Under the pieces are notes generated by a model. That model was not told the origin of the DNA and did no database searches. It worked only from the letters and a program-made list of their open reading frames with translations. Source: Myxococcaceae bacterium (GTDB taxonomy: Bacteria > Myxococcota_A > UBA9160). From it: a DNA stretch of 56,032 nt. The DNA is taken from positions 1 to 56,032 of the forward strand of contig CAJPFO010000280.1 of NCBI GenBank assembly GCA_905339255.1, written 5' to 3'. The translations under genes were made by a program, and so were the position numbers. This document shows, in pieces, positions 1 through 56,032 of this stretch; position 1 is the stretch's first letter; each line of letters opens with the position of its first letter.

Positions 1-971
1 CCGACAGCTTCGACCGCAGCATGGAAGAGATTCTCGAGAAGTGTCGCGACGCCGTCTCGCGTGGTGCGACCGAGGTCTGCATCCAGGGAGGGATCCACCC
101 CGCGAAGGATCATCGTCACTACCAGGAGATCCTGCTCACGATCAAGCGCGAGTTCCCGGATCTGCACATCCACGCCTACTCGCCCGAGGAGATCGACTGG
201 GGGCATCGCAAGAGCGGGATGACGCTCGCCGACTATCTCGTCTGGCTCCGCGACGCCGGGCTCGGGACGATTCCGGGTACCGCCGCCGAGATTCTCGATG
301 ACGAAGTGCGGAAGGTGCTCTCCCCGAACAAGATCCGTCGCGATCGCTGGATCGAGATCATCACCACCGCGCATCGCGTCGGCTTCAGGACGACGGCGAC
401 GCTCATGTACGGGCATCTCGAAGAGCCGCGGCACGTGGCGGAGCACCTCCTGCTGCTGCGGGAGATCCAGAAGCAGACGGGCGGCTTCACCGAGTTCGTC
501 CCGCTCGGCTTCATCCATGAGCTCAATCGCCTCTACCAGAAGATGGATGCCCGCCCCGGATCGACGATGGCCGAGGACCTCCGGCTCGTCGCGGTGGCGA
601 GGCTCGCGCTCCGGCCGTGGATCACGAGCGTCCAGGTCTCGTGGGTGAAGATGGGGCCGAAGCTCGCGCAGATGGGATTGCTCGGCGGCGCCAACGATTT
701 CGGTGGGACGCTCATGGAGGAGTCGATCTCGCGGGAGTCGGGCTCATCGCACGGCGAGAATCTCCCCGCGGAGGAGATCCGCCGGCTCGTTCGCGAAGTT
801 GGCCGCATTCCGGTCGAGCGCGACACGTCCTACCGGATCCTGCGCCGCTTCGACGACCCGTCGCTCGATCCGCAATCGCTCGAGCCCGCCACGCATCGCG
901 ACCTCCACGGACCCGAGCGCTGGAGAGGCGAGCGCGCGCCTCACGAGCCGCCGCGAGTCGGCGCCCGCTAG
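1..971 (+). CDS. cofH: FO synthase subunit 2 (CofH), 5'-truncated by the window edge
   Basis: Radical SAM subunit that joins 5-amino-6-ribitylaminouracil to tyrosine on the way to 7,8-didemethyl-8-hydroxy-5-deazariboflavin, the chromophore of cofactor F420. The frame is open to the left edge (codons from position 3 read DSFDRS before the internal Met at 21), so the CxxxCxxC cluster motif lies outside the window. Visible family signatures are CIQGGIHP, IPGTAAEILDDEVR, ATLMYGH, FVPLGF, QVSWVKMG and GGTLMEESISRESGSSHG. The GTAAEILDDEVR and QVSW stretches separate CofH from the related menaquinone enzymes MqnC and MqnE. Implies that the organism makes F420, or at least FO. The last 25 or so residues are Arg/Pro-rich and unconserved. 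Confidence 0.93.
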   Translation, partial: DSFDRSMEEILEKCRDAVSRGATEVCIQGGIHPAKDHRHYQEILLTIKREFPDLHIHAYSPEEIDWGHRKSGMTLADYLVWLRDAGLGTIPGTAAEILDDEVRKVLSPNKIRRDRWIEIITTAHRVGFRTTATLMYGHLEEPRHVAEHLLLLREIQKQTGGFTEFVPLGFIHELNRLYQKMDARPGSTMAEDLRLVAVARLALRPWITSVQVSWVKMGPKLAQMGLLGGANDFGGTLMEESISRESGSSHGENLPAEEIRRLVREVGRIPVERDTSYRILRRFDDPSLDPQSLEPATHRDLHGPERWRGERAPHEPPRVGAR

Positions 972-999
972 GCGACCGACCCAACACGGGTCCGTCGCC
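971..999 (+). terminator. Hairpin directly after cofH stop
   Basis: GGCGACCGACCC (971-982), loop AACAC, GGGTCCGTCGCC (988-999): a 12-bp stem with one mismatch, starting on the last base of the cofH stop codon. No T-run follows, so it may be a weak intrinsic terminator or an mRNA 3'-end stabiliser. Confidence 0.4.
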
Positions 1000-1111
1000 C
1001 AGGAGGTCGCCGCGGGGCCCTACCTCCTCAAGCGTCGTCCCCGGCGGGTCGATCTCCTCCCGGGCATGAGGCCGATCGGGCCTCTGCCTCGGGGGGTTCG
1101 CGGAGGAGTTC

Positions 1112-3037
1112 GTGGCGAAGACCGGGGACGCGCTCGGGCAAAGACCCGTGTCCGCTCCCGCTGCAGCCGCCGGGGGTGCGCCGGTCGAGGCCGATGCAGC
1201 CGCGCGAGCTGCGACGGCACTCGCCCGCCTGTTCCTCGTGGCTCCGCTCTACCCGGCCGATCACGAGCGGAGCCGCTCCGCTGCGGACGCCTGCCTCGAT
1301 GCGCTTCGAGATCGAGGATCGATCGCGGCCGTCCAGCTCGAGGTGGTGCGAGCGGGCTTCCGGGTCGGCGGCGCTCCCGTCGCGCTCGACGCTTCGCCAC
1401 TCGAGCGCCTCCACCGCGATCTCTCGGCGCTCGGGATCGCCCGTCTCGAGATCGACGCCGCTGCGACGCCGGAGGATCTGCATCGCGTGGCCACCGCGCT
1501 TCTCGAGGCGCGCCGCCGCGTCGGTTCGACGCACGCCTTCCGTCAGCTCGAGCTCGACGGACTCCCCGGGTCGATCCGCGTCGCACAGCGGGAGTTCGGC
1601 CGGCGCACTTCGGATGCGACGAGTGCCGCGAGCGTGCGCGCGGCCGTCGAAGGTGTCCTCGAGGCCTGCGAGGGGTCGAGTGAAGAGACCCAGGCGCTCG
1701 TTCGCAGCGCTCTCGAGCGGGTTTTCGGAAGCGTCGTCGAGACGCTCTGCGAAGGGAGGCTCGCTCGCGTCGCCGGTCAGACCTTCGGCCGATCGCTCGA
1801 CGATGTGCTCGCGATCGGCGCCGCGGCGCTGCGAAGTGCGATGGAGGATCTCGTCGCATCGGGCGGCGATTCGACCGATCTCCAAGGGCTCTTCGGGGCG
1901 GCAGAGAAGGCGCTCGCCGTCGCGAACGATCGGGAGTCGGTCGAGGTGATGCTCTCGGTTCTCCGCAAGTCGTCGGACGAGCTTCGCCACGACGCCGAAC
2001 CTCGGATCGACGGTGCTCGCTACGAGCTCTCGGTCGAGGCGCTCGGGGCGGCCCTCGAAGCGTACGGCCCGGACGCACCTGCCTTCGTACCCCCGGGCCC
2101 CGTCGATCGCTGCGAGGAGCTTTCGATCCTGCTCCATCTTCTGCTCGCGTCGGCGCCGGGAGACGATCGCGAGAAGATCGAAGCGAGCCTCGGCGCGTGT
2201 CTCGCTCGCCCGCTCGATGGCGCCGAGACGAGCTTTCTCGGAAACACGGTTCGTGCGCTCGCGGCGCGCGGAGACTCGCGTGTGGTCGACTGCTTGATCC
2301 CACCGCTCGTCCGTGGGCTACGCCAGGAGAGGGCCGCGGGGGACTTCCTCGTCCGGATCTCCGCTGCGGCGTCCCCGGGTGAACTCGACGCGCTCTGGCC
2401 CCATCTCGCGAACGAACTTCTCGTCGCGGAGGCCCGACTCGATCCTCGAGTGCGTGAGGATCTCGAGGGACGCATCGGCGCGGCGGATCAGGGCCCGCGC
2501 GAGGTCCGGATCGAGCGGCTGCTGCGCCTCGATGCCGCCACGTCGCAGCGCTTCGCAGCGGAGGCATTCGATCCGCCGCCGCCCGTGCTGTTTCCGGTCT
2601 TCGAGGCGTTCGTCGCTCGTGCGATCCCAGGCTTCGCGGAGGCGCTCCTCGCGGGCTTCCAGCGTCACCCGCCGAGCCTGCCCGGGGCCGAGGCCGTCCT
2701 CGTCTTCCGGGATGCCGGGGCCTCGTGTCGGTCGTTCCTGATCGCGCTACTTCGCGACGGGAGGGTCGAACGTGCGTCGGAGCCTCTCGAGGGGGTCGCG
2801 AGGAGGATCCTCGCGACCGAGCTTGCCGGGCTTCGTGGCCGCGATGCAGCGGCGGACTGGGCGCCGCGAGCGATCGTGGCGCTCGGAAGGATTGCGACGC
2901 CCACGGAGCGGAGCCTTCTTCGCGAGATCCGACGAGGCTTCCGGATCTGGCCGCCGAGGCGCTGGCCGCGGCCCTGTCGCGAGGCCGCCCGATCCGCTCT
3001 GGCCCCGGATCGACGCGAACACGGGAGCCTCGAATGA
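1112..3037 (+). CDS. Hypothetical alpha-helical (HEAT-like) protein upstream of an HD-GYP protein
   Basis: A 641-residue protein that I do not recognise. It is Ala/Leu/Arg/Glu-rich and predicted almost wholly helical, without a signal peptide or membrane segment. The region near residues 260-600 has repeated helix pairs reminiscent of HEAT repeats. GTG start at 1112 is preceded by GGAGG (1102-1106) with 5-nt spacing. Its TGA overlaps the ATG of the next gene (ATGA at 3034-3037), so the two are probably translationally coupled and may act together. The last 33 or so residues become Arg/Pro/Trp-rich, while another frame continues a helical Ala/Leu pattern from 2941; a frameshift near 2935-2941 is possible (see findings). 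Confidence 0.75.
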   Translation: MAKTGDALGQRPVSAPAAAAGGAPVEADAAARAATALARLFLVAPLYPADHERSRSAADACLDALRDRGSIAAVQLEVVRAGFRVGGAPVALDASPLERLHRDLSALGIARLEIDAAATPEDLHRVATALLEARRRVGSTHAFRQLELDGLPGSIRVAQREFGRRTSDATSAASVRAAVEGVLEACEGSSEETQALVRSALERVFGSVVETLCEGRLARVAGQTFGRSLDDVLAIGAAALRSAMEDLVASGGDSTDLQGLFGAAEKALAVANDRESVEVMLSVLRKSSDELRHDAEPRIDGARYELSVEALGAALEAYGPDAPAFVPPGPVDRCEELSILLHLLLASAPGDDREKIEASLGACLARPLDGAETSFLGNTVRALAARGDSRVVDCLIPPLVRGLRQERAAGDFLVRISAAASPGELDALWPHLANELLVAEARLDPRVREDLEGRIGAADQGPREVRIERLLRLDAATSQRFAAEAFDPPPPVLFPVFEAFVARAIPGFAEALLAGFQRHPPSLPGAEAVLVFRDAGASCRSFLIALLRDGRVERASEPLEGVARRILATELAGLRGRDAAADWAPRAIVALGRIATPTERSLLREIRRGFRIWPPRRWPRPCREAARSALAPDRREHGSLE

Positions 3038-4410
3038 CCGACACGACCCGAGCCGAGGACCTCGTCGCGCGCCTTTGCGGTGGGATCCGACACCGGCGCA
3101 TGTACTTCTCCTCGCATCCCGAGGTGCAGGCCTCGGCACGTGTGATCGCTCTCGGCCTGCGAGCGTTTCTCGACGAGACGGGGCGCGAGTTCTTCTTTCT
3201 CGGTCTCGCCCAGGGCCGGCTCGTCCACGACGGGCGGCTGCTCGTCGGATCGACACTCCTCGGCCGTCGCCTCGTCGAGTTCCTCGAGAGGCTGCGTTGC
3301 GGAGGCCTCTTGTTCCGCGCGGGGATCGAAGACTCGGACGTGCTCGCGCTCTTCGACGTCGCCGCAGGCCTCGGGGCACCGACGGCCGGCCTCGAGGAAT
3401 CCCGCGCGCTCCTCCGCGCGGCGGGCGTACGCCGGATCGAACTCTCGCCTCCGTACGAGGATGCGGGTTGGCTCGGGCAGTTTCTCTACGACCGCGAGGA
3501 GAGCGGCGGGCGGCTCGAGAAGCCCGAGGCGGACGACCTGGTCCCGGTCTATCAGTCGCTCTTCGACACCGTCGACGTCGCGCACTCGAGGGCAGCGGCG
3601 GGCCGATCGCTCGACGTCGACCACGCGAGGAGCGTGGTCGAGGGACTCCTCGCCGCAGCGCGTGGGGGCTTCACCGACATCCTGCGTCTGGTCCGCTATC
3701 CGGACTACGACACCTACACCGTCGGTCATTCCGTACGCGTGGCGCTCCTTGCGGTGCTCGTCGGAAATCGGCTCGGTTGCGAGTCCTCGTTCCTCACCGA
3801 ACTCGGTGCCGCGGGTCTCATGCACGACGTCGGAAAGGCGAAGATTCCAGAAGAGATCCTCTACAAGCAGGGGCCGCTCACTCCCGACGAGCGCCGGATC
3901 GTCTCGCAGCATCCGTGCCTCGGCGCGCAGATCCTGCTCGAGCATCGAAACGCCGGGCCTCTCGCGGTGGCCTCCGCGTTCGGGCATCACCTGCGCCACG
4001 ATCGTCGGGGCTACCCGCAGACCGAAGCCTGGGCGGCGACGAGCCGCGTTACGGCGCTCGTCCAGGTCTGCGACGTCTTCGAGGCCATCACTGCCGTGCG
4101 GCCGTACAAGGGCGCACAGCCGCCGCGGCGCGCTTACGAGCTCATGGTCGCGGACGCCGGTGCGTACGATCCCGGAGCGCTTCGCGCCTTCGTTTCCGCG
4201 ATGGGTCTCTACCCGCCGGGAAGCCGCGTCGCACTCGCGACGGGAGAGCGTGCCGTCGTGCTCGCGGCGGGAAGAGCGATCGATCGTCCCACCCTTCGCT
4301 TGAGCCATGCGGCGGGTGGCGAGGAGATTCCCGAAGTGGATCGCCCCACGATCGACCTCGGTGCTCCCGAATCCGCGACGCTCTCGATCGCGAGCCTCCT
4401 CGTCGACTAG
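3034..4410 (+). CDS. HD-GYP-type phosphohydrolase (putative c-di-GMP phosphodiesterase)
   Basis: 458 residues. The first 200 or so form an unrecognised helical region. The C-terminal half carries the HD-GYP signature: H264-D265 in MHDVGK, H293 in QHPCLGA, H318-H319, GYP at 326-328 and D347 in QVCDVFEAI. These are the metal ligands and the GYP loop expected for cyclic-di-GMP hydrolysis. No membrane segment or receiver domain is seen, so it is probably cytosolic with an unknown N-terminal input module. Start ATG 3034 has GGGAG upstream and overlaps the preceding stop. The same frame is open upstream of this ATG without a stop, which makes an original fusion with the upstream protein conceivable. 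Activity on c-di-GMP is inferred from family motifs only. Confidence 0.85.
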   Translation: MTDTTRAEDLVARLCGGIRHRRMYFSSHPEVQASARVIALGLRAFLDETGREFFFLGLAQGRLVHDGRLLVGSTLLGRRLVEFLERLRCGGLLFRAGIEDSDVLALFDVAAGLGAPTAGLEESRALLRAAGVRRIELSPPYEDAGWLGQFLYDREESGGRLEKPEADDLVPVYQSLFDTVDVAHSRAAAGRSLDVDHARSVVEGLLAAARGGFTDILRLVRYPDYDTYTVGHSVRVALLAVLVGNRLGCESSFLTELGAAGLMHDVGKAKIPEEILYKQGPLTPDERRIVSQHPCLGAQILLEHRNAGPLAVASAFGHHLRHDRRGYPQTEAWAATSRVTALVQVCDVFEAITAVRPYKGAQPPRRAYELMVADAGAYDPGALRAFVSAMGLYPPGSRVALATGERAVVLAAGRAIDRPTLRLSHAAGGEEIPEVDRPTIDLGAPESATLSIASLLVD

Positions 4411-4592
4411 CCCGAGCGGATCGAGCTCGCTCGGGGTCTCGCCCTCGCCGGCGCGTCCGGACTCCCCGAGTGGTCGCGTTGCATCGAGGCCTCCTCCGCA
4501 AAGCGGGCAATCGAGGCCGGCTGCCGCTCTCTCCTCGACACGGGGGCCCGAGGCGTGCGACGCTCCCGACGGGTCGTGGCGGGGAGGAGCGT

Positions 4593-5204
4593 TTGACGAC
4601 GGTCGAGTTCTTCTTCGAGTTCGCGAGTACGTACTCGTACCCGGCCGCGGCCCGGATCGGCGAGCATGCCGCACTCCACGGGATCTCGATCGCATGGAGG
4701 CCCTTCTTGCTGGGGCCGATCTTCAAGGCACGGGGCTGGAACGACTCGCCCTTCAACCTCCATCCGGCGAAGGGCCATTACATGTGGCGAGACCTCGAGC
4801 GCGTATGCGCCGCGCTCGAGCTTCCCTTCCGGAGACCCTCGGTGTTTCCGCGCAACGGGCTCCTCGCCGCGCGTCTGGTCTGCCTGGTGCAGGACGAGCC
4901 GTGGGTTTCCGATCTGGTGCGAGCGATCTATGCGGAAAATTTCGCCGCAGACCACGACATCTCGGATCGCATCGTTCTCGGAGAGATCCTCGAGACGCTC
5001 GATCGACCGCGCGAGCTTCTCGATGCCGCGCAATCCCCCGCGGCGAAGGACCGGCTCCGCTCGCAGACCGAGCGCGCGGCGGCGCTCGGAATCTTCGGTG
5101 CGCCGAGCTTCGTAGTCGGCAGCGAGCTCTTCTGGGGGAACGACCGGCTCGAGGATGCCCTCGCATGGGCGTGGCGCGAGAATCGAGAAGCCTCGGCAGG
5201 CTGA
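4593..5204 (+). CDS. DsbA-family 2-hydroxychromene-2-carboxylate isomerase-like protein
   Basis: 203 residues with a TTG start behind GGGGAGGAG at 4581-4589. The N-terminus [15 protein letters not shown] has the thioredoxin-fold strand followed by a Ser at residue 12 in place of the DsbA CxxC. This is the arrangement of glutathione-dependent 2-hydroxychromene-2-carboxylate isomerases (kappa-class GST relatives). The C-terminal [21 protein letters not shown] is the family's cis-Pro/substrate loop. Known members isomerise an intermediate of naphthalene degradation, but many are found outside such pathways, and no ring-cleavage genes lie nearby. The native substrate is therefore unknown. It lies 182 bp after the HD-GYP gene. 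Confidence 0.85.
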
Positions 5205-5207
5205 GCG

Positions 5208-5475
5208 GCAGCGTGCGAGACCGGTTCGCGGTCGACGTCGCAGGCGCGGTCGTCGAGGCGACTTTCCGTACGTCCCCGGCTCTCTCTCGTTTCGCGAGCT
5301 GCCGGCTCTCCTCGAGGCGTTCTCGCGTCTTCGGGAGCTTCCGGACCTCATCGTGGCCGACGCCCACGGCCGAGCGCATCCACGGCGCTTCGGCCTCGCC
5401 CGTCACCTCGGCATCGATCTCGACCGGCCGACGCTCGGCTGCCCGAGTCCGTTCGCGCGACGCATGCCGAAGTGA
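5208..5475 (+). pseudogene. nfi: Endonuclease V remnant (truncated and frameshifted)
   Basis: From 5263 a frame reads [20 protein letters not shown], then [31 protein letters not shown] and a stop at 5475. This is the central block of endonuclease V (compare PYIPGFLSFRE and VDGHGISHPRR in E. coli Nfi), the enzyme that nicks DNA beside deoxyinosine. The Glu of SFRE and the Asp of ADAHG, both catalytic in the family, survive. The first 80 or so residues with the other catalytic Asp are missing or in another frame (a short [12 protein letters not shown] stretch is in frame 2 just upstream). The C-terminal 100 or so residues are absent, because the match ends where the IGVAK motif should be. No proper start codon or ribosome site is present. 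I call it a decayed gene. Confidence 0.75.
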
Positions 5476-5523
5476 ACCGGCTTTTCCGGGCGAGTCTCGC
5501 GGCGAGCCAGGCGAAGTGCGGCC

Positions 5524-5550
5524 CGGATCGCGATCCGGCGTCGCGATCCG
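5524..5550. terminator. Hairpin between convergent transcripts
   Basis: CGGATCGCGA (5524-5533), 7-nt loop, TCGCGATCCG (5541-5550): a perfect 10-bp stem between the endonuclease V remnant and the doxX stop. There is no T-run on either strand. Its place between converging genes suggests termination or transcript-end protection. Confidence 0.35.
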
Positions 5551-5560
5551 AGGCCGCTCC

Positions 5561-5941
5561 CTACGCGCCGTCGCCGTCGACGCTGAACTTGCCCGCGCCG
5601 TGCGCGGCGATCAGCAAGAAGATCCAGCAGTAGAGGATCGAGAGCTCGCCTCCGTTCTCGATCGGGAAGAACCCCTCGCCGAAATGCGCCATGAAATACG
5701 CGGCTGCCATCAGTCCGCTGCAGAGAAACGCCGCGATCCGCGTCATGAACCCGGCGGCGACCATCGCGCCCCCCACGAGCTCGATCAGGCCGGCGACCCA
5801 CTTGACGAAGATCGGGGCCTCGGGCGGCATTCCGCCGAAGAGCCCGAAGACTTTCTGGAGGCCGTGTTGCATGAAGAGCAGACCGATCAGGATCCGCATC
5901 ACACCGAAGATCGTTCCCTCGTAGGGCGCCAGGAACTTCAT
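5561..5941 (-). CDS. DoxX family membrane protein
   Basis: 126 residues with four predicted membrane segments (about 10-28, 45-65, 70-88 and 100-117). The opening FGVMRILIGLLFMQHGLQKV and the later ELVGGAMVAAGFMTR match the DoxX/YphA family. Proteins of this family are small inner-membrane proteins, often linked to thiol or oxidative stress, with no settled activity. A strong site, GGAAGGAGGAAGCG, precedes the ATG. The ATG overlaps the stop of the upstream aminopeptidase gene (ATGA, 5938-5941), so the two are probably co-translated. Confidence 0.87.
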   Translation of the reverse strand: MKFLAPYEGTIFGVMRILIGLLFMQHGLQKVFGLFGGMPPEAPIFVKWVAGLIELVGGAMVAAGFMTRIAAFLCSGLMAAAYFMAHFGEGFFPIENGGELSILYCWIFLLIAAHGAGKFSVDGDGA

Positions 5942-8562
5942 CGCTTCCTCCTTCCTCGAACGGGCAGCGGATGTGCTGCACCGCCGGGTTCGAGCCGCTC
6001 CAAGAAGCGCGCGAGCCCGGGGGCTGCGCGGCGCCGCAGGGCGGCGTTGAGATCGAATCGCTCGAGCGCCTGCGCGAGCGCTCGCTTCGCAGTCGGAAGC
6101 GGATTCGCGCGGAAGAACGCGGCGACGTCGCGCCGATGCTCCAGGGTCTGGAGGCTCGGCGTCGCTTCGACGAGACGCGTCGCGAGCATCGGCGGAAGCC
6201 TCTTGCGGAGCGCACCCCAACGGCGCTTCACGAAGCTCCAGGTCCGGTCTCGAGCGTCCCGGTTCGCGAGCGCCCGGCCGAGAAGGATCACGACGTCCTG
6301 GGTCTGGACCGCATCGGTGAGCGAGAGCGCGAGCATGCGATCGACGAGCGATCGGCTTCGGAACTCGGCGAGGGCGAGGAGGAAGCGGCGGCGCTCCTGC
6401 GGTGTCGTCGCCCGGCCCGCCGCGGAGAGCAACGCGTCGAAGCGGACTTCGTCACCGACCCGCGCAGCGAGCGTCGTAACGGCGTCGGCGAGGTTCGGCT
6501 CGAGCGTGCTGCGGTCGGCGAGCCAGCGCGCGAAGCGTCGGTCCGCCTCGGCGACGACGGGCTCGTACTCGGCCACCTCGCCGAGGATCGATACGATCAT
6601 CGCGCGTCGCAGCCGCGTCGAGTCGGCCTCCTCTCGCGCGGCGTCGAAGCCGAGGGTTTCGAGCTGCTCGCGGAAGCGATCGACGAGCCACTCCCGGTAG
6701 CGGACCAGCACCGCGGGGCCGGCCGCAGGAGCGATCTGTTCGGCGATGAAGGCGAGCGGCGCTCGCAACGTCGCGAGGACATCGGGGTCGGTCTCGCCGC
6801 CGAGCGCGCTCGCGATCGCGAGCAGGCTCTCGATCGGCGCTTCGGCCGCCCGAACGTGCGCCCATTGGTGCGCAACGAGCCCCATGCGCTCGATCGGAAG
6901 CAGGCGATCGAGAGAGCGGATCAGTCGGCGGAGCTCGGTGCCGTCGTGCAGCGGGCGGAAGAACCCGCCCTCGTCCGCGTTTCCGTACAAGAAGGAGACG
7001 CCCGGCGGGAGCGGAAGCGTTTGCCGAGCCTTCGTGAGGAGGAGCCTCTGCGTCTGCTTCTCTCCGATCCGGCCGACCCACGGGATCGGCCAGCGCTCCG
7101 CACGCATCCGCACGCGACCCGGTCGCGCCAGGAATCGACGCTGGCGGAGCTCGAGTTCCTCGCGGTCGCGTCGCTCCACACGACGCAGCTCGACGCAGGG
7201 AAACCCCGGACGCTCGATCCAGGCGCGAACGATCGGCTCTACGTCCTCGCCGCTCGCCTTCGAGAGCGCCCGCCAGAGATCGGCGGCGACGGTGTTCTTC
7301 TCGCGGTGTTCGCGGATGTAGGCGCGGACTCCTGCGCGGAACTTCTTCGCGCCGAGGTATCTCTCGAGCATCCTCACCACCGAGGCACCCTTCTCGTAGG
7401 TAATGAGATCGAAGTTCGCTGTCGCCTCGGCAGGCGTCCGGACCGTGGCGTAGATCGGATGGGTGTTCGCGAGCGCATCGAGCGAGAGCGCCGCCGCGCG
7501 CCCCTGCTCGAACTCGTGCCACATCTTCCACTCGGGCTTCCAGTCGTCGACGATCTGGAATGCCATCCAGGTGGCGAAGGCCTCGTTCAGCCAGAGGTCG
7601 TCCCACCATGCCATCGTCACGAGATCGCCGTACCACATGTGGGCGAGCTCGTGGCAGAGGACCTCGGCGACACGCTTCTTCTCGGTGAGCGTCACGGTCG
7701 CGGGATCGACGAGCAGGAGCGTCTCCCGGAAGAAGACGGCGCCGGCGTTCTCCATCGCGCCCGCTTCGAAGTCGGGAGCGGCGAGGAGGTCGAGCTTCGC
7801 ATAGGGGTAGGGGAGATCGAAGTACTTCTCGAGACGAGAGAGCGTCTCGCGTGCGGCCTCGAGCGCAAAGGCCGCGAGACTCCGCTTGCCCGGGACGCTC
7901 CAGACGCGGATCTCGGTCGGGCCGCAGCGGGTCGGCTCGGACGACTCGAGGGGGCCTACGGCGAGCGCGACGAGATACGAGGAGAGTGGCGGCGTGGGCA
8001 GGAAGTCGACCCGCTTTCGGCCGTGCGGTCGGGGGGTCTCGGAAGCGACCGGCGAGTTCGAAAGCACGGCGTTCTCGCTCGCCGTCGTGACCGAGATGCG
8101 GAAGCGTGCCTTGAACGAGGGCTCGTCGAAGCACGGGAAGAACCGCCTCGCATCGGCCGCCTCGAGTTGCGTGAGCGCGTAGCGGCGATCTCCGGAGGCG
8201 GCGCGGTAGAGCCCGCGAAGGTCGTCGCGGAGCTTCGCATGGAACACGAGCCGCAGCGTGATCTCGCCCACCGGGAGCGTCTCGCGGAAGCGGATCCGCA
8301 GGGTCTCGTCCGCCGCGCGAAAGCTGCAAATCCCTTCGAGGAGGCGGTCCGCCGCGAGCACGCTCGCGGAGACGATCTCGATCGCGTCGGCGTGGAGCTC
8401 GACCTGTCTGCACGCCTTCGAGAGCCGACAGCGGATCTCGACCTCGCCTTCGTAGGCGTCTCCCCTCGCAGGGTCGACGTCGACGTGCAGCCGGTACTCG
8501 ATGGGGACGAACTCGGTCGAGAGTCGATGCCCCGAAGCCCGCCTCGCCCCGACTCGTGCCAC
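5938..8562 (-). CDS. M1 family zinc aminopeptidase (puromycin-sensitive/ERAP type)
   Basis: 874 residues. Removes N-terminal amino acids from peptides, probably in the cytosol since no signal peptide is visible. The M1 N-terminal beta domain (about 15-215) is followed by the exopeptidase motif GAMEN at 268-272 and the zinc site HELAH at 304-308, with the third ligand E327 in WLNEAF. A C-terminal helical domain (about 540-860) of the ERAP1-C type places it closer to eukaryote-like puromycin-sensitive aminopeptidases and tricorn-interacting factors than to E. coli PepN. GTG start at 8562, with no obvious ribosome site. It is followed by doxX with a 4-nt overlap. Full length for the family. Confidence 0.94.
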   Translation of the reverse strand: MARVGARRASGHRLSTEFVPIEYRLHVDVDPARGDAYEGEVEIRCRLSKACRQVELHADAIEIVSASVLAADRLLEGICSFRAADETLRIRFRETLPVGEITLRLVFHAKLRDDLRGLYRAASGDRRYALTQLEAADARRFFPCFDEPSFKARFRISVTTASENAVLSNSPVASETPRPHGRKRVDFLPTPPLSSYLVALAVGPLESSEPTRCGPTEIRVWSVPGKRSLAAFALEAARETLSRLEKYFDLPYPYAKLDLLAAPDFEAGAMENAGAVFFRETLLLVDPATVTLTEKKRVAEVLCHELAHMWYGDLVTMAWWDDLWLNEAFATWMAFQIVDDWKPEWKMWHEFEQGRAAALSLDALANTHPIYATVRTPAEATANFDLITYEKGASVVRMLERYLGAKKFRAGVRAYIREHREKNTVAADLWRALSKASGEDVEPIVRAWIERPGFPCVELRRVERRDREELELRQRRFLARPGRVRMRAERWPIPWVGRIGEKQTQRLLLTKARQTLPLPPGVSFLYGNADEGGFFRPLHDGTELRRLIRSLDRLLPIERMGLVAHQWAHVRAAEAPIESLLAIASALGGETDPDVLATLRAPLAFIAEQIAPAAGPAVLVRYREWLVDRFREQLETLGFDAAREEADSTRLRRAMIVSILGEVAEYEPVVAEADRRFARWLADRSTLEPNLADAVTTLAARVGDEVRFDALLSAAGRATTPQERRRFLLALAEFRSRSLVDRMLALSLTDAVQTQDVVILLGRALANRDARDRTWSFVKRRWGALRKRLPPMLATRLVEATPSLQTLEHRRDVAAFFRANPLPTAKRALAQALERFDLNAALRRRAAPGLARFLERLEPGGAAHPLPVRGRRKR

Positions 8563-8676
8563 CCGCCCCCCTACGCGCTCGCCGTCGAACGGCGAGCGCG
8601 ATCATAGCCGGACACCCGGCAGTCCAAAGGGTCGGCAGGGGCGCAGCGCCGTCGGTTCGGCCTCGACGATCGGGGC

Positions 8677-8694
8677 GGGGCGCCGAGGCGCCCC
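8677..8694 (-). terminator. GC hairpin after the lipoprotein gene
   Basis: GGGGCGCC-GA-GGCGCCCC is a perfect palindrome 5 nt beyond the stop of the lipoprotein gene at 8699. It has no U-tract, so at best it is a weak intrinsic terminator separating the exported-protein operon from the aminopeptidase gene. Confidence 0.35.
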
Positions 8695-8698
8695 GCGA

Positions 8699-11050
8699 TC
8701 AGGGATCGACGGCCGTGCAGGGCGCTCCGCCGCAGACGTCGACGACGGCGCCTCCGGTCTTCATGAACTCGGACTTTTGGAGCTGGGCCTTGGCGTCGCG
8801 CCGCGGTGTCTCGTGGGGGTCGCGCCCGAACCCGTCCTCGGGGCGCGGCGGAATCACCGCCGTCGGAGGGGTCGGCGTGCCGCTGTCCCAGAGGATGATC
8901 GCCGATCCCGGCCAGGGCCCGGGCGGGAGCGGATCGATTCCGAAGTACGGCTGGTTGGTGGGGTCGTCGGGAAGCTGCTCGTCGTGGTGGCGTCCCGGCG
9001 CGAGTGCCGGCTGATGGATTCGTGCGCCCATCGTTCGCGCCTCGACCTCGGCCGAAACGTTCGCGACCTGGTGGTCTCCGAACGCGATGTGGAGCAGCAC
9101 GTTCTTCGCCGGCGTGTTCGGGTAGGGGTCGGCAGTCACGTGACTCGCATTGCCGTTCGCTTCGACGCGGTCCCAGAGCATCTGGAGCAGTGCGATGTTG
9201 AGCGAAGTCTCCGACGGGTCCCGATACGCGAAGCTCAGGAAGAGGAAGAAGTCGTCGAAGTCGACACTGCGGAGCAGGAGCGTGCTGTAGTTCATCCCCG
9301 TCACGCCGAGGACGACCTGCGTGTAGTCCTGCGCATACGCCGCGAGACCGCCACCGGCGATTCCGCCCTGGCTGTTTCCGTCGTAGAAGAGATCGCTCGT
9401 ATCGATGATGGGTCGGCCCTCGGTGTCCTGGAAGGCCGGGTTCGAGACGAACCCCTGGGGATGCTTCATGGCGCGGCCGAGGAAGAGGAAGTTCAGGAAT
9501 CCCTGATGCAGGCGATCGGGGAGCGTCGAGAAGAACGAGAGGTTCGAGAGGATCGTGAGCACGTTGTTGCGATCGTCCGACCCCATTCCGATCCACTTGG
9601 TCGCGCAATACACGAAGCGATGTGCCGTCGTGATGTCCCGGATGTTCCTGGCTCCGACCTCGCTTTCCGAGCCGAGAAGCCCGTGGCCGTAGAGGACGAT
9701 CCGGCCCGGATTCTCGGCGTCGACGGTTTCGGGAATCGTGCAGCGGAAATCGGCGATCCAATCCCGTGCGGGGTTCCTCACCGGTAGGCCGTCGGGGCCC
9801 CGTAGGAGGCTCGTTCCCGGCGCGCCATCCGCCGTCAGGTAGAGCGGCACCCGGATCGTTCCCTGGACGCGCCGGAAGGTCCGCGTCGAGCCGCCGGGGC
9901 CGTCGCCATCGGTGACGGGCGTGTTGGAGGTGACCGTGAACTCGGGCGCTCCCCCGCCGAGGCTCGCAAAGGCATCGTCGCGCATCGCGAGCATCCGCTC
10001 CGACATGTTGCGCTTCGAAATGATCGTGAAATCCCAGGCGAGCAGGAGATCGTCCCGGCCGACGCCGGCCCGGGCGAGGTCCGAGAAGATCCGCTCCATC
10101 CCGGGCCGCCGCGATTCGAACTCCGGCATGAACGTCGGCACGCGGTCCCGGTAGAGCCGGAAGGCGCGGCCCGGCGCGATCGGCTCGTCCGAGCCGGTGC
10201 GGAGGTTCCGCAGCGCAACCACGTAGCGCCGGCCCTTCTCGAGGTTCTTGCCCACGCGCAGGATCACGATGTCCGGGACGAACGGATCGGGCTCGGACCA
10301 GACGAGCCGTCGCTCGCCGGTCTCCGCGTCGATGAGGACGATGGGCGAGTCGGCCTCGAGCGAGCGGGCGACCTTCGTGATGAGGGGCGCCCCCGAGCGC
10401 GCGAGGTCGACACCGGGAAGCGTCGTGAGGAGCTTCGTGCCGGGGCTGAAACCGTCGTTGCGGTTGTACTCGGTCGGATCGGTGTGCAGTCCATCGAAGC
10501 GCGCCGGCATCGAGTCGAGCGCGAAGTTCACGCGACGGCCCGAGTCGGTGGTCGGGTCCTCGACGGTCAGGTGATCGCTCGGGAAGGGGAAGATGCACTT
10601 CGACGGATCGAGGAACTCGCAGCGGGCGAGCGTCGATTCGTCGATCCCGGGTTCGTACGAGACGGTGGACGACACGGTCGCGTCGGGCCGACCGTCGCCG
10701 TCACGATCGACCGAGACGAAGAGCGTGTTGCGTCCGAGCGAGAGATCCGCCGCTGCGAGCGCTCCCGTCGCGCTCGCGCCGTCGACCTCGAGCGCGACCG
10801 GGACGATCGCAGCAGCGGCTTCGTCGGAGCCGCGGAGCAGCCTCGCGCTCACGCTCCCGCCGTCACCGAGCGGAGCGCCGAGATCGATCGTGATCGGGAC
10901 GTCGCCGCTCGGATCGGCCTGCGAGAGGTCCGGCGGGCTCAGGATCGCGAGCGCCGGCGGATTGCAGCCCGAGAGCGAGGGAAGGATCGCGCAGCCGAGT
11001 GCGACGGCTGCGAGCCGCAGCGTGCGGGACACGGGGTCGTTCCGATTCAT
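8699..11050 (-). CDS. Large lipoprotein with an alpha/beta-hydrolase (lipase-like) domain
   Basis: 783 residues. The signal peptide ends in LSGC, so Cys29 should be lipidated. Residues about 35-132 form a beta-rich module ending SVDRDGDGRPDATVSSTVSY that is clearly homologous to the N-terminus of the ceramidase-like protein at 12826-14649. Further on, FPFPSDHLTVEDPTTDSGRR resembles the start of secreted bacterial lipases with an Ig-like N-terminal region. GHGLLGS (455-461) looks like an oxyanion loop, and GNSQGG puts Ser560 on a nucleophile elbow; GDH at 658-660 could supply acid and His. I infer a surface esterase or lipase of unknown substrate. Its ATG overlaps the stop of the PEP-CTERM gene (ATGA), making it the last gene of the run. 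Confidence 0.72.
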   Translation of the reverse strand: MNRNDPVSRTLRLAAVALGCAILPSLSGCNPPALAILSPPDLSQADPSGDVPITIDLGAPLGDGGSVSARLLRGSDEAAAAIVPVALEVDGASATGALAAADLSLGRNTLFVSVDRDGDGRPDATVSSTVSYEPGIDESTLARCEFLDPSKCIFPFPSDHLTVEDPTTDSGRRVNFALDSMPARFDGLHTDPTEYNRNDGFSPGTKLLTTLPGVDLARSGAPLITKVARSLEADSPIVLIDAETGERRLVWSEPDPFVPDIVILRVGKNLEKGRRYVVALRNLRTGSDEPIAPGRAFRLYRDRVPTFMPEFESRRPGMERIFSDLARAGVGRDDLLLAWDFTIISKRNMSERMLAMRDDAFASLGGGAPEFTVTSNTPVTDGDGPGGSTRTFRRVQGTIRVPLYLTADGAPGTSLLRGPDGLPVRNPARDWIADFRCTIPETVDAENPGRIVLYGHGLLGSESEVGARNIRDITTAHRFVYCATKWIGMGSDDRNNVLTILSNLSFFSTLPDRLHQGFLNFLFLGRAMKHPQGFVSNPAFQDTEGRPIIDTSDLFYDGNSQGGIAGGGLAAYAQDYTQVVLGVTGMNYSTLLLRSVDFDDFFLFLSFAYRDPSETSLNIALLQMLWDRVEANGNASHVTADPYPNTPAKNVLLHIAFGDHQVANVSAEVEARTMGARIHQPALAPGRHHDEQLPDDPTNQPYFGIDPLPPGPWPGSAIILWDSGTPTPPTAVIPPRPEDGFGRDPHETPRRDAKAQLQKSEFMKTGGAVVDVCGGAPCTAVDP

Positions 11051-11661
11051 GCCCGGCGCCCCATCCCACGGGCCATTCCCGAGAGGAGTGCGAGGCCGGC
11101 CGCCGCGAGCGCTGCCGTTCCGGGCTCGGGGACCGGCGTGAAGGTCGCGCTGTCGAGCCAGAAGCTGCTCGTCGAGACGCCATCGGTCGAGAGCCGGATC
11201 TCCGTGAAGAGACCGGCGATGAAGAGGGTCTCCTCGTGGTAGCCGCTATCGCCCACGTTCGAGATCGTCGAGGTCGTCGCGGCTTCGAGAGTGGCGCCCT
11301 GGAAGGCCTCGAGGAGGATCGGAAGCGTGACGCCGTCGTTCGAGATCGAGAGGACGTCGATCGAGAAGGAGGTCACCGGCACGCTGAAGGTGAAGACGAT
11401 GTCCGGCGCGTAGGTGTTGAGCAGGCCGTTCGTCCCCGAGGTCGCGAAGGTCCCCGCGGCGGGAATCCCCGTCAAGGTTTCGAGGTCGGCCTCGTCGAGC
11501 ACGAGGGCGGTGCTCACGGAGACGCCGGGAAGCGACGCGATCGCCACGTCGCTCGGGGAGGCGAGATCGTCGAACCCGACGTGGGTGGCGTCGGCAGCGG
11601 GTGGGGCGAGGAGCGCGAAGAGCAGCGCGATCACGGCAGCCGGAAGGCGAGCGGACGGCAT
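11047..11661 (-). CDS. PEP-CTERM sorting-signal protein
   Basis: 204 residues: N-terminal signal peptide (about 1-25, ending ADA), a beta-rich extracellular body with no recognised enzyme motif, and a C-terminal VPEPGTAAL, hydrophobic stretch and GRRA basic end. That tail is the PEP-CTERM signal cut by an exosortase (EpsH/XrtA type). Such proteins are exported and associate with exopolysaccharide or the outer surface; no exosortase gene is in this window. AGGAGG lies 10 nt before the ATG. Just upstream is the bipartite element at 11682-11715, so this gene may have its own promoter inside the run. It overlaps the next gene by 4 nt. Confidence 0.86.
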   Translation of the reverse strand: MPSARLPAAVIALLFALLAPPAADATHVGFDDLASPSDVAIASLPGVSVSTALVLDEADLETLTGIPAAGTFATSGTNGLLNTYAPDIVFTFSVPVTSFSIDVLSISNDGVTLPILLEAFQGATLEAATTSTISNVGDSGYHEETLFIAGLFTEIRLSTDGVSTSSFWLDSATFTPVPEPGTAALAAAGLALLSGMARGMGRRA

Positions 11662-11681
11662 GGCGAGGATTCCTCCTGTGG

Positions 11682-11715
11682 GGAGGAAGTGGCGTGCCGA
11701 TGGCGCTTGTGTCAG
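11682..11715 (-). promoter_or_regulatory. Bipartite promoter-like element, copy A
   Basis: Read on the minus strand: CTGACACA (11715-11708), 15 nt, CCACTTCCTCC (11692-11682), ending 20 bp before the PEP-CTERM ATG at 11661. The sequence and spacing are identical to copy B at 14712-14745. The TGA inside CTGACACA is also the stop codon of the preceding HEAT-like gene. CTGACA and CCACTT are 17 bp apart, the spacing of a -35/-10 promoter, but the downstream half does not resemble a sigma-70 or sigma-54 element. Confidence 0.55.
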
Positions 11716-12833
11716 GGAAAGCCCGCGCCTTGCCCCGGGCCCGGCCGGGCCGAGGCGCCCCCTGCCCGGCGCAGCTCGGCCTTCGCGAGCGGTGCGAGCG
11801 GGCTCCCGTCGCGGGCGGCCTCGCGCTCGAGGATCGACGCGGCCTGCGCGGTTCCGAGCGCCCCGATCGCGCGGAGCACGGCCCTCGCGACACCCGGATC
11901 CGGATCGTCGAGGTGTCGAGCGAGCGCCGCTACTTGCGCAGCGTGCCAGGGCCAGGCGAGCGCATACGCCGCTTCTCGGCGCAGCGCCGGATCCGGGCTC
12001 GAGAGGGAGGTGGCGATCCACGCCGAGAGGGCCGGGTCGTCGAGCGCTCCGAGCGCCCGGATGAGTTCGAGCCTCTCGCCGGGCTCGAGGGGGGATTGCG
12101 CGAGCCCGCGAAGTGCCGCCCGCGAGTCGAATCCGGGAGCCCCGTCGAGAAGCCTCGCGAGCGCCACCCGCGTCGTCACCGGGAGATTCGTGGCCACGGA
12201 GACCTGCGCCGCGAAGGGCGCCACGTCGGCGGGTGTCTCGAAGAAGCCCGGGGCCTTCGCCGCGCGAGCGAGCTCCGCGACGGCATCGGCCCGCAGCGGC
12301 GAGACTCCGGAGCGCAGGTTCCCGGCGACGAGCCGCCGGAGCGCGGCCGCGGCCTCCGGCCCCTTCGCGTCGAGGAGCCTGCGGTATTCGCGAGCGGCGT
12401 CGCGAACGCACGCTCCGCTTTCGCCGTCGAGCGCCCATTCCTGCCCCGCCTCCTGGATCGTGAAATAGGGGAATCGGGAGGCGAGGCCCGCGAACTCGGG
12501 GCGCTTCTCGGTACGCTCGAGGAACAGGAGCGCGCGCTCGCCCTCGCGCCAGCCCGGCATCCCCTCGGCATGGGGAAAGACGTCGAAGCGAACGGGCGTC
12601 GGAACGCCCGCGATCGTCTCGAGCGTTCGGACCGTGAAGTACTCCTGCCGATCCGAGCCGTCGCTCGCGCTCCAGATCCGGAGCGGCGACACGAACTCGA
12701 CGACGACGGCCGCGTCGGAACTCTGGAGGAGCTGGCGCAGGCCCGCACGCTGGACGACCACGTGGGCGCCAGCGCTCGACGCAGCGGTGAGGACGCCGAA
12801 CGCGACGAGCGCTCCGAGCCTCCGTCTACTCAT
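11712..12833 (-). CDS. Exported HEAT-repeat-like protein
   Basis: 373 residues. A Sec signal peptide (residues 1-23, ending AGA) is followed by a beta-rich domain (about 25-130) containing GERALLFLER, then helical repeats from about 215 to 350. DDPALSAWIATSLSSPDPAL, REAAYALA and DDPDPGVARAVLRAIGAL have the spacing of HEAT/PBS-lyase repeats. These usually act as protein-binding scaffolds, here probably in the periplasm. The ATG overlaps the end of the upstream ceramidase-like gene by 8 nt and lacks a good ribosome site, which fits translational coupling. No function can be assigned beyond scaffold-like. Confidence 0.77.
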   Translation of the reverse strand: MSRRRLGALVAFGVLTAASSAGAHVVVQRAGLRQLLQSSDAAVVVEFVSPLRIWSASDGSDRQEYFTVRTLETIAGVPTPVRFDVFPHAEGMPGWREGERALLFLERTEKRPEFAGLASRFPYFTIQEAGQEWALDGESGACVRDAAREYRRLLDAKGPEAAAALRRLVAGNLRSGVSPLRADAVAELARAAKAPGFFETPADVAPFAAQVSVATNLPVTTRVALARLLDGAPGFDSRAALRGLAQSPLEPGERLELIRALGALDDPALSAWIATSLSSPDPALRREAAYALAWPWHAAQVAALARHLDDPDPGVARAVLRAIGALGTAQAASILEREAARDGSPLAPLAKAELRRAGGASARPGPGQGAGFP

Positions 12834-14649
12834 GCAGGAGATCGAGAAGCCCGGTCATGGCCGCCTGGAGCTGCGGATCGGCCATGTCTCCGATGTTGTT
12901 GAGGAAGACCGTTCCGCAATCGAGCGTCGCGGCGAGCGGGCAGGAATCCTCGTCGCCCTGCACGACGAAGAGCCAGCACTGGTGGCAAGTGGGGTTGAAC
13001 TTGGCCGCCGGCATCTGGTAGCCGATCTCGTCGTTGCCGAGGCCGGCCACGAAGCGATGCTCGCTCTTCGTCATCTGCGAGCGGTAGATGTCGCCGATCT
13101 GGGGATCGAGCTCGTTCGGGGTGACGGCGATCGTGGCATTCCCGATCCGGATCGCGTTCACCTCGGTCGTGATCGTCCGCGTGCCATCGGGCTTCGACTC
13201 GAAAGCCCGTCTTCCGAAGACCCCCTGCGTCCCCGTGATGATGAAGAACGGATTCTGGACGAGCACCTCGAAAGGCCCCGCACGGAGCGCTTCGATCGGC
13301 GGCGCGGCATCCCAGGCAGCCTGCGCATCGAGCGCCGCGGTTGCCCGCTCGGCGAGCTTCTCTCCGAACGCCCGGGCGATCTCGAAGGTCCGTCTCGGAA
13401 GAGGCTGGCCGTTCGGGCCCGCGATGTCGACATCGAGCGGGCCCTGCAGGACTCCGAGGTCGGCGCTCATGTAGATCGCCATCCCGCCGTAGCGCGCTTC
13501 GATCGCCTCGCGCATGAAGTGCGGAAAATCCGAGGTGATGAGCGTATTCGAGGAACCGAGGCTCTCGGGATGGCTCGCGAAGTTCACGAGCGTCGCGATC
13601 GTGGCGCCCTCGCCGCCGCGCTCGCGGAGCTGGAGCACCGGGACGCTCGGGTTCGTGATCTCGCCGGGATCCCCGGCGACGTGGAGCGGCCCCGGCGGGC
13701 CCGTGTACGGCTCGAAGGGCTTCTCGCGATCGACGAGGAGGAAGGGGAGGGTGAGCTCCCGGAGCACCTCTCCGTCCGCGACGAGGTCGGGGTACGGCGC
13801 AAGCGAGGCGCCCTGCGTGGTGCCCGTCGCGAAGCGGATCTCGGCGGGCTCGAGCGCGAGCGCCGCCTCGGCGATGCACTCGGCGACGCTCTGGTTCACG
13901 AAGTCGACGTAGCCGAGATCGACCCCCGGCGTGAGCTCGTCGCGACCCCAGAGGCCCATCGTATCGGGCCCTTCGTGCTGGTGTGTGCTCGAGACCGTGA
14001 TGCTGTCGAGGCCGAGCGCGGGGTCGACCAGGCTCCGGATGGTCTGGACTTCGTTGTGGAAGTAACCGATCAGATCGAGCACCACGATCGCGATCCGCTT
14101 GCCGCGCGATTCGAGGACGATCCCGCGCGCCCAGAGGTCGTCGTGCACGCCCGTCGCGCGCCGATCGTTCGAGAAGCCCGCGAGGTAGATGGGGTCGGTG
14201 TGATTCACGCCGACGACGGGAGTGATCTTGCGTTTGCACGCCGCGGCGCGCAGCGCCGAATCCCAGGTGAAGGTCGATGAGAGCACGCTCTCGGGGCGAC
14301 CGTCGCCGTCGCGGTCGATGCTCACGAAGAGCGTGTTGCGGCCGGCCGAGAGGTCCTCCGGGCCGAGGGCCGCGGTGGCGAGATCGCCCTCGACCGCGAG
14401 GTCCACTTCCGCGATCGAGGTCGGCGGGAAGTCGACCCCGCCGAGGAGTCTCGCCCGCACCGAGCCGCCGGGCCCGAGCGGCTCCCCGAGGGATACGCGG
14501 ACTTCTGCCTCGCCGTCCGGAGGCAGGGTCGATCCGTCCATCGGGCTCGAGATCCCGGCCGAGCCCCCAACGCACGAGATTCCGAGCGTTCCGAGCGCAC
14601 CCGCCGCAACGAGCGCCAGCCATCCGACTCCCCGCAGGTTCGACGCCAT
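12826..14649 (-). CDS. Neutral/alkaline ceramidase-like exported protein
   Basis: 607 residues from ATG 14649. A signal-peptide-like start with Cys26 (GISC) could be lipidated, though the lipobox is weak. Residues about 32-130 are the module shared with the lipoprotein at 8699-11050, including NTLFVSIDRDGDGRPESVLS. From about 140 the sequence follows the neutral ceramidase amidohydrolase domain: GVNHTDPIYLAGF, RRATGVHDDLWARGIVLE, IVVLDLIGYF and VSSTHQHEGPDTMGLWG. The His-x-His of STHQHEGPD matches the zinc-binding loop. Later ceramidase elements (NFASHPESLGSSN, ITSDFPHFMRE) are also present. Family members cleave the amide of ceramide, but bacterial relatives differ in substrate. It is the first gene of the exported run and divergent from a PEP-CTERM gene. 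Confidence 0.82.
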   Translation of the reverse strand: MASNLRGVGWLALVAAGALGTLGISCVGGSAGISSPMDGSTLPPDGEAEVRVSLGEPLGPGGSVRARLLGGVDFPPTSIAEVDLAVEGDLATAALGPEDLSAGRNTLFVSIDRDGDGRPESVLSSTFTWDSALRAAACKRKITPVVGVNHTDPIYLAGFSNDRRATGVHDDLWARGIVLESRGKRIAIVVLDLIGYFHNEVQTIRSLVDPALGLDSITVSSTHQHEGPDTMGLWGRDELTPGVDLGYVDFVNQSVAECIAEAALALEPAEIRFATGTTQGASLAPYPDLVADGEVLRELTLPFLLVDREKPFEPYTGPPGPLHVAGDPGEITNPSVPVLQLRERGGEGATIATLVNFASHPESLGSSNTLITSDFPHFMREAIEARYGGMAIYMSADLGVLQGPLDVDIAGPNGQPLPRRTFEIARAFGEKLAERATAALDAQAAWDAAPPIEALRAGPFEVLVQNPFFIITGTQGVFGRRAFESKPDGTRTITTEVNAIRIGNATIAVTPNELDPQIGDIYRSQMTKSEHRFVAGLGNDEIGYQMPAAKFNPTCHQCWLFVVQGDEDSCPLAATLDCGTVFLNNIGDMADPQLQAAMTGLLDLLHE

Positions 14650-14675
14650 GGGCCTGGTCTCCGCACGCCCCCGCC

Positions 14676-14707
14676 GGAAGTGGCGTCCGGGCGTCGCATT
14701 GTGGCAT
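14676..14707 (-). promoter_or_regulatory. Bipartite promoter-like element, degenerate copy C
   Basis: On the minus strand ATGCCACA (14707-14700), 16 nt, CCACTTCC (14683-14676), ending 26 bp before the ATG of the ceramidase-like gene. It matches the CTGACACA / CCACTTCCTCC pair in 6 of 8 and 8 of 11 positions, with spacing one base longer. It is weaker than copies A and B, but lies at the same distance from a start codon. Confidence 0.35.
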
Positions 14708-14711
14708 GGCG

Positions 14712-14745
14712 CTGACACATCTGGGGCCTCGAGACCACTTCCTCC
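14712..14745 (+). promoter_or_regulatory. Bipartite promoter-like element, copy B
   Basis: CTGACACA (14712-14719), 15 nt, CCACTTCCTCC (14735-14745), ending 26 bp before the GTG of the PEP-CTERM gene at 14772. All 19 fixed bases and the 15-nt gap equal copy A, while the spacer sequences differ. An overlapping TGGCAT-N5-TGACA at 14702-14717 resembles a sigma-54 site but lacks the GC of the -12 element. Confidence 0.55.
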
Positions 14746-14771
14746 TTGCAGTTCCAACCACGGAGGCAGCG

Positions 14772-15458
14772 GTGCGCATCAAGAAGACCTGGATGGCGGT
14801 GGCGGCGGGTGTGGCAGGGCTCTTGCTCGTCGGGGCCGGGACGGCTTCGGCGGCCTCGATGCCCGTGAACGGTCGGGATACGCGCGTCACGGTGACGGGC
14901 GCGGACGAGCTCGGTGACCTCGGGATCACGCTCTCGTCGAACGCCCCGGTCGATGGCGTCGGGCGCCTGGTCTTCGAGATCACGGGCGGAATGTTCGACC
15001 TGTTCTTCCTCGAGGGCACGCTCGAGCACGCGGCCGACCTCGGCGTCACGCTGAGCTCGGGCGGCACCACGCTCGCGCTCGACGAGTTCGTGATCGACAC
15101 GACGGGCCTCGAGTTCCTGCTCTTCGGCACGGCGACGATCTCGGACGGAGTCGGCCCCGACGTGAGCATCCCGGGAGTGCCGCTCTTCACGCTCACGTTC
15201 TGCAACGCGCCTGCGATCTTCGGCCCCTGCATCAACAACGACGGGAGCTACCAGATCGACGGCTACGGTCTGCTCGTGACGGCCGACGCCGCGTCCGCGA
15301 TCGGCGACGTCTTCGGCGTCGACGCGAGCGGCCTCGTAGACTCGCAATTCGGAATCGCGAACATCGCGATCACCTTCGTGCCCGAGCCCGGAACGCTCGT
15401 GCTCGCGAGCGCCGGCCTCGTCGGCCTCGCGGCGTCGCGGAGGCGACGCAGCGCGTAG
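14772..15458 (+). CDS. PEP-CTERM sorting-signal protein
   Basis: 228 residues from GTG 14772, with GGAGG about 7 nt upstream. Signal peptide of about 28 residues (KKTWMAVAAGVAG..., ending ASA), then a beta-rich extracellular domain of unknown role. The C-terminal sorting signal is VPEPGTLVL, a hydrophobic helix and SRRRRSA. The body has a single disulfide-capable pair (FCNAP and GPCINN). Divergent from the ceramidase-like operon, with 122 bp between the starts, which hold elements B and C. A strong terminator follows at 15498, so this is a one-gene transcript. Confidence 0.87.
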   Translation: MRIKKTWMAVAAGVAGLLLVGAGTASAASMPVNGRDTRVTVTGADELGDLGITLSSNAPVDGVGRLVFEITGGMFDLFFLEGTLEHAADLGVTLSSGGTTLALDEFVIDTTGLEFLLFGTATISDGVGPDVSIPGVPLFTLTFCNAPAIFGPCINNDGSYQIDGYGLLVTADAASAIGDVFGVDASGLVDSQFGIANIAITFVPEPGTLVLASAGLVGLAASRRRRSA

Positions 15459-15497
15459 CCGCGCTCGCCGAGGCCCGCGCGCCGGGCCACGTTCTCG

Positions 15498-15530
15498 AGC
15501 CCCGTCCGGCAGACGCCGGGCGGGGCTTTT
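15498..15530 (+). terminator. Rho-independent terminator after PEP-CTERM gene
   Basis: AGCCCCG-T-CCGGC (15498-15510), loop AGAC, GCCGG-G-CGGGGCT (15515-15527), then TTTT at 15527-15530. The 13-bp stem contains one G-U pair. It ends the upstream gene 40 bp after its stop and insulates glpD. Confidence 0.87.
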
Positions 15531-15558
15531 CGTTAGACTCGTTCGCCGGAGGGGGCGG

Positions 15559-17139
15559 ATGAACCGCAACGACATGCTCCGTGCGCTCGCGCGCGATCGC
15601 TTCGACGTGATCGTGATCGGAGGCGGCGCGAGCGGCCTCGGTGTCGCCGTCGACTCGCAGACACGAGGCTATCGGACGCTCCTCCTCGAGCAGGACGACT
15701 TCGCGAAGGGAACGTCGAGCCGCAGCACGAAGCTCGTCCACGGCGGCGTCCGCTACCTCCAGCAGGGCAACATCGCGCTCGTTCTCGAGGCGCTTCGCGA
15801 ACGCGGGCTCCTGTGCCGCAATGCGCCGCATCTCGTCCAGCCACTCGCGTTCATCGTCCCCCGCTACCGCTGGTGGGAAGGGCCGTTCTACGGCGTCGGC
15901 CTCAAGGTCTACGACGTCCTCGCGCAGTCGCTCAATCTCGCTCCGTCGCGCCTGCTCGACTACGCCGAGACGATCGAGCGGATCCCGAACGTCGAGAAGG
16001 AAGGCCTCCTCGGCGGAGTCGTCTACCACGACGCGCAGTTCGACGATGCCCGACTCGCGGTCTGCTTGGCGCGGACGGCGGTCGACTACGGCGCGACCGT
16101 TCTCAACTACTTCCGCGTGACGCGGCTTCTGAAAGAGGACGGCATCGTTCGCGGCGTCGAGGCCGAGGACGTCGAGACGGGCTCCCGCGTCGAGGTCCAC
16201 GCGCGAGTCGTCGTGAACGCCACGGGGATCTTCAGTGATGCGATCCGCGCGATGGACGACGAGAGCGTCGAGCGGGTCGTCGCACCGGCGCAGGGCGTAC
16301 ACATCGTTCTCGAGGCATCGTTTCTCGCCCGCGATACGGCGATCATGGTTCCGAAGACGGACGACGGACGCGTGCTCTTCGTGATTCCCTGGCTCGACCG
16401 GGCGCTCGTCGGGACGACCGACGTCGAGATGAAGGTCCCCGAGCTCGAGCCGACCGCACGGATCGACGAGATCGAGTTCATCCTTCGCAACGCCGCGCGT
16501 TACATGGAGCGCGACCCGAAGCCCGGCGACATCCTCTCGGTATTCGCCGGGCAGCGGCCGCTGGTTCGCATGGGCGGCATGCAGGAGACGAAGAAGATCT
16601 CGCGCGAGCACGTGGTCGAGACCTCCCGATCGGGGCTCGTCTCGATCATGGGCGGGAAGTGGACGACCTACCGGAAGATGGCCGAGGACACCCTCGACGA
16701 TGCCGTCCAGGTGGGCGGGCTCGCCGAGCGCAAGTGCGTGACCGAAGAACTCCGCCTGCACGGCTGGCTCTCGCCGGGAGATGCGGCGCTCGCGGCGTCG
16801 GGCGAGCTGCGGATGTACGGCTCCGACGCTCCCCGAGTCGAAGCCTTCCTGGCCGAGGATGCGGCGCGGCGCGAGCGGCTCCATCCCCGGCTTCCGTACC
16901 GGGTCGGGCAGCTCCGCTTCGCGGTGCGTCACGAACTCGCGAGAACCGTCGAGGACCTCCTCTCGCGACGCACCCGGAGCCTCGTCCTCGACGCACGTGC
17001 GGCGATCGAAGCGGCGCCGAAGGCCGCGGCGATCCTCGCCGACGAACTCGGCCGCGACGGCGCGTTCGCGCAGTCCGAGCTCGATCGCTTCCTCGACGTG
17101 GCGGGCGGTTACCTGCCGCCCGCCGAGCTTCGCGAGTAG
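15559..17139 (+). CDS. glpD: FAD-dependent glycerol-3-phosphate dehydrogenase
   Basis: 526 residues. Oxidises sn-glycerol-3-phosphate to dihydroxyacetone phosphate and passes electrons to quinone at the inner face of the cytoplasmic membrane. The N-terminal FAD fold VIVIGGGASGLGVAVDSQTRG (about 17-37) is followed by GTSSRSTKLVHGGVRYL, the GlpD signature, and by MGGKWTTYRKMAEDTLDDAV near residue 365. The C-terminal helical DAO_C domain is complete, so the length is normal for the family. GGAGGGGG stands before the ATG. It is a single gene after a terminator and converges on the UbiA gene with only 15 bp between the stops. Confidence 0.96.
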   Translation: MNRNDMLRALARDRFDVIVIGGGASGLGVAVDSQTRGYRTLLLEQDDFAKGTSSRSTKLVHGGVRYLQQGNIALVLEALRERGLLCRNAPHLVQPLAFIVPRYRWWEGPFYGVGLKVYDVLAQSLNLAPSRLLDYAETIERIPNVEKEGLLGGVVYHDAQFDDARLAVCLARTAVDYGATVLNYFRVTRLLKEDGIVRGVEAEDVETGSRVEVHARVVVNATGIFSDAIRAMDDESVERVVAPAQGVHIVLEASFLARDTAIMVPKTDDGRVLFVIPWLDRALVGTTDVEMKVPELEPTARIDEIEFILRNAARYMERDPKPGDILSVFAGQRPLVRMGGMQETKKISREHVVETSRSGLVSIMGGKWTTYRKMAEDTLDDAVQVGGLAERKCVTEELRLHGWLSPGDAALAASGELRMYGSDAPRVEAFLAEDAARRERLHPRLPYRVGQLRFAVRHELARTVEDLLSRRTRSLVLDARAAIEAAPKAAAILADELGRDGAFAQSELDRFLDVAGGYLPPAELRE

Positions 17140-17154
17140 GCCGGGCCGGGCACC

Positions 17155-18162
17155 CTACAAGAAGATCGGATAGATCGCGTTCGCGGCGAGCCCGGCGAGG
17201 AGCAGCACGCCGCACAGCCTCGTGAAGACGAACGCCCACGCCACGTACCAAAGCGGCCAGAGGGGGTAGTTCGCCGGCTTCTCGGCCGGCGGCGGCGCTC
17301 CCTGGACGCGGAGGAGTCCGGGTAGCTTCGGCAGCGCGAGCAGCACGGCGAGCGCCGGGACACCGTAGGTGCCGGTCAGAACGAGGCAGCCGACGAGCAC
17401 GAAGAACGAGACCATCAGGAACTGGTTGAGGAAGCGCGCGCGATCGGCGCCGAGCAACACCGGGAGGGTTCGGATCCCCTTCGCGGCGTCGGCGTCGTGC
17501 TTGTCGATGTGCTTTCCGATCAGCACCGTCGTGACCAGGATCGCGTAGGGGAGGCTCGCGACGAAGACCCACGGCGCGAGCGTTCCGGTCGTCACGTAGT
17601 AGGTCCCGGCGATCATGAGCGGGCCCCAGACGAACGCCACGCCCGGCTCTCCGAGGCCGCGATGCTTGAGCTGGAGAGGAGGCGCCACGTAGAAGACGCT
17701 CACGAAGAGGCCGAGCAACGCGAAGACCACCACGCCGATCCCGCGAGCGTCGGCGAGCCAGACGAGGATCGCCAGATCGATGAGGTTCGCGATCGCGATC
17801 GCGGCGAGCAGACCTCCCTTCGAGATCATCCCGGAAAGGATCGGATGCGGCGCGTACTGGCCGCGCACGTAGTTCTCGGTGTCGACTCCGCCGACGGTGT
17901 CGAAGTAGTCGTTGATCATGTTGTTCGCGGCGTGCGCGACCACGAGGCCGACGAGCGCCGCCAGGAAATAGAGCCAATTCGCGTCGGCTGGGGTCGGACC
18001 GGCGACGGCGAGCAGGCCTCCGATCGCACCCGAGGTGAGCGTCATCGGAAAGACGCTCGCGCGGATGATGAGGAGCCACTTCGAGACCCGATCCATCGCA
18101 GCGCCCGGCGGGAGGTTCTGCGTGGTGAGGACGTGCTTCCAGTTGTCGATCAGGCTGGCCAT
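17155..18162 (-). CDS. UbiA-family prenyltransferase (MenA-like)
   Basis: 335 residues from ATG 18162, behind GGGAGGAA. Integral membrane enzyme with about eight to nine helices. The first Asp-rich motif is NDYFD at 84-88 (in ANNMINDYFD), and the second is IDKHDADAAKGIRTLPVLLG. Both bind the Mg-diphosphate of the prenyl donor. Overall pattern and second motif are close to 1,4-dihydroxy-2-naphthoate prenyltransferases, but UbiA homologues with other acceptors cannot be excluded. It is the last gene of a minus-strand run with an ABC1 kinase. Because UbiB/ABC1 proteins assist quinone prenylation pathways, a role in isoprenoid quinone or related lipid synthesis is likely. Confidence 0.9.
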   Translation of the reverse strand: MASLIDNWKHVLTTQNLPPGAAMDRVSKWLLIIRASVFPMTLTSGAIGGLLAVAGPTPADANWLYFLAALVGLVVAHAANNMINDYFDTVGGVDTENYVRGQYAPHPILSGMISKGGLLAAIAIANLIDLAILVWLADARGIGVVVFALLGLFVSVFYVAPPLQLKHRGLGEPGVAFVWGPLMIAGTYYVTTGTLAPWVFVASLPYAILVTTVLIGKHIDKHDADAAKGIRTLPVLLGADRARFLNQFLMVSFFVLVGCLVLTGTYGVPALAVLLALPKLPGLLRVQGAPPPAEKPANYPLWPLWYVAWAFVFTRLCGVLLLAGLAANAIYPIFL

Positions 18163-18242
18163 CGGCTTCCTCCCGGGGACGGGGAAAGTCGCAGGGTGGG
18201 ACGAGGGCGGCAAGCCGATCCCGTCCCGCACACGGCGCGGCC

Positions 18243-18326
18243 TCAGGACCAGCCGTCTCCGCCCCGGAAGATCCAGCGGTAGAGCACGAAGAGCCAGACG
18301 AGGAAGAGGATCAGGAACTCAACCAT
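18243..18326 (-). CDS. Tiny single-span membrane protein (27 aa)
   Basis: A short frame starting MVEFLILFLVWLFVLYRW and ending GGDGWS, then TGA at 18243. One hydrophobic helix is flanked by an acidic N-end and a basic/Gly C-end. The ATG (18324-18326) overlaps the stop of the ABC1 kinase gene by 8 nt, and the frame fills the space between that gene and ubiA. That position and the coherent membrane-protein composition support a real gene. It may be a small partner of the kinase or of UbiA. The start has no separate ribosome site, so expression would depend on coupling. Confidence 0.55.
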   Translation of the reverse strand: MVEFLILFLVWLFVLYRWIFRGGDGWS

Positions 18327-19632
18327 GCGTGTTCTCGAGCGGCAGGCCCGGCGCCGGTGGAGGAGCGACGAGCGGGGAGAGGATGCGGAGCGGGATCCGG
18401 CGCTCGCCGGGAGCGAGGCGTTCCGAGAGCCCGTTCAAGCGGACGAGGGTGCGGAAGACGAGCGCAATGTCGGGGGGAACCCCGTCGACGGCGCTGCCGA
18501 GCGCAGCACTGCGAAGCTCCGCGAGGTCGTGCCTCGCGCCGAGGACGATCGCGAGAAGCCTCGCGAACGCGTCGGGGTCTCCGCTCTCGATCCGGAAGCC
18601 GATCTCGCGGGCGGCCCGGAGCGCGGCCGGGCGATCCCCGCGCGATGCGGCGCCGAGCAGGCGCGCGACACCTTCGCCGAAACCCTCGGGAAGCTCCTTG
18701 GCGAGGCCGAAGTCGAGCAGGCCGATCCTCCCGTCGCGCAGCACGAGGAGGTTTCCCGGATGCGGATCTCCATGGAAGAAGCCGTCCTCGAAGAGCATGC
18801 GCCGGTAGAGGTCCGCGATCCGATCGGCGAGCGATCGGAGATCGAAGCCCTCGGCTTCGAGTCGGGCCGTCTCGTGGATGGGCGTTCCATCGAGGAACTC
18901 GAGGACCAGGAGCCTTCGCGTCGAGAGCCCGGCATGGAGCCTCGGAACGACGACGCTCGGGTCTCCTGCGAGGGCGCGGCGCACGCGCTCGGTGCTCGCG
19001 GCCTCGCGCTCGAAGTCGAGTTCGAGTGCGATGAAATGAGCGACGTCGAGAACGGCTTCGCGGAGCGGAAATCCAGGGAAGAGCCGCGAGGCGAGCGCAA
19101 CGATCCTCCGCACGAGCGCAAGGTCGCTCCGGTACAGCCGCTCGGCTTCGGGATACTGGATCTTGATCGCGACGGATTCTCCGTCTCGAAGCCGCGCGCG
19201 ATGGACCTGCGCGAGCGAGGCCGCCGCGACGGGCTCGGGGTCGATGCTCGAGAAGATCGCGGCGATCGGCCGAGCGAGCTCGCCCTCGACGAAGGGCGCG
19301 AGCTCGCTCCACGGCCGCGGGGTCACGCGATCGTGGAAGCGGCCGAGCTCGCGCAGGAAGGGCGCGGGGAGAACGTCGGCGCGTGCACCGGCGACCTGGC
19401 AGAACTTGATCATGACGCCGCCGAGGTCCTCGCCGAGCCGGGCGAGCCCCGTGGCGAGGCGCTCGTGGTTGCGAGTCCAGGCTTCGGGCTGCGAGCGTCC
19501 TCTCGCGTCCCGCTTCTCGAGGGTCCGGTAACGCAGCATCGCCGGCGCCACGACGCGGACGATGCGAAGCGCGCGGTAGAGCGGGCGGCGTGAGAGCAAG
19601 GCGCTAGCCCCCCGGTCGCGGCGCGAGCGCAC
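18319..19632 (-). CDS. ABC1/AarF (UbiB-like) atypical kinase, first copy
   Basis: 437 residues if the GTG at 19632 is used; a TTG at 19599, just after the TetR stop, is a possible later start. Motifs in order: KFCQ (76-79, where the family usually has KxGQ), Ala-rich loop AAASLAQVH (136-144), K157 in AIKIQY, HGDPHPGN (catalytic loop) and LLDFGLA (metal-binding DFG). ABC1 proteins are ATP-binding enzymes that support quinone biosynthesis and lipid homeostasis. No C-terminal membrane helices are evident. The G-to-C change in the KxGQ motif is unusual. It overlaps tetR upstream and the 27-aa gene downstream, so it sits in a coupled run ending in UbiA. Confidence 0.87.
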   Translation of the reverse strand: MRSRRDRGASALLSRRPLYRALRIVRVVAPAMLRYRTLEKRDARGRSQPEAWTRNHERLATGLARLGEDLGGVMIKFCQVAGARADVLPAPFLRELGRFHDRVTPRPWSELAPFVEGELARPIAAIFSSIDPEPVAAASLAQVHRARLRDGESVAIKIQYPEAERLYRSDLALVRRIVALASRLFPGFPLREAVLDVAHFIALELDFEREAASTERVRRALAGDPSVVVPRLHAGLSTRRLLVLEFLDGTPIHETARLEAEGFDLRSLADRIADLYRRMLFEDGFFHGDPHPGNLLVLRDGRIGLLDFGLAKELPEGFGEGVARLLGAASRGDRPAALRAAREIGFRIESGDPDAFARLLAIVLGARHDLAELRSAALGSAVDGVPPDIALVFRTLVRLNGLSERLAPGERRIPLRILSPLVAPPPAPGLPLENTHG

Positions 19633-20236
19633 CGCGCAGAAAGATCTCCTGGGCGGTCTCGATCACGGCATCGTCGGAGATCGGCTCGATCGAATCACCG
19701 CCGAAGACGTACTGCGTGAGCACGAAGATCATGAGCATTCCGACGAGCGCGCGCGCCGCGACGAAGGTGTCGAGGGGGCGGAGCACGCCTTCGGCGACGA
19801 AGCGATCGAGGTAGGAGGCGAGCAGGCGGTTCACGGGCAGGACGATCCGCTCGACGAAGACACGCGCCTCGTCGCGGCGGAGCGGGAACTCGCGAACCAC
19901 GAGCCCGAGCAGCGGCGCGCGTTCGCGAAGTCGCTCGTAGAAGCGCCGTGCGATGAGCGGGATCGCCTGCTCGGGGGGCGTCTCGCGGAGCGTCGCCGCG
20001 AGCTCGGTCATGTCGGGAAGGAGCGAGTAGCGGGCGATGATCGCCTCGAGGATCGACTCCTTCGTCGCGAAATACAGGTAGAGGGTCCCCTTCGCGAGCC
20101 CGGCTTCGCGGGCGATCGCCTCGACCGGGCTCGCGTCGAATCCGTGCCGGGCCCAGACCCGGAGCGCCGCCTCGAGGATCTGGTTCCGACGGTTTTGCGA
20201 GAGCGCTTCGCGCTGCGACGCCGCGATTCGTGCCAT
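19604..20236 (-). CDS. TetR family transcriptional regulator
   Basis: 210 residues. The N-terminal helix-turn-helix is clear: RRNQILEAALRVWARHGFDA, then EAIAREAGLAKGTLYLYFATKESIL (about 16-66). The C-terminal ligand domain ends in a hydrophobic helix (LVGMLMIFVLTQYVFGG). A near-perfect palindrome lies 9 bp upstream of its ATG, so it probably represses itself and the downstream ABC1 kinase, small membrane protein and UbiA. Its 3' end overlaps the kinase frame by 29 nt. The ligand is unknown; a lipid or isoprenoid is plausible from context. Confidence 0.92.
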   Translation of the reverse strand: MARIAASQREALSQNRRNQILEAALRVWARHGFDASPVEAIAREAGLAKGTLYLYFATKESILEAIIARYSLLPDMTELAATLRETPPEQAIPLIARRFYERLRERAPLLGLVVREFPLRRDEARVFVERIVLPVNRLLASYLDRFVAEGVLRPLDTFVAARALVGMLMIFVLTQYVFGGDSIEPISDDAVIETAQEIFLRGALAPRPGG

Positions 20237-20245
20237 GGTTTTATT

Positions 20246-20265
20246 ATGACCGACCAGACAGTCAT
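20246..20265. promoter_or_regulatory. Putative TetR operator
   Basis: ATGACCGACCAGACAGTCAT: perfect outer arms ATGAC/GTCAT and an inner GAC..GTC-like pattern, as in many TetR-family operators of the TGAC-N-GAC type. It is centred 19 bp upstream of the tetR start in an unusually AT-rich patch. TACAAT on the minus strand (20264-20269) overlaps its edge and could be the -10 element, which would place the repressor on the promoter. Confidence 0.65.
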
Positions 20266-20362
20266 TGTAAATGCCCGGCTGATCCGAGGCGTGGTGGCCC
20301 CGGCTCGCCTCGCGGACGCGGCTTCGCCGCCAGGAAATGGGCCCGAGCCGTCTCGGGTCCGG

Positions 20363-21508
20363 CTAGGCGCCGCGAGCCTCCGACCATGCCCAATCGAGCC
20401 AGGGCAAGAGAGCCTCGACGTCGGAGCGCTCCACCGTCGCGCCACCCCAGATGCGGAGCCCGGGCGGGGCGTCGCGGTAGCTCGCGATGTCGTAGGCCAC
20501 GGCCTCTTGCTCGAGGCGCTTCGTGAGCGCGGCGAGCGTCTTCGATTGCGTCGCCGGTTCGAGCCCGCAGAAGCCGGGATCCTCGATCGCGAGACAGATC
20601 GACGTGCACGAACGCGTCGCAGGATCGCGAGCGAGAAAACCCGCCCACGCCGCCTTCTCGACCCAGGCCGAGACCGCTCCAAGGTTCGCCTCGGAGCGTC
20701 GGACGAGCCCCGCAAGACCGCCCTCGCGTTCCGCCCAGGCGAGGGCGTCGAGGGCGTCCTCGACGCAGAGCATCGAAGGCGTGTTGATGGTCGATCCCTC
20801 GAAGAGACTCTCGAGGAGTTTCCCCTTCTCGACGAGACGGAAGACCTTGGGAAGAGGCCATTTCGGCTTCCAGGCGCGGAGCCGCTCGATTGCTCGTGGA
20901 GAGAGCGCGAGCATGCCGTGCGCCGCCTCGCCGCCGAGCACCTTCTGCCAGGACCAGGTGACGACATCGAGCTTCGAGAAGTCGACGTCCATGGCGAAGA
21001 CGGCGGAGGTCGCGTCGCACAGGACGAGGCCCTCGCGCCGCTCCGGGATCCAGCCCGCGCCGGGAACCCGGACACCCGAAGTCGTGCCATTCCAGGTGAA
21101 GATCACGTCGCTCGAGAAGTCGACCGCGCCGAGGTCCGAGATCGCGCCGTAATCGGCCGTGAGCACTCTCGTCTCGAGTCCGAGCTGCTGCTCGACGTCC
21201 TCGGCCCAGCCCGCGCCGAAGCTCTCCCAGGCGAGGACATCGACCGGGCGCGGGCCGAGAAGCGACCACATCGCCATCTCGATCGCGCCGGTGTCGGAGC
21301 CCGGAACGATCCCGAGCTTCCAATCCGCGGGCAAGCCGAGGATCTCGCGGCTCCGCTCGATCACGGCTTCGAGCCGCTTCTTGCAGGGCCCCGCTCGATG
21401 CGACCGACCGAGGAGGCTCTTCTCGAGCGCAGCGAGGCTCCAGCCCGGACGCTTGGCGCAGGGCCCCGACGAGAACTCGGGTCGTCGCGGCCGCTCGGTC
21501 GGCTTCAT
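20363..21508 (-). CDS. serC: Phosphoserine aminotransferase
   Basis: 381 residues from ATG 21508 with AGAGGGGA upstream. A PLP enzyme that converts 3-phosphohydroxypyruvate and glutamate to phosphoserine and 2-oxoglutarate in serine synthesis. The N-terminus NFSSGP-like motif appears as [12 protein letters not shown], the variant seen in alphaproteobacterial and related SerC. The Schiff-base lysine is K189 in [25 protein letters not shown] (phosphate cup) and [10 protein letters not shown] are present. Complete. It stands alone between the TetR operator region and a small membrane-protein frame. Confidence 0.95.
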
Positions 21509-21564
21509 GGATCCCCTCTGGATCGGGCCCTGGCGGGATTGCGCGGCCCGGGAGGGGCGAGAGA

Positions 21565-21831
21565 CTAACGGACCTGGCGGCCCCTCTCCCACTCGTAACG
21601 AGCGACGCTCGCACTCTCGGCGGGCCGGTGAGACGCCTCGAGCAGCACGCTCGCCCCGCTCGGGGGGTGGCCGGCCGAGTCGAGGAGGGCTCGCGCCGCG
21701 ACGGCCAGGCCGATCAAAGCGACGCCGGCAAGAGCGATCGTCGCCAGGCGCCGCTCGAGGACAGCGGGGGCTTCTTTGCGCATGGCTCGCAGATCGTCCT
21801 CTCGCGCCGCCCGGAGTGTGAGGTCGCGCAC
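21565..21831 (-). CDS. Small hypothetical membrane protein
   Basis: An 88-residue frame (GTG at 21831) or 72 residues from the internal ATG at 21783. One likely membrane helix, [20 protein letters not shown], follows a basic segment [12 protein letters not shown]. Neither start has a convincing ribosome site. It begins 21 bp after the acyl-CoA dehydrogenase stop in the same direction and could be its operon partner. I do not recognise the family. The alternative is that this is non-coding spacer, since high-GC DNA keeps frames open by chance. Confidence 0.42.
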
Positions 21832-21852
21832 GCTCGCGTGGAGGGTCGCCGC

Positions 21853-23106
21853 TCAGCCCGCGAGCAGGCTCCGCGCGATCTGAGAGATCTGGATCTCGTC
21901 GGTCCCGGCGTAGATCTGCAGCACCTTCGCGTCGCGTGCGAGCTGCTCGACCTGGTACTCGGCCATGTAGCCGTTGCCCCCGAAGAGCTGCACCGCCTCC
22001 ATCGCCACCTCCGAGGCGGCCCGCGCCGAGTAGAGCTTCATGGCCGACGCCTCGGCGAGCGTCATCGACTTGCCGGAGGCGACGAGTTCGATGTGCCGGT
22101 AGACCATGTTCTGCACGTTCACGCGAGCGACCTCCATGGTCGCGATCTTTTCCTGGATCAGCTGGAACTCGCCGATCGGCTTTCCGAACTGCACCCGGCT
22201 GCGCGCGTAATCGAGCGAGAGCTCGAGGCAACGTTCGATGATGCCGAGCGCCATCGCGGCGACCCCGGAGCGCTCCATCGAGAACGTATCCTTCGCGCCG
22301 GCACGTCCCGACGCGGCAGCTCGCGCTTCGCTCTCGCCGAGCAGGCGGTCACGGCCCACGCGCACGTCCTCGACGAAGAGCTCACCCGTCGGCGACGAAT
22401 GGAGCCCCATCTTCCGCATCGGCTTCGATTGGACGAGGCCGGGCATTCCGCGTTCGAGGACGAAGTGGAGGATCTTCCGATCGCGGGGGTCGACCTCGGG
22501 CTCGTCGAGCTTGCAGATGAACACGATCGTGTCGGCGTAGGGTCCATTCGTGATGAACGTCTTGTTTCCGTTCAGCACGTAGCCGTCGCCGTCGCGGCGG
22601 GCGGATGCCTTCATTCCGCCGAAGGCGTCCGAACCCGACCCGGGCTCGGTGATCGCCCAGGCGCCGATCTTCTCGAGCGTGAGGAGATCGAGCGCCCAGC
22701 GCTCCTTTTGCGCGATCGTTCCCTTGCTCATGATCGACGCCGCCGTGAGCCCCATGCTCACGCCCATGGCGGTCACCAGCCCGGGGCAGAAGCGGCACAG
22801 CTCGATGATCGGGATGATCTGCATCGCCGCCGAATCGCCGCCGTCCGAGCGCGGCCTCTTCTCCTCGCGGGGCGAAGACTCCCCCCCGGCGCGCGCGGCC
22901 TCGGCCTTGCGATCCTTCTCGATCTGGTGCCCGAAGCGCTGCCTCGCGAGCTCGTCCATTCCGAAGGTGCGGATCATCTTCCGGAGCACCTCGTAGGGCG
23001 GCGTGTCGCCGTGCTCGAGATCCTCGACCCGAGGCTTGATCTCGGTCTCGACGAACTTCCGGACGGCGTCGCGGATCATCTGCTGGGACTCGCTCCACTC
23101 GATCAT
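21853..23106 (-). CDS. Acyl-CoA dehydrogenase (helix-G Glu type)
   Basis: 417 residues. FAD-dependent oxidation of an acyl-CoA to the 2-enoyl-CoA. Family motifs: [19 protein letters not shown] (FAD/substrate), [27 protein letters not shown] and QLFGGNGYM. The usual C-terminal catalytic Glu of IYEGT is Ala400 (IYAGTDEIQ). A Glu at 278 ([10 protein letters not shown]) aligns with the catalytic Glu of isovaleryl-CoA dehydrogenase on helix G, so activity can be retained. A charged insertion of about 30 residues (62-92, rich in Arg, Glu, Ser and Pro) is unusual. GAGGAG precedes the ATG. Substrate unknown. Divergent from metY. Confidence 0.95.
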
Positions 23107-23250
23107 GGGATCTCCTCGGGAGGCGGCCGGGGCCGAATCGGGGAAGGCGCTTCGAGGATGCGACGCATGCGACGGACGCGCCAGCCGGCGTTATCCTCGC
23201 GGGTTCCCGGGAGCACGGCGCCGGCGTGCGCCGCGCAGGAGAGGAGGATC

Positions 23251-24558
23251 ATGCCCACGGACGAGTCGAAGCTCCGTTTCGCGACTCTCGCCCTCCACGC
23301 GGGACAGACCCCGGACCCCACCACCCACGCTCGCGCGGTCCCGATCTATGCGACGACGTCGTACGTCTTCGATTCGAGCGATCACGCCGCGAGCCTGTTC
23401 TCGCTCTCGGAGTTCGGGAACATCTACTCGCGTCTCATGAACCCGACGTGCGACGTCCTCGAGAAACGCCTCGCGGCGCTCGACGGGGGCGTGAGCGGCC
23501 TCTCGTTCGCGAGCGGTCAGTCGGCGATCACGGCCGCGCTGCTCACGATCGTCCACTCGGGCCAGAACTTCCTCTCGTCGACGAGCCTCTACGGTGGCAC
23601 CTGGACGCTCTTCAGCCAGACGCTCCGCAAGCTCGGGATCGAGGTGCGATTCTTCGACCCGGACGATCCGAAATCGATCGCCCGGCTCGCCGACTCGAAC
23701 ACGCGCTGCGTCTATCTCGAGAGCATCGGAAATCCGAAGAACGACGTTCCGGACTTCCGTGCGATCGCCGATGCTGCGCACTCGATCGGCGTCCCGCTCG
23801 TCGTCGACAACACGGTGACGACCCCCGCGCTGCTCCGGCCGATCGATCACGGCGCCGACATCGTCCTCTACTCGCTCACCAAGTACCTCGGAGGGCACGG
23901 CGTCCACATCGGCGGTGCGATCGTCGACTCGGGCCGTTTCCGCTGGGCCGACGATCCGTCGCGTTGGCCCGAGTTCTGCGCGCCCGATCCGTCCTACCAC
24001 GGACTCGAGTTCGCAAAGGCACTCGAGCCGATGGGCAACATCGCGTACAACGTGCACATCCGGACGCACTGGCTCCGCGACACGGGAGCCGCGCTCTCAC
24101 CGTTCGCTGCGTTCCTGATCCTGCTCGGGATCGAGACGCTCCACCTGCGAATGCCGCGCCATTGCGAGAACGCTCTCGCGGTGGCCGAGTGGCTCGCGTC
24201 GCGGCCCGAGGTCGAGTGGGTGAACTACCCGGGACTCGCCTCGCACCGCCACCACGAGAACGCTCGTCGCTATCTCCCGAATGGAGCGGGTGGGATCCTC
24301 GGCTTCGGGATCCGCGGCGGACGCGAGGCCGGTCGCCGGTTCATCGACTCCGTCGAACTCGCGAGCCATCTCGCGAACATCGGAGACGCCAAGACGCTCG
24401 TGATCCATCCGGCCTCGACGACGCATCAGCAGCTTTCGGACGACGAGCAGCGCGCGGCTGGGGTCTCGCCCGAGTACGTGCGGATCTCGGTCGGGCTCGA
24501 GGACATCGCCGACATCCTCGACGACCTCGATCGGGCGCTCCGGGCGTCGCAGCGGTAG
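23251..24558 (+). CDS. metY: O-acetylhomoserine sulfhydrylase (aminocarboxypropyltransferase)
   Basis: 435 residues, with GGAGAGGAGG before the ATG. A PLP enzyme of the Cys/Met-metabolism family that makes homocysteine from O-acetylhomoserine and sulfide. FATLALHAGQTPDP, YSRLMNPTCDVLEKRLAALDGG and the Schiff-base lysine K211 in YSLTKYLGGHGVHIGG are typical MetY. The long insert after the lysine (RWPEFCAPDPSYHGLEF) is also diagnostic. It runs into the metX-metW fusion 4 nt later, giving a complete direct-sulfhydrylation module. No SAM riboswitch was seen in the 144-bp leader. Confidence 0.96.
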   Translation: MPTDESKLRFATLALHAGQTPDPTTHARAVPIYATTSYVFDSSDHAASLFSLSEFGNIYSRLMNPTCDVLEKRLAALDGGVSGLSFASGQSAITAALLTIVHSGQNFLSSTSLYGGTWTLFSQTLRKLGIEVRFFDPDDPKSIARLADSNTRCVYLESIGNPKNDVPDFRAIADAAHSIGVPLVVDNTVTTPALLRPIDHGADIVLYSLTKYLGGHGVHIGGAIVDSGRFRWADDPSRWPEFCAPDPSYHGLEFAKALEPMGNIAYNVHIRTHWLRDTGAALSPFAAFLILLGIETLHLRMPRHCENALAVAEWLASRPEVEWVNYPGLASHRHHENARRYLPNGAGGILGFGIRGGREAGRRFIDSVELASHLANIGDAKTLVIHPASTTHQQLSDDEQRAAGVSPEYVRISVGLEDIADILDDLDRALRASQR

Positions 24559-24562
24559 CGAC

Positions 24563-26374
24563 GTGGCCGCCGAGGACGAGCGTTTCCGGAGCTCGGACTC
24601 GATCCGGAATGCCAGGCCGCTCCGCCACGGGCGGATCGAGCGTTTCGAGGGGCCGTTCCCGCTCGAGCATGGAGGCTCGCTCGCGGAGGTCGAGGTCTGC
24701 TTCGAAACCTTCGGAGAGCTCGATGCCGAGCGCTCGAACGCCGTCCTCGTCTGCCACGCGATCAGCGGCGACTCCCACGCTGCCCGCCACGGCGAAGACG
24801 ACGATCCGGGCTGGTGGGATGCCGTCGTCGGCCCCGGCAAGCCGGTCGACACCCTCCGCCACTTCGTGATCTGCCCGAACGTTCTCGGCGGATGCCGCGG
24901 AACGACGGGGCCCGGTAGCGTCGACCCGTCGACGGGGCGTCCGTACGGCCGCTCGTTTCCGACGATCACCGTCGGCGACATGGTCCGCCTGCACGTGCAG
25001 CTCCTCGACCGGCTCGGGATCGCGCAACTCTTGGCGGCGGTCGGCGGCTCGCTCGGCGGGCATCAGGTTCTCGAACTCGCGACGAGCTTCCCGGACCGCG
25101 TTCGCGGAGCCGCCGTGATCGCGAGTTCGCCGCACCTGACTGCGCAGGCGCTCGCCTTCGACGTGGTCGGCCGCAACGCCATCCTTCGCGACCCGAACTA
25201 CCAGGCGAGCGAACCGGGGGAGGGGCCGGGCCCTGCGGTGGGGCTCGCCATCGCGAGGATGCTCGGCCACGTGACCTACCTCTCGCGCGAAGCGATGATG
25301 GAGAAGTTCGGCGGAAGCCGTCTCGCGCTCGAGGCGTCTCCCGCTGCGTTCGAGCGACGCTTCGAAGTGGGGAGCTACCTCGCGCACCAGGGCGAGAAGT
25401 TCGTCGAGCGCTTCGACGCGAACAGCTACGTGACGCTCTCGCTCGCGATGGATCTCTTCAGCGTGGGCGAGACTCGCGCCGATCTCGTCGAGCGCCTCGG
25501 CCGGAGCCGCTGCGACTGGCTCGTGGTGAGCTTTTCGAGCGACTGGCTCTTCCCGCCTTTCCAATCGGAGCAGATCGTCGACGCGCTCCTCGCAGCCGGA
25601 CGGACGGTCTCGTCGTGCGTCGTCGAGAGCCGATTCGGACACGACGCCTTCTTGCTCGACGACGACATCGACCGCTACGGAGCGCTCTTGCGCGGGTTCC
25701 TCGACCGGATCGACGCCGGTCCGCTTCCGGATCCGGCCGAGGAGATGGACGCAGCAGGCCTCGATCCGACGAGCATCTTCCATGCACGCCGCGTCGATTA
25801 CGACCGGATCGTCGAGCTCGTCGACCCCGGTGCGAGCGTGCTCGACCTCGGCTGCGGCGAGGGCGGGCTCCTCGCGAGACTCGCCGCGCGCGGATCGCGG
25901 CGTCTCGTCGGGCTCGAGATCGACGAGGACGAGGTCGTCGTCTGCGCGAGGAGGGGCCTCCCCGTCGTGCACTCGGACATCGTCTCGGGCCTTGCACGCT
26001 TCCACGACGGAGAGTTCGACGTCGTGATCCTCTCGCAGACCCTCCAGAGCGTCCGCGACGTCGACCTGGTGATGACCGAAATGCTCCGCGTGGGCCGGCG
26101 CTGCGTCGTGAGCTTTCCGAATCTCGCGTTCCGGGCGAATCGTGAGCGGCTCGCGAGCGGAGGGAGAGCGCCCGTTCCGGCGTTTCTCGGCCCGCGCCAT
26201 TGGTACGACACGCCGGACGTCCGAGCGCTCTCGATCGCAGACTTCGAGGATTATTGCACCGAGCGCGAGATCCGGATCCTGCGCCGCGTGGCGCTCGACA
26301 CGACCACGGGGAAGCTCGTCTCGCACGACCCGAACCTCGATGCCGACGTTGCGGTTTTCGTGATCGCCCGCTGA
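24563..26374 (+). CDS. metX: Homoserine O-acyltransferase MetX fused to methyltransferase-like MetW
   Basis: 603 residues from GTG 24563, 4 nt after metY. Residues 1-385 are MetX, an alpha/beta hydrolase that activates homoserine by O-acylation, normally acetylation. The nucleophile is Ser163 in GGSLGGHQ, the acid Asp327 in SSDWLFPP and the base His360 in GHDAFLLD. Residues about 403-603 are MetW: VLDLGCGEGGLLARLA (426-441) is the SAM-binding loop, with the MetW-specific HSDIVSGL, ILSQTLQSV and SFPNLAFRANR. In most proteobacteria metX and metW are adjacent separate genes, and MetW is needed for MetX function in some species. Here both lie on one chain with a short linker at about 386-402. Confidence 0.95.
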   Translation: MAAEDERFRSSDSIRNARPLRHGRIERFEGPFPLEHGGSLAEVEVCFETFGELDAERSNAVLVCHAISGDSHAARHGEDDDPGWWDAVVGPGKPVDTLRHFVICPNVLGGCRGTTGPGSVDPSTGRPYGRSFPTITVGDMVRLHVQLLDRLGIAQLLAAVGGSLGGHQVLELATSFPDRVRGAAVIASSPHLTAQALAFDVVGRNAILRDPNYQASEPGEGPGPAVGLAIARMLGHVTYLSREAMMEKFGGSRLALEASPAAFERRFEVGSYLAHQGEKFVERFDANSYVTLSLAMDLFSVGETRADLVERLGRSRCDWLVVSFSSDWLFPPFQSEQIVDALLAAGRTVSSCVVESRFGHDAFLLDDDIDRYGALLRGFLDRIDAGPLPDPAEEMDAAGLDPTSIFHARRVDYDRIVELVDPGASVLDLGCGEGGLLARLAARGSRRLVGLEIDEDEVVVCARRGLPVVHSDIVSGLARFHDGEFDVVILSQTLQSVRDVDLVMTEMLRVGRRCVVSFPNLAFRANRERLASGGRAPVPAFLGPRHWYDTPDVRALSIADFEDYCTEREIRILRRVALDTTTGKLVSHDPNLDADVAVFVIAR

Positions 26375-26495
26375 TCGGATCTTTCGAGCGAGCGCGACCC
26401 CTTCTCCGGCATGCGTATCGAACGCAGCACGGTCGCTCGATCACGGGAGGAGCCGGGGCTCCGGTTCGACCCGCAAGGTGGTCACCGTGCGCATC

Positions 26496-26546
26496 GGTTG
26501 CCACCGGCAGCGGCGTTGCGTAGGCCGGCAACGATCCACGCAACGC
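26496..26546. promoter_or_regulatory. Repeat cluster, candidate enhancer-binding site
   Basis: GCGTTGCGT (26513-26521) and ACGCAACGC (26538-26546) form a perfect 9-bp inverted repeat with a 16-nt gap. A further GCAACG lies between them (26528-26533), and GGTTGC at 26496-26501 resembles the half-site. The cluster ends about 48 bp before the sigma-54 promoter at 26594, the usual distance range for an upstream activating sequence. The regulator is not in this window; PrsR-type activators are known for PEP-CTERM genes. Confidence 0.48.
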
Positions 26547-26593
26547 GCCGGCGAGGCGGGCTCCTCCACTCGCGAGCGATCGCGAGCCGCGGC

Positions 26594-26609
26594 TGGCATC
26601 GAGGTTGCA
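26594..26609 (+). promoter_or_regulatory. Sigma-54 promoter of PEP-CTERM gene
   Basis: TGGCAT-CGAGG-TTGCA matches the RpoN consensus TGGCAC-N5-TTGCW with one change at a variable position; the -24 GG and -12 GC are correctly spaced. It lies 110 bp upstream of the ATG at 26720, leaving a leader of about 100 nt. The rest of the 26375-26719 interval holds the repeat cluster and a small GGAGCC/GGCTCC hairpin at 26449-26462, and nothing that looks coding. Confidence 0.72.
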
Positions 26610-26719
26610 AGGGACAGCGCCCACCTGGGAAGCGGGATGTGTGGCTTCGACCATTCCGCCGGCTCGAGTCTCGTCGCGGTGGCAAGACCCGAACCGGAGG
26701 ATGCGGAGGAAGCGCACGC

Positions 26720-27406
26720 ATGTTCCGACTCAATCCGTTCCACAAACTCGCCACGCTCGCGTTCGGCGCAGGTCTCGCGCTCGCGCCGGCCGGTGCGGAC
26801 GCCTTCACGATCCAGTCCGGGGATCTGCCGGTCTACGCGGCCGACGTCGATCTCGGCTTCGCGAAGGTCACCGCGGTCCCGACCGTCTTCGCCCACAAAT
26901 CGGTGGCCGGCTACGACGTCGTCGGCGTTCTCGGCGGCTGGGAGGGTGGAGAAGTCGACCTCGCGCAGGAGTCGCTGGTCTTCGAGTTCGATGCCCCCTC
27001 GATCATCACGAGCCTCGACCTCGGTCTCTTGTTCGCGGCCGGCGAGGAAGACGACCTCTGGAACGAAGTCGCGAAGGTGATCGTGTACGATGGCTCGGGG
27101 TCGACCGAGTACACGCTCTCCGTCGTCGACGGAACGACTGCGATCTGGTCCGGTCCGGGCAGCGTCGCCAACCTCTCGCCGGCGACCACCGGGAACGCCG
27201 CCGTCTGGTCGATCTCGAACCCCTTCGGCACCGCGGCGATCACGGGCTTCACGCTGGTCGGAGAAGGTCCGGACACGCCGGCCGACTTCCGCAACAACGA
27301 TTACGGCTTCGTGGGCGTCTCCGGCCGTGTCGTTCCGGAGCCGGGAACGCTCGTGCTGATGGGCTTCGGCCTCGTGGGCCTCGCGGCAGCCGGCCGCAAG
27401 CGGTAG
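26720..27406 (+). CDS. PEP-CTERM sorting-signal protein (sigma-54 controlled)
   Basis: 228 residues with GGAGGATGCGGAGGAA before the ATG. Signal peptide of about 28 residues (ends ADA). The extracellular body is beta-rich and acidic, with no catalytic motif seen. The C-terminus is VPEPGTLVLMGFGLVGLAA followed by AGRKR, the complete exosortase signal. Its middle (LVFEFDAPSIITSLDLGLLF, VYDGSGSTEYTLSV) suggests a jelly-roll or PKD-like sandwich, which is only a guess. It has its own sigma-54 promoter and a terminator, so it is monocistronic. The leader differs from those of the two other PEP-CTERM genes here. Confidence 0.9.
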   Translation: MFRLNPFHKLATLAFGAGLALAPAGADAFTIQSGDLPVYAADVDLGFAKVTAVPTVFAHKSVAGYDVVGVLGGWEGGEVDLAQESLVFEFDAPSIITSLDLGLLFAAGEEDDLWNEVAKVIVYDGSGSTEYTLSVVDGTTAIWSGPGSVANLSPATTGNAAVWSISNPFGTAAITGFTLVGEGPDTPADFRNNDYGFVGVSGRVVPEPGTLVLMGFGLVGLAAAGRKR

Positions 27407-27481
27407 GCCTCGCAGATCCGCGGCCACCGCGGCGCTCGGAGAACGTCTCTGCGAGCGCACGGCAGCCACGGTCGTGAACGC

Positions 27482-27517
27482 GAACGCCCCGGGGCGCTCA
27501 GTCGCTCCGGGGCGTTC
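27482..27517 (+). terminator. Rho-independent terminator, overlapping the protease 3' end
   Basis: GAACGCCCCGG (27482-27492), 14-nt loop, CCGGGGCGTTC (27507-27517), then CCTTCT. A perfect 11-bp stem about 75 bp after the PEP-CTERM stop. The protease gene on the other strand ends inside it (stop at 27498), so the hairpin can serve both converging transcripts. Confidence 0.77.
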
Positions 27518-28499
27518 CTTCTCCCGAACCGCCCGAGACGCTCGCGAGCGCTCTTTCGATCTGTGCGCGGTACGCGGAAAGATCGGCGATCCAGGTCCGG
27601 TCCCCGAACACGGCCGAGCGGGGTCGTTGCGCCGAGATGCCGAGCATCACGCCTGCGAGCTTCGAGCCGCCCGCGTCCCGGACGAAGACCGGCCCCCCGG
27701 AATCCCCGACACCGGCCTGTGCTTCGTGCTCCGTGGCTCCCGCCCCGGGCGGACGGAACAGTGTGCCGAACACGAGTGTTCGGGTTCCCTGCGGGCCCGG
27801 AAAGAGCTTCTGCCCTCCGTCGACCACGTTCGTTCCCCAGCGCGGGGCGTTGGTCGGCGGGTCCTCGGGCTTCTCCTTCGTCGGCCATTCGAAGCCGCAG
27901 CGGATTCCCGGACCTGTCGCCTTTGCCGGTGCTCCCGCTGCATCCCAGCAACGGCTCGCCCCTCGCCGTGGGCCGTTGCCGGCGAGAAAGAGCGGCGTTC
28001 CCGGCGTAGGCGTCTGCGAGGTGATCGCAAGGGGAGACGCGTCGGGTGGATCCGCGATCCGCACCAACGCGAGATCCGCCTTTCCGGCGTCGCCGGAGAG
28101 CGTGAGCGCCGTCTCGGGGAGCAGGCGATACGAAACGCCCTCGATCGAGACCTCGAGTTTCTTCTGGTTGCGTGCGGTCGCGAGCACGTGGCCCGCGGTG
28201 AGCACCCAGCCGCGACCGAGATGCACTCCCGAGAGGCCGGCGACGATCGCGAGTCGCGAGAAGCCGGGGTCGGGAGTCGGTGCGGCGGCGGTACTCGCTG
28301 CGTCGCCGGTGGCGACGATCACCGCACGCGCCGGATTTCCGGACGCGATCGCGAGCGCCACGAGTACCGGGCCCACGAAGCCTCGAACCCTCGAGAGCGC
28401 GCGGCGTGCGCGAGCCGCACGCTGGCGGGGATCCGTGTGGGCTCGAAGGGGCGGCTCGTCTCGCGTCACGCCGTGCCAGCATCGCATCGGCGCGAGCAT
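27498..28499 (-). CDS. Exported trypsin-like serine protease
   Basis: 333 residues if the ATG at 28499 is used; ATG 28487 is also possible, and neither has a good ribosome site. A basic N-terminus of about 40 residues precedes a hydrophobic export segment (GFVGPVLVALAIA, ending ARA near 59). S1-family triad: His104 in VLTAGHVL, Asp142 in KADLALVRI and Ser267 in GVGDSGGPVF. Cys184 and Cys201 could form a disulfide. The fold suggests an extracytoplasmic endopeptidase; its target is unknown. The C-terminal coding end lies within the terminator shared with the PEP-CTERM gene. It is last in line after the acyl-CoA dehydrogenase pair, 62 bp downstream, and might be co-transcribed with it. Confidence 0.86.
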   Translation of the reverse strand: MLAPMRCWHGVTRDEPPLRAHTDPRQRAARARRALSRVRGFVGPVLVALAIASGNPARAVIVATGDAASTAAAPTPDPGFSRLAIVAGLSGVHLGRGWVLTAGHVLATARNQKKLEVSIEGVSYRLLPETALTLSGDAGKADLALVRIADPPDASPLAITSQTPTPGTPLFLAGNGPRRGASRCWDAAGAPAKATGPGIRCGFEWPTKEKPEDPPTNAPRWGTNVVDGGQKLFPGPQGTRTLVFGTLFRPPGAGATEHEAQAGVGDSGGPVFVRDAGGSKLAGVMLGISAQRPRSAVFGDRTWIADLSAYRAQIERALASVSGGSGEGTPRSD

Positions 28500-28561
28500 C
28501 GCGCGATGGAGCGCTGCCGGCGCCCTCCGAAGAGGGCGCCGGCAGCGGTGCTCGAAGCCGG

Positions 28562-29809
28562 TTACTTGCTCGCGGGACCGGTCGGGATGTCGCGGAAGGG
28601 CAGGTCCTTGTCGACGCGGATCTCGGGCGGGAGCCGCAGCACGCGCTCGGCGATGATGTTCTTCAGGATCTCGTCCGTTCCGCCCGCGATGCGGATCCCC
28701 GGCGAGCCGAGCCAGCTGTTCTGCCAGAGCGCCTCGTGCAGGGTGTGGGACTTGTCGCGTGTGGCACCGAGAGGGCCCTGGAGCTCGACCGCGAAGGCCG
28801 CGATCTGCTGCGCCATCGGCGCACCCACCGCCTTGCCGATCGAGCCCTCGGGCCCCGGCACCTTGCCCTGCGAGAGCGCCGAGAGCGTCCGGAAACCCGT
28901 GTACTTGAGCCCCTGCTGCGTCACCCAGAAGTCGGCGAGACGCTGGCGGACGGCGGAGTCCTCGATCGCAGGACGGCCACCGCGGCGGCTCTCCCGAGCG
29001 AGCTTCATGAGCGTCTTGAAACCCGTCGCCGCGGCGCCGGCACCGATCGCCACGCGCTCGTTCATGAGCGTGGTGAGCGCGACTCGCCAGCCGTCGCCCT
29101 CGGCCCCGAGACGGTTCGAGTCGGGGATCCGCACATCGGTGAAGAAGACCTCGTTGAAGCCGGACCCGCCATTGATCTGCTTGATCGGGCGGATGTCGAT
29201 CCCCTTGGTCTCCATGTCGACGATGAAGTACGTGAGCCCCGCGTGCTTGCCGGCATTCGGGTCGGTTCGCACGACGATCATCCCGAAGCGGCTGAAGTGC
29301 GCCCCGGTGCTCCAGATCTTCTGGCCGTTCAGCACCCAGTCGCTGCCGTCCCGGACGGCCAGCGAGCGAAGGCCGGCGAGATCCGAGCCGGCCGCGGGCT
29401 CGCTGAAGAGCTGGCACCAGATCTCCTCGCCCCGCGCCATCCGCTTCACGTACTTCTCTTTCTGCTCCTTCGTGCCGTGCGTCATGATCGTCGGCCCGAG
29501 CATGCCGTGACCGATCGTGTAGATGTTCGGCGGAAGATCGAACTTCGCCTGCTCCTGGTTGAAGATCACGTTCTGCATCGTCGTCCCGCCCTGGCCGCCG
29601 TACTCCTTCGGCCAGGTGATGCAGGCCCAACCCGCGTCGAACTTCTTCGCCTGCCAGTCCTTCGCGGCCTGGATGGTTCGATCGTCCTCGCGTTCGGAGA
29701 GCGGGTCCTTTCCGGTGTCGTTCGGATCGAGCGGAGTCGCGTGGGCCTCGAGCCAGGCACGCGCCTTCGCGCGGTAGGCAGCCTCTTCGGGGGTGTCGTT
29801 GAAGTCCAT
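28562..29809 (-). CDS. Acyl-CoA dehydrogenase, large (FadE28-like) subunit
   Basis: 415 residues from ATG 29809, behind GAGGAG. Typical elements: WPKEYGGQGGT, CQLFSEPAAGSDLAGLRS (FAD/substrate site), NGQKIWSTGAHFS, LTTLMNERVAIGAG and the C-terminal GGTDEILKNIIAERVL. Glu251 in the NER motif aligns with the helix-G catalytic Glu of isovaleryl-type enzymes. This class pairs with a shorter paralogue to make an alpha2-beta2 enzyme acting on bulky acyl-CoAs, such as steroid side chains in actinobacteria. The partner is the gene just upstream (29848-30960), 38 bp away. The C-terminal extension after LRLPPE is slightly longer than usual. Confidence 0.94.
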   Translation of the reverse strand: MDFNDTPEEAAYRAKARAWLEAHATPLDPNDTGKDPLSEREDDRTIQAAKDWQAKKFDAGWACITWPKEYGGQGGTTMQNVIFNQEQAKFDLPPNIYTIGHGMLGPTIMTHGTKEQKEKYVKRMARGEEIWCQLFSEPAAGSDLAGLRSLAVRDGSDWVLNGQKIWSTGAHFSRFGMIVVRTDPNAGKHAGLTYFIVDMETKGIDIRPIKQINGGSGFNEVFFTDVRIPDSNRLGAEGDGWRVALTTLMNERVAIGAGAAATGFKTLMKLARESRRGGRPAIEDSAVRQRLADFWVTQQGLKYTGFRTLSALSQGKVPGPEGSIGKAVGAPMAQQIAAFAVELQGPLGATRDKSHTLHEALWQNSWLGSPGIRIAGGTDEILKNIIAERVLRLPPEIRVDKDLPFRDIPTGPASK

Positions 29810-29847
29810 GGGTTCTCCTCGGAGAAATGGTGGAAGCGACGGCGCGG

Positions 29848-30960
29848 CTACGCGGCGTCGCGAGCTTCGAGGCGGCAGACGAGCTTTTCGCGCCAGTCGC
29901 TCGGGCTGCCGAGCGCGAGCGAGAGCAGCTTGCTGCGGCGGTAGAAGAGGTGGCAGTCGTACTCCCAGGTGTATCCGACGCCGCCGTGGATCTGGATCAT
30001 CTCCTCTCCCGCCAGCTCGAAGGCCTTGCAGGCCGAGATGCGCGCCCCGCACGCAGCGAGCGAAAGCTCGTCGTTTCCGTGCGAGAGCGCCCACGCGCCG
30101 TAGTAGGCATTCGAGCGCGCGAGCTCGATCGCGCAGTAGAGCTCCGCAAAGCGGTGCTTCAGGCCCTGGAACGACGCGATCGGCCTTCCGAACGCGTAGC
30201 GGCCCATGGCGTACTCGCGGGTGATCTCGAGCGCGCGCTGCGCGCCTCCGAGCTGCTCGAATGCCATGAGCACCGCGGCGCGGTCGAGGAGACGCTCGAC
30301 GAGCCTCGCGCCTTCCCCCGACTTCCCGACGACTTCGGCAGGAGCACCCGCGAAGACGATCTCGGCCTGCGATCGGCTCGGGTCGAGCGAGTCGAGAGAG
30401 CTTCGCGAGACGCCCGAGCCGCCGAGGTCGACCCACACGAGCGAGTGTCCCTTGCCGTCGCGCGCGAGCACGAGCGCGGCGCCGGCCACGTCGCCGTCGA
30501 CGACGGGGAGTTTGCGTCCCGAGAGCCGACCGCCCTCGAGCCGGGTTTCGAGGCTCGCGAGGTCGGGATCCCCTGCGCCCTCGGCGAGCGCCAGGGTTGC
30601 GATGAGCTCGCCCGATGCGAGTCGCGGCAGGTGCTTCTTCTTCTGGTCCTCGCTGCCCGCGAGGAGCAGCGCTTCGCTCGCGAGGTATACGGACGAGGAG
30701 AAGGGGATCGGCGCGAGCGCGCGGCCGATCTCCTCGGCGATCAGCACGAGCTCGAGATGGCCGAGGCCCGCGCCGCCGTACTCTTCGGGGATCGCGGCGC
30801 CGAGCCAGCCCATCTCTGCGACGCCCTTCCAGAGCGTGGCGTCGTAGAGTTCCTTGCCCTCGAGCACGCGGCGGCACACGCCGAGCGGTGAGTGCTCGGC
30901 GAGGTAGTCGCGAGCGGTCTTCTGGACCAGCTTCTGGTCCTCGGAGAAGTCGAAGTTCAT
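29848..30960 (-). CDS. Acyl-CoA dehydrogenase, small (FadE29-like) subunit
   Basis: 370 residues. MNFDFSEDQKLVQKTARDYL opens the helical domain, IPEEYGGAGLGHLEL and YAFGRPIASFQGLKHRFAEL are standard, and it ends QIHGGVGYTWEYDCHLFYRR. At the helix-G position where large subunits have ER, this protein reads LLDRAAVLMAFEQLGGAQ, so the catalytic Glu is probably supplied by the partner. First gene of the pair; a perfect 16-bp palindrome sits 12 bp before its ATG, next to GGGGGCTCC-type leader sequence. Likely repressed by a TetR-type regulator binding there. Confidence 0.94.
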   Translation of the reverse strand: MNFDFSEDQKLVQKTARDYLAEHSPLGVCRRVLEGKELYDATLWKGVAEMGWLGAAIPEEYGGAGLGHLELVLIAEEIGRALAPIPFSSSVYLASEALLLAGSEDQKKKHLPRLASGELIATLALAEGAGDPDLASLETRLEGGRLSGRKLPVVDGDVAGAALVLARDGKGHSLVWVDLGGSGVSRSSLDSLDPSRSQAEIVFAGAPAEVVGKSGEGARLVERLLDRAAVLMAFEQLGGAQRALEITREYAMGRYAFGRPIASFQGLKHRFAELYCAIELARSNAYYGAWALSHGNDELSLAACGARISACKAFELAGEEMIQIHGGVGYTWEYDCHLFYRRSKLLSLALGSPSDWREKLVCRLEARDAA

Positions 30961-30972
30961 CTGGGGGCTCCT

Positions 30973-30988
30973 TTGACTCCGGAGTCAA
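30973..30988. promoter_or_regulatory. Palindromic operator TTGACTCCGGAGTCAA
   Basis: A perfect 16-bp palindrome in the leader of the 30960 acyl-CoA dehydrogenase gene. A 14-of-16 match lies between the divergent acyl-CoA dehydrogenase operons at 41687-41702. Two-fold symmetric sites of this type are bound by TetR-family repressors of acyl-CoA metabolism; which regulator acts here is unknown. Confidence 0.68.
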
Positions 30989-31191
30989 TCGCCCGCGGAT
31001 TATAGAGCGCGAGACGGGCCGGACACGCCCCTTCGAAGATTTCGCGAGGCCGCTGCGTCGAAGCTGCAAGGCCGGCGCGCACGGCGCGTGACCCGGACCG
31101 AAGCTGGGCGCTCCGGACCCCTCCTCCCGGTGCGCCGCCGAAAGTCCGACCCCGAACACGCGTCGTGCGCGCCGGTGCCTTACCGCTGCGG

Positions 31192-31210
31192 GATGACGCG
31201 TAGCGTCATC
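31192..31210. repeat. Perfect inverted repeat in the 345-bp intergenic stretch 30961-31305
   Basis: GATGACGC-GTA-GCGTCATC: 8-bp arms and a 3-nt centre, about 100 bp downstream of the methyltransferase stop (31306, minus strand) and 200 bp upstream of the acyl-CoA dehydrogenase start. No T-run follows on either strand, so an operator is as likely as a terminator. Apart from this and the palindrome at 30973 I see nothing in the interval: no tRNA fold and no coding pattern. Confidence 0.4.
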
Positions 31211-31305
31211 GGCCGCTGCTCGGAATCTTCCGGGCGGGCGCACGAGTGCGGCGGCCACGGTGCCCCGCCGGACCGCCCCGCATGCGGCATTCGGCGCCGG
31301 GGTGG

Positions 31306-32382
31306 CTAGGGCCGGATTGCGTAGAACGCGTTCACGGGATGCCCGAAGTCGAGCACTTCGAATCGCGAGAAGCCCGCCTGCTCGACGAAGCCACGCAGGA
31401 GATCGGCGTGCAGTCCGAGCGTTCCGAGCCCCGCACCGCCCGGCTCGGAGAGCGCCGACGACATGCAGGTCAGGACCGAGGTGCCGTACATCATCGCCGC
31501 CATCGGATTGCGCGCGACGTTCTCCTCGTAGCTCGGATACGACTTGATCTCGCAGACGAGCCAGGTGCCGTCGCTTCGGATCGCACGCCGGACGGTCCGT
31601 GCGGCGCCGGCGGGATCGGTCATGTCGTGGAGAACGTCGAGTGTGAGCACGAGACCGAAGCGGCCGTCGTCCGGAAGGGGCTCGCTCGACACGTCGTGGA
31701 AGCGGAGATTTCCGAGCGCCTCGGCGTTCCGATTCTCGTTCGCTCGTGCGAGCGCGTGCCTCGAGAGCTCGTAGCCATGGAACTCGGATCGTGGGAACGC
31801 CTTCGCGAGCGCGGCGAGCGCGTGGCCCGATCCGCAGCCGAGATCGGCGACGAGCATGCCTCGCTCGAGCGCGTCGCGGAGGCCGAGCCGCGGGACGACC
31901 AGTGGAACGAGCAAGGCGCGGAACCAAGGCGCCGTGCCGCGTTCGATGCTGCGCGCCCCTTCCTCGCCGAGCGCGTCGTAGGGAAGCCCGAGGCCGGTCC
32001 GGAACGACTCGAGGAGAGGCTCGAGGAGGGCCATCGTCTGGGGCAGCGACGAGAAGAACCCGACGCCGAACGCGGGATGCGCTTCGTCGGCGAGCACGGC
32101 GACGCCTTCGGGGGAGAGTCCGAAGCGTCCGGTGCCGTGATGCTCGAGCAGGCCCGCCGCGCCCTGCTGCTGGAGCCACTCGCGAAGCCAGCGCTCGGAG
32201 AGACCGGTTCGCGTCGCGAGCTCTTCGCTCGTCGCCGGCCCCGAATCGGCGAGCGCTCGATAGAGCCCGAGGCGGTCGCCGAGCCAGACCATCGCAGCGG
32301 TGAGTGCGCCCGTGAGCGCGCCGAAGACGAGCTTCGCGTACGACTGGAACCGCTCGGCATCGATCGACGCGGCCTGCTTCAC
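31306..32382 (-). CDS. SAM-dependent methyltransferase with N-terminal winged helix
   Basis: 358 residues from GTG 32382, chosen because GGGAGGG lies 6 nt upstream; an ATG at 32445 in the same frame has no such site. Residues about 35-100 form the winged-helix dimerisation domain (TSEELATRTGLSERWLREWLQ) found in O-methyltransferase-like and Rv2258c-like enzymes. The class I SAM domain follows with VADLGCGSGHALAALA, the acidic end of strand 2 (HGYELS) and LTLDVLHDMTDPAGAARTVR. Small-molecule methyltransferase of unknown substrate. Divergent from the SulP transporter, with 66 bp between starts. Confidence 0.87.
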   Translation of the reverse strand: MKQAASIDAERFQSYAKLVFGALTGALTAAMVWLGDRLGLYRALADSGPATSEELATRTGLSERWLREWLQQQGAAGLLEHHGTGRFGLSPEGVAVLADEAHPAFGVGFFSSLPQTMALLEPLLESFRTGLGLPYDALGEEGARSIERGTAPWFRALLVPLVVPRLGLRDALERGMLVADLGCGSGHALAALAKAFPRSEFHGYELSRHALARANENRNAEALGNLRFHDVSSEPLPDDGRFGLVLTLDVLHDMTDPAGAARTVRRAIRSDGTWLVCEIKSYPSYEENVARNPMAAMMYGTSVLTCMSSALSEPGGAGLGTLGLHADLLRGFVEQAGFSRFEVLDFGHPVNAFYAIRP

Positions 32383-32448
32383 GTCAAACCCTCCCGCGAG
32401 TGCGCGGGAGTCTACCGGAGGGCGAAGCGACCGTGATAGGTTCACTCG

Positions 32449-34296
32449 ATGCTCTCTCGATGGATCGGGAGGTTTGCTCCGAACCTCGGCGGCGTACGAC
32501 GGACGACGTTCGCCCCCGATCTCCTGGCGGGCCTGACGGTGGCGGCGCTCGCGATTCCGCAGGGTCTCGCCTACGCGCTCATCGCGGGTTGCCCGGCCGA
32601 GATGGGCCTCGCCGCCGCGGCGCTTCCGACCGCCACGGCGGCACTTTTCGGATCGAGCCGCTTCCAGGTGAGCGGCCCGACGAATCCGATCTCGCTCCTC
32701 GTCGGCAGTGCCGTCGTTGCCCCGGCGATGGCCGCCGGCATCTCCGATCCCGTCCCGCGAGTCCTCGCGACGGCGTGGGTCGCGGGACTGCTGCTCGTCG
32801 GCTTCGGCATCGCTGGCATCGGACGGGCCTCACGTTTCCTTTCGGATTCGGTCGTCGTGGGCTTCGCGACGGGGGCCGGCTTGCTGATCGCTCTCGGGAT
32901 CCTGCCGAAGCTCGCCGGAGACACGCCGCCACTCGAGCCCGCCGGAGGGTTCGTGCCCGCGTTCTGGCCTCATCTCGAAGCCGGGATCCGCTCGCTCATG
33001 AACTCCGATGCCCGCACGCTCGCGCTCGCGGCAGGAGTTCCGGCGATCGTCCTCTGCTTCCGGCGGGTGTCTCCGCGAGTCCCCGCAGCCCTTCTCGCGA
33101 TCGCGCTCGCTTCGATCGTCTGCTTCGGTCTCGGTTGGAGCGAGGGCGAGGGCGCAGTCGCCACGCTCGGTCCACTTTCGCTCGGCTGGCCGGATCTCCA
33201 CGCGCCGCCGCTTCCGGATCCCGAGACCGTGCTCCCTCCTGCGCTCGCGATCGCGATCCTCGCGACGCTCCAGTCGATCGCGGCGGCGCGAACGGTCGCG
33301 CCGGCGAGTGGACCGCGCTTCGATCCGGATCGCGAGCTCTTTGCGCAGGGCGTCGCGAACCTCACCACCTCGGTGGTCGGTGGCATTCCGACCTGTGGAT
33401 CCCTCTCGCGATCGGCGCAGCTCCGTGCTGCGGGGGGACGGACACGGTTCGCCTCGGTGGCGAGCGGCATCGCGATGGCGCTCTGTGTGCCCTGGCTCTC
33501 GACGTGGCTCGCCTACATACCGCTCGCGGCGCTCGTGGGACTCGTCGTGCTCTCGGGGATCGAGCTCATCGATCCGCGCACGCTGCGACGCGCGACTGCC
33601 ACGCGGAGCGATGCCCTCGTGCTCGTTGCGACGCTCGCCGCCACGCTCATGATCGACCTGGTCCAGGCGCTGTACGCGGGTCTATTCTTCTCGCTCGCGC
33701 TCCTCGTTCGGAGGGCCGGACGCCTGCAGCTTTCCGAGATCGTTCGGGCCGGGGGAGAGCGCTTTCGGGAGATTGCAGTCGACGCGAGGACGGGAACCCA
33801 TCCGGCCGTCCTCCTCCATCTCGAGGGGGACCTGAACTTCGCCATCGCCCCCGAGCTCCACGATCGGCTCTCCGAGATCACGGCTCGGGGCCCTCGTGTG
33901 CTGTTGCTGCGGCTCAAGCACGCTCGACACGTCGATGCGACGGTGCTCGAAACGCTCCGCCAGGCTGCCTGCGAGCTGCGAGCCGGGGGAGGCGCAATGC
34001 TCGTGTGCGGTCTGACCGAAGGCATGGCACGAGCGCTCGAATCGTCCGAGCTCGCGAAGGTGGTCGGAAGGGAGGGACTGCTGAGAGCGGGAACGCGGCT
34101 CTACGAGGGCTTCGAACGCGCCCTCACCGAGACGCGCCGGCGACTCGCGCCGCTCGCTGACGAAGAGATCTTTCGCGGCGAGCCGGCGCCGTCCGATCCG
34201 TCACCGATCGAAGATGCGCCTCAAGATCCGGAGACCTTCACCGCTCGAAGCAGCGTGGGGACGATGCACGAGAGCAGATCGAAGCGCGGCCGGTAG
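32449..34296 (+). CDS. SulP family anion transporter with STAS domain
   Basis: 615 residues. The N-terminal family signature (DLLAGLTVAALAIPQGLAYALIAG, 24-47), VSGPTNPISLL and roughly ten to twelve membrane helices make up the SLC26/SulP transporter, which moves sulfate, bicarbonate or other anions. The region ELFAQGVANLTTSVVGGIP, then TCGSLSRSA matches the conserved central motif. A cytoplasmic STAS domain follows (about 455-560). A Pro/Glu/Asp-rich tail of about 60 residues extends beyond it. The substrate cannot be told from sequence; the methionine sulfhydrylation genes 6 kb away make sulfate possible. Its 3' end overlaps that of the opposing ABC1 kinase gene by 76 bp. Confidence 0.94.
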   Translation: MLSRWIGRFAPNLGGVRRTTFAPDLLAGLTVAALAIPQGLAYALIAGCPAEMGLAAAALPTATAALFGSSRFQVSGPTNPISLLVGSAVVAPAMAAGISDPVPRVLATAWVAGLLLVGFGIAGIGRASRFLSDSVVVGFATGAGLLIALGILPKLAGDTPPLEPAGGFVPAFWPHLEAGIRSLMNSDARTLALAAGVPAIVLCFRRVSPRVPAALLAIALASIVCFGLGWSEGEGAVATLGPLSLGWPDLHAPPLPDPETVLPPALAIAILATLQSIAAARTVAPASGPRFDPDRELFAQGVANLTTSVVGGIPTCGSLSRSAQLRAAGGRTRFASVASGIAMALCVPWLSTWLAYIPLAALVGLVVLSGIELIDPRTLRRATATRSDALVLVATLAATLMIDLVQALYAGLFFSLALLVRRAGRLQLSEIVRAGGERFREIAVDARTGTHPAVLLHLEGDLNFAIAPELHDRLSEITARGPRVLLLRLKHARHVDATVLETLRQAACELRAGGGAMLVCGLTEGMARALESSELAKVVGREGLLRAGTRLYEGFERALTETRRRLAPLADEEIFRGEPAPSDPSPIEDAPQDPETFTARSSVGTMHESRSKRGR

Positions 34297-35786
34297 CGCG
34301 AGAAGAGCCCGCCGAGCGCGGCCATCACGCGGCCGAGCAGGACCGCGTCGGTCGGGATGCGGACGATCGGGCTCTCGTGGAGAAGCTCGAGAAGCGTTCG
34401 CAGGCGCGCTTCGGGGTCGCCGCTGCCCGGAGCGAGCGCCCCGCCGGGCGCGAGCGCCGATACCAGACGCTCCGCGAAGGCCTCGAGGGCTCGCGGATCT
34501 CCTTCGGCAGTGAAACCGAGTTCATCGAGCTCCTCGAGCGTGCGCGGAACGTCGCGTGCCGCACCGGCGAGGACGGCCGAAGCCCACGCGCGACGCCGCT
34601 GCGGCGCGATCTCGAGCACGGCTCCGAAGTCGAGGACCGCGAGCTCGGGGCCCCTGGACGTCTCGACGACGAGGAAGTTCCCGGGGTGCGGATCGGCGTG
34701 CACGAAGCCTCGCTCGAGGATCTGCGCCGCGGTGCTTCGCGCGAGCACTTCGAGAATCCGATCCCGGTCGGCGAGACCAGGCTCGCCTCGCGCCTCGCAG
34801 GCCTCGAGCCAATCGGGAAGCCGCGCGCCGTCGATCCGCTCGAGGCAGAGAACGCGGCTCGCGCTCCTCTCGAAATGGACCCGGGGCACGCGGATGCCGT
34901 CGTCCGCTGCGCTTTCCCGGGCGAAACGCAACGCGCTCTCGGCTTCGCCGGCGAGGTCGAGCTCGGCGCGCAGCGATCGCGCGAGCTCGCCGAGGAGCGT
35001 CTCGAGGTCGACACGCGGCCAGACCTCGCGAAGCGCCGGAGCGACCGCACGGAGCGCCGCGATGTCGGTCTCGATCACGTCTTCGATCCCCGGTACGAGG
35101 ACCTTCAAGGCGACGCGCTCTCCTCCGGGCAGGACGGCGCCGTGCACCTGCGCGAGCGATGCGGCGGCCAGGGGCTCACGGTCGAACGACTCGAAGAGCG
35201 CGTCGATCGGGGCTCCGAGCGCGGCTTCGACCTCGGCCTCGATCGCCTCGGCGGGAACGGGCGGCACGCGATCCTGGAGGCGGCCGAGCTCCTCGGCATA
35301 GACGGGAGGCAGGAGATCGATCCGCGATGAAGCGAGCTGCCCGAGCTTGAGGACGCCGCCTCGGAGGTCGACGCAGAGGTCGTAGAGCCTCCGGGCTCCC
35401 TCGCGATCGAGCCGCGCACGCGCCGAGTCGGCAGCGGCCTCGCCGAGGAGCTCGGCGCCGGGGCCGCGCGTCACCTCGTGGATGCGGTAGGCGGCGACCA
35501 GCAGCGCTGCCTCGCCGATGATCCGGCTCGCGCGCGGCGCAGCGCGCACGACGCCGCGAAGCGAACGGCCTCGCTCGAGCGCGGCTTCGCGGAGCCTCGC
35601 CGCCTCGCTCGCGACCGAGATCGAATCCGTGGCCAGCTCGTCGACCATGCGGCCGATGCGGCCGACGAAGCGGCCGAGCAGGGCGGCGGACGCTCCGATC
35701 CGAGCCCCGATCTCGGTGCCGAGTTCCTCGATGTCGGGGCCGAGACGCTCCCGCAGGTAATCAGTCGTGCGGCGCTTGCGGTCCAT
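34221..35786 (-). CDS. ABC1/AarF (UbiB-like) atypical kinase, second copy
   Basis: 521 residues from ATG 35786, behind GAGGAA. The order of motifs is canonical: a helical N-terminal region with a basic start, KLGQ (147-150), the Ala-rich loop AAASLAQVHGA, VALKVLVPG with the ATP-site lysine, HADPHPGNF and VLDFGAVLEI. Unlike the copy at 18319 it keeps the normal KxGQ. It is translationally linked to a small RHH regulator, whose last 26 nt overlap its start. ABC1 proteins support quinone or lipid biosynthesis; substrate unknown. The stop lies inside the convergent SulP gene. Confidence 0.89.
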   Translation of the reverse strand: MDRKRRTTDYLRERLGPDIEELGTEIGARIGASAALLGRFVGRIGRMVDELATDSISVASEAARLREAALERGRSLRGVVRAAPRASRIIGEAALLVAAYRIHEVTRGPGAELLGEAAADSARARLDREGARRLYDLCVDLRGGVLKLGQLASSRIDLLPPVYAEELGRLQDRVPPVPAEAIEAEVEAALGAPIDALFESFDREPLAAASLAQVHGAVLPGGERVALKVLVPGIEDVIETDIAALRAVAPALREVWPRVDLETLLGELARSLRAELDLAGEAESALRFARESAADDGIRVPRVHFERSASRVLCLERIDGARLPDWLEACEARGEPGLADRDRILEVLARSTAAQILERGFVHADPHPGNFLVVETSRGPELAVLDFGAVLEIAPQRRRAWASAVLAGAARDVPRTLEELDELGFTAEGDPRALEAFAERLVSALAPGGALAPGSGDPEARLRTLLELLHESPIVRIPTDAVLLGRVMAALGGLFSRYRPRFDLLSCIVPTLLRAVKVSGS

Positions 35787-36192
35787 GATCGGTGGGTTCC
35801 TCTTCGACGCAGCGCTCGCAGCGAAAGCGCGGCGGAGCCGGGGACGAGAGCAGCGCAATCGCAGCTCGCGTGCCGCGGGGAAGCAAGCCGTTGCATCGCT
35901 CGCAGACGGCGTTCACGGCAAGGACGGCGCTCTGCCAGCCGAGGAGCCTCGGATCGGAAGCAGTGGGCGGCGAGGTTCCGGCTCGCCGCGCGGCCTGCAC
36001 GGCCTCGGCGCCGTCCGCGACGATGTCCTCGACGAGGCCGATGGCGTTCTGGAGGATGTTCCGGACCAGGTTCGAGACCGAGACGCCGAGGCTCTGGGCG
36101 CGGCGCTTGATCTCTTCGTCGAGGTCCTCGGCGACCCGCGTGTGGATGACGCGCTCCTTGCGGTCGGCGTCGCGGCGCTCGCCTTCGCTCAT
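35761..36192 (-). CDS. Ribbon-helix-helix regulator with C-terminal CxxC pairs
   Basis: 143 residues from ATG 36192. The N-terminal RHH DNA-binding fold is RVIHTRVAEDLDEEIKRRAQ, then SLGVSVSNLVRNILQNAI. The C-terminal half has two Cys pairs, CERC (VNAVCERCNG) and CERC (FRCERCVEEE), set like a zinc ribbon. An ATG 18 nt further upstream (36210) lies within the -10 region, so I prefer the internal one, which would make a nearly leaderless mRNA. Cytosolic, and likely autoregulatory through the GTATAC repeats. It overlaps the ABC1 kinase start by 26 nt. The metal-binding C-terminus hints at a metal- or redox-sensing role, which is inference. Confidence 0.77.
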   Translation of the reverse strand: MSEGERRDADRKERVIHTRVAEDLDEEIKRRAQSLGVSVSNLVRNILQNAIGLVEDIVADGAEAVQAARRAGTSPPTASDPRLLGWQSAVLAVNAVCERCNGLLPRGTRAAIALLSSPAPPRFRCERCVEEEPTDHGPQAPHD

Positions 36193-36201
36193 GTCTACGA
36201 T

Positions 36202-36229
36202 TGTATACATGTCGTATACGACTCGTCAA
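36202..36229 (-). promoter_or_regulatory. Promoter with twin GTATAC operator-like repeats
   Basis: On the minus strand TTGACG (36229-36224), 16 bp, TATACA (36207-36202) make a good sigma-70-type promoter. Two self-complementary GTATAC hexamers, 36203-36208 and 36214-36219, lie 11 bp apart centre to centre, about one DNA turn. They cover the -10 and spacer, as expected for a small RHH repressor that binds cooperatively to adjacent sites. Confidence 0.52.
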
Positions 36230-36321
36230 GCGCTGCGGGGACGGGGCCCGCGCGGCCGCGGATCGAGGCCCCGGGGTATGCTGCCGCTCATGGAGCGATT
36301 CCCGCGCGGCGGCCGTTGGTG

Positions 36322-37548
36322 ATGGCGGGATCGAGCGCGGGGGGCTCGCGTCGCATGGCGGGACGGGCTCTCGAAGGCGTCCGCGTCCTCGACCTCACGC
36401 GGGTCGTCGCGGGTCCGTTCGCGACGGCGATCCTCGCCGATCTCGGCGCGGACGTCGTCAAGGTCGAGAGGCCCGCGACGGGCGACGACTATCGCTACGG
36501 GCCGTCTCGCAAGGGCGAGACGTCGCTCTCGTTCCAGAACACGAACCGCGGCAAGCGCTCGATCACGCTCGACGTCGCAACTCCGGAAGGCCGCGAGCTG
36601 CTGCTCCGCCTCGCCGAGCGCTTCGACGTGCTCGTCGAGAACTTCCGCGCCGGTTGGCTGGCGAGCCGCGGGCTCGGTCCGGACGTTCTCGCGGAGCGCA
36701 ATCCTCGGCTCGTCGTGGCCTCGCTCTCGGGCTTCGGCGCCACCGGTCCACTCGCGGGGAGCGCATCGTACGACATCGTCGCGCAGGCGGCAGGCGGGCT
36801 CCTGGCGATGACGGGGCCCGAGGACGGACCGCCCGTCCGGGGCGGAGGCGCGCTCGCGGACTTCGTCGGCGGGCTCTATCTGGCGGTCGGAGTGCTCGCG
36901 GCGCTTCGCGACCGCGACCGTACCGGGCGCGCGAGGAGCGTCGATCTCTCGAACCAGGATGCGATCTTCGCCGTCACCGATTCGGCTGCGACGATCTACG
37001 CAGGTCTCGGAGTGCGATCGGGCCGCGTCGGCAACCAGCACCCGTTCACGGCTCCCTACGACGCATTCGAGACCCGCGACGGATTCGTCGCGATCGGAAC
37101 CGCGAGCAACAAGCTCTTTCGCCGGCTCTGCGACGCGATCGGCCGCCCCGAGCTCGCTTCCGACGAACGCTTCCGCAGCCATCGCGTGCGCGCGTCGAAC
37201 CGCCGCGAGCTGAACGACCTCGTCGCCGCGTGGACGCGCGAACGGAGCTCGGCCGAAGTGATGCGCACGCTCGGACCACAGGGCGCAGACCTTCCCTGCG
37301 CGCCGGTCGCCGCGCCCGAGGACCTTCTCGACGATCCGCAACTCGTTGCGCGGGGCATGATCGAGCGCGTCGCGCATCCACGACTCGGCGAGATCGTCTT
37401 CCACGGCAACCCGATCCGGCTTTCCGGGGCCGAGCCGCGAGTTCGTTCGCTCGCACCCGAGCTCGGCGAGGACAACGAGGCGGTCTACGCCGAGATCGGG
37501 ATCGGCAGGGACGAGCTCACCCGGCTTCGAGCAGCGGGCGTGATCTGA
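36322..37548 (+). CDS. CaiB/BaiF (class III) CoA-transferase
   Basis: 408 residues from ATG 36322; ATG 36355 (MAGRALEG), behind GGGGGG, is an equally possible start. The family N-terminus LEGVRVLDLTRVVAGPFAT and LADLGADVVKVERP are clear. The catalytic Asp is D213 in LSNQDAIF, aligned with Asp169 of formyl-CoA transferase. ENFRAGWLASRGLG and SLSGFGATGPLAG are further signatures. Transfers CoA between acids by an aspartyl-anhydride mechanism. Substrate unknown; acyl-CoA dehydrogenases on both sides suggest activation of a carboxylic acid for beta-oxidation. Full length. Confidence 0.93.
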   Translation: MAGSSAGGSRRMAGRALEGVRVLDLTRVVAGPFATAILADLGADVVKVERPATGDDYRYGPSRKGETSLSFQNTNRGKRSITLDVATPEGRELLLRLAERFDVLVENFRAGWLASRGLGPDVLAERNPRLVVASLSGFGATGPLAGSASYDIVAQAAGGLLAMTGPEDGPPVRGGGALADFVGGLYLAVGVLAALRDRDRTGRARSVDLSNQDAIFAVTDSAATIYAGLGVRSGRVGNQHPFTAPYDAFETRDGFVAIGTASNKLFRRLCDAIGRPELASDERFRSHRVRASNRRELNDLVAAWTRERSSAEVMRTLGPQGADLPCAPVAAPEDLLDDPQLVARGMIERVAHPRLGEIVFHGNPIRLSGAEPRVRSLAPELGEDNEAVYAEIGIGRDELTRLRAAGVI

Positions 37549-37632
37549 GCCGGATCCTGCCCGGGACGATTTGCGGCCGGGTTCTCGCGGTGTCGGGTAT
37601 GCTGCGTCGCGCCGCCCGCTTCCGGAGGTCTC

Positions 37633-39201
37633 TTGAGGATCCTGCTCGTCAACCCCTCGTATCCCTTCGAGGAGTTTCCGCGGCTTCTCGTCACGCTTCC
37701 CTACGTGGCGGCGGCGCTCCGCGCCGAAGGCCACGAGGTCGAGATCCTCGACCTCCTGCTCGCGAGGACGACGCCGGACAAGATCGAGCGGCGGATGGCG
37801 CGCCTTCGACCGCAGCTCGTCGGCATCACCTCGGTCACGCTCAATCACCACATCGCCGAAGGCATCGCGAGAGTCGTCCGCAAGTGCGACGAGACCGTGC
37901 CGATCGTGATGGGAGGGCATCACGTCGCGTTCGAGATCGAAGGATCGTTCCGAGCGCTCCCGGAGCTCGACTACATCGTGATCGGAGAAGGCGAGCGGAC
38001 GATCGTCGAGCTCGCCCGCGCGCTCGAAGGACGTGCATCGCTCGCCGACGTGAACGGCCTCGCATTGCGCGATCCCGGGACCGATCACATCGTTCGAACG
38101 GCGGCTCGTATCGCCGAGGACGACCTCGATTCGCTCGCCGTCCCCGCGCGAGACCTCGTCCCGCTCGCTCGCTACCTCGCCTTCGACAGCCATGCGAGCG
38201 TGATCACGAGCCGCGGCTGCCCCTATTCTTGCATCTTCTGTTCGGCGCCGGCCTGGAACGGTCGCTCGGTCCGTTACCGGAACCCTTCACTCTGCGTCGA
38301 CGAGATCGAGGAGGTCGTCGCGCTCGGCTTCAGCGAGATCACGATCGAGGACGATCTATTCACGCTCTACCGGAAGCACTTCCTCGCGGTTTGCGGAGAG
38401 ATCGGCCGGCGCAACACGGGGATCCGCTGGAACGCGTTCTCGCGCGTCGACACGATCACTCCGGAGATCGTCGAGACGATGGCGAAGGCGGGATGCCAGG
38501 CGATCTGCTTCGGTGTCGAGAGCGGAAACCAGGAGATCCTCGACCTCGTCCAGAAGAAGTCGAACCTGGAGCTCGTGAAGAACGCGATGCGGATGACGCA
38601 GCAGGCGGGAATCAGCGCGCTCGCGTCGTTCATCATCGGGCTCCCGGGCGAAACCGAGGAAACGCTTCGCAAGACGGTAGAGTTCGCGAACGAGCTTCGC
38701 GACGAATTCGGATCGCTCTACGGCTTCCACGTGCTCGCGCCCTTCCCGGGGACCGAGGTTCGCGAGCGGGCCGGAGACTTCGGCCTCGAGATCCTCTCGA
38801 GCGACTGGAGGCAGTACGACGCGAACCACGTCGTCTCGCGAACCCGCGGAGCGGACGTCGCAGCGATCCAGGCGGTCTCGGACGAATACGAGGACACGAT
38901 CCGCCGCTACATGGCGTACCAGGACCACCTCTTCGCGACCGGCGGGCTCGGCGGATTCGAGAAGAAGATGTATCTGCGGCGCAAGCGGCAGACGCTTCTG
39001 TGGAAGCTCTTGCTCGACGATCTCGTCGAGGGGTTCCCCGCCTGGCGAAACGATCCCGTCGGCGAGCTCAAGCGGGCGGTCTCCGAGGCGACCGCCACGC
39101 CGGCCGAGCTGGTCGGCGAGGAGATCGATCGGGTTCTCTCGCTGCGGGCGCTCGTGCCGCAGTCGACTCCGGAAGGTGTGCGCTTCGCCTGGACCGAGTA
39201 G
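37633..39201 (+). CDS. B12-binding-domain radical SAM protein
   Basis: 522 residues from TTG 37633, with GGAGG 6 nt upstream. Residues 1-140 form a Rossmann-like cobalamin-binding domain (ILLVNPSYP, VGITSVTLNHH, VMGGHH, YIVIGEGERT). The usual DxHxxG cobalamin ligand is absent, as in many members of this class. The radical SAM cluster is Cys196, Cys200 and Cys203 in SRGCPYSCIFC, followed by GVESGNQEIL and FIIGLPGETEETL. The C-terminal helical part is about 150 residues. Relatives include the Mg-protoporphyrin cyclase BchE and hopanoid enzymes, but the pattern here does not settle a substrate. Stands alone with a short leader. Confidence 0.92.
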   Translation: MRILLVNPSYPFEEFPRLLVTLPYVAAALRAEGHEVEILDLLLARTTPDKIERRMARLRPQLVGITSVTLNHHIAEGIARVVRKCDETVPIVMGGHHVAFEIEGSFRALPELDYIVIGEGERTIVELARALEGRASLADVNGLALRDPGTDHIVRTAARIAEDDLDSLAVPARDLVPLARYLAFDSHASVITSRGCPYSCIFCSAPAWNGRSVRYRNPSLCVDEIEEVVALGFSEITIEDDLFTLYRKHFLAVCGEIGRRNTGIRWNAFSRVDTITPEIVETMAKAGCQAICFGVESGNQEILDLVQKKSNLELVKNAMRMTQQAGISALASFIIGLPGETEETLRKTVEFANELRDEFGSLYGFHVLAPFPGTEVRERAGDFGLEILSSDWRQYDANHVVSRTRGADVAAIQAVSDEYEDTIRRYMAYQDHLFATGGLGGFEKKMYLRRKRQTLLWKLLLDDLVEGFPAWRNDPVGELKRAVSEATATPAELVGEEIDRVLSLRALVPQSTPEGVRFAWTE

Positions 39202-39272
39202 TCGGCCACGCGTCTCCGGCCCCCGTTCGCCGCGCCACGCGCGCCGGACGCGGAACCTCGGATCGCGCGAGG

Positions 39273-40433
39273 CTACGGCGCGCCGGAAGCGAGGACGTCG
39301 CGGTCGACGAGCATCGCCGCCAGCCGGTGGCGATGGTGCGGCGCGTCGCCGAGGGTGGCACGGCTCCAGAGTGCTCGCTTGAAGTAGTGGTGGACGTCGC
39401 AATCGATCGTGAAGCCGTAGCCCCCGTGGAGCTGGACACCCTTGCGGACCGCGAGCGAGAAGACGTCGCTCGCCATCGCCTTGGCCATCCGGGACGCGCT
39501 CTCGGCCTTGCAGGGATCGGCGTGATCGATCGCCGCGGCAGCTCCGAGGGCGTGGTTGCGGGCGAGTTCGACTCCGACCATGACGTCGACGATCGGATGC
39601 TTCACGGCCTGGAAGAAGCCGATCGGATGGCCGAACTGCTTGCGATCGATGGCGTACTGCCGGGTCAGCTCGAGGGTCGCATCGGCCGCGCCGACCATCT
39701 CCGCGGCGAGCGCCGCGAAGCCCCGGACGTGCGCGTGCTCGAGCGCCGCTGCGCCGGGCGCCTCGAGCCTGGCACTGGCGCCGACTCGGGTTCCCTCGAA
39801 AGCGACTCGCGCCGAGCGCCGCGTCGGATCGACTCCGACCTCGGCCTCGATCACGACGCCTGGCGACGGGAGCTCGATCGCGAAGATCGAGACCTGGCCG
39901 GAGGGCTCGCGGAAGGGCGCGACGACGAGTCCGGCGTTGCGCGCGTCCTGGACGTGCGTCTTCTGGCCGCGCAGCACGAAGCCCCCCTCGCAGGGCGACG
40001 CCGTCGCGCGGACCGAATCGGGCTCGAACCCGCCGGAAGGCTCGGTGAGCGCGAGCGTTGCGATCCGCGTCCCGCTCGCGATCTCGGGAAGCCAAAGCGC
40101 TTTCTGGGATTCGCTGCCGCCCGCATCGATCGCGAACGACGCGAGGAGCGAGGCGAGAAACGGCGACGGGACGAGTCGCCTCCCCATCTCGTCGAGCAGG
40201 AGGCAGAGCGCGACCGATCCGAGCCCGGCGCCCCCGTACGCCTCGGGCAGCGCCACGCCGAGCCAGCCGAGGCCGCCGATCTCCTTCCAGAGGGTGGGGT
40301 CGTGGCCGAGGGGATCGTCGGCGAGCCGCCGTACCTCGGACATCGGGCAGCGCTCGCCGAGAAAGCGGCGAGCCTCCTTGCGGAGCAGGTCGTGTTCCTC
40401 GCGGAATCCGAAGTCGATGGGGATCTGTCGCAC
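39273..40433 (-). CDS. Acyl-CoA dehydrogenase, small subunit
   Basis: 386 residues from GTG 40433, 8 nt after the stop of its large partner. Motifs: RFLGERCPMSEVRRLADD, LPEAYGGAGLGSVAL, ATLALTEPSGGFEPDS, QFGHPIGFFQAVKHPIVDV and QLHGGYGFTIDCDVHHYFKR. At the helix-G catalytic position it reads ALEHAHVRGFAALAAEMVG, so the Glu seen in large subunits is lacking. The ERCPMSEVRRL N-terminus is shared word for word with the small subunit at 41757, which marks the two as recent paralogues. Acts with the 40442 product as a heteromer; substrate unknown. Confidence 0.93.
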   Translation of the reverse strand: MRQIPIDFGFREEHDLLRKEARRFLGERCPMSEVRRLADDPLGHDPTLWKEIGGLGWLGVALPEAYGGAGLGSVALCLLLDEMGRRLVPSPFLASLLASFAIDAGGSESQKALWLPEIASGTRIATLALTEPSGGFEPDSVRATASPCEGGFVLRGQKTHVQDARNAGLVVAPFREPSGQVSIFAIELPSPGVVIEAEVGVDPTRRSARVAFEGTRVGASARLEAPGAAALEHAHVRGFAALAAEMVGAADATLELTRQYAIDRKQFGHPIGFFQAVKHPIVDVMVGVELARNHALGAAAAIDHADPCKAESASRMAKAMASDVFSLAVRKGVQLHGGYGFTIDCDVHHYFKRALWSRATLGDAPHHRHRLAAMLVDRDVLASGAP

Positions 40434-40441
40434 GGGCCTTC

Positions 40442-41668
40442 CTATCGCGTCTTCGGGAGCCCGAGGACGCGCTCGCCGAGGATGTTGCGGAGGATCTCGC
40501 TCGTTCCTCCTCCGATCGTCATCCCGAAGGAGTTCATGTACGCCCGCGGCCATTCGGCGCGATCGGGAGCCGAGGGCTCGCCGAGCCAGAGCGCGCCGTC
40601 GGGGCCGAGCATCTCGCATGCGAGATCGGTGAGGCGCTGGTAGTACTCCGAGAAGACGAGCTTGTTCATGAGCTGGAGCGCATGCGGGCGATCCGCCGTG
40701 AGCGCGGGGATCCGCATCCGCATCGCCGAGAGGCGGAGCGCCTCTTCTTCGATCCAGAGCTGCGCCATCCGATCCCGGAACACCGGGTCCGCCGCGGCGG
40801 ATCCGTTCTCTCGAGCCGCACGTCGCGCCACCGAGACGACGCGCCGGATCCCCTCTCCGGAAGCGCTCGCCTGACCGCCTCCCGAGCCCTCGGCCGCGCC
40901 GCGTTCGTAGAGCAGCGTCGTGAGCGCGACCTGCCAGCCCTGTCCTTCCTTTCCGAGCAACGCATCGGCGGGCATCGGCGCCGAATCGAAGATCACCTGG
41001 TTGAAGCCACCCTCGCCCGTCATCTTGATGAGCGGTTGCACCGTCACTCCCGGGACGTCCATCGGGAAGAGGAAGAACGAGAGCCCCTCGTACTTGCCGG
41101 CGTTCGGATCGGTGCGTGCGAGCAGGATCATCCACTTCGCGTGATGCGCGAGGGTCGTCCAGACCTTGTGCCCGGTGACTCGATACGATCCGTCGGGCTG
41201 CTTCTCGGCACGCGCCTGCGCGCTCGCCAGATCCGATCCGGATCCGGGCTCGCTGAAACCCTGGCACCAGATCTCCTCGGCGGAGAGGATCGGCTGGAGC
41301 ATGCGCTTTTTCTGCGCGTCGGTGCCGTAGACGAGGATCGTCGGCCCCGCCCACTGCAGACCGATCACGTTGACGAGGAAGGGCGCGCCTGCGCGAGTGA
41401 GCTCCTGCGAGACGACTCGCTGGCGCTTGAGGGCGTCGCCGCGGCCGCCGTATTCGGCAGGCCAGTCGAGACCGAGGTAGCCCGCCTCGTAGACTTTCCG
41501 TTGCCAGTTGCGGAGGAAGTCGAACTGTCGCTCGGATTCGACCTCGAGGAAGCTCTGCGGGAGCTTGAAGCCGGGGTCCGGCGGCTTGTGGGCCTCCATC
41601 CAGGCTCGGACCTCTCTGCGGAACTCCGCGATCTCACGGGGCTCCACGTCCTCCTTCGGCGGCGTCAT
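40442..41668 (-). CDS. Acyl-CoA dehydrogenase, large subunit
   Basis: 408 residues. Key elements: GLDWPAEYGGRGD, CQGFSEPGSGSDLASAQA (FAD/substrate), VTGHKVWTTLAHHAKWM, LTTLLYERGAAEG with Glu255 at the helix-G catalytic position, and GGGTSEILRNILGERVLGLP at the end. First gene of a minus-strand pair with the small subunit. It is transcribed away from a second pair, with an 88-bp intergenic region containing the palindromic operator at 41687. A Gly/Ser/Ala insertion (SGGGQASASGEG) sits after helix G. Oxidises an acyl-CoA of unknown, probably bulky, structure. Confidence 0.94.
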   Translation of the reverse strand: MTPPKEDVEPREIAEFRREVRAWMEAHKPPDPGFKLPQSFLEVESERQFDFLRNWQRKVYEAGYLGLDWPAEYGGRGDALKRQRVVSQELTRAGAPFLVNVIGLQWAGPTILVYGTDAQKKRMLQPILSAEEIWCQGFSEPGSGSDLASAQARAEKQPDGSYRVTGHKVWTTLAHHAKWMILLARTDPNAGKYEGLSFFLFPMDVPGVTVQPLIKMTGEGGFNQVIFDSAPMPADALLGKEGQGWQVALTTLLYERGAAEGSGGGQASASGEGIRRVVSVARRAARENGSAAADPVFRDRMAQLWIEEEALRLSAMRMRIPALTADRPHALQLMNKLVFSEYYQRLTDLACEMLGPDGALWLGEPSAPDRAEWPRAYMNSFGMTIGGGTSEILRNILGERVLGLPKTR

Positions 41669-41686
41669 GCGGCCTCCCGTCTACCT

Positions 41687-41702
41687 TTGACTCTGGCGTC
41701 AA
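41687..41702. promoter_or_regulatory. Palindromic operator TTGACTCTGGCGTCAA
   Basis: A near-perfect 16-bp palindrome lying 18 bp from the minus-strand start (41668) and 54 bp from the plus-strand start (41757), so one bound repressor could control both divergent operons. It differs from the perfect site at 30973-30988 in two central positions (T for C, C for A). Confidence 0.63.
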
Positions 41703-41756
41703 CCGCAGTATACGAACCTCGCAGGGGGCTGCGCCCCCGGGACGGAGGGAGGCCGC

Positions 41757-42872
41757 ATGAACTTCGGGTTCACGGAGGAGCAGGAGTTGCTTCGCGATGG
41801 CGTGCGGAAGTTCCTGGCCGAGCGCTGCCCGATGTCCGAGGTGCGCAGGCTCTCCGAGACGGCGGAGGGGTTCTCGAGGGATCTCTGGCTCGAAACCGCC
41901 CGGCTCGGCTGGCCCGGCCTGGCCGTCGCCGAGGAGTACGGAGGCGCCGGCCAGGGCTTCGTCGATCTCGTCGTGCTCCTCGAGGAGACCGGGCGCGCGC
42001 TCCACCCCTCGCCGCTGCTCTCGACCACGCTCGCGGGCGTCGCGATCTCGGATTCGGGAAGCGAAGCCCAGCGAGCGCGCTGGCTTCCAGGCCTCGCGAG
42101 CGGCGAAACGATCGGGACGGTCGCGCTCCTCGAGGCGAGCGACTTTCCCGGCGCCGATGGTGTCCGCCTCGAAGCCCGGCGCGACGCCGACGGCCTCGTT
42201 CTCGACGGAGAGAAGCGCTTCGTTGCCGATGGGGCCGCCGCCGACCTCTTCGTGGTCGCGTGTCGCATCGAAGGCTCGCCGGTGCTCGCGATCGTCGATC
42301 GCGGTGCGACGGGCCTCGAGACCGTGGACGTCCCCTGCATCGACTCGACGAAGCGGCTCGCGACGCTTCGCCTCGGCGGCGTCCGGATCTCGCGCGACGC
42401 CGTTCTCTCGGGCCGTCCCGGCGACGAGGCACTCGAGCGCCTCGTCGATCGCGGAGCGGCGGCCGTCAGCGCCGAGATGCTCGGCGCCGCAGACGCGGCG
42501 CTCGCGCTCACCGTTGCGTACGCGAAGGAGCGGATCCAGTTCGGATCGCCGATCGGCCGCTTCCAGGGCGTCAAGCATCCGCTCGCCGAGCTGTACGTCG
42601 ACGTCGAATCGTCGAAGTCCCTGCTCCATGACGCCGCGTGGGCGCTCGACCAAGGCGCCGCCGACGCCTCGAAGGCGGTCTCGCTCGCGAAGGCCTACGC
42701 GACCGAGACGTTCTCGCGGCTCGGGATCGACGTGGTCCAGCTCCACGGCGGAATCGGGTACACCTGGGAGTACGATGCGCAGCTCTACTTGAAGCGCGCC
42801 AAATGGGCGCGGCCGGCGTTCGGCGATGCCGATCACCACTACGACCGCGCTGCGGCGCTCGGAGGGATGTAG
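41757..42872 (+). CDS. Acyl-CoA dehydrogenase, small subunit
   Basis: 371 residues, with GGAGGGAGG before the ATG. FTEEQELLRDGVRKFLAERC, then PMSEVRRLSE, starts it; AVAEEYGGAGQGF, QFGSPIGRFQGVKHPLAEL and QLHGGIGYTWEYDAQLYLKR follow. The helix-G catalytic Glu is replaced (LVDRGAAAVSAEMLGAAD). Most like the small subunit at 39273, with which it forms a duplicated, outward-facing arrangement. The stop is separated from the large-subunit ATG by 2 nt. Expected to form a heteromer with the next gene product. Confidence 0.94.
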   Translation: MNFGFTEEQELLRDGVRKFLAERCPMSEVRRLSETAEGFSRDLWLETARLGWPGLAVAEEYGGAGQGFVDLVVLLEETGRALHPSPLLSTTLAGVAISDSGSEAQRARWLPGLASGETIGTVALLEASDFPGADGVRLEARRDADGLVLDGEKRFVADGAAADLFVVACRIEGSPVLAIVDRGATGLETVDVPCIDSTKRLATLRLGGVRISRDAVLSGRPGDEALERLVDRGAAAVSAEMLGAADAALALTVAYAKERIQFGSPIGRFQGVKHPLAELYVDVESSKSLLHDAAWALDQGAADASKAVSLAKAYATETFSRLGIDVVQLHGGIGYTWEYDAQLYLKRAKWARPAFGDADHHYDRAAALGGM

Positions 42873-42874
42873 CG

Positions 42875-44032
42875 ATGGACTTCCATCTGACGCCCGAAGA
42901 AGAGGCGTTCCGCGCCGAAGTGCGCGCCTTTCTCGACGCGAACCTTCCGCCCGGGACGAATACCGCTTCGTTCGGCTTCCTCTCCGAATGGAATCGCAAG
43001 CTCCGCGAGAAGCGCTGGATCGGCTTCTCGTGGCCGAAGGAGGTCGGCGGTGGTGGCGGCTCGCTGATGCAGCAGGTGATCCTGAAGGAGGAGATGGCGA
43101 AGCGGAAGGCGCCTCCGCTCGGAACCTGCTTCATGGGGCTCGCCTGGGTGGGGCCCGCGATCGTCCAGTACGGGACCGACGAGCAGAAGCGGCGCTTCAT
43201 TCCCGACATCCTCGACGGGCGGGTGCAGTGGTGCACGGGCTACTCGGAGCCCGGCGCGGGGTCGGATCTCGCCGCGCTTCAGTGTCGCGGCGTGCGCGAC
43301 GGATCTCACTACGTCGTGAACGGCCAGAAGATCTGGACCTCGATCGCGATGTGGTCGCAGTGGATGATCCTCCTGGTCCGCACCGATCCGAACGCGAAGG
43401 TCAAGCACGATGGGATCACCTGTCTGTTGGTCGAGATGAGCACGCCCGGGATCACCGTGCGTCCACTCAAGAACATGTCGGGCGGGACCATGTTCTCGGA
43501 GGTCTTCTTCGACGACGTCCGGGTTCCCGTCGAAAACCGTCTGGGGGTCGAGGGAGACGGCTGGCGCGTCACGATCTCGGCGCTCGCGAACGAGCGCTCG
43601 GGGATCGCCGAGGTCGAGGGCCTCCGGCGCAATCTCGACGCACTTCGCGATCTCGCACGCCGGACCGAGCGACGCGGGCGAAAGGCGCTCGAAGATCCGA
43701 CGATCCGTCGCCGGATCGTCCGCGCCGAGGCGCGGATCGAGGCGATGCGTTTGAACGGCATGCGCTTTCTCACCCGACAACTCCGTGGAGAGCCGCTCGG
43801 ATCGGAGACCTCGATCAACAAACTGCACCGTGCCACTCTCGAGGTCGACCTCGGCGAGCTCGCGATCGAGCTGCAGGGAAGCGCCGGTTTGGTCACCGGA
43901 CGCGATGCGGCCGACGGAGGCCGCTGGCAGCGCTTCGCTCTCAACTGGCCGGAGGTGGTGATCGGTGGAGGCACTCCGAACATCCAGAAGAACATCATCG
44001 CCGAACGCATCCTCGGGCTGCCCCATGACTAG
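42875..44032 (+). CDS. Acyl-CoA dehydrogenase, large subunit
   Basis: 385 residues. SWPKEVGGGGGSLMQQ, CTGYSEPGAGSDLAALQC (FAD/substrate site), NGQKIWTSIAMWSQWM and SALANERSGIAEV, with Glu240 at the helix-G catalytic position. The C-terminal GGGTPNIQKNIIAERILGLP has P-N where the paralogues read D-E or S-E, a variant also common in actinobacterial FadE proteins. Second gene of a plus-strand pair under the 41687 operator. It overlaps bolA by 8 nt, so the operon probably runs on into bolA and aat. Confidence 0.94.
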   Translation: MDFHLTPEEEAFRAEVRAFLDANLPPGTNTASFGFLSEWNRKLREKRWIGFSWPKEVGGGGGSLMQQVILKEEMAKRKAPPLGTCFMGLAWVGPAIVQYGTDEQKRRFIPDILDGRVQWCTGYSEPGAGSDLAALQCRGVRDGSHYVVNGQKIWTSIAMWSQWMILLVRTDPNAKVKHDGITCLLVEMSTPGITVRPLKNMSGGTMFSEVFFDDVRVPVENRLGVEGDGWRVTISALANERSGIAEVEGLRRNLDALRDLARRTERRGRKALEDPTIRRRIVRAEARIEAMRLNGMRFLTRQLRGEPLGSETSINKLHRATLEVDLGELAIELQGSAGLVTGRDAADGGRWQRFALNWPEVVIGGGTPNIQKNIIAERILGLPHD

Positions 44033-44297
44033 GCCGGATCGGATCGAGGCCCGGCTCCGCGAAGCGCTCGGTGCGACGCGCGTCACGGTCGTCGACGAAA
44101 GCCATCTCCACGTCGGGCATCCCGCCGATCGTGGCGGCGATACGCATTTCCGCGTCACGGTCGTGTCGCCTCGTTTCGCGGGGCTCTCGAAGGTGGCGGC
44201 CCAGCGCCTCGTCTACGAAGCGCTGGCCGAAGAGTTCGATCGGGGACTCCACGCGCTCGCACTCCATACGCTCGCCGAGGAGCCCGGAGTCTCGTGA
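44025..44297 (+). CDS. bolA: BolA family protein
   Basis: 90 residues. The BolA fold signature is HLHVGHPADRGGDTHFRVTVVS, followed by FAGLSKVAAQRLVYEALAEE. BolA proteins bind [2Fe-2S] clusters together with monothiol glutaredoxins and influence envelope and stress responses. The conserved His residues near 27-31 and the C-terminal His (ALHTLAEEP) fit cluster ligation. The ATG overlaps the end of the acyl-CoA dehydrogenase gene by 8 nt, an unusual operon partner. No glutaredoxin gene is nearby. Confidence 0.9.
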   Translation: MTRPDRIEARLREALGATRVTVVDESHLHVGHPADRGGDTHFRVTVVSPRFAGLSKVAAQRLVYEALAEEFDRGLHALALHTLAEEPGVS

Positions 44298-44304
44298 GCG
44301 TCGC

Positions 44305-45009
44305 GTGCCCGTCCATCGGCTGAGCGACCTCCTGATCTTCCCTCCGCCCGAGCGCGCGGAGCCCTCGGGCCTGCTCGCCTTCGGAGGCGACCTTTCCCCG
44401 GAGCGCCTGCTGCTCGCGTACGGACGGGGGATCTTCCCGTGGCCGATCGGCGATCTTCCGCTCCCCTGGTTCTCGCCGGATCCGCGCTGGGTGATCGTTC
44501 CCTCCGAGCTCCACGTTCCGCGAAGACTCGAGCGGTCGCTCCGCCGGCCGCGCTACGAGATCCGACTCGACACGGCCTTCGGCGAAGTGATCCGTCGCTG
44601 CGCAGACGCGCCTCGGCCCGGCCAGGACGGGACCTGGATCACGGGCGCGATGATCGCGGCGTACGAGCGGCTTCACGCGCTCGGCTTCGCGCACAGTGCC
44701 GAGGCGTGGCGCGAAGGCGAGCTCGTCGGGGGGCTCTACGGCGTGTCCCTCGGGTCGGCGTTCTTCGGCGAGAGCATGTTCACGCGTGCGCCCGATGCCT
44801 CGAAGACCGCGCTCGTCACGCTGATCCGGAAGGTCGACGAGTGGGGGTTCACGATCTTCGACTGCCAGACGCACACGCCGCACGTCGAGGCGCTCGGCGC
44901 CCGGCCATGGCCGAGGCGTCTTTTCCTCGACGCGCTCGCGCGCGCGATGTCGGAGCCGACCCGGCGAGGCGCCTGGCGGCTCGCTGCGGGCGGACCTCTG
45001 CGAGGTTGA
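44305..45009 (+). CDS. aat: Leucyl/phenylalanyl-tRNA-protein transferase
   Basis: 234 residues from GTG 44305. Transfers Leu or Phe from tRNA to proteins with N-terminal Arg or Lys, marking them for ClpS/ClpAP in the N-end rule pathway. Signatures: GLLAFGGDLSPERLLLAYGRGIFPWP, PWFSPDPRWV, TWITGAMIAAYERLHALGFA, HSAEAW, GLYGVSLGSAFFGESMF and FDCQTHTPHVEALGA. Complete length for the family. Starts 7 nt after bolA, likely co-transcribed. Confidence 0.95.
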   Translation: MPVHRLSDLLIFPPPERAEPSGLLAFGGDLSPERLLLAYGRGIFPWPIGDLPLPWFSPDPRWVIVPSELHVPRRLERSLRRPRYEIRLDTAFGEVIRRCADAPRPGQDGTWITGAMIAAYERLHALGFAHSAEAWREGELVGGLYGVSLGSAFFGESMFTRAPDASKTALVTLIRKVDEWGFTIFDCQTHTPHVEALGARPWPRRLFLDALARAMSEPTRRGAWRLAAGGPLRG

Positions 45010-45055
45010 AGCGAATTCCGGCATGGAAGCGAACGAGGCCGCGATCCTTCGCCGT

Positions 45056-45916
45056 CTACAGGTACTTCGACATCCACTCCGTGAGCGGAACGCTGAAGCC
45101 CGCAGCGTTGCGATGGCCGCCTCCGCCGAGCTCCGCAGCGATCCGGGCGACGTCGAACTCGCCGATCGAATAGAGCGACGCTTCGACACGGCTCCCGACG
45201 ATCCGGTACACGACGCCACAGGGCGCGCCGTGCGTCGCGCGGAGCGCGAGCTCGTGGCCGATGTGACTTCGCAGATGGACCGCGTTCACCGCTTCGAGGC
45301 GATGCTCGCCGATCCGGATCGGATGCGCGTTGCGGATCGTCCTCTCGATCTCGACCCGATTCGCACGCAGGATCGGTTCGCCCTCGGCCGCGAGATCGTC
45401 GATCGGACGGCGCACGAGCGCATCCCAGCTCTCGAAGGTCCGCGGATACGAGGCGATCGCCGCGCAGACGGCGTCGGAGCCGGGCAAGGTGAAGCGCCAG
45501 AGATCCTGGTCCTCGACGTAGCGGAGGAGGTCGGGTGGCGTCAGATCCCCGTGGAAGTGCTCCCAGGCGAGGATCGCTCCCGAATGCGAGAGGTCGAAGC
45601 GGACGACGTGGCCCTTCGATCGGAGTCGTGCTGCGAGCGCCGCGTCGCTCTCGAAGCGCCGCTGCGCCGAAAGGTGGTGGTCGAGGACGACCAACTGCTC
45701 GACCGCGTCGCAGAGTGCCGCGAGCGTACGGTTGTCGGTGGCGATGTCGGCGAAGACGACCTGCGCGCCTTCGTAGCGTCGCGCATGGATCACGTCGTCG
45801 TGGCCGCGCGGGAGGTACGACGCGCGATCTCCCCAGGCCCTCCAGATCGCCCATGCAGCGCCGAATCCGTCGGGACAGCCGGCGTGGTAGAAGCAGACGC
45901 GCCTCAGCGAAGCCAT
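45056..45916 (-). CDS. DHH/DHHA1 family phosphoesterase
   Basis: 286 residues from ATG 45916, 4 nt after the stop of the upstream hydrolase. The DHH domain has HAGCPDGFGAAW (H11, D16), FADIA (D57) and VVLDHH (79-81), all metal ligands. The C-terminal DHHA1 part ends in AAELGGGGHRNAAGFSV. Relatives hydrolyse oligoribonucleotides, pAp or cyclic-dinucleotide linear products; this shorter type resembles the YtqI/NrnA-like and uncharacterised groups. Which substrate is used cannot be decided. An HD-GYP protein in the same window makes a second-messenger link possible but unproven. Confidence 0.89.
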   Translation of the reverse strand: MASLRRVCFYHAGCPDGFGAAWAIWRAWGDRASYLPRGHDDVIHARRYEGAQVVFADIATDNRTLAALCDAVEQLVVLDHHLSAQRRFESDAALAARLRSKGHVVRFDLSHSGAILAWEHFHGDLTPPDLLRYVEDQDLWRFTLPGSDAVCAAIASYPRTFESWDALVRRPIDDLAAEGEPILRANRVEIERTIRNAHPIRIGEHRLEAVNAVHLRSHIGHELALRATHGAPCGVVYRIVGSRVEASLYSIGEFDVARIAAELGGGGHRNAAGFSVPLTEWMSKYL

Positions 45917-45920
45917 CGAT

Positions 45921-46874
45921 TCACCGGATCGTCTCGGGAGGTCGCGAGACGTATTCGTCGATGGCTTCTGCCACACGAGCCGGGATCTCCGTCTCGATCG
46001 AGTGACGTGCGCCGGGGAAGACGCGGAGCTCGTTTCGTGGAAGCAGACGATGCAGGCGCGCGACCCCGGCCCCCATGTTCGCGCCATGATCGCGATCACC
46101 CCAGAGGAGCAGCACGGGTTGGCGGATCTCGGGGGCGATGTCGAAGAGGCTCGAGTCGACCTGATCGGTCGCGATCTCCCAGTACATGCGAACGAAGCCG
46201 GGGCTCATGATCTCGTCGTAGTACGCGAAGGTCTCGTCGAGCGCCGCGTCGCGCCCGGGGAAGTCATCGGAGTACCAGAAGCGCGACTGGACGAAGACCG
46301 TCGGCCAGAAGAGCACGGACCCCCCCACGCTCCGCATCGCCTCGGCGAGCCTCGGCTGGCGATGCCAGGCACTGCCGGGCGCCCACGCGACGAGCCTCGG
46401 AAAGCGCTCGGGAGAACGATGTCCGAGCCGCAGCACGAGGTTGCCACCGAGGCTTCCGCCCACCGGGATCGCCCGGTCGATTCCGAGCGCGTCGAGGAAG
46501 CCGATGGCGACGTCCTCGTAGAAACGGAGCGTGTAGGGTCGATCGGGCTTGTCCGAGTACCCGGAGCCCGGGAAGTCGAGGACGAGCACACGATTGCGTT
46601 TCGAGAGCGGTTGGACGATCGCATCGTAGCCTTCGATCCGCGACGTATGGCCGGGAAGGATGACGAGCGTCTCGGGCCGGCCGACGGGCGCCGTCGGCCC
46701 GACGTCGATGTAACGGAGCCGCGAGCCCTCGACGACGACGTCTTGCTGCGGGAAGTCGCTCGCGCGAACCGAGACCGGTCGCGTGGGGGGCGGGGCCTCC
46801 GGAGGAAAGCACGCCGTCCACAGCGAGAGTACGGCGGCACCGAGCCCACGGCTCACGGCGAGCGCCTCGGGCAT
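45921..46874 (-). CDS. Alpha/beta-fold hydrolase, probably exported
   Basis: 317 residues from ATG 46874; the frame is open further upstream, but that part is Pro/Arg-rich. An N-terminal hydrophobic segment ending in Cys22 (LWTAC) may be a signal peptide or weak lipobox. Hydrolase core: LPGHTS oxyanion loop (74-79), DFPGSGYSDKP, Ser141 in VGGSLGGN, Asp262 in WGDRDHG and His291 in PGARHSIE. Fits the haloperoxidase/esterase group; substrate unknown. Precedes the DHH phosphoesterase gene by 4 nt and diverges from the FKBP gene across 167 bp in which no clear promoter is seen. Confidence 0.88.
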   Translation of the reverse strand: MPEALAVSRGLGAAVLSLWTACFPPEAPPPTRPVSVRASDFPQQDVVVEGSRLRYIDVGPTAPVGRPETLVILPGHTSRIEGYDAIVQPLSKRNRVLVLDFPGSGYSDKPDRPYTLRFYEDVAIGFLDALGIDRAIPVGGSLGGNLVLRLGHRSPERFPRLVAWAPGSAWHRQPRLAEAMRSVGGSVLFWPTVFVQSRFWYSDDFPGRDAALDETFAYYDEIMSPGFVRMYWEIATDQVDSSLFDIAPEIRQPVLLLWGDRDHGANMGAGVARLHRLLPRNELRVFPGARHSIETEIPARVAEAIDEYVSRPPETIR

Positions 46875-47041
46875 CGAGGCGCCCGCTCGCCCGAGGCCGG
46901 GGCGCGGGGGGCAGGTCGTCGGGCGCGGGGCATCCGGGCAGGGTAGGCCGCCCCGGAGCCGCTGCGCAGCCCGCCGGGGCGTGGCCACCCCCTCGGAGGT
47001 AAGCTGCGCCGACACTTCCCCCTAGAGGAGAGAGGATTTTC

Positions 47042-47746
47042 ATGAGAACACGAGCCCTGCTCGCGTTCGCAGTCGCCGCGGCGATCGCGAACGATGCCTC
47101 TGCGCAGAAGGCGCCCGAGACGGACGATCAAAAGGTTCTGTACGCAGCGGGTGCTTTGCTCGCTCAGAACGTGAAGGATTGGAACCTGAAGCCCGAGGAG
47201 TTGATCTTCGTCGTCCAGGGGCTCCAGGACGTGGCTTCGGGAAAGAAGCCCGCCGTGAACCTCGACGAGCTCCGCCCGAAGATCCAGGCCTTCTCGAAGG
47301 CGCGTGCCGCCACGGCTGCAGTCGCCGAGAAGAAGGCTGCCGAGCCCTTCCTGCAGAAGGCCGCCGCCGAGAAGGGAGCGAAGAAGACCGCCTCCGGACT
47401 CGTGATCCAGAGCCAGAAGGCCGGGAGCGGAGCGTCGCCGAAGGAGAGCGACCGCGTGAAGGTCCACTACCACGGCACGCTCCTCGACGGCAGCGTCTTC
47501 GACAGCTCGGTCGATCGCGGTGAGCCCGTGACCTTCCCGCTGAACGGGGTGATTCCGTGCTGGACCGAAGGCCTCCAGCTCATGAAAGTCGGCGAGAAGG
47601 CGAAGCTCGTCTGTCCGTCCGAGATCGCCTACGGAGACACGGGCGCGCCGCCCCGGATCAAGCCCGGCGCGACGCTCGTCTTCGACGTCGAGCTTCTCGG
47701 CATCGAACCCGCCGCGAAGCCGGCCGAACCTGCTCCCACGCCGTAG
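47042..47746 (+). CDS. FKBP-type peptidyl-prolyl isomerase (FkpA/Mip-like)
   Basis: 234 residues. Cleavable signal peptide (1-21, ending ASA), then an N-terminal helical dimerisation region (about 28-110), a Lys/Ala-rich connector and the FKBP domain (about 115-222): VKVHYHGTLLDGSVFDSS, then VTFPLNGVIPCWTEGLQLMK, KLVCPSEIAYGDTGAPP and IKPGATLVFDVELL. Speeds cis-trans isomerisation of prolines in periplasmic or outer-membrane proteins. AGAGGAGAGAGG precedes the ATG. A short Pro/Ala tail ends it. Single-gene transcript with the terminator at 47783. Confidence 0.94.
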   Translation: MRTRALLAFAVAAAIANDASAQKAPETDDQKVLYAAGALLAQNVKDWNLKPEELIFVVQGLQDVASGKKPAVNLDELRPKIQAFSKARAATAAVAEKKAAEPFLQKAAAEKGAKKTASGLVIQSQKAGSGASPKESDRVKVHYHGTLLDGSVFDSSVDRGEPVTFPLNGVIPCWTEGLQLMKVGEKAKLVCPSEIAYGDTGAPPRIKPGATLVFDVELLGIEPAAKPAEPAPTP

Positions 47747-47782
47747 CGGCGAGCGGGCGGTTCGCAGCCCGAACGACGAAAA

Positions 47783-47810
47783 GGGCCGGGTGGCTCACGC
47801 CACCCGGCCC
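47783..47810 (-). terminator. Bidirectional Rho-independent terminator
   Basis: GGGCCGGGTGGC, loop TCAC, GCCACCCGGCCC: a perfect 12-bp stem between the FKBP gene and the opposing VWA/OmpA gene. On the minus strand it is followed by TTTTCG, a proper U-tract for the lipoprotein transcript; on the plus strand the tail is weaker. Confidence 0.88.
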
Positions 47811-47853
47811 CGCATCCGTCCCTCTCGGGCCTCGTCGGCCCTCTCGAGGGCGC

Positions 47854-49095
47854 CTACTTGAGAGCGCTCAGGCTGAGCGACTTCCTCCACAGCATGCACT
47901 GCCGCTGGAGCGGGCCGAACTGATCCTTCTCCATCAGCTCCCGGAGCTGGACGTTCCGGTTGATCTGGAGATCGGCCTTGGTGTTGCCCTTCACGATCGG
48001 GCGCAGCTTCGAGTAGCCCTCGGCGTTCACCTGCGTGTTCGTCGCGCCGTTCTCGGTCAGGTACACGATGACCGAGCGGTAGCGCTGGTTCGACAGGCGC
48101 TGGTTGTATTCCACGCCACCGCGGCGGTCGGTGTTGCCGTCGACCTGGACGCGAGCGTCGGGGTTCGACTTCAGCACCGAAGCCACCTGCGAGAGGTTGG
48201 ACACGCACTCCTTGCGGAGGTTCCACTTGGCGGTGTCGAACTCGCAGTTCGGAATCGCCCAGCAGCCCTTCGCGTCGACCTTCGCGCCGGCCGGCGTGTA
48301 GAGGCACTCGTCACGATCGTCGGAAACGCCGTCTGCGTCGATGTCCGGGATCTTGGCCATCATCGCCGTGGTGACGAAGTTGGTGATGCTCTTGCCGTCG
48401 GCGAGCTGCGAAGCCTGGATGTAGGCGCCGCAGGACGACATCGAGGCGAGCTCCTTCATGAACTCCGTGCCCTTCGGGTCGTTTCCGACCTGCACGGCAT
48501 GGAGGCAGAGGGTGCCGTCCTCGTGATCACCGATCAGGTTCCGAGCGGCGATCTTCGCCTTCTCGGCAGCCTCGGGCTCCGGCAGGCCGTCGCTCACGAG
48601 CACCACGCTCGTGCGGCCGGTCGTCCCGAGCGTGCAGACGTGGTCTCCGCTGTACGCTTTCAGCGCCACGTTGACCTCGTTCAGCACGTCCGAGATCGGC
48701 GTCGTGCCGCCCATGCCGTTGATGTCACCGAGCGGCTGGAGCTCGGCGACCTTCGAGGCGAGGGCGTTGCGGTCGAACTTCCCGAGCGGCGCAACGAGCC
48801 GGTCGTCACCGCCGAAGCCGACGAAGCCGGCGCTGTAGCCGCCTTCGAACGGCGCCTGCACCGTGGCGTCCGGGAGCCCCGCGATGATCGCCTGCGAAGT
48901 GCTCTTCGCCTGCGGGAAGTTCCCGTGGTTGTAGATCGTCCCGGAAGCGTCCGTCACGAGCACGAACTGATCCGCTGCGCGCCAGTAGCCCGGAGCCGAA
49001 TATTTCGGCACCGAGGGCGCGGGCGCCGGTGCAGGCTCCTTCGCGCAGCCCACCAGGAACGCGCCCATCACAAGAATCGTCGAAAGCTTACGCAT
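47854..49095 (-). CDS. Outer-membrane lipoprotein: VWA domain, Asp-rich calcium repeat, OmpA domain
   Basis: 413 residues from ATG 49095, behind GGGAGGAG. Signal peptide with lipobox LVGC, Cys17. A von Willebrand A domain follows (about 43-260) with the metal-site start VLVTDASGT. DIDADGVSDDRDECLYTPAG (near 276-295) is a thrombospondin type 3-like calcium repeat. The C-terminal OmpA peptidoglycan-binding domain is about 300-395, with DGNTDRRGGVEYNQRLSNQR. The protein thus tethers the outer membrane to the cell wall and displays a metal-dependent adhesion module, probably on its periplasmic side. Three Cys pairs could form disulfides. Monocistronic, ending in the terminator at 47783. Confidence 0.91.
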   Translation of the reverse strand: MRKLSTILVMGAFLVGCAKEPAPAPAPSVPKYSAPGYWRAADQFVLVTDASGTIYNHGNFPQAKSTSQAIIAGLPDATVQAPFEGGYSAGFVGFGGDDRLVAPLGKFDRNALASKVAELQPLGDINGMGGTTPISDVLNEVNVALKAYSGDHVCTLGTTGRTSVVLVSDGLPEPEAAEKAKIAARNLIGDHEDGTLCLHAVQVGNDPKGTEFMKELASMSSCGAYIQASQLADGKSITNFVTTAMMAKIPDIDADGVSDDRDECLYTPAGAKVDAKGCWAIPNCEFDTAKWNLRKECVSNLSQVASVLKSNPDARVQVDGNTDRRGGVEYNQRLSNQRYRSVIVYLTENGATNTQVNAEGYSKLRPIVKGNTKADLQINRNVQLRELMEKDQFGPLQRQCMLWRKSLSLSALK

Positions 49096-49582
49096 CAAAG
49101 CTCCTCCCGCTTCGAGGCGGCCCTGAGAGCACTCGCTCCTGGTGGCCGGAAGCAAACTGCGAAGTCCCTTCGAGGGTCCATAGGCTCCACCCCTATCGGA
49201 GCCCACCCCTTGAACTTGAGAACGGCAAGAACATCGCACAACTGTGTATGTACACAAGACACTTCGTGATTTTGAACGACTTCATGCAGAAACTACCGGT
49301 CTGCTGCCGCCGGCATGCCGCAGTGTAGGACCCCGCGCGCACCTCTCCAACTGCTTTTCTGCGTACGAGCCGGAATCCCGTTGCGGGCAGCGGGAAGATG
49401 AGGGTCCGAGCCCACACTTCCCTGTGATGAACGGGTTTCATGGGCAATCCAGCACGAGGTTTTGGGTGATTTGTAGGGATATTACCCCTCACGCGAGCTC
49501 GCCCTCGTGTTCGCAGGCGGCGAGGCACTTCGTCGGTCGTTCGCCGCGCGATGGGCGTATTCTTGCGATGGGGGGTGTGACG
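49096..49582. other. 487-bp intergenic region with two inverted repeats
   Basis: No coding pattern is visible. GGCTCC-ACCCCTATC-GGAGCC (49183-49203) would form a hairpin in the leader of the VWA/OmpA gene, about 90 nt before its start. TGTGTA-TG-TACACA (49243-49256) is a perfect 6-bp-arm palindrome in a relatively AT-rich patch, a candidate operator or part of the lipoprotein promoter. The plus-strand half contains a possible AT-rich promoter patch around 49461-49485, but no hexamer pair is convincing. Confidence 0.4.
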
Positions 49583-49795
49583 ATGAGCAGCTTCTCGATC
49601 GACATGGACGATCCGAAAGAAGCCTGGGAAGCACTCTTCCGCGAGCTCGAAGCGAGTGCCGAGCCGGAGGCCGCAGAGGGATCGCTCGAGACGGCGGAGG
49701 GGGTTCCCGTCATGGTCCGCTCGGTTGGGGCCGTCGAGGACCTCGTCGGCTGGCTCTGGCTCATGCAGGCCTGCTGGACGGACGACGCTTCCTGA
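49583..49795 (+). CDS. Small acidic hypothetical protein
   Basis: 70 residues from ATG 49583, with GGGGGTG 6 nt upstream; ATG 49568 in frame is an alternative. Very acidic N-terminal half ([20 protein letters not shown]) and a Trp-rich end ([11 protein letters not shown]). No membrane helix or known family. It lies 88 bp before gnd in the same direction, so it may be co-transcribed with it. The good start context and biased composition support a real gene. Confidence 0.6.
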
Positions 49796-49883
49796 ACGAA
49801 GCAGGGCCCCGGCGAGCCGCAGCGGCAGCGTCGGGACCGGCGCGCCGAGCGTGCCGGATTGGGACCGCAGAAAAGGAGAACCG

Positions 49884-50903
49884 ATGCAGCTCGGGATGGT
49901 GGGGCTCGGACGCATGGGTGCCGGACTGGTGCGCCGGCTCATGCGCGCGGGGCATTCCTGCGTGGTCTACGACGTCGATCCGGCCGCGGTCGATGCGCTC
50001 GTGAAAGACGGCGCACTCGGCGCGCGGACGCTCGACGAGTTCGTCGCGAAGCTCGCAAAGCCGAGGGCGGCCTGGGTCATGGTCCCCGCCGGCGCGATCA
50101 CCGAGAAGACGGTGACCGAGCTCGCCGCACGGATGGAGGCCGGAGACATCCTGATCGATGGCGGGAACTCGTATTACCGCGACGACATCCGTCGCGCCGG
50201 CGAGCTTCGGAAGCAAGGGATCCACTATGTCGACGTCGGGACGAGCGGCGGCGTCTGGGGGCTCGAGCGCGGCTTCTGCCTCATGATCGGCGGCGAGAAG
50301 GGGGTGGTCGAGCACCTCGACCCCGTCTTCGCGACGATCGCTCCCGGAATCGCCACCGCGCCCCGGACCCCCGGGCGGGAGAAGAAGAAGCCGGGCGGCA
50401 CCGCGGAGCAGGGCTACCTCCACTGCGGGCCGAACGGAGCCGGCCACTTCGTGAAGATGGTCCACAACGGGATCGAGTACGGCGTGATGGCCGCCTACGC
50501 CGAGGGGCTCGCGGTCCTCGAGAAGGCCAACGTCGGCAAGCAGCGCCGAGATGCGGATGCCGAGACCGCGCCGCTGCAGCATCCCGAGTACTACCAGTAC
50601 GACATCGACGTCGCCGAGGTGAGCGAGCTCTGGCGGCGCGGGAGCGTGATCGGGTCGTGGCTCCTCGATCTCACGGCGAACGCTCTCCTCGAGTCTCCCA
50701 AGCTCTCGGAGTTCGCCGGGAGAGTCTCGGATTCCGGAGAGGGGCGCTGGACGGTTCTCGCGGCCGTCGAGGAAGGCGTTCCGGCCCACGTGTTGACGGC
50801 GGCGCTCTACGAGCGCTTCGGCTCGCGAGGGGAAGGTGAGTTCGCCAACAAGGTGCTCTCTGCGATGCGAAAGCAGTTCGGCGGCCACGACGAAAAGAAG
50901 TAG
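49884..50903 (+). CDS. gnd: 6-phosphogluconate dehydrogenase, decarboxylating (short NAD-type)
   Basis: 339 residues, GGAG 6 nt before the ATG. Oxidises 6-phosphogluconate to ribulose-5-phosphate and CO2. [20 protein letters not shown] is the Rossmann start; the Asp at 30 ending strand 2 (VVYDVD) rather than Asn-Arg-Thr suggests NAD over NADP. Active-site elements: [30 protein letters not shown] and K191/N195 in [14 protein letters not shown]. It belongs to the short YqeC/GndA-like group (about 300-340 residues, not 470). A Lys/Gly-rich insertion (GREKKKPGG, 164-172) is present. Confidence 0.94.
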
Positions 50904-51010
50904 AGCGATCGTCCTCGCCGGGCGCTCCGCATGGCCGTGGATCGAGCGGGCCGAGCCTCATCACGCGGAGTGAGCGGTTCGAGCCGGCCCTCCCGGCCGA
51001 GCCGGAGTGT

Positions 51011-52549
51011 TCAGCGCTCCACCCGCAGCCACACGCCCTGCTCGGGGCCGAGCTCGCCATCGAACGCAGCGCCCTCGGAGCGGCCGGTGCTCGACACCTC
51101 GACCGTCGCCGGGGCGTCGAGGTCGATCCGGGCCTCCGACGCTCCGAAGTTCACGAGCACGATCCGTCGATCGCCCGGCGCGGTCCGCTCCCATCCGACG
51201 ACACCATCGGGTGTCGGTCGAAACCGGAGCTCGCCCCTGCCGAGCGCCGGAGACCGACGCCGCGCGGCGAGGAGCCTCCGGTAGAGGTGGAGGATCGATG
51301 CCTCGTCCCGGCGTTCGCTCTCGACGTTCCGCGAGCCGGCATCGGGAGGCCAGGGAAGCCAGGGGGCGGCTCCCGCCCAACCGTGGCCGGGAGCAGGCTC
51401 CCAGGGGATCGGTGCGCGACAGCCGTCCCGCCCCCCCGGATCGAGCACGCGCTCCGGCGGGATCGTGGCGTCCTCGAGTCCGAGTTCCTCGCCCGCGTAG
51501 AGGAAGGGCGTCCCCCGGAGGCCGAGGAGCAAGACCGCCGCCGCGCGCGCCCGGCTCTCGCTTCCGCCGTAGCGCGTGCGATGCCGCTTCTGATCGTGAT
51601 TCGAGAGCACCCAGGTCGGCCATGCGCCGATCGGGTCGAGCTCGCGCGCGGTACGCTCGATCTGATCGCGCCAACTCGACGCATCGAAGGGCGCGAAGAG
51701 CGGCGGGAAGTTGAAGGCGAGGTGGAGTTCGTCTCCGCGTCCGTAGTGCCTCGCGACCATGTCGGTCCACGGCACGGCCACCTCCCCGACGCTCACCCGA
51801 TCGCCGGGCCAGGAGTCGACGAGCTTTCGGATCCGGCGAAGCCGCTCGTGTGTCTTCTCGTGTTCGTTCAAGACGCAGTACGGGAGCTTCGCTCGTTCGG
51901 CCGGAACGTCGGGGAGCCGCGGGTCCTTGCCGATCAGGTGGATCACGTCCATGCGGAAGCCGTCGACGCCGCGGTCGAGCCAGAAGCGGAGCGTGTCGTG
52001 CATCGCCGCCTCGACCGCGGGCTCGTCCCAGTCGAGGTCGGGCTGCTCGGGCAGGAAGCAGTGCAGGTACCACTGGCCCGTTGCGGCGTCGAAGGTCCAA
52101 GCGGGCGTATCGGAGAACGCCGCGCGCCAGTTGTTGGGAGGCCGCTCCGGAGTCCCGTCGCGCCAGACGTACCAGTTGCGCTTCGCTGAACTTCGCGACG
52201 CGCGCGCCTCGACGAACCACGGATGCTGGTCACTCGTGTGGTTCGGAACCCAGTCGATCAGAACGCGAAGTCCTCTCGAGTGCGACTCGGCGAGCAGCCG
52301 GTCGAAATCGGCGAGGGTTCCGAACAGGGGGTCGACGTCGCAGTAGTCCGAGACGTCGTAGCCGTAGTCCTTCATCGGCGAGCGGAAGAAGGGCGAGATC
52401 CAGATCGCGTCGACCCCGAGCCAGACGAGGTGGTCGAGGTGCCGGCGGATTCCCTCGAGGTCGCCGATGCCGTCGCCGCTCGCGTCGCAGAAGCTCCGCG
52501 GATAGATCTGGTAGACGACCGCCGACTTCCACCAAGGCGCTTCGGGCAT
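51011..52549 (-). CDS. GH13 alpha-glucosidase / oligo-1,6-glucosidase-like
   Basis: 512 residues, GGGAGGAG upstream of the ATG. WWKSAVVYQIYPRSFCDASG, then DGIGDLEGI is the oligo-1,6-glucosidase type opening. Catalytic residues: Asp201 nucleophile in DGFRMDV, Glu256 acid/base in SVGEVAV and Asp319 in LSNHDQ. LRVLIDWVPNHTSDQHPWF marks conserved region I. The C-terminal beta domain is short. No signal peptide, so a cytosolic enzyme for short alpha-glucans, sucrose analogues or trehalose. It is near gnd, consistent with sugar use, but on the opposite strand and convergent. Confidence 0.94.
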   Translation of the reverse strand: MPEAPWWKSAVVYQIYPRSFCDASGDGIGDLEGIRRHLDHLVWLGVDAIWISPFFRSPMKDYGYDVSDYCDVDPLFGTLADFDRLLAESHSRGLRVLIDWVPNHTSDQHPWFVEARASRSSAKRNWYVWRDGTPERPPNNWRAAFSDTPAWTFDAATGQWYLHCFLPEQPDLDWDEPAVEAAMHDTLRFWLDRGVDGFRMDVIHLIGKDPRLPDVPAERAKLPYCVLNEHEKTHERLRRIRKLVDSWPGDRVSVGEVAVPWTDMVARHYGRGDELHLAFNFPPLFAPFDASSWRDQIERTARELDPIGAWPTWVLSNHDQKRHRTRYGGSESRARAAAVLLLGLRGTPFLYAGEELGLEDATIPPERVLDPGGRDGCRAPIPWEPAPGHGWAGAAPWLPWPPDAGSRNVESERRDEASILHLYRRLLAARRRSPALGRGELRFRPTPDGVVGWERTAPGDRRIVLVNFGASEARIDLDAPATVEVSSTGRSEGAAFDGELGPEQGVWLRVER

Positions 52550-52672
52550 CGCGCGCTCCTCCCGGAGCCGGGCAGGTAGCCGAAGCGGCAACGGCGCGCA
52601 CCCGCGGCGTCGGGGAGCTGTCGAGACGGACGCGCCGGGCGTAACGTCGGGGCAACCCACGAGGAGCCCCGA

Positions 52673-53821
52673 ATGAGCGATGCCGCGATCGTTCCCTTCC
52701 GGATCCGGATCCCGACCGACGACCTCGACGACCTGCGCCGGAGGCTGCGCACCACGCGCTGGCCCGATCGCGAGACGGTCGACGACTGGTCGCAGGGCAT
52801 TCCGCTCGCCTACGTGAAGGAGGTCTGCGCGTACTGGGCCGACGGCTACGACTGGCGTGCGCGAGAGGCGCGAATCAACGCGTTCCCCCAGTTCCGGACC
52901 GCCGTCGAAGGGCTCGGGATCCACTTCCTCCACGTCCGTTCGCCGCACCCCGACGCGCTCCCGCTCGTCGTCACGCACGGCTGGCCGGGATCGATCGTCG
53001 AGTTCCTCGAGGTGATCGGTCCGCTCGCGAATCCGACCGCCCATGGCGGGGACGCCCGCGACGCCTTCCACGTCGTCTGCCCCGCGATTCCCGGGTACGG
53101 GTTCTCCGACAAGCCGCGCGAGTCGGGCTGGGACGTTCGCCGCATCGCCGCCGCGTGGTCGGTGCTGATGGCGAGGCTCGGCTACGCGCGCTACGTCGCG
53201 CAGGGGGGAGACTGGGGCGCGCTCATCACGACCTGCATCGGCATCCAGGATCCGGAGCACTGCGCCGGGATCCACCTGAACATGCCGATCGTTCCGCCCG
53301 ACCCCGCGACGCTCGCAAACCTCACGGCCGAGGAGCAGTCCGCGCTCGCTGCGATGAAGCATTACCAGGATTGGGACTCCGGATACTCGAAGCAGCAGAG
53401 CACCCGGCCGCAGACGATCGGATACGGGCTCGTCGACTCGCCCGCGGCGCAGGCGGCATGGATTCTCGAGAAGTTCTGGTCGTGGACCGATTGCGATGGA
53501 CATCCCGAGAACGTCCTCTCGCGGGACGCGCTGCTCGACAACGTGATGTTCTACTGGCTTCCGGCGGCAGGTGCGTCGTCGGCACGGCTCTACTGGGAGA
53601 GCTTCACGAAGCCTCCGATGGATCCCGTGAGGGTCCCGGTTTCCTGCAGCATCTTTCCGAAGGAGATCTTCCGGAGCTCGCGGCGCTGGGCGGAGAAGCG
53701 CTTCGAAAAGCTCGTCTACTGGAACGAGCTCGCGAAGGGAGGCCACTTCGCCGCGTTCGAACGCCCTGCCGACTTCGTCGCCGAGGTTCGTGCCGCGTTC
53801 CGCCACGCGCGTCTCGCGTAG
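52673..53821 (+). CDS. Epoxide hydrolase (microsomal EPHX1-like)
   Basis: 382 residues with GAGGAG about 10 nt before the ATG. The N-terminal EHN domain (PFRIRIPTDDLDDLRRRLRT, TRWPD, about 8-110) precedes the alpha/beta-hydrolase core. The oxyanion motif is HGWPGS (102-107), the nucleophile Asp180 in QGGDWGALI and the base His358 in KGGHFAAFE. A lid Tyr is available in IGYGLVDSP. Hydrates epoxides to diols through an ester intermediate. Bacterial homologues act on terpene or aromatic epoxides; the real substrate here is unknown. Divergent from the GH13 gene. Confidence 0.94.
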   Translation: MSDAAIVPFRIRIPTDDLDDLRRRLRTTRWPDRETVDDWSQGIPLAYVKEVCAYWADGYDWRAREARINAFPQFRTAVEGLGIHFLHVRSPHPDALPLVVTHGWPGSIVEFLEVIGPLANPTAHGGDARDAFHVVCPAIPGYGFSDKPRESGWDVRRIAAAWSVLMARLGYARYVAQGGDWGALITTCIGIQDPEHCAGIHLNMPIVPPDPATLANLTAEEQSALAAMKHYQDWDSGYSKQQSTRPQTIGYGLVDSPAAQAAWILEKFWSWTDCDGHPENVLSRDALLDNVMFYWLPAAGASSARLYWESFTKPPMDPVRVPVSCSIFPKEIFRSSRRWAEKRFEKLVYWNELAKGGHFAAFERPADFVAEVRAAFRHARLA

Positions 53822-53855
53822 CTCCGTGCCGAGATGCGCAGGAAGGCGCGGTCGC

Positions 53856-54347
53856 TCATCCGATCCACACGAGCGTCCACTCGCGGAGCTCGCCTCGGAT
53901 CTTGACGGCGACGCTCTCGCCTTCGCGGCGTCCGATCAGGGCGCCGCCGATCGGCGAGTTCGGCGTCACGACCTTGAAGAACCCGTCTCCGCCCGGCCCG
54001 TGGATTTCCTCGCCGGCTCCGACCGGAGCCAAGAAAAGCGTCTGCCCTTCGCCCGCTTCGTCCTCGATCTCGACCAGGGCACCGAGCGCCACCCGCGCAC
54101 CCCGCGCGATCGGAGCGGGATGGAATCCCGCGAGGACGTCGATTGCGTTGCGGAGCTCCGAGGCGCGGAGCGCCTGCGCGCGCGCCATCCGCGAGAACTC
54201 GAGGGCCGTCCGCGAGTCCTCGCGCCGTTCGGCGGGAGTGGCGCCGTCGCGAGCCTCTTCTGCCGCCGCGTCGCTCGCGGCCTCGGCCGCGCGGGCCGAG
54301 GCGCGAAGCTTTTCGACGAGCTGCGCGACGAGGAATCCCTTCTCCAT
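53856..54347 (-). CDS. GreA/GreB-family protein (elongation factor-like)
   Basis: 163 residues. The C-terminal FKBP-like domain carries the Gre pattern: VTPNSPIGGALIGRREGESVAV, then IRGELREWTLVWIG. The N-terminal part (1-75) is helical and could form a coiled coil, but lacks the clear acidic DxxDE tip that GreA uses in RNA polymerase cleavage. It may therefore be a Gre-like factor that binds RNA polymerase without transcript-cleavage activity, as for Rnk or GfhI-type proteins. Lies 22 bp after nuoM in the same direction. Confidence 0.75.
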   Translation of the reverse strand: MEKGFLVAQLVEKLRASARAAEAASDAAAEEARDGATPAERREDSRTALEFSRMARAQALRASELRNAIDVLAGFHPAPIARGARVALGALVEIEDEAGEGQTLFLAPVGAGEEIHGPGGDGFFKVVTPNSPIGGALIGRREGESVAVKIRGELREWTLVWIG

Positions 54348-54369
54348 CCCGACTCCGGCGTCGTCCGGA

Positions 54370-55953
54370 TCAGCGCGCCGCTGCCCTGAGGAGCTCGGGT
54401 TCGGGTCTGGCCGCGGGCTCGGTCTCGTGGAACAGGCGCCGGTCTCTCTCGTGCATCCAGCGCCGCGCGCCCTTCTCGTCGAGGAGCGCGAGCAGGTGTT
54501 TCGCGGTCGGCTCGATCCGATCGGTGAAGGGCTTCGGATAGAGGCCGATCCAGAAGATCAGCACGATGATCGGCGCAACGGCCGCGATCTCGCGGGGCGA
54601 GAGATCCTGGAGCGTCTCGTTCACCTTCTTCGTCACGGGGCCGAAGATCACGTGCTTGTACATCGTGAGCAGGTAGACCGCGCCGAGGACGACGCCGAGG
54701 GTTCCGATCGCACCCGCGATCGGATATGCGCGGAAGGCGCCGATCAGGATCAGGAACTCTCCGACGAAGCCGTTCGTTCCGGGAAGCCCGATCGACGAGA
54801 GGACCACGACGAGGAGGAGCGCCGAGTAGATCGGGACGATCCCCCAGAGGCCTCCGTATTCGCTGATCTCACGGGTGTGGCGTCGATCGTACATGTAGCC
54901 GACGAGGATGAAGAGCGCGCCGGTCGAGAGGCCGTGATTCACCATCTGAAGGACACCGCCCGTGAGCCCCGTGACGTTCCAGGCGTAGATCCCGAGCATC
55001 ACGAAGCCGAGGTGGCTCACCGACGAGTAGGCGACCAGGCGCTTCATGTCGGGCTGGGGCAGCGCAACCATCGCGCCGTAGAGGATCCCGATCACGGAGA
55101 GGACGACGATGATCGGGAACGCGAGCTCGGCGGCCTGCGGGAAGATCGGAAGCGCGAAGCGCAAGAAGCCGTAGGTCCCCATCTTGAGCAGGACGCCGGC
55201 GAGATCGACCGAGCCACCCGTCGGCGCCTCGGTGTGCGCGTCGGGAAGCCAGGTGTGGAACGGGACCATCGGCACCTTGATCATGAAGGCGAAGGCGAAG
55301 GCCGAGAAGAGCCAGATCTGCTCGGTCAGCGAGAGGTCGTTGTCGTAGAGGCCGACGATGTCGAACGAGAGCGGTCCGTCTCCGGCCTGGCGGAGCACCA
55401 GGTAGATCATCGCGACCAGCATGAGGCCGCTTCCGACGAAGGTATAGAGGAAGAACTTGAGCGCGGCGTAGCGCCTGCGCGGACCTCCCCAGACGCCGAT
55501 CACGAGGAACATCGGGAGCAGCATGAGCTCCCAGAAGACGATGAAGAGCAGGAGGTCGGCGGCGACGATCGCGCCGATCATGAGCCCTTCCATGATCAGC
55601 ATCGCGGCCTGGAACTGCTTCACGCGCACGTGGATGTCCGACCACGACGAGAGCAGCACCACGGGGGTGAGGACGGTCGTGAGCACGATCAGCCAGAGCG
55701 AGAAGCCGTCGACGCCGAGCGAATAGTACGCGCCGAGATCCGGGATCCATGCGACGTGCTCGCGGAGCTGGAGCGTTCCGACCGTGGGGTCGAACGCCTG
55801 CAGGATCATGAGCGAGAAGACGAGCGGAAGGAGCGAGAAGACGAACGCCGTCCGCCGCGGGGTCTCGACCGGCTCCGAGGGGAGCGCGAGGACGATGCAA
55901 CCGAGGACGATCGGAGAGAGCATGACGAGAGAGAGGAGAGGAAGCCCTTCCAC
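54370..55953 (-). CDS. nuoM: NADH-quinone oxidoreductase subunit M
   Basis: 527 residues from GTG 55953. One of the three antiporter-like membrane subunits of respiratory complex I. About fourteen membrane helices; key signatures are WELMLLPMFLVIGVWGG (Glu in TM5), KFFLYTFVGSGLM, KVPMVPFHTWLPDAHTEAP, then GGSVDLAGVLLKMGTYGF, and AYSSVSHLGFVMLG. The Lys of KVPMVPFH belongs to the proton channel. A charged cytosolic tail of about 40 residues follows the last helix. nuoL ends 3 bp upstream, so this is the normal L-M order; nuoN does not follow on this side, where a Gre-like gene lies instead. Confidence 0.97.
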   Translation of the reverse strand: MEGLPLLSLVMLSPIVLGCIVLALPSEPVETPRRTAFVFSLLPLVFSLMILQAFDPTVGTLQLREHVAWIPDLGAYYSLGVDGFSLWLIVLTTVLTPVVLLSSWSDIHVRVKQFQAAMLIMEGLMIGAIVAADLLLFIVFWELMLLPMFLVIGVWGGPRRRYAALKFFLYTFVGSGLMLVAMIYLVLRQAGDGPLSFDIVGLYDNDLSLTEQIWLFSAFAFAFMIKVPMVPFHTWLPDAHTEAPTGGSVDLAGVLLKMGTYGFLRFALPIFPQAAELAFPIIVVLSVIGILYGAMVALPQPDMKRLVAYSSVSHLGFVMLGIYAWNVTGLTGGVLQMVNHGLSTGALFILVGYMYDRRHTREISEYGGLWGIVPIYSALLLVVVLSSIGLPGTNGFVGEFLILIGAFRAYPIAGAIGTLGVVLGAVYLLTMYKHVIFGPVTKKVNETLQDLSPREIAAVAPIIVLIFWIGLYPKPFTDRIEPTAKHLLALLDEKGARRWMHERDRRLFHETEPAARPEPELLRAAAR

Positions 55954-55956
55954 GGC

Positions 55957-56032
55957 CTAGATCCCCCGGACCAGCGCGACGAGGAGGCCGACGGCGCCGA
56001 TCACCATCAGCACGAGATACGACTGCGCGAGC
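55957..56032 (-). CDS. nuoL: NADH-quinone oxidoreductase subunit L, C-terminal fragment
   Basis: Only the last 25 codons are in the window: AQSYLVLMVIGAVGLLVALV, then RGI and TAG at 55957. The sequence matches the final membrane helix of NuoL, and the position directly before nuoM (3-nt gap) supports it. The rest lies beyond the right edge. Confidence 0.78.
   Translation of the reverse strand, partial: LAQSYLVLMVIGAVGLLVALVRGI

Follow-up and report, generated by a model that had tools for sequence, protein, structure and literature searches.

A two-part element at the locus

The window analysed here is a stretch of 56,032 nucleotides from a Myxococcaceae bacterium whose draft genome (G000) comprises 4.28 Mb; it corresponds to contig C279. 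It carries two PEP-CTERM genes: gene A, on the minus strand (11047..11661), encodes a protein of 204 aa with a signal peptide and a VPEPGT...RR tail, and gene B, on the plus strand (14772..15458), encodes a protein of 228 aa matching PF07589. Between them, on the minus strand, lie a ceramidase-like lipoprotein gene (12826..14649; PF04734 N-terminal domain, lipobox LGISC) and a gene that overlaps its end (11712..12833). The original prediction was that a bipartite element of 19 fixed bases occurs here in two identical copies with unrelated spacers, each close ahead of a PEP-CTERM start. Both copies were found (minus 11682-11715 and plus 14712-14745), their spacers are unrelated and the genes downstream are real PEP-CTERM genes. 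The window contained no further match to the 19-base element at up to three mismatches, and 100 shuffles gave no match at all. The two-part element at this locus is real.

The claim that all 19 bases belong to the element failed in part. When many sites are compared, conservation does not extend to the first C, to the A that follows TGACAC or to the final TCC, and the core is TGACAC-N16-CCACTTCC, which we used as the working consensus together with the degenerate form YGMCAC-N16/17-CCACYHCC. Defined in this way, the predicted promoter element of gene A spans 11685..11714 (minus strand), with a -35-like box at 11709-11714 and a -10-like box at 11685-11692. The ATG at 11661 follows 23 nt past the element, and these 23 nt include the ribosome-binding site GGAGGA, implying that RNA would start a few bases after CCACTTCC; the two boxes would then fall near -10 (CCACTTCC) and near -33 (TGACAC). 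The predicted element of gene B spans 14713..14742 (plus strand; -35-like box 14713-14718, -10-like box 14735-14742), and its GTG start at 14772 lies 29 nt further on. A weaker copy had also been proposed ahead of the ceramidase-like gene; this held, the site being rewritten as TGCCAC-N17-CCACTTCC (14676..14706, minus strand), divergent from that of gene B and 26 nt from the start of the first gene of the ceramidase-like operon. In the sister species (G001) the arrangement of genes A and B is retained, with identical boxes and diverged spacers at both PEP-CTERM sites, and the divergent weak site is conserved as TGCCAC-N16-CCACTT, with N16 instead of the window's N17.

Two features of the layout were observed in passing. 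The TGA stop codon of the gene at 11712..12833 is also the TGA of gene A's TGACAC box (11709-11714). At 14701-14718 the gene B and ceramidase-like elements point away from each other, with only 6 bp separating their -35-like boxes, so that simultaneous occupation of the two promoters is hardly possible.

Gene association and spread across the order

The scan that had been suggested, for a genome-wide link to PEP-CTERM genes, was run, and sites were found to be concentrated before such genes and not spread over coding DNA. The window's genome has 57 PEP-CTERM genes above the Pfam cut-off. YGMCAC-N16-CCACYHCC has 18 exact sites in this genome against three for the reversed pattern, and 11 of the 18 lie 23-89 nt ahead of a PEP-CTERM gene start (binomial P ~4e-31). 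Seen from the genes, a site is present in 19/56 PEP-CTERM upstream regions compared with 3.9% of random windows, and a clear site is missing from around two thirds of all PEP-CTERM genes. The spacing is equally specific: CAC-N16-CCAC occurs in 17/56 PEP-CTERM upstream regions and each other gap from 8 to 26 in none to three, an N17 spacer being found at two PEP-CTERM genes in addition to the window's divergent site. The association was replicated in relatives, as 21 of 39 sites in four related genomes are followed by a same-strand PF07589 gene by our own count. It was this gap profile of CAC-N-CCAC that singled the motif out; ranked by raw number, a count of gaps and words did not place it first because GC-rich words dominate. 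A loose genome scan allowing three mismatches was uninformative, its reversed control scoring more matches. Start codons were picked by rule, and the genomes are drafts.

Within the window's order of uncultured Myxococcota, 80 genomes were scanned for the strict form TGACAC-N16-CCACTTCC; 36 of them have it, at 63 sites in total against one site for the reversed pattern. A further 299 genomes from elsewhere in the phylum gave a single site. These cross-genome tests are uncorrected for shared descent. When 52 strict sites were inspected, 19 preceded PEP-CTERM genes (16 by profile and three, L181, L194 and L195, by eye) and 14 preceded comM/YifB genes, in 14 genomes. Others preceded exported proteins (a GH10 protein, a G8-domain protein and a DUF6345 protein) or a conserved protein of 93 aa. 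The sites, their spacing, their association with genes and their conservation are thus shown, and reading the boxes as a promoter is an inference. The original prediction of a sigma-type promoter serving a surface-protein regulon was supported, with no transcription start mapped, and the regulon is inferred to be broader than surface proteins, as the element also stands at comM and at sigma genes.

Two simpler explanations can be set against these data. The first is chance, or duplication of upstream regions along with their genes. The presence of two PEP-CTERM genes within one window speaks for it, but the copies have neither spacer nor flanks in common, and dozens of genomes carry these boxes at genes of unrelated kinds. 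We regard this explanation as all but excluded. The second is a housekeeping sigma-70 promoter, for which CTGACA matches the -35 hexamer TTGACA at five of six positions and the 17 bp spacer fits. Against it, the downstream half, CCACTT, is no TATAAT box, and each genome has only 0-6 copies of the strict element, which is nearly confined to one order; this reading is very unlikely. The claim that the downstream half is neither TATAAT nor of sigma-54 type held: a sigma-54 box (TGGCAC-N5-TTGC, score >=9) was found in 0/56 PEP-CTERM upstream regions of the window's genome.

Candidate sigma factors and the promoter reading

The window's genome has 17 sigma-70 family region-2 matches. The element precedes the genes of two ECF sigma factors, sigma2 (G000:C108:1453-2085; 211 aa) and sigma3 (G000:C219:11113-11685; 191 aa), in orthologues across the order. 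Upstream of sigma2 it takes the variant form YGCCAC-N16-CCACYTA, and GMCAC-N16-nCAC occurs 19 times in 30 upstream regions (other gaps, 0-1). At sigma3, TGACAC-N17-nCAC occurs 44 times in 60 upstream regions; other gaps at the sigma genes occur 0-5 times, and in random windows of the same loci these gap patterns were met in 1-2%. These sigma-gene footprints are shown. As the sigma3 promoters have N17 and most others N16, one sigma factor may not serve both. Sigma3 is found in 70/80 genomes of the order, almost always in single copy, and none was detected at E <1e-40 in the genomes searched outside it; its named relatives come from uncultured Myxococcota or 'Deltaproteobacteria' genomes, including isolate UBA9160.

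We also compared the distribution of the sigma factors with that of the strict site. Genomes lacking both sigma2 and sigma3 had a strict site in 0/8 cases, compared with 36/72 for the remaining genomes of the order (Fisher p = 0.007). This test is not fully independent, given shared ancestry and the small size of several of the eight genomes without sigma2 and sigma3. Strict sites were found without sigma2 in seven genomes (G003, G007, G008, G015, G021, G032 and G050), all of which keep sigma3, and without sigma3 in two; some genomes are incomplete.

ECF41 promoters, TGTCACA-n16-CGTC with a spacer of 16 +/- 1 bp, lie upstream of the sigma gene itself. ECF promoters typically, though not always, combine a -35 box containing AAC with a -10 box containing CGT, the ECF41 -35 box being a departure (PMC3426412). 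Two boxes 16 +/- 1 bp apart are likewise found here (N16 at PEP-CTERM genes, comM and sigma2; N17 at sigma3), and a version of the element stands, by sequence alone, upstream of both the sigma2 and the sigma3 gene. The AAC and CGT signature is not met, TGMCAC and CCAC standing in its place. Thus, the claim that the element is not of a common ECF type held for its sequence, whereas its 16-17 bp geometry and its position before two ECF sigma genes indicate an ECF promoter. From sequence alone, with no transcription start mapped, we consider it likely that the element is the core promoter of an order-specific ECF regulon; its -35/-10 pair would be new, with sigma2, sigma3 or both as the likely cognates. 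RNA polymerase carrying either or both would bind TGACAC as the -35-like and CCACTTCC as the -10-like box, and transcription would begin just downstream of CCACTTCC. In this family the outcome would be short leaders into PEP-CTERM genes and into operons for exported proteins or lipoproteins; order-wide, the same type of promoter would also drive comM, and the versions ahead of the sigma2 and sigma3 genes would provide autoregulation. The choice of the reading sigma factor is inferred solely from footprints and co-occurrence, with no protein-DNA contact data.

An alternative is that the element is bound by a dimeric activator or repressor and overlaps a core promoter that escaped detection. In its favour, the boxes are partly similar, YGMCAC and NRCCAC lying 20 bp apart in the consensus, and at two sites (on C263 and C6) GCCACTTCC is repeated almost perfectly in direct orientation, the copies 20-21 bp apart. 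However, the 20-30 nt to the start codon leave an activator no space for a downstream promoter, the two boxes keep consistent differences (TGAC in one and CCAC in the other, with TTCC after the second box only), and an element of fixed spacing precedes ECF sigma genes of exactly the same order. We therefore judge this reading unlikely.

Within the ECF reading, a variant that does not exclude it is that sigma1 or another paralogue, instead of sigma2 or sigma3, reads the element; in that case the copies ahead of the sigma2 and sigma3 genes would reflect a cascade and not autoregulation. The sigma1 gene lies directly upstream of sigma2, and sigma1-3 have in common a region-4 helix, S-x-D-A-[VI]-[KR]-[SA]-[NS]-L-Y-R, that is absent from the other compared sigma factors of the window's genome. 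The ECF element was searched for in sigma1 upstream regions and not found. Instead, the textbook sigma-54 promoter sequence TGGCAY-N5-TTGCT, with no more than one of its 11 fixed positions mismatched, was present in 13/18 orthologues checked, compared with 0.4% of random windows; the orthologue L259, which reaches the same sigma-54 score with a weaker -12 box, is not included in the 13. Sigma1 is thus likely to be made from a sigma-54 promoter, again an inference, and sigma1 could stand at the top of a cascade. The distinct variant at the sigma2 gene also favours sigma1 as the reader. Against this, the seven genomes without sigma2 that keep sigma3 still have strict sites, although the presence of sigma1 in each is unsettled. 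Reading by sigma1 remains possible. These sigma-54 promoters were seen about 150-360 nt upstream of the sigma1 start (L131:about 452-467, G000:C108; L237-L256).

Retaining sigma2 and/or sigma3 as the readers, we propose as a hypothesis that sigma-54 would act on sigma1, that sigma1 could switch on sigma2, and that sigma2 and/or sigma3 would then read the PEP-CTERM and comM promoters; this cascade is inferred. With sigma-54 one step higher, at sigma1, the missing sigma-54 box at the PEP-CTERM genes would be explained. The proteobacterial PEP-CTERM box consists of a sigma-54 promoter (-24/-12) and a PrsR enhancer motif (PMC1569441; RpoN-dependent pepA, PMC9850573). Both systems have an upstream element common to many PEP-CTERM genes of one genome, implying co-regulation, but the Myxococcota element is of -35/-10 type with a link to ECF factors, and sigma-54 enters only at sigma1. 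An NtrC-type regulator beside the exosortase cluster (L143:304-1719, G000:C61) scored 402 against the PrsR TIGR02915 cut-off of 502.6.

The ECF41 -35 box TGTCACA is the nearest known sequence we found to TGACAC/TGCCAC, and both promoters are bipartite with a 16 +/- 1 bp spacer. The third -35 base differs, however, and the -10 box is CCAC(TTCC) and not CGTC; Pfam recognises only regions 2 and 4 in sigma2 and no ECF41 C-terminal domain, and sigma3, judged by its length alone (191 aa), has no C-terminal extension. Like RpoE-type autoregulated ECF factors, the present system places its own promoter type before the sigma gene and has an envelope-rich regulon, but both the AAC of their -35 box and the CGT of their -10 box are missing here, and no recognised anti-sigma gene was found adjoining sigma2.

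Several observations concern the sigma loci themselves. In most genomes sigma2 is followed by a protein of 65-85 aa (ELxEFLxAD...DPxFKExLRxxLW; L236:2108-2362 and orthologues) with no Pfam match, and in G007 a strict site lies ahead of it; it is a possible sigma2 partner or anti-sigma candidate. The sigma3 upstream regions (L266, L326-L384) have an extra conserved GGTGACA-TTTTT adjoining TTGACACC, and some contain a palindrome, GTCACCGGTGAC, perhaps an operator. Sigma factors near exosortase genes were searched for and none was found. An ECF gene on C250 with a zinc-finger anti-sigma was considered as the cognate and dropped, as the nearby site precedes a transporter gene and the region-4 helix is of the usual type.

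comM, its leader and further targets

The gene which we take to be comM, the helicase gene of natural transformation, was recognised by its conserved N-terminal ChlI-type domain (PF13541) and by what is generally known of the YifB/ComM family. The N16 element occurs 24 times in 30 comM upstream regions, and the clear losses (L298 in G024 and L304 in G013) are both in genomes without sigma2 and sigma3. The comM leader forms two predicted hairpins beginning ~5-20 nt from the box, and 10/19 predicted pairs covary, both sides having changed with pairing kept. A leader beginning this close to the box is indirect support for a transcription start just past it, as is the short room to the start codon at the PEP-CTERM genes. 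This leader, seen at L303:1387-1468 and at 15 orthologous loci (alignment A3), is possibly a new cis-regulatory RNA or attenuator; no Rfam match was found in the window, the comM loci or the sigma loci.

A bolder reading, against which we lean slightly, is that an order-specific cascade from sigma-54 through sigma1 to sigma2/sigma3, with a new -35/-10 specificity, jointly controls comM and exosortase-sorted surface proteins. If true, with comM controlled via a new structured leader RNA, DNA uptake would be coupled to remodelling of the cell surface, and the tie between surface proteins and comM would predict when such bacteria might take up DNA. Environmental bacteria make PEP-CTERM proteins in large numbers, and the paper that defined the proteobacterial sigma-54 box did not settle how they are regulated where that box is absent (PMC1569441). 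No paper combining 'PEP-CTERM' and 'ECF sigma factor' was found in the literature searched; coverage was incomplete and an earlier description is not excluded. One large uncultured lineage now has a testable promoter, a target list and two named candidate sigma factors, and the inferred pairing of promoter and sigma factor would offer a distinct specificity.

Two further targets are worth recording. In three families of the order (L190, L222 and L184) the conserved protein of 93 aa comes immediately after the element, and the L190 copy, which was searched, has no Pfam match. At L005 (G000:C85:50451-51600), a GH10 gene under the element stops just before a PEP-CTERM tail in another frame, possibly a frameshift or a separate small gene.
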